Shown here one piece after another: positions 1-32,397 of a stretch of 32,397 nt of DNA. The DNA is from Alphaproteobacteria bacterium. Its GTDB lineage: Bacteria; Pseudomonadota; Alphaproteobacteria; Sphingomonadales; Sphingomonadaceae. Numbering within the stretch: the first letter of the stretch is position 1; every line of letters starts with the position of its first letter. Both the position numbers and the translations under genes were made by a program. Under the pieces are notes generated by a model that did not search any database, was not told the DNA's origin, and saw nothing but the letters and a program-made list of their open reading frames with translations. The stretch is from assembly GCA_030431435.1 (NCBI GenBank), contig JAUIJI010000021.1, forward strand, positions 1 through 32,397, in the 5' to 3' direction.

Positions 1-10
1 CGAAACGAAA

Positions 11-49
11 CCGCCGCCGGTGCATCCGCATCGGTGGCGGGCCGTTTTT
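11..49 (+). terminator. Intrinsic terminator upstream of dnaJ
   Basis: A 9-bp stem (11-19 with 32-40, one G-U pair) with a 12-base loop is followed four bases later by five T residues (45-49). It probably ends a gene just left of the window; dnaK would be the usual neighbour, but nothing of it is visible. Confidence 0.6.
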
Positions 50-61
50 GAAGAGGGCCCC

Positions 62-1189
62 ATGTCCGCTACCGAAATCGATTTCTATTCCCTTCTCGAA
101 GTCAGCCGCGATGCCGATGGCGACACGCTGAAGCGCGCCTACCGCAAGCTGGCGATGAAGTATCACCCCGATCGCAATCCTGGCGATGCAGAGGCGGAAG
201 CCCGGTTCAAAGCCGTTGGTGCCGCCTACGAATGTTTGAAAGACCCCCAGAAACGCGCTGCCTATGACCGTTATGGCCATGATGCCTTCGTCAATGGCAT
301 GGGCGGCGGTGGCCGCGGCGGCCCGCAAGCCGACTTTGGCGATATTGGCGATATCTTCGAGACGATCTTCGGCAGCGCTTTCGGCGGTGGCGGTGGACGT
401 GCGCGCCCGCGCCGCGGGGCCGACTTGCGTTACAACATGGAAGTCACCCTTGAAGAGGCATTTCACGGCAAGAAAAACGAGATCGAGGTAGAGGTCGCCG
501 CCCATTGCGATACCTGCTCTGGCAGCGGTGCTGCGCCGGGCACCTCCAAGCGCACGTGCAACACCTGCCACGGTCACGGCAAGGTGCGCGCGCAGCAGGG
601 GCTGTTCGTGATCGAGCGGCCCTGTCCGCTCTGTCACGGCCAGGGCGAAATACTCGAACAGGCCTGTTCAGACTGTCGCGGCGAGGGACGTGTTGACAAG
701 ATCCAGCGTTTCGAAGTCGAAGTTCCGCCCGGCGTCGATAACGGCACGCGCATACGACTCGCTGGACGGGGTGAGGCCGGACCGAATGGCGCGCCCGCAG
801 GGGATCTCTACATCTTTATCCAGGTGCGCCCGCATCCCGTTTTCGAACGTGAAGGCACCGCATTGTTCACCCGCATGCCGATCAGTTTCACCACGGCCGC
901 TTTGGGCGGCTGCGTGGAAATTCCCGGCCTTGATGGCGACACCCACAGCATCGACATTCCCGCCGGCATCCAGTCCGGCAAGCAGCTGCGCAAGCGCGGC
1001 GCTGGCATGCCCGTGCTGCAGGGCAGGGGCCGCGGAGACATGGTGGTGGAAATCGCCGTGGAAACACCGACCAGGCTGTCATCCCGCCAGAAGGAATTGC
1101 TGCGCGAATTCAAGGAAACCGAGACGGGCGAGGAATGCCCGGAAAGCCGCGGTTTCCTTGACCGGCTGAAGGATGTGTTCTCGGGCTGA
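62..1189 (+). CDS. dnaJ: Chaperone protein DnaJ
   Basis: This is the Hsp40 co-chaperone that delivers unfolded clients to DnaK and stimulates its ATPase in the cytoplasm. The 375-residue protein has full family length and order: a J domain with the HPD motif at residues 35-37, a Gly/Phe-rich linker (about 75-110), four CxxCxGxG zinc-binding repeats (CDTCSGSG, CNTCHGHG, CPLCHGQG, CSDCRGEG), then the C-terminal client-binding domains. I chose the ATG at 62 because a GAAGAGG ribosome-binding site lies just before it and the J domain follows at once; an in-frame upstream ATG at 20 lies inside the terminator hairpin. It is transcribed toward the patatin-like gene, with the stop codons touching. 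Confidence 0.97.
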   Translation: MSATEIDFYSLLEVSRDADGDTLKRAYRKLAMKYHPDRNPGDAEAEARFKAVGAAYECLKDPQKRAAYDRYGHDAFVNGMGGGGRGGPQADFGDIGDIFETIFGSAFGGGGGRARPRRGADLRYNMEVTLEEAFHGKKNEIEVEVAAHCDTCSGSGAAPGTSKRTCNTCHGHGKVRAQQGLFVIERPCPLCHGQGEILEQACSDCRGEGRVDKIQRFEVEVPPGVDNGTRIRLAGRGEAGPNGAPAGDLYIFIQVRPHPVFEREGTALFTRMPISFTTAALGGCVEIPGLDGDTHSIDIPAGIQSGKQLRKRGAGMPVLQGRGRGDMVVEIAVETPTRLSSRQKELLREFKETETGEECPESRGFLDRLKDVFSG

Positions 1190-1197
1190 TCAGCCCG
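1182..1197. repeat. Perfect palindrome over two convergent stop codons
   Basis: The 16 bases read CGGGCTGATCAGCCCG, identical on both strands. The TGA of dnaJ (1187-1189) and the TGA of the opposing patatin-like gene (1190-1192) occupy its centre. As RNA it can form a 6-bp GC-rich stem with a GATC loop from either direction. No T-tract follows on either strand, so a role as a bidirectional terminator is possible but not shown. Confidence 0.55.
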
Positions 1198-3505
1198 GGA
1201 TTGCATCCACTTCCGCCCGCAATCCCGCGACCAGTCCGGGATCGGCGCTCAAGCGCTCTTCTTCTTCATCGAGTATCGCAATGAAAAGGCGCTTCTTGAG
1301 CGACAGACAGTCCTTTTCATCTACCTTGCCTGGAATTGTTGAACAGACCAGGTCGATCATCCGTTCTGCCCCGTGCAGGCGGCCCCAAAGGTAATCATTC
1401 TCGCGATATGCGCGACTGAAAAAAGCCCCGAAATTGTAGAATTCTATGCCGCGCAGTGTGGCCGGTGCGCCTCCCTCGCGGATCGATGACGCATCGTCGG
1501 GAGAGATGCGGTCCACCTTGATCGGGTCGAACTCTGTCAGACCTTCGTTGCGGAACAGCGGCAGAGTGGCGACATCGAAGAAGGGAAAACCGAGATAGGC
1601 CAGCAGAACCTTGCGGCGCAGCGGCTTGGGCATGGCTTCGAGAGCCTCTGACAGCATCTCTTCTGCCTTGGCGTCGAGCGCGCGCAAATCGCGCTCACGC
1701 TCAATCGCGTCGAGCACTTTGCCAGTGTCTTCCATCACCTGCCCGGCATGGCTGGCAAGCGGACTGTCAGTATCGGGTTTCTCTTCCGCTGCGAAATAGA
1801 GTGCGAGGATCTTGTAGATCGCCTCGCGACCGGCATCGAGGTCTTCTTCGCTGTTCTCGGGGTCCACTTCCCAGTCGCGCGACAGGCGGCGCGCAAGCAG
1901 GCGCAAGCGGCGAATGCGGAAGCCTATGTCATGGCCACGGAAGAAGGCGATCGCTTCCTCGCTTGCGCCGCCATCGGGATTAGCGAGGGTGGTGAGACCT
2001 TTGGCTTCAAGATGTGTGCGCAAACGGCGGGCAATTGGCAGGGATTCAGCCATTTGCAAACCGGGTGCGGCCTTGAAGATGGATTTTGCCAGCCTGTCGA
2101 TGATCCCGGCGAACTTGGCCTGGGCATAGGAATGAAACGCGTATCCGGCCTGTTCCGCTGCTGCCTGCTGCGCTTTGGCGCGCCAGCTGGCGAGGCGCTT
2201 TGGCGTGGGATTGTCTAGGAAGAAGGTGCGCCCGAACAGCCTGTCCACAGTGCGCTCCACCTCCGGACGTAGCGCGGCGAGGATGTGGCGCAGCTTGGCT
2301 GCTTCGCGAGACATCTCCTGGATATGTTCGAGGTTGTCGCGGATCGGCTGTTCGCGGGGGATGGACGAGATCGAGCCAAGGATTGCCTTGAAGAAGCCGA
2401 CATTGTTCGCAGCATCATCGCGCCGCAATTTGCGGTCCGGCGTTGGGTCTATGTAGACAAAGCGCCGGTCCACTTCGCGGTGTGACGGGCGACCGCTGAG
2501 GGCGTTGAGCGCCTCGGAAAACGGCGCGTTGACCAGCACTGAGCCATCAACCAGCGAGACATTGTGGGTGAGGTCTTCCGCGGCTTGCAAGGGCATCACG
2601 CGCTGGAGAAACTTCTCGCGCGTGTCCCAGGTCAAGCCTCGCATGTCAGCAAGCCTGTCGATCTCATCAAGCTTCAAGGGCGGAAAAGCCCCGGGAAAGC
2701 TCGCCGTAGACCGCGCCGCCAGCGTCAGTTCCAGAGGATTGGCGATGGACCTGCCGCCTTCGCGCGGAGTGCGCGAGCGGAAACCGATGGGCAGGCGATG
2801 CTCGCTCTCCTCCACGACGGGCGGGGAATTGAGGTGCAGGGCCTGAAGATAACCGTGAAAGTCGGTGGCTGTAACGAAAAGGTCCAACGGGTGGCCCGGC
2901 GGCAGCAGCGGACCATCGGCCGGTCCGGCCTCCATCGCCGCAAAGGCGTCTGCCAGCAGGCCGGAAAAGCCGACGCCTGAGAAGGGGGGCTGGAACCAGC
3001 GGCTGCGCACAAAGCGGGCGAGCTTGTGCCGCACTTCCTTGCGCATTTCCGGGGCAACGCTTTCCGACACCACATTGCCGGGCCGGGTGAGCAGGAATTC
3101 CACCACTGGCGGCGCCCAGAACTTTGCCACCCTTGTCCACAAATGCGCTTCGGGATCGAGCAGGCGATCGACATCGGCATTGTCGAGCCACAGGTCCGTC
3201 AGCGGCTCTAGCGAACGTCCTGAATGGACCGCTTGTGCCAGGAACACGGCGTTGATCCCGCCCGCGCTTGCGCCTGTCAGGATATCGGGGATGAACCGCA
3301 GGCCAACCTCATGTTCGGAAGCGACCCTTTCAAACACTTCGCGATAGATCTGTTCGCTTCCCGATCCTGAAGGCACACCCGAATGGAAATCCCGGCTCGC
3401 GCGGGCCAGCTTCCATATCTCCTTGGTCACGCCGTGCATGTAGACCGCAAGGCTAATCCCGCCGTAGCAGACAAGGGCAATGCGGAGTTCCTTCTGGCGC
3501 ATGCT
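1190..3505 (-). CDS. Patatin-like phospholipase family protein (DUF3376 type)
   Basis: This is a predicted serine acyl hydrolase of the long patatin-related family. The protein is 771 residues from the ATG at 3505. Visible motifs are the glycine-rich oxyanion segment CYGGISLAVYMHG (about residues 12-24), the nucleophile elbow GASAG with Ser79, and the catalytic Asp in LVDGSVLVNAPF (about residue 320). The C-terminal half contains the segment EFYNFGAFFSRAYRENDYLW, which I associate with the DUF3376 region. No signal peptide or membrane segment is seen, so it is probably cytoplasmic or peripheral. A GTG eight codons upstream (3529) is an alternative start, but the ATG lies closer to the conserved region and has a weak GTGAG in front. 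Substrate and physiological role are unknown. Confidence 0.85.
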   Translation of the reverse strand, partial: SMRQKELRIALVCYGGISLAVYMHGVTKEIWKLARASRDFHSGVPSGSGSEQIYREVFERVASEHEVGLRFIPDILTGASAGGINAVFLAQAVHSGRSLEPLTDLWLDNADVDRLLDPEAHLWTRVAKFWAPPVVEFLLTRPGNVVSESVAPEMRKEVRHKLARFVRSRWFQPPFSGVGFSGLLADAFAAMEAGPADGPLLPPGHPLDLFVTATDFHGYLQALHLNSPPVVEESEHRLPIGFRSRTPREGGRSIANPLELTLAARSTASFPGAFPPLKLDEIDRLADMRGLTWDTREKFLQRVMPLQAAEDLTHNVSLVDGSVLVNAPFSEALNALSGRPSHREVDRRFVYIDPTPDRKLRRDDAANNVGFFKAILGSISSIPREQPIRDNLEHIQEMSREAAKLRHILAALRPEVERTVDRLFGRTFFLDNPTPKRLASWRAKAQQAAAEQAGYAFHSYAQAKFAGIIDRLAKSIFKAAPGLQMAESLPIARRLRTHLEAKGLTTLANPDGGASEEAIAFFRGHDIGFRIRRLRLLARRLSRDWEVDPENSEEDLDAGREAIYKILALYFAAEEKPDTDSPLASHAGQVMEDTGKVLDAIERERDLRALDAKAEEMLSEALEAMPKPLRRKVLLAYLGFPFFDVATLPLFRNEGLTEFDPIKVDRISPDDASSIREGGAPATLRGIEFYNFGAFFSRAYRENDYLWGRLHGAERMIDLVCSTIPGKVDEKDCLSLKKRLFIAILDEEEERLSADPGLVAGLRAEVDAIPG

Positions 3506-3572
3506 CACTGTGTGGCAAGCCGAAGCCACGAAGGCAATTGCGTTCCACTAATGTTCTGGTTATTCGTCCACC

Positions 3573-4940
3573 ATGGCGAAGCCCAAGAAACGATTTATCT
3601 GCACCGAATGCGGAAGCGTATCGCACCGCTGGCAAGGTCAGTGCCCGGACTGTTCGGAATGGAACACGCTGGTAGAGGAAGCGCCGGAGACGAAGTTTTC
3701 CGCCAAGCATGACCTCTCAAGCGGCGGTAAGCCCATCATCTTCGAATCGCTTGACGTTCCGACAAGGCCGCTGGAACGGCAGACCACAGGGCTAGCCGAA
3801 TTCGACCGGGCGCTGGGTGGTGGCATTGTGCCGGGCAGTGCGATCCTGATGGGCGGCGAGCCGGGGATCGGCAAGTCCACCCTGCTGCTGCAGGCTGCGG
3901 CCTCCATCGCGAAATCCGGTGGAGACGCTGTCTATGTGAGCGGAGAGGAAGCAACGGGGCAAGTGCGTATGCGGGCAGGGCGGCTTGGGCTGGCCGATGC
4001 GCCGATCAGGCTCGCGGCGGCAACTTCGGTGCGCGATATCCTCACCACGCTGGCCGATGGCGCACCGCCTGCCTTGCTGGTGATCGATTCCATCCAGACG
4101 ATGCATTCGGACATGATCGAAGGCGCTCCGGGCACCGTCAGCCAGGTGCGCGCGTCGGCATTTGAATTGATCCGCTATGCCAAGGAAAATGGCGTGGCGC
4201 TGGTCTTGGTCGGCCATGTCACAAAGGATGGCAATATCGCCGGTCCGCGCGTTCTGGAACACATGGTCGATGTGGTGATGAGTTTCGAGGGAGAACGCAG
4301 CCACCAGTACCGTATCCTGCGTGCGCTCAAGAATCGTTTCGGCGCGGTGGACGAGATTGGCGTCTTCGCCATGGAAGGGCATGGGCTGGCAGAGGTCTCG
4401 AACCCTTCCATGCTGTTCCTGTCCGGTCGCGAGGAGCCGATGGCCGGAAGTTCCGTCTTCCCTGCGATGGAAGGCACGCGCCCTGTGCTGGTGGAGATCC
4501 AGGCTCTCATCGTGCGCCTGCAATCGGGGGCAACGCCGCGCCGGTCAGTCGTCGGGTGGGAATCGAGCCGCCTTGCCATGTTGCTCGCCGTTCTGGAATC
4601 GCGTTGCGGTCTCAATTTTTCTTCTGCCGAAGTCTATCTCAATGTTGCAGGCGGGTATCGCCTGTCGGACCCTGCGGCGGACCTTGCCGTGGCGGCCGCG
4701 CTTGTATCTGCGTTGGCGGACAGACCGCTGCCTCTCAATGCCATCTGGTTTGGCGAGGTATCGCTTTCTGCAGAGATACGCCCGGTCGCCCACGCCGGTT
4801 TGCGGTTGAAAGAGTCGGCCAAGCTCGGCTTCACTGCAGCCAGCGGGCCGGTTGACAACAGCCAGAATGTGGCTGGATTGCGCTATTCCGGGCTATCAGG
4901 ATTGAAGGCGCTCGTTGACCGGGTGATGGCATCGGAATAG
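3573..4940 (+). CDS. radA: DNA repair protein RadA
   Basis: RadA (Sms) is a RecA-like, DnaB-type branch-migration helicase that helps process recombination intermediates. The 455-residue protein shows the full family plan: an N-terminal zinc finger (Cys10, 13, 24, 27), Walker A GEPGIGKST (95-103), Walker B LLVIDSIQT (168-176), the RadA-specific KNRFG motif (253-257), and a C-terminal Lon-protease-like domain without protease function. No clear ribosome-binding site precedes the ATG. It diverges from the patatin-like gene and starts a rightward run; cvpA begins 13 bases after its stop, a pairing common in alphaproteobacteria. Confidence 0.97.
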   Translation: MAKPKKRFICTECGSVSHRWQGQCPDCSEWNTLVEEAPETKFSAKHDLSSGGKPIIFESLDVPTRPLERQTTGLAEFDRALGGGIVPGSAILMGGEPGIGKSTLLLQAAASIAKSGGDAVYVSGEEATGQVRMRAGRLGLADAPIRLAAATSVRDILTTLADGAPPALLVIDSIQTMHSDMIEGAPGTVSQVRASAFELIRYAKENGVALVLVGHVTKDGNIAGPRVLEHMVDVVMSFEGERSHQYRILRALKNRFGAVDEIGVFAMEGHGLAEVSNPSMLFLSGREEPMAGSSVFPAMEGTRPVLVEIQALIVRLQSGATPRRSVVGWESSRLAMLLAVLESRCGLNFSSAEVYLNVAGGYRLSDPAADLAVAAALVSALADRPLPLNAIWFGEVSLSAEIRPVAHAGLRLKESAKLGFTAASGPVDNSQNVAGLRYSGLSGLKALVDRVMASE

Positions 4941-4953
4941 CTTAGGCCGCATC

Positions 4954-5469
4954 ATGAATGCCTTTGACATCACTGTGGCGATCATTCTCGGCGTCGCCGC
5001 GATTGGTGGCTTTATGCGCGGTTTCGTGCAGGAAATTCTCTCCTTGTCAGCATGGGTGGTCGCGATTGTGGCGATCTACTTCCTGCATACCGATATGACG
5101 GCGATGATCTTCGCCTTCATGGGCACGCCAATCGGTGCGTCCTTGCTCGCTTTCGCCTTGCTCCTGCTGATCCCCTATATCGGGATGCGGATGATTGCTC
5201 GCAGCGCAGGCCGTTCAGCGCGGGAATCGCTGCTTGGGCCCGTTGATCGGGTACTTGGCTTCGGGTTTGGTGCGTTGAAGGGAACCATTATCGTGGTGAT
5301 GGCATTCTCGCTGATCGCGCTCGGCTATGATACGGCATGGGGGATTGCCGGGCGCCCGGCCTGGATGACAACCGCTCGCTCCTATCCCTTTGTGAACGCC
5401 AGCGCGGAAGCAATGGTCCGTATAATCGAGCAACGCCGCGCGGCTTTGCATGAAGAGGGTGCGCCATGA
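4954..5469 (+). CDS. cvpA: CvpA family inner-membrane protein
   Basis: This 171-residue protein belongs to the CvpA family, named for colicin V production in E. coli; its general role in other bacteria is not settled. It begins MNAFDITVAIILGVAAIGGF with the typical GFxRGFVQEILSLSAW segment, and has about four hydrophobic helices (roughly residues 5-22, 28-45, 58-75, 102-122). Its stop overlaps the next start in an ATGA (5466-5469), suggesting translational coupling to the iron-sulfur scaffold-like gene. In many relatives purF follows cvpA; here it does not. Confidence 0.9.
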   Translation: MNAFDITVAIILGVAAIGGFMRGFVQEILSLSAWVVAIVAIYFLHTDMTAMIFAFMGTPIGASLLAFALLLLIPYIGMRMIARSAGRSARESLLGPVDRVLGFGFGALKGTIIVVMAFSLIALGYDTAWGIAGRPAWMTTARSYPFVNASAEAMVRIIEQRRAALHEEGAP

Positions 5470-5897
5470 GTGCGGAAAGGCTCTATACCCCGGAAATGCT
5501 GGCCCTGACGGTTGAACTGGCCAACTGGCCTTCGGTCGAGAACTTTCCGCGCCACGGTGAAGCGCGCTCCAAGACCTGCGGCAGTACCATTGCGATAGAC
5601 ATTGCCACTGACTTCGACGGCAGCATCGAGATGCTTGGCCTGCGTGTGCGAGCCTGCGCTGTCGGGCAGGCGTCTGCAGCGATCTTCGCTCGCCACGCCA
5701 AGGGTTCCGATCTCGCCGATCTTACAGCCGCGCATGATCGCATCGAAGGGTGGCTGGATGGCGAGGCACCGATCGCCGATTGGCCCGATCTGCAGCTGAT
5801 TGCATCGGCAAGGGACTATCCCGGGCGGCATGGTGCGATCATCCTTCCGTGGAAGGCTGCCATTTCGGCACTTTCCAGCACTTCGCCTGCAAGCTAG
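5466..5897 (+). CDS. Iron-sulfur cluster scaffold-like protein (NifU/IscU N-terminal family)
   Basis: The 143-residue protein resembles the NifU/IscU/SufU scaffold on which Fe-S clusters are assembled. Two of the three usual cluster-ligand cysteines are present: Cys38 in TCGS and Cys64 in RACAVGQAS. The third, expected in a C-terminal RxxCAxLxW-like segment, is replaced: the sequence reads GRHGAIILPW, with Ala124 where Cys is expected. I recall similar two-cysteine versions in other sphingomonads, so this may be a family trait rather than a defect. No other isc or suf gene is nearby. It overlaps cvpA by four bases and is followed by the transporter gene after 35 bases. Confidence 0.75.
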   Translation: MSAERLYTPEMLALTVELANWPSVENFPRHGEARSKTCGSTIAIDIATDFDGSIEMLGLRVRACAVGQASAAIFARHAKGSDLADLTAAHDRIEGWLDGEAPIADWPDLQLIASARDYPGRHGAIILPWKAAISALSSTSPAS

Positions 5898-5932
5898 GCA
5901 ATCTTGTCGCACGTAAAGGCGGGGGGATCACC

Positions 5933-7591
5933 ATGGCAGCCGACAGCAGCACAATCCAGCATGAGCCGAGCGCGAAGGAAGTTCGCCTGGTGATTGCGGC
6001 ATCATCCGCCGGGACCGTGTTCGAATGGTATGATTTCTTCATTTACGGCACACTTGCCACGCTGATCGGGCAGGCCTTCTTTCCCGCCGACAACGAAACG
6101 CTGTCGATCCTTCTTGTATGGGCGGGCTTTGCGGTAGGATTCGGTTTCCGACCGCTGGGCGCGATCCTGTTCGGCTATTTCGGGGACAGGCTGGGCCGGA
6201 AGTACACTTTTCTGGTGACCGTCACATTGATGGGCATCGCAACCGCGGGCGTCGGCCTTGTGCCAAGCGCGGAGACTATCGGTCTGGCTGCCCCAGCCAT
6301 CGTTTTGCTGTTCCGTATCCTGCAAGGCCTTGCACTGGGCGGGGAATATGGCGGCGCAGCAATCTATGTTGCCGAGCACGCCCCGCCGGAAAAGCGCGGC
6401 TTCTACACCAGTTTCATCCAGGCGAGCGTTGTAGGTGGCTTCGTACTGTCGATCATCGTGGTGATTGCATGTCGTGCGCTGATACCGGAAGAGGCCTTCA
6501 ACGACTGGGGCTGGCGCATTCCCTTCCTGCTCTCGATCGTGCTCCTCGGCATCAGCCTGTGGATGCGGCTGAAGCTTTCCGAAAGCCCGGTGTTCCAGGC
6601 AATGAAAGCGGAAGGCAGGATGTCTGCCAATCCGTTCAAGGAAAGCTTCACCTATCCCGGCAACCACAAGCGCATCTTCATCGCGCTGTTCGGTATCACC
6701 GGCATCCTGACGACGATCTGGTACACCGCCTTCTTCTCAGGCCTGTCATTCCTGCGTGGGCCGATGCGGATGGACAATGCACTGGTGGAATGGGTGCTGC
6801 TGATCGCAGGCACCATCGCCATGGGGTTCTATATCGTCGTCGGCAAATGGTCAGACAGGGTGGGGCGCAAGAAGCCCATCGTGCTGGGCGCTGCCGCTAC
6901 GCTGGTGCTGCTGTTCCCGATATTCTGGGGCATCGGATCCCTGGCCAACCCGGGCTTGCAGGAAAGCGCCCGCGAAGCCCCCGTCACCGTTGCCGGGCCC
7001 GATTGCACTTTCGATCCATTTGCAGAGGTGCAGGCGAGCAATTGCGGCAGGTTGCTGGAAGACCTGACCTCTCTTGGCATTCCCTATCAGATTACAGGCG
7101 AGATACCTGCAAGCGCGGGAGCTGACACGGTTGCACTTGTCATTGGCGGCAGCACTTATGCAATGACTGCTGACGAGGCCATTTCGTGGGATGATACCGC
7201 AAGCCGCCGCACACAGGTGCAGCAATGGCTTGAAACCGAAGGCTATGACTTCTCGCGCCAGTTCCCGCCATTGTTGAATATCCTCGGGATCATCGGGCTG
7301 CTGCTTGTCATGGGCATGTTGTCCGCCCTGACCTATGGTTCGGTCGCCGCCCTTCTGACAGAGATGTTCCCGCCGCAGATCCGCTACTCCTCCATGTCGA
7401 TCCCCTACCATATCGGTGCCGGTTACCTTGGAGGCTTCTTGCCGCTGATTGCGGGCTACATCGTGGCGACGACAGGCAATGCCTATGCCGGGCTTTGGTA
7501 CACTTGGGCCGTGGTGGCATTTGGCCTGCTTGTGGCATGGTGGGGACTGCCTGATGGCCCCCCGCGCGATTTCTCCGATGAACACAGCTGA
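5933..7591 (+). CDS. MHS-family MFS transporter (metabolite:H+ symporter type)
   Basis: This is an inner-membrane secondary transporter of the major facilitator superfamily, closest in style to the metabolite:H+ symporters (ProP/ShiA/KgtP group). Diagnostic segments are GTVFEWYDFFIYG near the N-terminus, motif A GYFGDRLGRKY after the second helix, a related GKWSDRVGRKKP in the second half, and LQGLALGGEYGGAAIYVAEH. The protein is 552 residues, longer than the usual 430-450, because about 105 residues (roughly 337-443) are inserted after the ninth helix; the insert is hydrophilic, holds two cysteines and should lie outside the cytoplasmic membrane. The ATG at 5933 is preceded by GGGGGGAT; the frame is open further upstream, but that part overlaps the scaffold gene. 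The 3' end overlaps alr by 14 bases. The substrate cannot be told from sequence. Confidence 0.88.
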   Translation: MAADSSTIQHEPSAKEVRLVIAASSAGTVFEWYDFFIYGTLATLIGQAFFPADNETLSILLVWAGFAVGFGFRPLGAILFGYFGDRLGRKYTFLVTVTLMGIATAGVGLVPSAETIGLAAPAIVLLFRILQGLALGGEYGGAAIYVAEHAPPEKRGFYTSFIQASVVGGFVLSIIVVIACRALIPEEAFNDWGWRIPFLLSIVLLGISLWMRLKLSESPVFQAMKAEGRMSANPFKESFTYPGNHKRIFIALFGITGILTTIWYTAFFSGLSFLRGPMRMDNALVEWVLLIAGTIAMGFYIVVGKWSDRVGRKKPIVLGAAATLVLLFPIFWGIGSLANPGLQESAREAPVTVAGPDCTFDPFAEVQASNCGRLLEDLTSLGIPYQITGEIPASAGADTVALVIGGSTYAMTADEAISWDDTASRRTQVQQWLETEGYDFSRQFPPLLNILGIIGLLLVMGMLSALTYGSVAALLTEMFPPQIRYSSMSIPYHIGAGYLGGFLPLIAGYIVATTGNAYAGLWYTWAVVAFGLLVAWWGLPDGPPRDFSDEHS

Positions 7592-8630
7592 GCTTCCGCC
7601 CGCCACATTGCGGTTGCGGATCGACACCGCGGCGCTGGCAAAAAACTGGCGGGTCCTTGATCGGCTTTCAGCCCCCGCGACGACCGGAGCAGCGGTAAAG
7701 GCCAATGCCTATGGTGTGGGTGTGGATCGCGCAGTTCCGGCATTGTGCGATGCAGGTTGCCGGCAATTCTATGTTGCGCACTGGAGCGAGGTCGCGCCCG
7801 TTATTGCCCATGTTCCTGCAGGGCAGGTGGCGGTGCTGCATGGCGTCGGTTCCGGCGAAGAGGCGGCTTACGCCATGGCGACGGGGGCAATCCCCGTCAT
7901 CAACAGCCTCGAACAGGCGGCGATCTGGAAAGCTGCGGGCGGCGGCAAATGCCATGTCATGATCGACAGCGGGATCAATCGTCTTGGCATCGCGCCAGAG
8001 GAAGCTGGCGATCCAGCCATCACAGCGCTCGATATTGATATTCTGATCTCACATCTCGCCTCAGCAGATGAAGACAGCGCGCTGAACCAGCAGCAGCTCG
8101 ACCTCTTTCGTGAAGCCTCGACTTACATCGCTCATGCGAGGATGAGCCTGTCAAACAGTGCTGGCATCTGCCTTGGCTCGGAGTACCACCTGGATCATAC
8201 GCGGCCCGGCCTCGCGCTTTATGGAGGAATTCCGCGCAGGGAACTTGCTGGCGAGATCGCGCAGGTGGTCTTTCCCGAAGCTGGCGTTATCCAGCGCCGC
8301 AGGATCACGGCGGGTGACAGCGTCGGCTACAACGCCACATTCACCGCAAGAGAGAACCTGGAAGTGGCAACCGTTTCGATCGGATATGCCGACGGTTTCC
8401 TGCGTTTGCGCGGCAGGAATTGCGCACTGCACAAAGGTGATTCCCGCTTCCCGATTCTGGGTCGCGTTTCGATGGATATGGTGGTGATCGACTGCAGTGC
8501 CGATCCATCCCTGCGTGCGGGAGACTTCCTGCATATTCCCTTTGATTTGCCAATAATCGCGGAAAGCTGCGGTTTGTCGCAGTACGAACTGCTCACCACT
8601 CTCGGCAACAGGTTCCAGATCGTCACCTGA
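7578..8630 (+). CDS. alr: Alanine racemase
   Basis: This PLP enzyme interconverts L- and D-alanine and supplies D-alanine for peptidoglycan. The 350-residue product has the PLP lysine in AVKANAYGVG (Lys41), the N-terminal TIM-barrel segments such as HVMIDSGINRLGI, and the C-terminal domain with GDSVGYNATFTA holding the second catalytic base, Tyr251. It ends in the typical SQYELLTTLGNRF stretch. The start at 7578 lies inside the end of the transporter gene, so the two are probably translated from one message. An intrinsic terminator follows 27 bases after the stop. Confidence 0.95.
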   Translation: MNTAELPPATLRLRIDTAALAKNWRVLDRLSAPATTGAAVKANAYGVGVDRAVPALCDAGCRQFYVAHWSEVAPVIAHVPAGQVAVLHGVGSGEEAAYAMATGAIPVINSLEQAAIWKAAGGGKCHVMIDSGINRLGIAPEEAGDPAITALDIDILISHLASADEDSALNQQQLDLFREASTYIAHARMSLSNSAGICLGSEYHLDHTRPGLALYGGIPRRELAGEIAQVVFPEAGVIQRRRITAGDSVGYNATFTARENLEVATVSIGYADGFLRLRGRNCALHKGDSRFPILGRVSMDMVVIDCSADPSLRAGDFLHIPFDLPIIAESCGLSQYELLTTLGNRFQIVT

Positions 8631-8657
8631 ATCTCTTTGATTGCCACGCCCATGCTG

Positions 8658-8688
8658 CAGGTGCTAAGAGATACTAACACCTGTTTTT
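8658..8688 (+). terminator. Intrinsic terminator after alr, abutting the phaR ribosome-binding site
   Basis: CAGGTGCTA (8658-8666) pairs with TAACACCTG (8675-8683) with one mismatch, an 8-base loop and an immediate run of five T (8684-8688). The AGGAG of phaR starts at the next base (8689). It should end the radA-alr transcript, and any read-through would place this hairpin right on the phaR leader. Confidence 0.75.
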
Positions 8689-8703
8689 AGGAGAGCGGTC
8701 GGC

Positions 8704-9261
8704 ATGGCCTCCAGAAGCGATGCGGGTGAAGACCCGATTGTCATCAAGAAGTACGCCAACCGGCGTCTCTACAACACCCAGTCATCCAGCTATATCACGT
8801 TGGATGATCTTGCTCGCATGACGCGTGATGGTGTCGATTTCCAGGTGCTGGACGCCAAGTCCGGCAATGACATCACGCACGCGATCCTGACCCAGATTAT
8901 CATGGAAGAGGAATCCAATGGGGAGCAGATGCTGCCGGTTAGCTTCCTGCGCCAGCTGATCTCGATGTATGGCAATTCCATGCAGGCGATGATGCCGCAT
9001 TACCTTGAAGCTTCTATGGACAGTTTCCGCGCCAACCAGGCCAAGATGCAGGAAGCGTTCAAGAACAGTATGAGCCCGGATGCTTTCACCAAGCTTGCCG
9101 AGAACAACATGGCGATGTTCCAGGCGGCTGCCGAGGCCTTCATTCCCAAGACAGATGCCGGCAAGTCCACTTCCTCCGCCGCCAATGATGCCGACGAGCT
9201 TTCCGAACTGCGCAAGCAGATGAAAGCCATGCAGGACAAGCTGGACACGATGGGCGATTGA
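8704..9261 (+). CDS. phaR: Polyhydroxyalkanoate synthesis regulator PhaR
   Basis: PhaR-type repressors bind DNA and polyhydroxyalkanoate granules and control phasin and PHA genes. The 185-residue protein begins with the conserved DNA-binding/PHB-accumulation N-domain (about residues 11-72: PIVIKKYANRRLYNTQ..SYITLDDLA..TRDGVDFQVLDAKSGNDITHAILTQI), followed by a PHB-accumulation segment (EEESNGEQMLPVSFLRQLISMYG) and a C-terminal heptad-like stretch (ADELSELRKQMKAMQDKLDTM) likely to form a coiled coil. The AGGAG at 8689-8693 supports the ATG. No phaC or phasin gene is in the window. Its promoter may lie within or next to the preceding terminator. Confidence 0.93.
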   Translation: MASRSDAGEDPIVIKKYANRRLYNTQSSSYITLDDLARMTRDGVDFQVLDAKSGNDITHAILTQIIMEEESNGEQMLPVSFLRQLISMYGNSMQAMMPHYLEASMDSFRANQAKMQEAFKNSMSPDAFTKLAENNMAMFQAAAEAFIPKTDAGKSTSSAANDADELSELRKQMKAMQDKLDTMGD

Positions 9262-9371
9262 TCGCTCGAACTGGTCGCGGCATTTTTCCATAAGTTGAGG
9301 CTCGACTTGTCGCTCTTCCAGCGGCAAGGCGTTGGCGCATTGTTTAACCATCAGGAACCTTCGGCCAGCAT

Positions 9372-10916
9372 ATGTCAGCCATCCGCCATGCATTGAACAC
9401 CCGCCGCGAAGACGATTTTGCTGCGTGGTACCAGGAAGTGATCTCCGCCGCTGACATGGCCGAGGAATCGGGCGTACGCGGGTGCATGGTCATCAGGCCT
9501 TGGGGCTATGGCATATGGGAGCGTATCCAGCGCCTGATGGATGACCGGATCAAGGCTGCCGGCGTCCAGAACTGTTATTTCCCGATCTTCATCCCTCTCG
9601 CCAATTTCGAGCGTGAGGCGGCGCATGTCGAAGGCTTTGCCAAGGAAATGGCGGTTGTTACCCATCATCGCCTGATCTCGGACGGGAAGGGTGGTCTGGT
9701 CCCCGATCCCGAGGCAAAGCTGGAAGAGCCGCTGGTCGTGCGTCCGACTTCTGAGACAATCATCGGCGATGCCATGGCGCGCTGGGTGCAGAGCTGGCGT
9801 GACCTGCCGCTGCTGACCAACCAGTGGGCCAATGTCGTGCGTTGGGAAATGCGCACCCGCATGTTCCTGCGCACCAGTGAGTTCCTGTGGCAGGAGGGAC
9901 ATACGGCCCATGTCGACAGGGAGGATGCACTGGCGGAAACGTACCGTGCGCTGGAAATGTACCGCGCCTGCGCCGAGGAAGATCTCGCCATGCCGGTAAT
10001 CGCGGGTGAGAAGCCCGAGAACGAGCGTTTCCCCGGTGCGGACGAGACCTGGTCGATCGAGGCGATGATGCAGGATGGCAAGGCCCTGCAGGCTGGTACC
10101 AGCCACTACCTCGGCACCAATTTTGCCCGTGCAGCCGGTATCAAATACCAGGACAAGGAAGGCGGGGAACAGCTCTGCCACACCACCAGCTGGGGCGTTT
10201 CGACCCGTCTTGTTGGCGGCGTAATCATGACACATGGCGACGATGATGGATTGCGCGTGCCGCCGAAGATCGCGCCGCACCAGATCGTGATCCTGCCCAT
10301 GCTGCGCGACAAGCCGGAGGACGAGGAACTCCTTGCCTATTGCGAGGAAGTGCGTGCGGCCCTCGCTGCGCAGTCTGCCTTGGGTGAACCTGTCCGCGTC
10401 CTCCTCGACAAGCGCCCCGGCAAGGCTGCTGCCAAGCGCTGGGACTATGTGCGCAAGGGTGCTCCCATTATCGTGGAGGTCGGCTCGCGCGATATGGCGG
10501 AAGGCAAGCTGGCCGTGCTGCGGCGCGACGCGATCTGGAACATGGAAAACGGCAAGAGCAACTTCGCCTTCACTCCTCGCGACGAGTTTACCGCGAAGGC
10601 TGCCGCGATGCTGGAGGAAATCCAGCAGAACCTGTTCAACGAAGCGCGCGAACGACGCGATGCCAACATCACGCGCGGCGTGACCAGCATGGACGATGTT
10701 GCAGCCCATTTCAGCGAGGACAAGCGTTATCCGGGCTGGCTCGAAGTGCAATGGTCCAAGCCCACGGGTGAAGCGCTGGAAAAGGTCGTCGAACAGTTGA
10801 AGGCCCTCAAGCTGACGCTGCGCAACGTCCCGCGTGATAGCGAGGCGGCGGATGGCACCTGCATCTTCACCGGCGAGCCTGCCGTTGAGCGGGTGCTCGT
10901 AGCGCGCGCTTATTGA
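9372..10916 (+). CDS. proS: Prolyl-tRNA synthetase, archaeal/eukaryotic-like (ProS type 3)
   Basis: This class II synthetase charges tRNA-Pro with proline. At 514 residues it is shorter than the roughly 570-residue bacterial type and lacks the editing insertion between motifs 2 and 3. It carries archaeal/eukaryotic-type signatures: motif 1 region MVIRPWGYGIWERIQ, motif 2 RWEMRTRMFLRTSEFLWQEGHTAH split around residue 165, the motif 3 region GVSTRLVGGVIMTHGDDDGL, and a C-terminus ending in an aromatic residue (LVARAY), as in that subfamily. The ATG at 9372 directly precedes the conserved N-terminus; a possible AGGAA lies 14 bases upstream, rather far. rnr follows after 79 bases. Confidence 0.93.
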   Translation: MSAIRHALNTRREDDFAAWYQEVISAADMAEESGVRGCMVIRPWGYGIWERIQRLMDDRIKAAGVQNCYFPIFIPLANFEREAAHVEGFAKEMAVVTHHRLISDGKGGLVPDPEAKLEEPLVVRPTSETIIGDAMARWVQSWRDLPLLTNQWANVVRWEMRTRMFLRTSEFLWQEGHTAHVDREDALAETYRALEMYRACAEEDLAMPVIAGEKPENERFPGADETWSIEAMMQDGKALQAGTSHYLGTNFARAAGIKYQDKEGGEQLCHTTSWGVSTRLVGGVIMTHGDDDGLRVPPKIAPHQIVILPMLRDKPEDEELLAYCEEVRAALAAQSALGEPVRVLLDKRPGKAAAKRWDYVRKGAPIIVEVGSRDMAEGKLAVLRRDAIWNMENGKSNFAFTPRDEFTAKAAAMLEEIQQNLFNEARERRDANITRGVTSMDDVAAHFSEDKRYPGWLEVQWSKPTGEALEKVVEQLKALKLTLRNVPRDSEAADGTCIFTGEPAVERVLVARAY

Positions 10917-10935
10917 CGGAAGCCGGGCTCCCGTC
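10915..10935 (+). repeat. Inverted repeat at the end of proS
   Basis: GACGGAAGC (10915-10923) pairs with GCTCCCGTC (10927-10935), eight pairs with one mismatch and a 3-base loop. It overlaps the last bases of the proS stop codon. No T-run follows, so it is a weak terminator candidate or an mRNA-stabilising hairpin. Confidence 0.35.
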
Positions 10936-10995
10936 AGCCAGCCAGCAAAGGCAACTTCGCTCGACATGACCGGGCAGTGTGCGTAGGGGCCGAAC

Positions 10996-13293
10996 ATGGC
11001 CAATCGCCCCAACACACGCAAATACGTCGGCCTGCCCAGCAAGGAGCAGGTCCTGGAATTCATCCAGTCTTCCGAAACAACCGTTGGGAAGCGCGAGATC
11101 GCCAAGCATTTCCGCCTGAAGGGGCAGGAAAAGATCGCCTTGAAGGCCCTGCTCAAGGACATGGCCGAAGAAGGCCTGATCGACGGGAAGAAGAGTGCAT
11201 TCCACCGCATGGGCGGTTTGCCCAAGGTCACCGTGCTGCGGATCGTCGAGATTGACGAAGGCGAGCCCATCGCCATTCCCGAAACATGGCAGCCTGATGA
11301 TGCCACTCCGCCGCCGCGCGTACGGGTAATTGAACGCAAGAAGCAGGCTGCGCTGCGCACAGGTGACCGCATTCTGGCCCGCACGGAAGAGGCGGGGCGG
11401 GGGTTCATTGCTCACCCGATGAAGAAGCTGCCGTCACAGGATGGCGCGGTTCTCGGCGTCATCGAGATGGACGGTTCGGGCAAGGCGTGGCTCGCCCCGG
11501 TCGACAAGAAGATCCGCAATTCCTCTCCCGTAAAGGATGTCGGCGGGGCGGAAGAGGGCCAGCTTGTGCTTGCCGAACCCGCCGGGCGCTCTCCGCGTGC
11601 AGGGGTAAACGTGATCGAGGTGCTGGGCGATCCGCTCGCGCCGCGATCCTACAGCCTGATCGCGATCCACAAGTTCGGTATTCCGCACATCTTCTCCGAT
11701 CTGGTCGAGAAGGAGGCGCAGGCCGCCGCGCGCCTGCCATTGAACGAGGAAAAGCGGGAGGACCTGCGGCACATCCCGATTGTCGCAATCGATCCCGCAG
11801 ATGCACGCGATCACGACGATGCCATCTGGGCCGAGCCCGACGGGAAGGGCGGTTTCAATGCCCTCGTCGCGATTGCTGACGTATCGTACTACGTTCGCCC
11901 CGGCGGCGCGCTCGACCGCGAAGCGCGCCGCCGGGGCAATTCGGTTTATTTCCCGGACCGCGTCGTGCCGATGCTGCCGGAAATCCTGTCAGCCGATTCC
12001 TGTTCGCTCAGGCAGGACGAACCGCGCGCAGCGATGGTCTGCCACATGCACATTTCCGGCGATGGCAAGGTGAGCGAATGGCGATTCACGCGTGCCATTG
12101 TGACGATTGCCGAAAACATTGCTTACGAGGATGCGCAGGCGCGGATCGACGAAGGGAACGCTGGCGACAACCTGCAGAACCTGTTCGCGGCATGGAAAGC
12201 GCTGGCCTCTGCCCGCAATGACCGCGATCCGCTCGACCTCGACTTGCCCGAACGCCGCGTCCAGCTCGATGAAAAGGGCCGCATAACCGAGATCGCCGTG
12301 CGCGAACGGCTCGATGCGCATCGTGTGGTCGAAGATTTCATGATCGCGGCCAATGTCGCGGCGGCCAAGGCGCTGGAAGCCAAGACCAGCCCGGTCGTCT
12401 ATCGCATCCACGAACCGCCAACGCGCGAAAAGCTGGTGGCGCTGCGTGAATATTTCGACAGTATCGGCAAGAAGCTGGCCTTGGGACAGGTCATTACGCC
12501 GGGCCTGTTCAACCGCATGATGAAGGACATCAGCGACGAAAGCGAAAAGGCGCTGGTGATGGAAGCCGTGCTGCGCAGCCAGACGCAGGCCTATTACGGG
12601 CCGCAGAACGCCGGCCATTTCGGGCTGGCGCTGGGGTCATACGCGCATTTCACCTCGCCCATCCGGCGCTATGCGGACTTGCTGGTGCACCGCGCGCTGG
12701 TGGACGCCTATGGACTTGAACAGCCCAAGCCGAAGGGTGATCTCGACCTGCCGCCGCACACCGGCCTGTCGCAACAGGATCGCGACGATCTGGCAAAGAT
12801 CACCGATGCGATCAGCTTGACAGAGCGGCGCGCGATGGAGGCAGAGCGCGACACGATCGATCGCTACGTCGCCGCCTGGCTTTCTGCACGGGTTGGCGAG
12901 GTGTTCGACACCCGCATCACCGGCGTGCAGAAGTTCGGCTTCTTCGCCACTATCGAAAAGTTGGGTGGTGACGGGCTGGTGCCGGTCTCCGCATTGGGCC
13001 GTGAGTACTTCCGCTATGACGAAGGCGCGCATGCGCTGATCGGCGAAGATACGGGCGAAAAGTATACCGTGGGCGACAGGCTGAAGCTGAAACTTGCCGA
13101 AGCCAATCCGCTGACGGGTGCGCTGAAGTTCGAGCCTGTCGATTCAGAAGGCAAGCCCATCGAACCGCGGGGCAGCCGCCCGCAGCGCAGGGACCGTGGC
13201 CCACGCAAGGACAGGGCTGGCAAGCATCAGGTCGGCAAGCGCGGCCGCCCGGGCAATATCCGGCATCAGGGGCGGGGCAAGAAGAAACGCTGA
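10996..13293 (+). CDS. rnr: Ribonuclease R
   Basis: RNase R is the processive 3'-to-5' exoribonuclease that degrades structured RNA, including rRNA fragments and tmRNA-tagged messages. The 765-residue protein has an N-terminal winged-helix segment (about 10-75), cold-shock/OB domains, the RNB catalytic domain with the metal-binding acidic cluster DPADARDHDDAIW (about 266-278), an S1 domain near residues 630-715, and a very basic Arg/Lys/Gly-rich tail (GSRPQRRDRGPRKDRAGK...) as is common in the family. GTAGGGG at 10984-10990 is a good ribosome-binding site for the ATG. It may share a transcript with proS; the UspA-like gene converges on it with a seven-base gap. Confidence 0.96.
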   Translation: MANRPNTRKYVGLPSKEQVLEFIQSSETTVGKREIAKHFRLKGQEKIALKALLKDMAEEGLIDGKKSAFHRMGGLPKVTVLRIVEIDEGEPIAIPETWQPDDATPPPRVRVIERKKQAALRTGDRILARTEEAGRGFIAHPMKKLPSQDGAVLGVIEMDGSGKAWLAPVDKKIRNSSPVKDVGGAEEGQLVLAEPAGRSPRAGVNVIEVLGDPLAPRSYSLIAIHKFGIPHIFSDLVEKEAQAAARLPLNEEKREDLRHIPIVAIDPADARDHDDAIWAEPDGKGGFNALVAIADVSYYVRPGGALDREARRRGNSVYFPDRVVPMLPEILSADSCSLRQDEPRAAMVCHMHISGDGKVSEWRFTRAIVTIAENIAYEDAQARIDEGNAGDNLQNLFAAWKALASARNDRDPLDLDLPERRVQLDEKGRITEIAVRERLDAHRVVEDFMIAANVAAAKALEAKTSPVVYRIHEPPTREKLVALREYFDSIGKKLALGQVITPGLFNRMMKDISDESEKALVMEAVLRSQTQAYYGPQNAGHFGLALGSYAHFTSPIRRYADLLVHRALVDAYGLEQPKPKGDLDLPPHTGLSQQDRDDLAKITDAISLTERRAMEAERDTIDRYVAAWLSARVGEVFDTRITGVQKFGFFATIEKLGGDGLVPVSALGREYFRYDEGAHALIGEDTGEKYTVGDRLKLKLAEANPLTGALKFEPVDSEGKPIEPRGSRPQRRDRGPRKDRAGKHQVGKRGRPGNIRHQGRGKKKR

Positions 13294-13300
13294 AGCGTGC

Positions 13301-13753
13301 CTAGCTCAAGCGGTCGAGCTCTTCCTCGCTCAGCGCTCCGGGCACGATGAAAAGCGGGCAGGGCAGCATGCCGACGCATGCGGAGAAGTGGCTCACCAGC
13401 GGTCCCGGATGGCCCTCGGGCGCTGCACCCAGAACGAGGGCGGCCACTTCGGGATGGTCTTCGAGATATTCGGAAATCACCGTCTTCCCGTCACCGACAC
13501 GAACGGCGATTTGCGGCATCTTGCCGCTTTCCACCATCAGTTCGCCCGCGGCACCATTGGCAAGGATTTCCGCACGGTCTCGCGCTTCTTCCTCAATCGT
13601 GGCCTGCACGCCGCCGAATGCATTGAAGGCCTGCTTGGGGACGAGGGCAAGCAGATGCACGACGCCGCCCGTCTTTGCTGCGCGGCGAGCAGCGAAGCGC
13701 AGCGCGACGCGCGCCTCTTCCGTCTCGTCCACGATAGCCAGATAAACACGCAT
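13301..13753 (-). CDS. Universal stress protein (UspA family)
   Basis: This 150-residue single-domain protein has the UspA fold pattern: N-terminal strand MRVYLAIVDETEEARVALRFAARRA, the central helix with QATIEEEARDRAEIL, and the closing region AALVLGAAPEGHPGPLVSHFSACVGMLPCPLFIVPG. The ATP-binding motif (Gx2Gx9G[ST]) is not matched cleanly, so it may be of the non-ATP-binding class. A GGGGAG ribosome-binding site precedes the ATG. It diverges from pdhC and converges on rnr. Its role can only be given as general stress response. Confidence 0.85.
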   Translation of the reverse strand: MRVYLAIVDETEEARVALRFAARRAAKTGGVVHLLALVPKQAFNAFGGVQATIEEEARDRAEILANGAAGELMVESGKMPQIAVRVGDGKTVISEYLEDHPEVAALVLGAAPEGHPGPLVSHFSACVGMLPCPLFIVPGALSEEELDRLS

Positions 13754-13894
13754 TCAAAATTCTCCCCGAAGCGGTGCGAAATATCATCTGAAAGATGCAA
13801 TCGCGCAAGAACCTTGCACCCCAGCGGCAAATTGGCCAGAGACTGAAAGCACGACGCAGCCTCTGCAAAGACCCAAAAGGATACGCGCACAACC

Positions 13895-15202
13895 ATGCCG
13901 ATTGCCATCAAGATGCCCGCCCTTTCACCGACCATGGAGGAAGGAACTCTCAGTAAGTGGCTCGTGAAGGTCGGGGACCAGGTCTCAGCCGGTGACATTA
14001 TGGCAGAGATCGAGACCGACAAGGCCACGATGGAGTTCGAAGCGGTGGATGAAGGCGTCATCGCGCATATCCAGGTGGAAGAAGGCACCGAAGGCGTGGC
14101 CGTTGGCACGGTGATCGCGACACTCGCTGAAGAAGGTGAGGATCCTGGCGATGTGAAACCCGCTGGTGGCGGCGATGCCGCACCGGCTCCTGCTCCTGCC
14201 AAGGAAGAGGCGAAAGAGGAAAAGCCCGCACCTGCTCCGACAGAAAAACCGTCTGCGGTATTGGCAACAACGCCTGCCCCGGCTCCGGCGCCCTCGGGCG
14301 ACCGCATCATCGCTTCGCCGCTGGCCAAACGGATTGCGGAACAGAAGGGCATCGATCTTTCCAGCGTTAAGGGCTCCGGCCCCAACGGCCGTATCGTCAA
14401 GGCGGATGTCGAAGGCGCCAAGCCCGGCGCTGCTGCTCCCGCACAAGCTGCGGCGGCTCCTGCAGCCAAGCCTGCGCCCCCTGCGGCACCTGCAGAAGCG
14501 CAGGATTTTGGCATTCCGCACGAAGTCGAAAAGCTCAACGGCATGCGCAAGACCATCGCGCGCCGCCTGACCGAATCGAAGCAGCAGATCCCGCATATCT
14601 ACCTTACCGTGGACATCCGGCTGGACGCGCTGCTCAAGCTGCGCAGCGAACTGAACGCCACGCTCGAATCGCAGGGCGTGAAGCTTTCTGTGAACGACCT
14701 GCTGATCAAGGCGCTGGCCAAGTCGCTGATGGCGGTGCCGGTGTGCAATGTGCAGTTCGCTGGCGACACACTGCTGAAGTTCAGCCGCGCGGATATCTCG
14801 GTTGCGGTGTCGATCGATGGTGGCCTGATCACGCCGATCGTGAAGGATGCCGGCTCCAAGGCGGTTTCCGCAATCTCTACCGAGATGAAGGACCTTGCCG
14901 GCCGTGCGCGCGAAGGCAAGTTGTCGCCTGAGGAATACCAGGGCGGCACCGCCTCGTTGTCCAACATGGGCATGTTCGGCATCAAGCAGTTCGAAGCCGT
15001 CATCAACCCGCCGCAGGCAATGATCATGGCCATCGGCGCGGGCGAGAAGCGTCCTTACGTGGTCAATGACAGCCTTCAGATCGCCACGGTGATGAGCGCC
15101 ACGGGCAGCTTTGACCACCGCGCGATTGACGGTGCAGACGGTGCGCAGCTGATGAAGGTGTTCAAGGAACTGATCGAAAACCCGCTGGGGCTGCTGGCGT
15201 AA
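13895..15202 (+). CDS. pdhC: Pyruvate dehydrogenase E2, dihydrolipoamide acetyltransferase
   Basis: E2 transfers the acetyl group from lipoamide to CoA in the pyruvate dehydrogenase complex. The 435-residue protein has one lipoyl domain (about 1-80) with the modified Lys43 in [15 protein letters not shown], an Ala/Pro/Glu-rich linker, a peripheral-subunit-binding domain (about 143-178, [20 protein letters not shown]), a second Ala/Pro linker and the catalytic domain ending in [16 protein letters not shown] (DHRxxDG, about 407-413). This is the mitochondrial-like, pyruvate-specific form. AAAAGGA precedes the ATG. E1 genes (pdhA, pdhB) are not adjacent; E3 (lpdA) follows, separated by a thioesterase gene. 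Confidence 0.96.
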
Positions 15203-15224
15203 GGAAGGCGCTGATGGCCTTTCC
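15203..15224 (+). terminator. Possible weak terminator after pdhC
   Basis: Directly behind the stop codon GGAAGGC (15203-15209) can pair with GCCTTTCC (15217-15224), with one bulged T and a 7-base loop. There is no proper T-tract, so the call is tentative. The rest of the 163-base gap holds a tandem repeat and a palindrome listed separately. Confidence 0.25.
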
Positions 15225-15331
15225 TACCTTCCCACATAGCCGCCAGACCAGCGTCATGATTATCGCAACGATGCTTGTGAACGTGATTCGCCAGGCATCT
15301 GAAAACAGGCGATCTTTTTTAGCTCTGAACC

Positions 15332-15359
15332 GTGTTCCATGTGTTCCATCCTGCAGGAT
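15332..15359 (+). repeat. Tandem 9-bp repeat plus 12-bp palindrome before the thioesterase gene
   Basis: GTGTTCCAT occurs twice without a gap (15332-15340, 15341-15349) and runs into the perfect palindrome ATCCTGCAGGAT (15348-15359). The AGGA of the thioesterase ribosome-binding site is the right half of the palindrome. It could be a regulator-binding site or a leader element. Confidence 0.45.
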
Positions 15360-15365
15360 TGGCGC

Positions 15366-15752
15366 ATGACAGAGGCCGAGATCCACGCAGGCCGCGATCC
15401 GGCCATTCGCGTAACCGCCATGCCACGTGACACAAACGCCTATGGCGATATCTTTGGTGGCTGGCTGGTTAGCATCATGGACAATGCTGCCGGACTTACC
15501 GCTGCCCGCCATTCTCGAGGCCGCGCCGTAACTGTGGCGATGGACAGCATGCAGTTTCTCGAACCGGTGCAGGTGGGCTGCGAGGTCTCGGTTTATACCG
15601 AGATCGAGAAAGTCGGCCGCAGCAGCATGGTAATCGCGGTGGAAGCATGGCGGCGCGAGCGCCATTCGGAAGCCGCATCAAAAGTAACACAGGCGAAGTT
15701 CACCTTCGTCGCAATCGATGATGATGGCCGTCCGCGGCCGGTAAATGCTTAG
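15366..15752 (+). CDS. Acyl-CoA thioesterase (YciA-like hotdog fold)
   Basis: This predicted cytoplasmic thioesterase hydrolyses acyl-CoA to free acid and CoA. The 128-residue protein has the YciA/BACH pattern: TAMPRDTNAYGDIFGGWLVSIMDNAA, in which the Asn and Asp of the hotdog active site lie, followed by AVTVAMDSMQFLEPVQVGCEVSVYTEIEKVGRSSM. The ATG at 15366 has AGGA seven bases upstream; a longer frame from 15339 exists but adds only unconserved residues. Its position between the E2 and E3 genes of pyruvate dehydrogenase, 11 bases ahead of lpdA, suggests a link with acetyl-CoA or free-CoA balance; that is inference. Confidence 0.88.
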   Translation: MTEAEIHAGRDPAIRVTAMPRDTNAYGDIFGGWLVSIMDNAAGLTAARHSRGRAVTVAMDSMQFLEPVQVGCEVSVYTEIEKVGRSSMVIAVEAWRRERHSEAASKVTQAKFTFVAIDDDGRPRPVNA

Positions 15753-15763
15753 GAGTTCAAGAC

Positions 15764-17176
15764 GTGGCAGCCAGCTATGACGTAATCGTTCTCGGTTCGG
15801 GTCCCGGCGGATATGTTGCCGCCATTCGCTGTGCGCAGCTGGGGCTGAAGACCGCGATTGTCGAGCGTGAGAACCTTGGCGGCATCTGCCTCAACTGGGG
15901 CTGCATTCCCACCAAGGCGCTGCTGCGTTCGGCGGAAATCCTGCATTATGCGCAGCATGCCAAGGATTACGGCCTGAAGATCGCTGGCGAGATCGAGGCG
16001 GATCTTGAGGCCGTGGTGAAGCGCAGCCGCGGTGTGGCCAAGCAGCTGAACCAGGGCGTCACGCACCTGATGAAGAAGAACAAGATCACCGTCCATATGG
16101 GCGAAGGCACCATGACCGGAGCCACCACCATGACGGTGAAGGGGGAGAAGGGCGAGGAGAAGCTCTCGGCCAGGCACGTCATCGTCGCCACTGGCGCGCG
16201 TGCGCGCGACCTGCCTTTCGCCAAGGCAGACGGCAAGCGCGTGTGGACCTATCGCCACGCGATGACGCCTTCGGAAATGCCGAAGAAGCTGCTGGTCATC
16301 GGCTCCGGCGCAATCGGCATCGAATTCGCCAGCTTCTACAATGACATGGGCTGCGATGTTACCGTAGTCGAAATGCTCGACCGGATCGTGCCGGTGGAAG
16401 ACAAGGACGTGTCGGCCTTCCTCGAAAAGGCGCTGACCAAGCAGGGCATCACGATCAAGGCCGGTGCCGGTGTGGATGAACTGAAGGTCTCCGACAAGGG
16501 CGTGACCGCCAAGATCAAGAACAAGGATGGCAAGGTCGAGACAACCGAGTTCAGCCACTGCATCACCGCGATCGGCATCATGCCGAACACCGAGAATATC
16601 GGCCTTGAAAAGCTGGTGGAGATGGATCGCGGCTTCATCCAGATCGATCCCTATGGCCGCACCAAGTCAAAGGGCTTGTGGGCTATCGGCGATTGCACCC
16701 CGGGGCCGTGGCTGGCGCACAAGGCGAGCCACGAGGGCGTAACCTGCGCCGAAGCCATTGCGCAGGAACTGGGCAAGAAAGACCTCCATCCGCACCCGCT
16801 TGATCGCAACAATATCCCGGGTTGCACCTATTGCCACCCGCAGATCGCCTCTGTCGGGATGACCGAGGCCAAGGCGAAGGAAGCCGGATACGATGTGAAG
16901 GTCGGGATGTTCCCTTTCATCGGCAACGGCAAGGCCATCGCGCTGGGCGAAGCAGAAGGTTTCACCAAGACGGTGTTCGATGCCAAGACCGGCGAATTGC
17001 TCGGCGCGCACATGATCGGTGCGGAAGTGACCGAGATGATCCAGGGCTATGTCGTGGGCAAGACACTGGAGACCACCGAGGCAGAACTGATGCAGACGGT
17101 ATTCCCGCACCCGACCATTTCCGAAAGCATGCACGAAAGCGTACTCGCTGCTTACGGGCGGGCGCTGCATATCTGA
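15764..17176 (+). CDS. lpdA: Dihydrolipoyl dehydrogenase (E3)
   Basis: E3 reoxidises dihydrolipoamide with NAD+ through FAD and a disulfide, in the 2-oxoacid dehydrogenase complexes. The 470-residue protein has the FAD-binding GSGPGGYVAA (11-20), the redox pair GGICLNWGCIPTKALL with Cys42 and Cys47, the NAD-binding GSGAIGIEFASFY near 180, and the C-terminal His-Glu pair in HPTISESMHE (about 449-454). Translation starts at GTG (15764), supported by AGGAG eight bases upstream at 15751-15755. It is the last gene of the pdhC-thioesterase-lpdA group and converges on the methyltransferase gene. Confidence 0.96.
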   Translation: MAASYDVIVLGSGPGGYVAAIRCAQLGLKTAIVERENLGGICLNWGCIPTKALLRSAEILHYAQHAKDYGLKIAGEIEADLEAVVKRSRGVAKQLNQGVTHLMKKNKITVHMGEGTMTGATTMTVKGEKGEEKLSARHVIVATGARARDLPFAKADGKRVWTYRHAMTPSEMPKKLLVIGSGAIGIEFASFYNDMGCDVTVVEMLDRIVPVEDKDVSAFLEKALTKQGITIKAGAGVDELKVSDKGVTAKIKNKDGKVETTEFSHCITAIGIMPNTENIGLEKLVEMDRGFIQIDPYGRTKSKGLWAIGDCTPGPWLAHKASHEGVTCAEAIAQELGKKDLHPHPLDRNNIPGCTYCHPQIASVGMTEAKAKEAGYDVKVGMFPFIGNGKAIALGEAEGFTKTVFDAKTGELLGAHMIGAEVTEMIQGYVVGKTLETTEAELMQTVFPHPTISESMHESVLAAYGRALHI

Positions 17177-17221
17177 AGGTGTAGTGCCGGCCTGAAGCAG
17201 CCAAGCGGCAGCGTGAAAGGG

Positions 17222-17235
17222 GCTGGTGGACCAGC
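17222..17235. terminator. Short hairpin between convergent lpdA and methyltransferase genes
   Basis: GCTGG (17222-17226) and CCAGC (17231-17235) enclose a TGGA loop, next to the TAA of the leftward gene. It is short and lacks a T-run, so it is only a candidate terminator. Confidence 0.25.
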
Positions 17236-17853
17236 TTAGACTTCAGTGCCTTTACGATAAACGCCAATCATGGACTTCGCCAAAAACGGGATGCGGCCTT
17301 CACGATAGAAATCCACTTCCTGCAACCCCTCCTTGGCAAACAGTTCGCCGAGCGTCTTTCGACTGAAGAACTTGATATGACCACCCTCCCACAGGGCGGT
17401 GAAATGAGCGTCCATTTTCCCTGTTATCGCAAGGGCCAGGTTCTTCAGGTATCCGTGATAAGGCGTTGAAATAACTGCAATACCACCGGGTTGGAGCAGG
17501 CTGGATACGCGTTCGGCAAACTGTGCAGGTGAGTACACATGTTCGATCACCTCAAGGCTCAAGATACAGGGAAACTGGCCGTAAATCCTGGCCAAATCAT
17601 CCTCGGTAGAACCCGGGTGGAGGTCGAGCCCCAGTTTGCTGGCGAGCGCCAATCCGTGGGCAGAGGGCTCCACTCCGGTAACCTTGTAGCCCAGTTCGGT
17701 GAGAAAAAGAGCGTTTGCGCCGTTGCCGAAGCCAATTTCGAAAACTCTCTTCTCGGCAACATGTGCCTGCAGCAAAGCGGTCACTCTGGGCATCAGGTAT
17801 GATGCCGTATGAGCAGGAGAGTGGCTTGAGTATTGATAGTTGTGAAGTGTCAA
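17236..17853 (-). CDS. Class I SAM-dependent methyltransferase
   Basis: The protein binds S-adenosylmethionine, seen in the glycine-rich VFEIGFGNGANALFLTELGYKVTGVEPS and in the post-motifs CILSLEVIEHVYSPAQF and LLQPGGIAVISTPYHGYLKN. It resembles small Methyltransf_11/12-type enzymes (UbiG/BioC-like fold); the acceptor is unknown. The start is uncertain. The frame is open back through the tRNA-Ser gene, which cannot be coding. I favour TTG at 17853, since NYQYSSHSPAHTASYLMPRV looks like a genuine N-terminus; ATG at 17793 would give a shorter form that still holds the SAM motif, and ATG at 18063 a longer one. No good ribosome-binding site decides it. No functional partner is adjacent. Confidence 0.75.
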   Translation of the reverse strand: MTLHNYQYSSHSPAHTASYLMPRVTALLQAHVAEKRVFEIGFGNGANALFLTELGYKVTGVEPSAHGLALASKLGLDLHPGSTEDDLARIYGQFPCILSLEVIEHVYSPAQFAERVSSLLQPGGIAVISTPYHGYLKNLALAITGKMDAHFTALWEGGHIKFFSRKTLGELFAKEGLQEVDFYREGRIPFLAKSMIGVYRKGTEV

Positions 17854-18075
17854 TTTGGATTTGCCTAGCCGCGAAGAATGCCCGTCGCTACCAAACTTGG
17901 CCGCGGTGGGGGAGCAAAATTGCAACAAAGGGCCTGGCAAATGGCTTTCGCGGGATCTCGACAAAGCCGCTTCACCACTGCAGCCGTGCCGTGTCGCGGC
18001 GGCGACCCAACAGCTTTGGGCCACATTGCTGCACCGCCCGCCTTCCGCATTACCGATTGCCATGAATGACGATGC

Positions 18076-18165
18076 TGGCGGACAGGGTGGGATTCGAACC
18101 CACGGAGGGCTTGCACCCTCGCTGGTTTTCAAGACCAGTGCATTCAACCGCTCTGCCACCTGTCC
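18076..18165 (-). tRNA. tRNA-Ser (anticodon UGA)
   Basis: Read on the minus strand, the acceptor stem GGACAGG (18165-18159) pairs with CCTGTCC, followed by discriminator G and an encoded CCA (18078-18076). The anticodon stem-loop CTGGT-CTTGAAA-ACCAG presents TGA, reading UCA and UCG serine codons. The long variable arm (GCGAGGGTGCAAGCCCTC region) is the class II hallmark of serine tRNAs, and the T-loop GTTCGAATC is intact. The length of 90 bases including CCA is normal. Confidence 0.95.
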
Positions 18166-18180
18166 GCGCGAGCGAAGTGG

Positions 18181-18209
18181 CACCTAGCGAGGTCTGAAGC
18201 ACTTGTCAC
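18181..18209 (-). promoter_or_regulatory. Possible promoter of tRNA-Ser
   Basis: On the minus strand GTGACA (18209-18204) and TAGGTG (18186-18181) are 17 bases apart, and the tRNA 5' end lies 15 bases beyond. The -35 fits well and the -10 only partly. Confidence 0.3.
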
Positions 18210-18238
18210 GGGCGAGAATGGCTTTCATCATCGTGACA
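18204..18238. repeat. Inverted repeat in the tRNA-Ser / secreted-protein intergenic region
   Basis: TGTCACG (18204-18210) and CGTGACA (18232-18238) are perfect inverted copies separated by 21 bases; one arm coincides with the proposed -35 of tRNA-Ser. It could be an operator for either divergent gene. The remaining intergenic bases up to 18333 hold only a GAGAGAGGA ribosome-binding site at 18313-18321. Confidence 0.35.
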
Positions 18239-18333
18239 GGTTCGATCGATTATCTTATGGTCGCTTTACAGTTTTCGGGAGGTGCGGAGATCACCGCGCT
18301 TCCCCTGGGATCGAGAGAGAGGATATCAATTCC

Positions 18334-19197
18334 ATGAAGCGCACACTTGTTGCCGCCATGGCTGCGTCCGCAGCCCTTACTTTTGCCAATCCTGCCGCCG
18401 CTCAGGGTGGCTGTGATCGCGTCCTGACCCAGGAAATCGCCGACAGCTGGATCGCCGCGCTCGAACAGGGCACGATGATGACCATGAACCTCGGCGAATG
18501 GGTTGATTATGACGAGAACTTCCGCCGCAGTTCACTGGGTGGCTTCTTGTCCGAACCGCGCGAAGTGGTGTGGAGTCTTCAGCTGCTCGATACCACGAGT
18601 TGCCAGGTCTTTGTCGAGGCCGTGACCAAGACCGAGAGCGGCAAATGGGAAGTGCTGGCCACGCAGGTCGGCAATGGTTTTTTCGGCGTCGGCCCGTTTG
18701 ACAACATCACCACGGACGAGGGTGACTGGCTGTTCGATGCCGAACGCACCGCCTACTATGCCCGCCGCGAGGATTGGAGCGAAATCCCCGAGGGAGAACG
18801 CAGCAGTCGGGAAGAGCTGATTGCCGCGGCTGATGCCTATCTGGACCTGTTCAACGATCCTTCGGTAGAGGTTCCGTGGGGCGAGCCATGTGCGCGCCTT
18901 GAAGGCGGCATCTACACCGGCCGCGGGGAGCCTACGGACAGCTGCAATGTCGGCGTTCCCGAAGGCGTGGAATTGACCAACCGTCGCTACGTTGTCGATG
19001 AGGCGAAGGGTGCCGTGAACGTGTTCCTCGAATTCGGTGAAAGCAAGCGCCCTGACAGCCACACGTTCAGGGTAGAGAATGGAAAGCTGCGCTATATCCA
19101 TACGGTCACCAATTGCGGGGACCAGGAAAATTGCGGCTTCCCGCCGTTCTCCGAAATGATCGCCAACAATCCGGACATGCAGCCGGATCTGGATTGA
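18334..19197 (+). CDS. Secreted protein of unknown function
   Basis: I do not recognise this 287-residue protein with certainty. It has a clear signal peptide (MKRTLVAAMAASAALTFANPAAAQ, split here by hydrophobic residues 4-18; cleavage likely after AAAQ at residue 24), so it should be periplasmic or exported. The mature part is acidic, contains seven cysteines including CDRVL at its start, and seems to consist of two NTF2/SnoaL-like halves: IADSWIAALEQG in the first, and ELIAAADAYLDLFNDPSVEVPWGEPCARLEGG plus RPDSHTFRVENGKLRYIHTVTNC in the second. The last segment recalls the DUF8021 family known from fungi and some bacteria; this is from memory. It stands alone, divergent from tRNA-Ser and followed by a strong hairpin. 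Confidence 0.8.
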   Translation: MKRTLVAAMAASAALTFANPAAAQGGCDRVLTQEIADSWIAALEQGTMMTMNLGEWVDYDENFRRSSLGGFLSEPREVVWSLQLLDTTSCQVFVEAVTKTESGKWEVLATQVGNGFFGVGPFDNITTDEGDWLFDAERTAYYARREDWSEIPEGERSSREELIAAADAYLDLFNDPSVEVPWGEPCARLEGGIYTGRGEPTDSCNVGVPEGVELTNRRYVVDEAKGAVNVFLEFGESKRPDSHTFRVENGKLRYIHTVTNCGDQENCGFPPFSEMIANNPDMQPDLD

Positions 19198-19262
19198 TTG
19201 CTTCGCCGGTGAACAGCCGACTTTCGCAATTCGGCCTGTTCCCGAGTCCATTCAACGCGATT

Positions 19263-19293
19263 GGGGCGGTGGGGGATTCCCTGCCGCCCCTTT
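19263..19293 (+). terminator. Strong hairpin between the secreted-protein gene and the lytic transglycosylase gene
   Basis: GGGGCGG (19263-19269) pairs with CCGCCCC (19284-19290); two G-U pairs and an inner GGG/CCC continue the stem to a GATT loop, about 12 pairs in all. Only three T follow, so termination may be partial. Confidence 0.5.
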
Positions 19294-19311
19294 GCATGTC
19301 AGATTGAGAAC

Positions 19312-20346
19312 ATGAAGAAGCCCTCCCCTATAACGGCAGCAACGCTGTTCCTTTCCGCCGCAACTCTGACCGTTCCTGCCCATGCGCAGGGCGAATCCTT
19401 CGATGCCTATCTCGACACGGTGGCCGCCAAGGCCCGCGCTGAAGGGGTTAGGGATGCCACGATCACCGCGATCTTTTCCGGGATGACGCCGAACAACCGT
19501 GTGATCGAACTGGATCAGGGCAATGTGTCATCCGGCGGGAACGTCAATCCGGACACCGGCTTTGCGTGGATGAGCAGCTATATCAATCGGCACAACAGCC
19601 AGTCGCGCATCAATGGCGGTCGCAGCACCATGCGCCGCGTCGCCACGCTCGCCAGCGATGTCGAGCAGCAGTATGGCGTGCCTGCAGAGATTGTCGTTGC
19701 CATCTGGGGGCATGAAACCGCTTATGGCGCGGTGAAAGGAAGCTTTGACCTGCCGCGTTCACTGGCGACGCTGGCTTGGGACGGTCGCCGCCGCGAGCTG
19801 TTCGAACGCGAATTGATCGATGTGCTGAAGATCGCTGACAGCGGTGTACCGCGCGATACGCTGGTGGGCAGCTGGGCTGGTGCATTCGGTAATCCGCAAT
19901 TCCTTCCCAGCGTCTATCTGCGCCTCGCAGTCGACGGTGACGGGGATGGCGACCGCGATATCTGGAATTCGGATGTCGATACGCTGCATTCCATCGCCAA
20001 CTATTTTCGCGATTCGGGTTGGCGGCCGGGCCAGCCTTGGGGCGTGCGCGCCTATGTGCCCAATTCAGTGGATCGTGACGCCATTGTTAATGATGTCGTG
20101 TCACCCGTTTGCCCGCGCGTCCATGCACGTCACAGTAAGTGGATGACCGTGCGTGAATGGCGGGAATTGGGCGTGGAGCCGCGCGGAAACATCGGTGACG
20201 ACGTCATGGCTTCGCTGTTTGAACCCGATGGTCCGGCATATCCAGGCTATCTCTTAACCCAGAATTATAGGGTTATCCTCGAATATAACTGCTCGAACTA
20301 CTACGCCATGAGTGTTGGGTTGCTTGCAGATGAGATTAAACAGTGA
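19312..20346 (+). CDS. Lytic murein transglycosylase (MltB family)
   Basis: MltB-type enzymes cleave the glycan strands of peptidoglycan, forming 1,6-anhydro ends in the periplasm. The 344-residue protein has a signal peptide (MKKPSPITAATLFLSAATL..AHAQ, cleavage near residue 24), the family segment SGMTPNNRVIELDQ, the catalytic Glu in AIWGHETAYG (about residue 143), and the substrate-groove motifs GSWAGAFGNPQFLPS and DVDTLHSIANYFRDSGW. There is no lipobox, so it is soluble in the periplasm. The ATG at 19312 lacks a strong ribosome-binding site. The stop lies 14 bases inside the next gene, so the two are probably coupled. Confidence 0.92.
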   Translation: MKKPSPITAATLFLSAATLTVPAHAQGESFDAYLDTVAAKARAEGVRDATITAIFSGMTPNNRVIELDQGNVSSGGNVNPDTGFAWMSSYINRHNSQSRINGGRSTMRRVATLASDVEQQYGVPAEIVVAIWGHETAYGAVKGSFDLPRSLATLAWDGRRRELFERELIDVLKIADSGVPRDTLVGSWAGAFGNPQFLPSVYLRLAVDGDGDGDRDIWNSDVDTLHSIANYFRDSGWRPGQPWGVRAYVPNSVDRDAIVNDVVSPVCPRVHARHSKWMTVREWRELGVEPRGNIGDDVMASLFEPDGPAYPGYLLTQNYRVILEYNCSNYYAMSVGLLADEIKQ

Positions 20347-21397
20347 CAGCAAACCGGGCCGCATAGCGCGCGCCTGCCTGGTCCTTTCCAGCACCACGGC
20401 GCTCGCCGCGTGTGGAGCTTTGGGGGGCGGTTCGCCAGCGTCCATGCCAATCGCCAGCGCCGCCCAGGCGAATGGACCGCGGGCCGATTACCCTGTGGTC
20501 ATCGGTGCCCCCTATATGGTGGGCGATACGCAATACACGCCTGCCGACGTGCTCAATTATGACGAGGTCGGCTACGTAACCACTGGAACCGGCGAAGGCA
20601 TTACCGGCGGACATCACACGTTGCCCTATCCAAGTTATGTCGAAGTGACTTCGCTTGAAACAGGGCGCACGATCCTCGTGCGCCTCGAGCAGCGCGGGCC
20701 GATGGATTCGAACCACCTCGTGGCCCTTTCACCGGCAGCGATGGAACAATTGGGCGCATCGAACGATACTCCCGTACGGGTGCGCCGGGTCAATGCACCG
20801 GAAGAGCAACGCGCTATGCTGCGCGCTGACGAGGCGGCTCCTTTGCGTATGGACACGCCGATGGGCCTCGTTGAAGTCCTGCGTCGCCGCTTGCCCGCCG
20901 AAGGTTCCGCAAGCTTGCGGGCAGAGACTGACGAGCCGCAGGAATTGCCACCGGTCGTCGATGCGCCGGACGAGGTTGCCGTTGTCGCTCCCGAGCCTGA
21001 TCCCGAAGCTGTCGAAGTGGCGGAGACCGAAACACCGGTACCTTCACCTACTCTCGTCACGGGGAGCGACAATACTGTGGAGCCGCGCATTGCCGAGGCC
21101 GATGAGATTGACAGTTTCGAGGAGGCCTTCGCTCAGATAGAGGAAGCCCAAGCGCCTGCACCGGAGGCAAATGAAGTTCCTGTTTTGGTGGATGGTTTCG
21201 TGGTCCAGGCCGCCGCGCTTTCCAACAGGGATCGCGCACAAAGTGTCGCCAATGCCATCGGCGGCAGGGTTGAACAATCGGGACGCTTCTTCCGCGTGCG
21301 CACCGGTCCATTCGCAACCCGTGCACAAGCCGAAGCCTCGCTCGCCAATGTGCGGGCAGCCGGTTATACCGAAGCTCGAATCTTCAAGGACGGTTAG
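20330..21397 (+). CDS. rlpA: RlpA-like lipoprotein with C-terminal SPOR domain
   Basis: RlpA-type lipoproteins bind denuded glycan strands at the septum, and some cut them. The 355-residue product has a lipoprotein signal with lipobox LAAC (Cys28), a double-psi beta-barrel region (about 45-145, with TLPYPSYVEVTSLETGRTILVRLEQRGPM), a long Pro/Glu/Val-rich linker (about 190-285), and a C-terminal SPOR domain (about 288-355, VDGFVVQAAALSNRDRAQSV). The barrel lacks the acidic residues of active RlpA: the usual ND-RGP is EQ-RGP here and the ERF-type Glu segment is missing. It may therefore be a non-catalytic septal binder. The ATG at 20330 is chosen; GTG at 20312 is an alternative. It overlaps the transglycosylase gene. 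Confidence 0.85.
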   Translation: MRLNSDSKPGRIARACLVLSSTTALAACGALGGGSPASMPIASAAQANGPRADYPVVIGAPYMVGDTQYTPADVLNYDEVGYVTTGTGEGITGGHHTLPYPSYVEVTSLETGRTILVRLEQRGPMDSNHLVALSPAAMEQLGASNDTPVRVRRVNAPEEQRAMLRADEAAPLRMDTPMGLVEVLRRRLPAEGSASLRAETDEPQELPPVVDAPDEVAVVAPEPDPEAVEVAETETPVPSPTLVTGSDNTVEPRIAEADEIDSFEEAFAQIEEAQAPAPEANEVPVLVDGFVVQAAALSNRDRAQSVANAIGGRVEQSGRFFRVRTGPFATRAQAEASLANVRAAGYTEARIFKDG

Positions 21398-21410
21398 AGC
21401 GGTGCGGTAT

Positions 21411-21431
21411 CCCGCATCGAACTTGCGGGAG
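21411..21431 (+). promoter_or_regulatory. Hairpin covering the ribosome-binding site of the D,D-carboxypeptidase gene
   Basis: CCCGCA (21411-21416) pairs perfectly with TGCGGG (21424-21429) around a 7-base loop. The last three G are the first three bases of the GGGAG ribosome-binding site (21427-21431), five bases before the TTG start. Confidence 0.45.
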
Positions 21432-21436
21432 CGACT

Positions 21437-22588
21437 TTGGCAAAATACCGGACATTCGCAGCATTTGCGTTAAGTGCGGTGCTGGCTGCTGCCATTCCTG
21501 CCAGCGCCGAACCTGCGCCTGTGCCCGATGATCTGCCTGTTGCCCTGATGGTGGACCTGTCGAACGGCCAGCGCCTGTTCGAAAAGGAGGCCAACCGGCG
21601 CTTCGTCCCCGCCTCGGTCACCAAGGTCATGACGGCATATACTGCGTTCCGCCTTGTTGACGAAGGCCGCGTCTCGCTCTCCATGCCGGTGCCGATCACC
21701 GAAGAACTGGAGGAGGAATGGTCAGGCGAGGGCTCATCGATGTTCCTCCGGGCTGGCGAACGGCCAACATTTGGCGAATTGCTGCTGGGTGCTACGACCG
21801 TATCCGGCAATGATGCCAGCGTTGCACTGGCATTGGCTTCGCTGGGATCGGTAGAAGCGTGGACAGCGCAGATGAACCAGAATGCGCTGGAATTGGGCAT
21901 GCGATCGACGCACTTCGGATCTGCCAATGGTTTCCCGGACGAAGGGCGGACCTTTACCACTGCCACTGACCTGGCAATTTTGGCGAAGGCACTCGTGCGG
22001 GATTATCCTGAACTCTATTCCCGATATTTCGGTAAGCGCGCTTTGACATGGCGCGGACGGACCCAGTCGAACCACGATCCGGTCACGGGCGTAGTTCCGG
22101 GCGCTGACGGAATAAAAACCGGTTTCACCAGCGAGGCAGGCTACACCTTTGTCGGGTCAGGCGAGCGCGGCGGGCGACGCCTCGTAATGGTGATGGCAGG
22201 CGCGGCGACTTCAGAGCAACGCGATCTTGTTGCCCGGAGCTTTCTTGAATGGGGCTTCTCGGGGGTCGATGTTCAAATCCTGGCTCCATCCGGGCTGATA
22301 CTCGGAGACGCGCTTGTGCAGGATGGGAGCCAGGCGCGGGTAGGACTGCAACTGGCCGAGGCGCTGGTGGCAGCCGTTCCGAAAGGTTCGTCCGGCGTGC
22401 AATCTGCCACCATTCGTTATCACGGCCCGTTGCAGGCCCCGCTGGCGAAAGGCGATCCGCTTGCCACGCTCCGCATCAAGATTGATGGCATGCCTGATTA
22501 CGACGTTGCCCTGGTGGCATCCGACGATGTGGCACAAGCCGATTTGTGGGAGCGCCTGGTCAACGGCCTCAAGGGCGTTTTCGGCTGA
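21437..22588 (+). CDS. dacA: D-alanyl-D-alanine carboxypeptidase (PBP5/DacA family)
   Basis: This low-molecular-weight penicillin-binding protein trims the terminal D-Ala from peptidoglycan pentapeptides. The 383-residue protein has a signal peptide (to about residue 24, ASA-EPAP), the serine peptidase motifs SVTK (about 60-63), SGN and KTG (DGIKTGFTSEAGYT), and the PBP5 C-terminal beta domain. It ends in an amphipathic helix (LWERLVNGLKGVF) that would anchor it to the membrane surface. Translation starts at TTG (21437), with GGGAG five bases upstream; no ATG or GTG lies near enough to give a signal peptide. The stop overlaps the tmk start by one base (TGATG). Confidence 0.94.
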   Translation: MAKYRTFAAFALSAVLAAAIPASAEPAPVPDDLPVALMVDLSNGQRLFEKEANRRFVPASVTKVMTAYTAFRLVDEGRVSLSMPVPITEELEEEWSGEGSSMFLRAGERPTFGELLLGATTVSGNDASVALALASLGSVEAWTAQMNQNALELGMRSTHFGSANGFPDEGRTFTTATDLAILAKALVRDYPELYSRYFGKRALTWRGRTQSNHDPVTGVVPGADGIKTGFTSEAGYTFVGSGERGGRRLVMVMAGAATSEQRDLVARSFLEWGFSGVDVQILAPSGLILGDALVQDGSQARVGLQLAEALVAAVPKGSSGVQSATIRYHGPLQAPLAKGDPLATLRIKIDGMPDYDVALVASDDVAQADLWERLVNGLKGVFG

Positions 22589-23223
22589 TGGCAGGATACT
22601 TCATCTCTTTCGAAGGTGGCGAAGGCTGCGGCAAGTCAACGCAGGCAAGGATGCTCGCCGAAGCGCTTGAAGCGCGCGGTATTTCTACACTACTGACCCG
22701 TGAACCGGGCGGGACGGCGGGCGCGGAAGCCATCCGCGAACTGTTGCTGGACCCCCAGGGTACGGGATGGGGGCTGCGTGCAGAAGCCCTGTTGTTCGCA
22801 GCGGCCCGCTCTGACCATGTCGCCCAGCTGATTGCTCCGGCAATCGGCGAAGGAAAGTGGGTCATATGCGACCGCTTTCTAGATTCATCGCGAGCCTACC
22901 AGGGCGGGGAAGGGGGGCTTCCCGACGATGACATTCTGCAATTGCATCGCATTGGATCGTCCGGTTTCAAACCTGACCTGACCCTGCTGATAGATGTCTC
23001 TCCCGAAATCGCCGAGTTGCGCGTGTCCATGCGCGATGGCGATGAGCGGGACCGCATTGGTGGGCGAGATGCGGCCTTCCACGCCCGGGTGGCGGCACGT
23101 TTTGATGAAATAGCTGCTGATGAGCCGGGACGTGTCGTACGCATTAATGGCGATGCTTCGGCAGAGGAAGTGCACCACATCGTGCTTGCGGCTGTTGCCG
23201 AACGCCTGGGCCTGGCGACATGA
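22588..23223 (+). CDS. tmk: Thymidylate kinase
   Basis: Tmk phosphorylates dTMP to dTDP for DNA synthesis. The 211-residue protein has the P-loop FEGGEGCGKST (8-18), the TREPGGTAGAEAIR substrate loop, the DRF motif in CDRFLDSSRAYQG, and a LID region (RDGDERDRIGGRDAAFH). The ATG at 22588 shares a base with the preceding TGA, and the end overlaps holB in an ATGA, so it sits in a coupled series. The tmk-holB-metG-tatD order is common in bacteria. Confidence 0.96.
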   Translation: MAGYFISFEGGEGCGKSTQARMLAEALEARGISTLLTREPGGTAGAEAIRELLLDPQGTGWGLRAEALLFAAARSDHVAQLIAPAIGEGKWVICDRFLDSSRAYQGGEGGLPDDDILQLHRIGSSGFKPDLTLLIDVSPEIAELRVSMRDGDERDRIGGRDAAFHARVAARFDEIAADEPGRVVRINGDASAEEVHHIVLAAVAERLGLAT

Positions 23224-24179
23224 ACTTTGTGGGGCATGATCAGCCGTGGAGTGCGTGGCGTTCGGCACTTGGCGGAGCGCGCATGCATCACGGATGGATA
23301 CTTGCCGGAAAGCGCGGCATAGGCAAGGCAGGCTTCGCAATGCAGGCCGCTCGCGACTTGGTGGCAGAGCCCGGTGCAGCACAGCCAACCGGCGATCATC
23401 CCGATATCATCGTGCTCTCCCATCTCCCGGTAAAGGGAGACGAGAAGAAAAAGGAGGAGGGCAAGCCTTACCAGCTGCGGCGCAACATCACGATCGAGCA
23501 AGTGCGCGAGATGCAGAAACGCCTTTCGACGAGGCCTACTCTCGGCTCGCGGCGGGCCATCATCATTGATCCAGCAGATGACCTGGAGAAAAGCGCGTCA
23601 AACGCGCTGCTCAAGAGCCTCGAGGAACCACCTGTCGGTACGTTCTTCCTGCTTGTCACGCACAAGCCCGGGCGCTTGCTCCCGACTATCCGGTCACGTT
23701 GCAGGGTGTTGCGCTTTCCGGAACTGTCGGATGCCCAGATTGATGAAATCCTGCTGAGTGAAGCGCCTGAGGCGAATGCAGAAACACGTGCAGCTGCCAT
23801 TGCTGGTGCTGGCGGTTCTCCCGGAGTGGCACTGGAATTCGTGGAGCTGGAGCTTGGAAAGCTGCACCGCCTGATGCTCGAGATTGTGCGTTCCGGCGAT
23901 GCCGGTTTCAAGCTTCGCGGTCAGCTGGCTGATGCCATGGGCGCGCGGCCGGACCGCCAACGCCAGCTCGCAGCTATTGAACTCGCCCGCAGTGTCGTTA
24001 CGCGCGAGATGGACCAGGTCGGCTCGCAAGCGATCCCCGCCCTTGTTTCTGCCCACTCGGAACTGGTGCGTCTTGCCGCACAGTTTCCGACCTACAATTT
24101 CGATCCGGGCTTGCTGGTCATGGAAATAGGCACCTTGCTCACCACTCTTGGCGCTTCTAGGGAAGCGGCCAATGGCTGA
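23220..24179 (+). CDS. holB: DNA polymerase III subunit delta'
   Basis: Delta' is the stator of the clamp loader that places the beta clamp on DNA. The 319-residue protein shows the AAA+ pattern: GWILAGKRGIGKAGFAMQAA at the P-loop position, IIIDPADDLEKSASNALLKSLEEPP (Walker B/sensor region) and the TIRSRCRVLRFPEL arginine-finger-type SRC motif. The four-cysteine zinc module seen in many delta' proteins is absent; the corresponding region is a charged loop (PVKGDEKKKEEGKPYQLRR). It overlaps tmk by four bases and metG by eight. Confidence 0.93.
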   Translation: MNFVGHDQPWSAWRSALGGARMHHGWILAGKRGIGKAGFAMQAARDLVAEPGAAQPTGDHPDIIVLSHLPVKGDEKKKEEGKPYQLRRNITIEQVREMQKRLSTRPTLGSRRAIIIDPADDLEKSASNALLKSLEEPPVGTFFLLVTHKPGRLLPTIRSRCRVLRFPELSDAQIDEILLSEAPEANAETRAAAIAGAGGSPGVALEFVELELGKLHRLMLEIVRSGDAGFKLRGQLADAMGARPDRQRQLAAIELARSVVTREMDQVGSQAIPALVSAHSELVRLAAQFPTYNFDPGLLVMEIGTLLTTLGASREAANG

Positions 24180-25743
24180 TCCCTATTATATTACCACCGC
24201 GATTCACTATCCCAACGGCAAGCCGCATATCGGCCACGCCTATGAGACAATCGCCGCTGACGTCATGGCGCGCTTCCAGCGCCTGCAAGGGCGCGAGGTA
24301 CGCTTCCAGACCGGTACCGACGAGCACGGCCTGAAAATGGCCCAGAAGGCACGTGATCTCGGCATTACACCGCGTGAGCTGGCGGACGAGATGTCCTGTC
24401 ATTTCAGAGATTTGTTTGACAAACTCGACATTTCCTATGACCGTTTCATTCGCACCACGGAGGATCAGCACCACCGCGCCAGCCAGGCGATCTGGCAGGG
24501 GATGGAGGCCAGTGGTGACCTCTATCTCGACCGCTACGAAGGCTGGTACTCGGTCCGCGACGAGGCCTATTACGACGAGAGCGAGCTCGAAGAAGGTGAG
24601 GGCGGCGAGAAGCTCTCCCCCCAAGGCACGCCCGTGGAATGGACTGTTGAGGAAAGCTGGTTCTTCCGCCTGTCAAAGTATCAGGAGCCGCTTCTCGCTC
24701 TTTATCGCGACAATCCCGAATTCATACAGCCGGACAGCCGCCGCAACGAGGTGATCCGCTTTGTCGAAGGCGGATTGCGTGACTTGTCCGTCAGTCGCAC
24801 CAGTTTTGACTGGGGTGTGAAGGTGCCGGGTGCTGAAGACCACGTCATGTATGTCTGGGTCGATGCGCTGACCAATTACCTCACCGGCCTTGGCTATCCT
24901 GACGAGACTGCAGACATGACAAAATTCTGGCCAGCGGATCTGCACCTGATCGGCAAGGATATCGTACGCTTCCACGCCGTCTACTGGCCCGCCTTCCTGA
25001 TGAGCGCGAATGTCGCTGTGCCGAAGAAGGTATTCGGCCACGGCTTCCTGCTCAACCGCGATGGCAAGAAGGAGAGCAAGTCTGCGGGCAATGTCACAGA
25101 CCCGTCCGAACTTGCGGACCTGTATGGCGTCGACCCGCTACGCTACTTCCTGCTGCGCGAATTCAGTTTCGGACAGGATGGCAGCTATTCTGCAGAAGCC
25201 ATTGTAAATCGAAACAATGCCGAGCTCGCCAACAGCTATGGCAACCTCGCACAGCGCACGCTTTCGCTGCTCTACAAGAATTGCGAAGGCTATCTCCCGC
25301 CGATCAACGGGCATACCGAGGAAGACAAGGCGCTGTTCGAACATGTCGACCGCGTGATCTCGAAAGAAATGCCCGCAGCCTTTGACAAGCTGGCCTTTGC
25401 CCAAGGGTTGGAAGCGTGGATGGGCGCGGTGTTCGCTTGCAATGCCTATATCGATGCCCAGGCGCCATGGGCGTTGAAGAAAACCGATTTCGAGCGGATG
25501 AAGACCGTTCTGGCAACGCTCTATATTGTGATCGCGCAGCTGACCGTGGCCATTTCTCCCGTGATACCAGCAAGTTCTCGCAAACTTCTCGACGCGATGG
25601 GAATCGCTTATGAGTTGCGGACTATCGAGGGAATACGCTCGCACTGGTATTCTCCGCTGTCCGAAGCAGATTACCAGCTGGACAAGCCGGAAGGCCTGTT
25701 CCCGCGTCTCGAATTGCCGGAAGCCGAAGGCGAGGGCGGCTGA
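24172..25743 (+). CDS. metG: Methionyl-tRNA synthetase
   Basis: MetRS charges initiator and elongator tRNA-Met. The 523-residue product is of the shorter class without the C-terminal dimerisation domain and, judged by EGWYSVRDEAYYDESEL without knuckle cysteines, of the zinc-free type found in alphaproteobacteria. The HIGH motif is in YPNGKPHIGHAYE (about 11-23). The KMSKS position reads KESKS in GKKESKSAGN, an uncommon second residue. I chose the ATG at 24172, where MADPYYITTAIHYPNG matches the family N-terminus; an upstream in-frame ATG (24148) lies inside holB. The stop overlaps the tatD start by one base. Confidence 0.95.
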   Translation: MADPYYITTAIHYPNGKPHIGHAYETIAADVMARFQRLQGREVRFQTGTDEHGLKMAQKARDLGITPRELADEMSCHFRDLFDKLDISYDRFIRTTEDQHHRASQAIWQGMEASGDLYLDRYEGWYSVRDEAYYDESELEEGEGGEKLSPQGTPVEWTVEESWFFRLSKYQEPLLALYRDNPEFIQPDSRRNEVIRFVEGGLRDLSVSRTSFDWGVKVPGAEDHVMYVWVDALTNYLTGLGYPDETADMTKFWPADLHLIGKDIVRFHAVYWPAFLMSANVAVPKKVFGHGFLLNRDGKKESKSAGNVTDPSELADLYGVDPLRYFLLREFSFGQDGSYSAEAIVNRNNAELANSYGNLAQRTLSLLYKNCEGYLPPINGHTEEDKALFEHVDRVISKEMPAAFDKLAFAQGLEAWMGAVFACNAYIDAQAPWALKKTDFERMKTVLATLYIVIAQLTVAISPVIPASSRKLLDAMGIAYELRTIEGIRSHWYSPLSEADYQLDKPEGLFPRLELPEAEGEGG

Positions 25744-26519
25744 TGCTGGTCGATAGCCATTGCCACCTCAATTATGAGGGTCTGGTGGACCGCCAGGGCG
25801 ATGTGCTCGACAATGCGCGCGCTGCCGGCGTGCAGGCCTTTCTCAACATCTCCACGCGTCAGAGTGAGTGGGAGGCCATTGTCGCGACCGCTGAGCGGGA
25901 AAGTGACGTCTGGGCCAGTATCGGCATTCATCCGCATGAAGCGGATCAGCATGCCGATCTGGGGAAGGGCGCGCTTCTCGAAGCCGCAGATCATCCGCGC
26001 GTGATTGCGATCGGCGAAACCGGGCTCGACTATTATTACGACAAGTCCGATCGCGCGGTGCAACAGGCCCTGTTTCGCACGCATATCGAGGTGTCGCGCG
26101 AAACCGGGCTGCCACTCATCATCCACACGCGCGATGCGGACGATGATACGGCGGATATCCTGTCAGATGAGATGGAGAAGGGTGCGTTTCCCGCGCTGAT
26201 CCACTGTTTCACAGCTTCGCCCGAGTTCGGTCGCAAGGTGCTTGACCTCGGCTTGACGATTTCACTTTCCGGGATCGTCACTTTCAAGAATGCACGCGAA
26301 CTACAGGAATTTGCGAAAGAAATTCCTTCGAATCGCATTTTGGTTGAAACCGACAGTCCGTTCCTGGCGCCCGTGCCGCATCGCGGTAAAACCTGCGAAC
26401 CCGCATTTGTTCGCAACACGGCCGAATTCGTCGCAGAACTGCGCGGTGAGAGCATCGATGAGCTGGCCGAAACGACAACGCGCAATTTCTATTCGCTGTT
26501 CAGCAAGGCTGTTGCATGA
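25743..26519 (+). CDS. TatD family metal-dependent hydrolase
   Basis: TatD-type proteins are TIM-barrel metal hydrolases with reported 3'-to-5' DNase activity. The 258-residue protein has all metal ligands in place: DSHCHLNY (His6, His8), GETGLDYYYD (Glu), IIHTRDAD (His), LIHCFTAS (His) and VETDSPFLAPVPHRGK (Asp). It is the YcfH-like paralogue usually found in the tmk-holB-metG neighbourhood. It overlaps metG by one base and the next gene by four (ATGA). Confidence 0.94.
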   Translation: MLVDSHCHLNYEGLVDRQGDVLDNARAAGVQAFLNISTRQSEWEAIVATAERESDVWASIGIHPHEADQHADLGKGALLEAADHPRVIAIGETGLDYYYDKSDRAVQQALFRTHIEVSRETGLPLIIHTRDADDDTADILSDEMEKGAFPALIHCFTASPEFGRKVLDLGLTISLSGIVTFKNARELQEFAKEIPSNRILVETDSPFLAPVPHRGKTCEPAFVRNTAEFVAELRGESIDELAETTTRNFYSLFSKAVA

Positions 26520-27283
26520 AGCTGATCGTCCTCGGTTGCGGCACGTCGACGGGAGTTCCGCGTATCGGCAACGACTGGGGAGAATGTGATCCGAACGAAC
26601 CCAGAAACCGGCGAAGCCGCGTCTCGATCATCGTTGAATGTGCTGCCGGAACACGAGTATTGGTCGACACGTCGACAGACCTGCGGCAACAGCTTCTCGC
26701 AAACAATATCAGCAAGATAGATGGTGTGTTCTGGACGCATGATCATGCCGACCACTGTCACGGCATCGATGATTTGCGTCCCCTTCGCTTTGGCAAGTCT
26801 GCGCCGATACCTGGCTTTGCTTCCCGGGATACCAAGCGCAGCCTGATGAAGCGCTTCAGCTATGTATTTGCCGGCGAGTTCGGCTATCCAACCATCGTCG
26901 ATATCCGCGATCTGGACAATTTGCGCCTTCACGCAGGTTTTGCCGTGGAGAGCGTGGAGATGCCACACGGACCCACGAAGAGCACCGGTTATCTGTTCGA
27001 AGCTGACGGAAAATCAATCGCTTATACGACAGACTTCAGTGAAGTGACTGAAGACATGCTCGACATGCTCCACGGTGTTGATCTGTTGGTCTGCGATTGT
27101 CTGAGGCGCGAGCCACATCCCACGCATGCACACCTTACCATGGCGATTGATCTTGCACGCAAATGCAAGGCCGGAAGGCTCGTATTGACGCACCTCGACA
27201 AGAGCATGGACTATGCCGTCCTCAGCGAAGAAACTCCAGACGATGTCCTGGTGGCTTATGATGGCATGGTGATCGAATTGTGA
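26516..27283 (+). CDS. MBL-fold metallo-hydrolase (PhnP-like)
   Basis: The 255-residue protein has the metallo-beta-lactamase signature THDHADH (74-80) and downstream ligands in AYTTDFSE, CDCLRREPHPTHAH and LTHLDKSMDY. The N-terminal GCGTSTGVPRIGNDWGECDP and NRRSRVSIIVE resemble the PhnP subfamily of cyclic-phosphate phosphodiesterases. No phosphonate genes are nearby, so the substrate is open. It usually follows tatD in alphaproteobacteria. The end overlaps the small membrane-protein gene by four bases (GTGA). Confidence 0.9.
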   Translation: MKLIVLGCGTSTGVPRIGNDWGECDPNEPRNRRSRVSIIVECAAGTRVLVDTSTDLRQQLLANNISKIDGVFWTHDHADHCHGIDDLRPLRFGKSAPIPGFASRDTKRSLMKRFSYVFAGEFGYPTIVDIRDLDNLRLHAGFAVESVEMPHGPTKSTGYLFEADGKSIAYTTDFSEVTEDMLDMLHGVDLLVCDCLRREPHPTHAHLTMAIDLARKCKAGRLVLTHLDKSMDYAVLSEETPDDVLVAYDGMVIEL

Positions 27284-27504
27284 GCGATTTTGGCTGGATA
27301 CATCTGATCTGGTTGACCGTGACGCTTGGTGTCATGGTGATGGCATTCGGGTCTTTTCGTATCGGGCTCAAGCGTTCCCTTGTGATGGTGCTTGTCTGGA
27401 TCGGCATTTTCCTGCTTGCTACTGGTGTGGCGTGGCTGGTTTTCGAACCTGAACGAGGGCCAGTGATGCAACCCGACTACGATCCGGATGCGATCGTAAT
27501 TTAA
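27280..27504 (+). CDS. Small two-helix membrane protein of unknown function
   Basis: The 74-residue product has two hydrophobic helices (about residues 7-25 and 32-54) linked by a short basic loop (SFRIGLKRS), then an acidic, proline-containing tail (EPERGPVMQPDYDPDAIVI). The positive loop suggests both ends lie outside the cytoplasm. It starts with GTG overlapping the preceding stop (GTGA), which supports real, coupled translation. I cannot assign a family; related small proteins with a few short helices are commonly annotated as hypothetical in this group. Confidence 0.7.
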   Translation: MSDFGWIHLIWLTVTLGVMVMAFGSFRIGLKRSLVMVLVWIGIFLLATGVAWLVFEPERGPVMQPDYDPDAIVI

Positions 27505-27505
27505 C

Positions 27506-27519
27506 ATAATATATATTAT
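27506..27519. promoter_or_regulatory. AT-only palindrome upstream of mazG
   Basis: ATAATATATATTAT is a perfect 14-bp palindrome with no G or C in a GC-rich setting, starting two bases after the small gene's stop and ending 12 bases before the mazG ATG. It contains -10-like hexamers on both strands; no clear -35 was found. It could be a promoter core or an operator. Confidence 0.4.
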
Positions 27520-27531
27520 CATCCCCACATC

Positions 27532-28293
27532 ATGACCAAGCAGATAGACCGCCTCCTCTCCATCATGGCCCGTTTACGGGACAAGGACACCGGCTGCGAC
27601 TGGGACATCGCACAGAACTTCGCCTCCATCGCGCCTTACACGATCGAGGAAGCGTATGAAGTGGCCGACGCTATCGAACGTGAGGATATGGACGACTTGC
27701 GCGGCGAACTCGGTGATCTCTTGCTCCAGGTCGTCTTTCACGCGCGGATGGCTGAAGAAGCCGGACTATTCGACTTCGAAAACGTCGCGGGATCAATTTC
27801 TGACAAGATGATTGCGCGCCATCCGCACGTCTTTGGCAACGAGAACCAAACGGGACAGAAAGCACGCTGGGAAGAACTGAAAGAAGCCGAACGTGCCGAA
27901 AAAGGCGCGACAAGCGCTCTGGATGGTGTTGCACAGGCACTCCCAGCATTGATGCGAGCCGAAAAGCTCCAAAAGCGAGCGGCACGCGTTGGCTTTGACT
28001 GGCCTGACGTCAATGGCCCCAAGGCGAAGGTCGACGAAGAACTCGAGGAACTAGATCAGGCCGGGGAAAGCGAACGGCTGATCGAAGCGGGCGACTTCCT
28101 GTTTGCAGCCGTCAATGTCGTCCGCCGCTATGGCGTCGACCCCGAGGAAGCTCTCCGCGCGGCCAACAATAAGTTCGAGAAGCGTTTTCGCGTGATGGAA
28201 CAGCAAGCGCAAGTGAGTGGCGAGGATTTCGCCAAACTCTCACTCGAGCAACAGGAAGCCTATTGGCAGGACGCCAAGCGTCTCGAAACCTGA
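27532..28293 (+). CDS. mazG: Nucleoside triphosphate pyrophosphohydrolase MazG
   Basis: MazG hydrolyses (d)NTPs to monophosphates and pyrophosphate and cleans or adjusts nucleotide pools. The 253-residue protein has the two tandem MazG domains of the full-length form. The first (about 20-115) carries the metal-binding EEAYE ... ELGD pattern in YTIEEAYEVADAIE and LRGELGDLLLQVVFHARMAEE. The second (about 155-235) has KVDEELEELDQ and EAGDFLFAAVNVVRRYG. The ATG has no evident ribosome-binding site. It converges on hflX with a four-base gap. Confidence 0.95.
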   Translation: MTKQIDRLLSIMARLRDKDTGCDWDIAQNFASIAPYTIEEAYEVADAIEREDMDDLRGELGDLLLQVVFHARMAEEAGLFDFENVAGSISDKMIARHPHVFGNENQTGQKARWEELKEAERAEKGATSALDGVAQALPALMRAEKLQKRAARVGFDWPDVNGPKAKVDEELEELDQAGESERLIEAGDFLFAAVNVVRRYGVDPEEALRAANNKFEKRFRVMEQQAQVSGEDFAKLSLEQQEAYWQDAKRLET

Positions 28294-28302
28294 CCGATCA
28301 GG
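28289..28302. terminator. Short inverted repeat between convergent mazG and hflX
   Basis: CCTGA (28289-28293) and TCAGG (28298-28302) surround CCGA; both stop codons lie within the stem. It is too short and lacks a T-run to be a convincing terminator. Confidence 0.25.
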
Positions 28303-29641
28303 CCTGATATGTATCGAGTGAATTGAAGCGCCCGAACTCGCGCATCGTCAGGCGCACCACCAGCTTGCGCATGGGGCCGTCTTCGCCCTCGCCGCCATCC
28401 TTGTCCTCCAGCACATCACCATGTGCATAGAGCCAGGCAATACGCTGCCCGTCGCTGGCGGGAATGAGGAGTTCATGTGCTCTGGCATCCCCGGTAAGCA
28501 GGCTTCCCAAGCGATCCATGACGCCTTCGATGCCAAATCCGGTGATCGCGGACATGGGCAGGATGTCGTCGTCAGCTGACGCTACCGCTTCAAGATCGGC
28601 CTTCCGCTCTTCATCGAGCAAGTCCCACTTGTTCCAGACTTCGAGGATCGGGATCGAATTCTCACCCTCCTCTTCCCCGTCGATGACGCCAAGGTCACCC
28701 AGAACCGCCAGGACCTGCGCTTTTTGCGCGGCGCTGTCGGGATTGGCGATATCGCGCACATGCACGATGATATCGGCGGCAGTGACTTCTTCCAGCGTTG
28801 CCCGGAACGCCGCGACAAGCTGCGTCGGCAGGTCCGAGATGAAGCCTACCGTGTCTGACAGGATCGCCTTTTCCACACCGGGCAGCGAGATTGCCCGCAT
28901 GGTCGGATCGAGCGTGGCGAAGAGCAGATCCTCTGCCATCACGTCTGCACCGGTTACCCGGTTGAAAAGCGTGGACTTTCCCGCGTTGGTATAGCCGACC
29001 AGCGCGATGACGGGCCAGGGCGCCCTTCCCCGCCGCTTGCGGTGCAATTCGCGTGTCTTGCGGACTTGCTCGAGCTCGCGGCGCAGTTTGGCCATGCGGT
29101 TGCGGATCAGCCGCCGGTCGGCCTCGATTTGCGTTTCACCTGGACCGCCAAGGAAGCCAAAGCCACCTCGCTGGCGTTCAAGGTGAGTCCAGCTGCGGAC
29201 AAGGCGGCTCTGCTGGTAATCGAGATGCGCCAGCTCCACTTGCAGCCGACCTTCTGCCGTAGATGCCCGCTCACCAAAAATTTCGAGGATCAGGCCCGTC
29301 CGGTCGATAACCTTGCGCTTGAGCTTGTCTTCAAGGTTGCGCTGCTGGATCGGGGACAAGGCGCCATCGATAATGACCAGTTCGGCCTCTGCCAGCTCAC
29401 AGTCGCTGACCATGCGCTGGACCTGGCCTTCGCCGAACAGAGTATTCGGCCGCACATCGCGCACTGGCAGGATGTAGCTTTCAGCCACGACGATCCCGAT
29501 GGCCAGCGCCAGTCCCCTCGCCTCTTCCAGTCGTGCTTCGGGATCCTGGCTTGAGCGTTGCCGGCGGATATCCGGGCACACGACAAGGGCCCGCGCACCG
29601 CGGGTTACCTCTCCCTCGACCTCTTCATTATCAAATATCAG
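28298..29641 (-). CDS. hflX: GTPase HflX
   Basis: HflX is a ribosome-associated GTPase that splits stalled or stressed 70S ribosomes. Domains in order are the HflX N-terminal domain ([42 protein letters not shown]), the glycine-rich linker [19 protein letters not shown], then the G domain with GYTNAGKST (G1), [10 protein letters not shown] (G3) and NKWDLL (G4). The start is unusual. The first ordinary codon is GTG at 29581 (427 residues), but RGARALVV directly upstream matches what relatives show. In that upstream part no ATG, GTG or TTG occurs before an in-frame stop at 29660-29662. CTG at 29641-29639 would overlap the hfq stop as CTGA and gives 447 residues; I annotate that form tentatively. 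A purine-rich GAAGGCGAAG lies just before it. Confidence 0.92.
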
Positions 29642-30204
29642 GCGTCTTCGCCTTCGTCGTCATTGTCGAACTCGCCACTGAGTTCGACGTGGGTTGCGGG
29701 CTGGATGGTAGAAACCGCGTGCTTGTATGCCAACTGTACGAAGCCATCGCGTTCCAACAACATGCAAAACAGGTCGTAGCTGGCGATGCGGCCTTGCAAC
29801 ATTACGCCATTGATCAGGAACATCGTAACCTGAACGCCCGCCTCGCGCACCCGCGAAAGGAAAATGTCCTGCAACTGGCGTTGCTTGCGGTTGCCTTCCC
29901 CGCCTGGCCCGAACTGTTCGGCATCCACCGGTTGTCCCGGCATGATCGTGGAAATCGCGTGCTTGTAGACGAGCTGGGTTTGCCCATCTCGGCGCAGAAG
30001 GATGGAGAAATTGTCAAACCAGGTGACGATCCCTTGCAATTTCACCCCTTTTACCAGGAACATGGTGACAGGGATCTTCTCCTTGCGAAGGAAATTCAGG
30101 AAGATGTCCTGGAGGTTGCCGGACTTCGCGACTGGCGCAGTTGGTGCCGGCGTTTCGACTTCGCTGGCGGGTACCGCACGAGCGGATAGTTTAGTCCTGG
30201 TCAT
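29638..30204 (-). CDS. hfq: Hfq-like RNA chaperone with two tandem Sm domains
   Basis: Hfq forms a ring that pairs small RNAs with mRNAs. Normal bacterial Hfq has one Sm domain of about 65 residues and forms hexamers. This 188-residue protein has two: residues about 30-94 ([16 protein letters not shown] ... [14 protein letters not shown]) and 110-174 ([16 protein letters not shown] ... [14 protein letters not shown]), with matching motifs exactly 80 residues apart, a Gly/charged linker, a Pro/Ala-rich N-terminal tail of 29 residues and an acidic end ([11 protein letters not shown]). Both repeats keep Gln-Asp of LQD, the Phe of the FD-x-F / YD-x-F segment, and Lys-His of YKHA, which line the proximal pore in E. 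coli Hfq. The second has lost rim basics and a distal Lys. ATG at 30204 has AGGAG nine bases upstream. It lies between ntrX and hflX, a standard alphaproteobacterial order. Confidence 0.95.
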
Positions 30205-30225
30205 GTTTCCTGACTCCTGTTTTTG

Positions 30226-30247
30226 GCGATTGCCTCTCGCAATTCGC
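30226..30247 (-). promoter_or_regulatory. Hairpin in the hfq leader
   Basis: In the minus-strand RNA GCGAATTGC (30247-30239) pairs with GCAATCGC (30233-30226), eight pairs and one bulge, with a GAGAG loop. It ends eight bases upstream of the AGGAG of hfq and is followed by an A-rich CAAAAAC, a plausible Hfq-binding or regulatory site. The remainder of the 147-base ntrX-hfq gap shows no clear promoter. Confidence 0.4.
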
Positions 30248-30351
30248 AGACTGGCCGTCCTGTGTGACAAGCATGGGACAACCGATTCAACTTGATGCCT
30301 TTTAGCACGATCCGAAGGAAGTTTCGCGTGCAATCTTCACGATCGCGACAA

Positions 30352-31743
30352 CTAATCTTCAGATTTTTCCGCAATGTCCTTGCGATCACCCATGCCAAGA
30401 ATCTTGAGTTTCCGGTGCAAGGCTGACCGTTCCATTCCGATAAAACCGGCCGTCTTGGAAATGTTTCCCGAAAACCGGCGAATCTGGATGCGCAGATATT
30501 CGCGTTCGAAACTCTCGCGCGCCTCTCGCAAGGGGACGCCCATCAGGGAGCTGATACCGCCCCCGCCATCTTCGCTTCCGCCAGTGATCTCGGCGGGCAG
30601 CATGTCGGGATCGATCTTGCCGAACTTGTCACGTGGGGCGAGGATCACCGTGCGTTCCACCACATTGCGCAACTGGCGGACATTACCCGGCCAATCGTAA
30701 GCCTGCAGAGCTGCGGCAGCTTCAGGCGAAACCGTGGGCGGCTGCAACCCCTGTTCACGCGCGTATCGGGTGAAGAAATGGTTCGCCAAGGCCGGGATAT
30801 CGTCGCGACGTTCCGACAATGACGGAATAGCGATTGGCACCACGTTGAGCCTGTAGAACAGATCCTCGCGGAACTTCTTTTCCTCGATTTCCGCTTCAAG
30901 ATCGCGCGCGGTTGAAGACACGACCCGAACATCTACGCCAACTTGCCGGCTGCCGCCCACGCGGACGAAGCTCTGGTCCGTCAGCACCCGAAGGATACGG
31001 GCCTGCGTGCTCAAGGGCATGTCCGCGACTTCATCGAGGTAGAGCGTACCGCCGTCCGCCATCTCCAGCAGGCCGGGACGGACAAGCTTGCCCTCGGCTT
31101 CTTCGCCAAACAGCTCCTGTTCGAAACGCTCAGGTGTGATCCGGGCGGAATTGACCGTGACGAAGGCATTGGCGGCGCGCGGGCTCCATGCGTGCAGCAA
31201 TCGGGCCGCCACTTCCTTGCCCGCCCCGCCCGGCCCGCTGATCAGCACACGGCTGCCGGTGTTCGCCACTCGCTTCAGCGTGGCCCGCACCTGGTTGATC
31301 GCGTTGGAATTGCCGTTGAATTCCTCGGTCGAATTGAACCCTTCGCGCAGCCGGGCGTTCTCGCGGCGCAGGCGTTCGGTTTCGGTAGCCCGTTCGACTA
31401 ACAGCAGCAGCCGTTCTGCCTCGAACGGCTTCTCGATGAAGTCCATCGCGCCGCGGCTGACCGCAGAGACCGCTGTGTCGATATTACCGTGGCCGGAAAA
31501 GATGATGACGGGGAGTTCCGGCTCGCGCTGCTTGATCGCGTCGAGTACTTCAAGGCCGTCCATCGGGCTGCCGTGCAGCCACACATCGAGCAGGACGAGG
31601 CTGGGACGCCTCTCGTCGACCATTCGCAATGCCGAGGTGCTGTCGCCTGCCGTTCGGCATTCATAACCCTCGTCGCTCAGTACACCGGCGACGAGTTCGC
31701 GAATATCCTGCTCATCATCGACAACGAGGATGTCCAGCGCCAT
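30352..31743 (-). CDS. ntrX: NtrX-type response regulator
   Basis: NtrX is the response regulator partnered with NtrY, linked to nitrogen, redox and envelope control in alphaproteobacteria. The 463-residue protein has a receiver domain with acidic pocket VVDDE, phosphoacceptor Asp53 in LVLLDVW and the conserved Lys of IEKPFEAERL; an AAA+ domain with GPGGAGKEVAARLL (Walker A) and GGTLYLDEVADMP (Walker B); and a C-terminal Fis-type helix-turn-helix (NISKTAGFIGMERSALHRKLK). The sigma-54-contacting GAFTGA loop is absent: ELFGEEAEGKLVRPGLLE occupies its place, as usual for NtrX, so direct sigma-54 activation is unlikely. AAGGAG before the ATG at 31743 decides the start; ntrY ends 19 bases upstream. 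Confidence 0.95.
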   Translation of the reverse strand: MALDILVVDDEQDIRELVAGVLSDEGYECRTAGDSTSALRMVDERRPSLVLLDVWLHGSPMDGLEVLDAIKQREPELPVIIFSGHGNIDTAVSAVSRGAMDFIEKPFEAERLLLLVERATETERLRRENARLREGFNSTEEFNGNSNAINQVRATLKRVANTGSRVLISGPGGAGKEVAARLLHAWSPRAANAFVTVNSARITPERFEQELFGEEAEGKLVRPGLLEMADGGTLYLDEVADMPLSTQARILRVLTDQSFVRVGGSRQVGVDVRVVSSTARDLEAEIEEKKFREDLFYRLNVVPIAIPSLSERRDDIPALANHFFTRYAREQGLQPPTVSPEAAAALQAYDWPGNVRQLRNVVERTVILAPRDKFGKIDPDMLPAEITGGSEDGGGGISSLMGVPLREARESFEREYLRIQIRRFSGNISKTAGFIGMERSALHRKLKILGMGDRKDIAEKSED

Positions 31744-31762
31744 TAGTCTTGCTCCTTGGCCG

Positions 31763-32397
31763 TCATTCCGCGGCCTCACTTCCACTCTTCAAATCGCCCG
31801 GGCTAAAGGCAAAGCTGAGCGATGCCTTTGTTCCGCCCCCGGCCGCATCGGTGAACAGCAGCTCGCCGCCGTGCTCCTCGACAATCTTCTTCACGATCGC
31901 GAGGCCAAGGCCGGTGCCTTTCTCGCGGGTGGTAACGTAAGGTTCCATGATATTCTCATGGCTGCCGGGAAGGCCGATACCGTTGTCAGTCACGGTCACA
32001 CGAAGGTGGCCATTCTCGGCCACCACCTCGACCGCGATCTTGCCGCGATAGTCCTCTCCAGCTTCCCGACGGCGCGCGTCGATAGCCTCGGCTGCGTTTT
32101 TCAGGACGTTCGTCATCGCCTGCCCGAACTGGTGGCGATCGCATTCGACATGCGGAATCTCTCCTGCCGCATCGAAGGAATAGCTGATATCGGGATTGCC
32201 GACTTCCTGCAGGAACAGCGACTGGCGAACGAGATCGACCGCATCCTCCTGCCGGAAGACTGGTTTTGGCAAGCGCGCGAATGAAGAGAACTCATCGACC
32301 ATCTTGCGCAAATCACCCACCTGGCGGATGATCGTGCCGGTCAGTTCGTCAAACAGTTCGGTATCTTTTTCGATCTGCTTGCCATAGCGGCGCTTGA
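31763..32397 (-). CDS. ntrY: NtrY-type sensor histidine kinase (C-terminal part, cut by the window edge)
   Basis: The frame is open to the window end, so only about 210 C-terminal residues are seen. The visible part begins KRRYGKQIEKDTELF, just after where the phosphoacceptor-His box would lie, continues through the second dimerisation helix (TIIRQVGDLRKMVDEFSSFARLPKP), then the ATP-binding domain: N box NVLKNAAEAI, G1 DNGIGLP and G2 GTGLGLAIVKKIVEEHGG. MVDEFSSFARLPKP is characteristic of NtrY. Membrane, HAMP and PAS domains would lie outside the window. It is 19 bases upstream of ntrX and surely co-transcribed. Confidence 0.93.
   Translation of the reverse strand, partial: KRRYGKQIEKDTELFDELTGTIIRQVGDLRKMVDEFSSFARLPKPVFRQEDAVDLVRQSLFLQEVGNPDISYSFDAAGEIPHVECDRHQFGQAMTNVLKNAAEAIDARRREAGEDYRGKIAVEVVAENGHLRVTVTDNGIGLPGSHENIMEPYVTTREKGTGLGLAIVKKIVEEHGGELLFTDAAGGGTKASLSFAFSPGDLKSGSEAAE

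Follow-up and report, generated by a model that had tools for sequence, protein, structure and literature searches.

A two-domain Hfq at the ntrX-hfq-hflX locus

The window, by which we mean the whole 32,397-nucleotide stretch of DNA analysed here, carries an hfq gene on the minus strand, flanked upstream by ntrX and downstream by hflX (Table 1), with mazG, which scores above its NCBIfam cut-off, also lying downstream. The gene beyond ntrX is matched by sensor-kinase models, each of the 25 NCBIfam models listed for it scoring below its own cut-off. The order ntrX-hfq-hflX is common to double-domain and single-domain representatives of the Sphingomonadaceae among the regions that we fetched; it is a feature of the group, not a criterion of the double-domain family NF010691. 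One fetched region encoding a double Hfq (L154, from genome G201 of about 2.1 Mb) has no ntrY or ntrX within its 6.5 kb. Elsewhere in the window, a tRNA-Ser (tga) gene was located on the minus strand by ARAGORN (18076-18165) and Rfam (18079-18165).

Table 1. Features of the hfq locus in the window; residue numbers follow E. coli Hfq.
Feature	Position	Strand	Basis and remarks
hflX (GTPase HflX), downstream neighbour on the same strand, source of the locus tree	28298..29581	-	TIGR03156, 434.3 bits (cut-off 216.75)
hfq, 188-aa double-domain RNA chaperone Hfq (NF010691 type)	29638..30204	-	ATG at 30204, stop codon 29638-29640
Acidic C-terminal tail, 15 residues, net charge -8	29641..29685	-	Sequence
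Domain 2 (D2), Hfq/Sm fold, N28, M31, L41, Q63, rim reduced to 2/5 basic sites	29686..29874	-	Pfam match (PF17209 at 29874-29686, 82.5 bits, E 4.5e-23, above curated cut-off), alignment, AlphaFold2
Linker, 17 residues, net charge 0	29875..29925	-	Sequence
Domain 1 (D1), Hfq/Sm fold, full basic rim (5/5 sites), K28 and K31	29926..30114	-	Pfam match (PF17209 at 30114-29926, 108.3 bits, E 3.9e-31, above curated cut-off), alignment, AlphaFold2
ntrX (nitrogen assimilation response regulator), upstream neighbour	30352..31785	-	NF051870, 747.7 bits (cut-off 600)
Putative ntrY, 3' part of a sensor histidine kinase continuing past the window edge	31763..32395	-	Name from position only

The two matches to the Pfam Hfq profile lie in a single open frame on the minus strand without an internal stop, their starts 240 nucleotides (80 codons) apart. 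This bears out the original prediction of two complete Sm units in one chain, and the linker falls within the 15-20 residues then expected. The exact 80-residue period, claimed at the same time, holds for the window protein and does not extend to the group: the spacing spans 72 to 83 residues among the 128 sampled double-domain rows and equals 80 in 51 of them. The window protein exceeds the cut-offs of TIGR02383 (176.7 bits versus 61.7), NF001602 (202.8 versus 95), and NF010691 (291.3 versus 270), the last of these over profile positions 17-175 of 176, so that both domains are covered. AlphaFold2, supplied with an alignment of 67 proteins (the window protein and 66 stretches from named loci, which are the best 80 of 180 relatives), predicted one helix and five strands in each half, that is, two full Sm folds. 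Mean pLDDT over ten-residue blocks was 95-97 for residues 31-90 and 91-96 for residues 111-170; overall, the model, which is of one chain and has the ring outside its scope, reached a pLDDT of 83.0 and a pTM of 0.74. The top Foldseek match among solved structures was Caulobacter Hfq.

Apart from D1 and D2, no Hfq match was found in the window's assembly (2.9 Mb, 163 contigs); since the assembly is 90.5% complete, a second hfq could lie in its missing part. Most likely, the double Hfq is the only Hfq of the cell and serves as its matchmaker for sRNAs and mRNAs.

Relationship to previously described Hfq proteins

The double Hfq is not novel as an architecture, and both the architecture and the three-chain hypothesis are already in print. 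An early phyletic survey of Hfq is reportedly that of Sun et al. (2002). Yang et al. (2010; PMC2877685) described a Zymomonas mobilis Hfq with two Sm-like domains, named six other Sphingomonadales species as exceptions to the one-domain rule, and proposed testing whether just three proteins make the ring; the remark, in the original prediction, that double-Sm Hfq-like proteins occur in sphingomonads was therefore correct. Novosphingobium aromaticivorans has also been counted among the organisms with two hfq-like gene copies (PMC3474761). The Z. mobilis protein, ZMO0347, has two Sm-like domains like the window protein and a known role in stress tolerance, contributing to tolerance of inhibitors; the main-text passages of that report list the interaction and nucleotide-binding sites in two sets, with no mention of a systematic difference between the halves (PMC2877685). 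The model NF010691 (PRK14091, “RNA chaperone Hfq,” 176 positions) has the same two-domain architecture as the window protein, with no architectural difference found, and its listing is silent on unequal halves.

Among solved structures, Caulobacter crescentus Hfq (PDB 6gwk) is the best match to the window protein by both sequence and fold. It combines a basic rim, as in D1, with an acidic tail, as after D2 (PMC6561178), but has one domain per chain and forms a hexamer of one subunit type, whereas the window Hfq has two domains per chain. The eukaryotic Sm/LSm hetero-rings offer an analogy, in that unequal Sm subunits share a ring, as they would here if the alternating model proposed below is right; those rings, however, are heteroheptamers of seven separate proteins (PMC2877685), whereas here two domains share each chain. 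The 35 matching PDB sequences, of up to 114 residues per chain, include no double Hfq, and our searches of the open-licence literature returned no study that had measured the mass, structure, or RNA binding of one.

Distribution of double Hfq

We searched 296 genomes of the order, including 213 of Sphingomonadaceae, of which 202 have exactly two Hfq matches, the two being confirmed to share one open frame in the window and 47 fetched genomes, and 11 have one. Of the order's other 83 genomes, 76 have one match, 1 has two on different contigs (G001), and 6 have none. In a class-wide set of 289 genomes, each of the 4 Sphingomonadaceae has two matches; among the remaining 285, there are 232 with one match, 1 with two on separate contigs (G354), and 52 with none. 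A search of 299 genomes of the phylum with NF010691 yielded 12 above the cut-off, all from Sphingomonadaceae, with 145.7 bits as the best score among the rest; this search excludes only doubles resembling that of the window, because a strongly diverged tandem would score below the NF010691 cut-off. Tandem Hfq was thus seen only in Sphingomonadaceae among the order, class, and phylum genomes sampled.

Two of these genomes have a second match outside the family. In G001, from another family of the order, it is partial and lies at a contig end (L171, contig C82), and it could represent a fragment, contamination, or a paralogue. In G354, from another family of the class, it is a divergent single-domain Hfq (L172, contig C3; 71.4 bits) on a contig apart from the main hfq. 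The 11 Sphingomonadaceae genomes with an ordinary one-domain Hfq belong to seven genera (rows L120, L130, L135, L136, L146, L147, L158, L163, L166, L169, and L170).

A sequencing or assembly artefact is ruled out: the double form lies in a single frame in all 80 named loci (the best 80 of 180 relatives), in addition to the two matches in 202 of 213 family genomes. The suggestion that each chain might work with a second, single-domain Hfq encoded elsewhere was not supported, as a third match is absent from each of the 202 two-match family genomes, and such a partner was found neither in the window's assembly nor in the family genomes searched.

The two halves differ on the distal face and the rim

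Residues were numbered on an E. coli Hfq sequence that we take to be the reference one and were assigned to the proximal or distal face according to where they presumably lie. The 128 double-domain rows comprise the window, 80 named loci (the best 80 of 180 relatives), and 47 fetched regions, and 114 of them are distinct. Single-domain rows comprise the 30 best-scoring loci of the order, 20 hand-picked from the class listing, and 11 from the family, of which 53 are distinct (L019, in the set of 50, is the same gene as L163, in the family set). Domain counts omit L001 and L002, which hold the same gene as the window, as well as the partial L171 and the divergent L172, both of which carry N28 and K31.

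At position 28, lysine is found in D1 and asparagine in D2 of all 114 distinct doubles sampled. At position 31, the 114 sampled D1 domains have lysine (111) or arginine (3), and the D2 domains methionine (113) or alanine (1); position 63 of D2 is glutamine in 113 and alanine in 1 of the same doubles, and position 41 is asparagine in 109/114 D1 and leucine in 104/114 D2 domains. The distinct single-domain rows carry N28, K31, and M63 in 53 of 53 cases, in a sample that leans towards the consensus because its rows were best-scoring or chosen by hand. All odd letters at position 31 and at position 63 of D2 come from L125-L127, and the sole row departing at positions 31 and 63 of D2 is L126.

These three rows, from genus g12 of the Sphingomonadaceae, encode double Hfq proteins with an eroded D2 and an acidic tail that is almost gone; L126, which has lost M31 and Q63, also scores weakly in D1. 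They look like cases of natural decay of D2.

The rim was scored at five sites (E. coli positions 16, 17, 19, an inserted arginine after 46, and 47). The mean number of basic residues at these sites is 4.97 in D1 and 1.98 in D2 of the 114 distinct sampled doubles, and 4.98 and 5.00 in the 50 single-domain rows and the 11 of the family, respectively. Over nine rim sites, the net charge is +3.9 and +4.0 in these two sets of singles, +3.8 in D1, and -0.7 in D2. Rim loss is not universal, with three or four of the five sites basic in D2 of 12 of the 114 distinct sampled doubles, and arginine 16 is kept in D2 of 93 of the 128 double rows.

Residues that contact the bases are retained in both halves. 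Q8, F42, K56, and H57 of the proximal face are present in both domains of the window protein and in 93-100% of 48 double rows, in either domain, and F25, L32, Q33, Q52, and T61 are each found in 93-100% of these rows, in D1 and D2 alike. Q8, K56, and H57 are among the residues listed as RNA-binding (PMC11770335). Across the 48 rows, linkers average 16.5 residues with a net charge of +0.2, and the tails following D2 average 11.4 residues with a net charge of -5.2; the tails of 61 singles have a mean net charge of -4.0. Covariation between D1 and D2, with an effective number of about 40, yielded no clean set of interface pairs.

The duplication itself being known, what this analysis adds is the asymmetry of the halves, which is near-fixed and reciprocal and affects the distal face and the rim; the original prediction had overlooked that the halves are not interchangeable. 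We found no published account of it in the open-licence literature by phrase searching, which is weak evidence of absence because one such search missed PMC2877685, where the wording is “two Sm-like family domains.”

Origin and age of the duplication

In a tree of HflX (71 rows), the 48 doubles form one clade (SH-aLRT 97), so that a single fusion suffices, and the 11 single-domain rows of Sphingomonadaceae form a grade outside it; the tree was obtained by a quick search without bootstrap, has 25 of 68 inner branches open, was rooted with 12 outgroup rows hand-picked from the 30 best-scoring order loci, and brings together the long-branch outgroup rows L004 and L005. A phylogeny of the two repeats, suggested along with the original prediction, recovered D2 as one group (98) and grouped D1 in 42 of 43 rows (99), with five rows of genus g12 left out and with the weakness inherent in 63 columns. 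Within the window protein, D1 and D2 agree in 35 of 63 residues and 113 of 189 bases, with a common codon for 17 of these 35 residues, indicating that the duplication is old, as had been predicted on the basis of the synonymous differences.

A recent duplication or ongoing gene conversion is ruled out by this domain tree together with the equal likeness of D1 and D2 within the same protein (0.552) and between different proteins (0.544). The idea that the single-domain genomes of the family arose by loss of one half is not supported: their 11 rows carry N28, K31, and M63, a combination that neither D1 nor D2 on its own would show, and fall outside the double clade of the HflX tree.

Rim loss is graded within that clade. 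A group of 30 doubles (support 97) has at most two basic rim sites in D2 in 30 of 30 cases, and an 18-row group (84, with an open fork) has one to four. Seven of the 12 rim exceptions are represented in the tree, all inside the 18-row group, the other five being named loci outside the tree. The distal changes would accordingly date back to the fusion, and the loss of the rim appears to have come later and stepwise, as far as can be inferred from the sequences.

A proposed ring of alternating domains

Three chains probably assemble into one six-domain ring with alternating, unequal subunits. We infer the ring itself, the domain order (D1-D2-D1-D2-D1-D2), and the functional effect of the asymmetry. 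Both domains keep the proximal uridine pocket and, on the distal face, the A and R base pockets, so that a ring would still hold six of each. Positions 28 and 31 provide two lysines per pair of domains, the same number as two ordinary subunits have together, but here both lie on D1 (K28, K31), with neither on D2 (N28, M31). The distal R site is formed jointly by two adjacent monomers (PMC6422490); in the proposed ring, the neighbours sharing it would be unequal. With the basic annealing rim kept on D1 and weakened or acidic on D2, every ring would carry strong rims on its three D1 domains, weak or acidic rims (in most D2 sequences) on the other three, and an acidic tail behind each D2, against the six strong rims and six tails of an ordinary ring. 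The functional symmetry would thereby be three-fold, not six-fold.

Studies of single-domain Hfq give an impression of what such differences may entail. The acidic tail of Caulobacter Hfq is reported to pack on R18, K19, and K21 (PMC6561178), which in our mapping align with E. coli positions 16, 17, and 19, and the tip of the E. coli tail binds basic core residues required for annealing (PMC5606850). In E. coli, according to a preprint (PMC12262471), RIL-seq chimeras between sRNAs and mRNAs fell almost four-fold with the K31A substitution and were nearly lost with R16A. The same source cites earlier work in which K31A had minimal effect on regulation and notes that R16A keeps partial regulatory activity, so the altered surfaces may be of less consequence than supposed here. 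In Sphingopyxis granuli, SuhB represses translation of thnR in an Hfq-dependent manner (PMC6563040), which would fit a working sRNA chaperone in sphingomonads, the domain count of that Hfq aside.

A simpler possibility is that three chains form a ring in which the fusion mainly aids assembly at low concentration, the differences in D2 being relaxed drift without functional asymmetry. D2 is indeed the more variable half (mean pairwise identity 0.677 versus 0.805 for D1), rim loss is graded across the double clade, and Hfq assembly can be limiting in E. coli (PMC8060364). Drift, however, leaves unexplained why 114 of 114 D1 domains have K28 and why 113 of 114 D2 domains have M31 and the same number Q63, set against N28, K31, and M63 in 53 of 53 singles, and the only departure of D2 at positions 31 and 63 is L126, from the eroded g12 group; we therefore regard this explanation as unlikely.

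Alternatively, six chains could build two stacked homotypic rings, all-D1 and all-D2, joined by the linkers, the former canonical and the latter with another role. The strong dissimilarity of the D2 surface from that of D1 and the stacking of Hfq rings observed in crystals (PMC5379935) speak in favour of such an arrangement, which we nonetheless judge quite improbable: with its proximal and distal base pockets kept, D2 has no obvious separate function, an all-D2 ring would have no lysines at positions 28 and 31, and a mean linker of 16.5 residues may or may not reach across two rings. That D1 alone forms the RNA-active ring, with D2 as an accessory outside it, is very improbable, for although D2 is the more divergent half and is badly eroded in the three g12 rows, it retains Q52, K56, and H57 in 128 of 128 sampled rows and its Sm fold is complete as predicted by AlphaFold2.

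Returning to the alternating three-chain ring, its fuller version sees in sphingomonad Hfq a bacterial Sm ring whose alternation is built in, derived from a single fusion followed by reciprocal specialisation, in which D1 would carry the distal charge and the annealing rim and D2 a neutral or acidic rim and the tail. We advance this version tentatively, giving it somewhat less than an even chance.

Implications

The part worth following is the asymmetry, not the duplication. In the fuller version of the alternating ring, three sites for annealing would stand beside three inhibitors built into the chains, dividing the labour three-fold in a way that is impossible for homohexameric Hfq. In a homohexamer, any mutation is present in all six subunits, so that the number of rims, pores, and distal sites needed is hard to probe; a chain that naturally has two domains, with near-fixed differences between them, would permit such counting, and hfq mutants exist in Z. 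mobilis. The 11 single-domain Sphingomonadaceae provide a ready comparison set for the state before the fusion. The double Hfq of this family would also show an Sm ring of equal subunits starting towards unequal ones.
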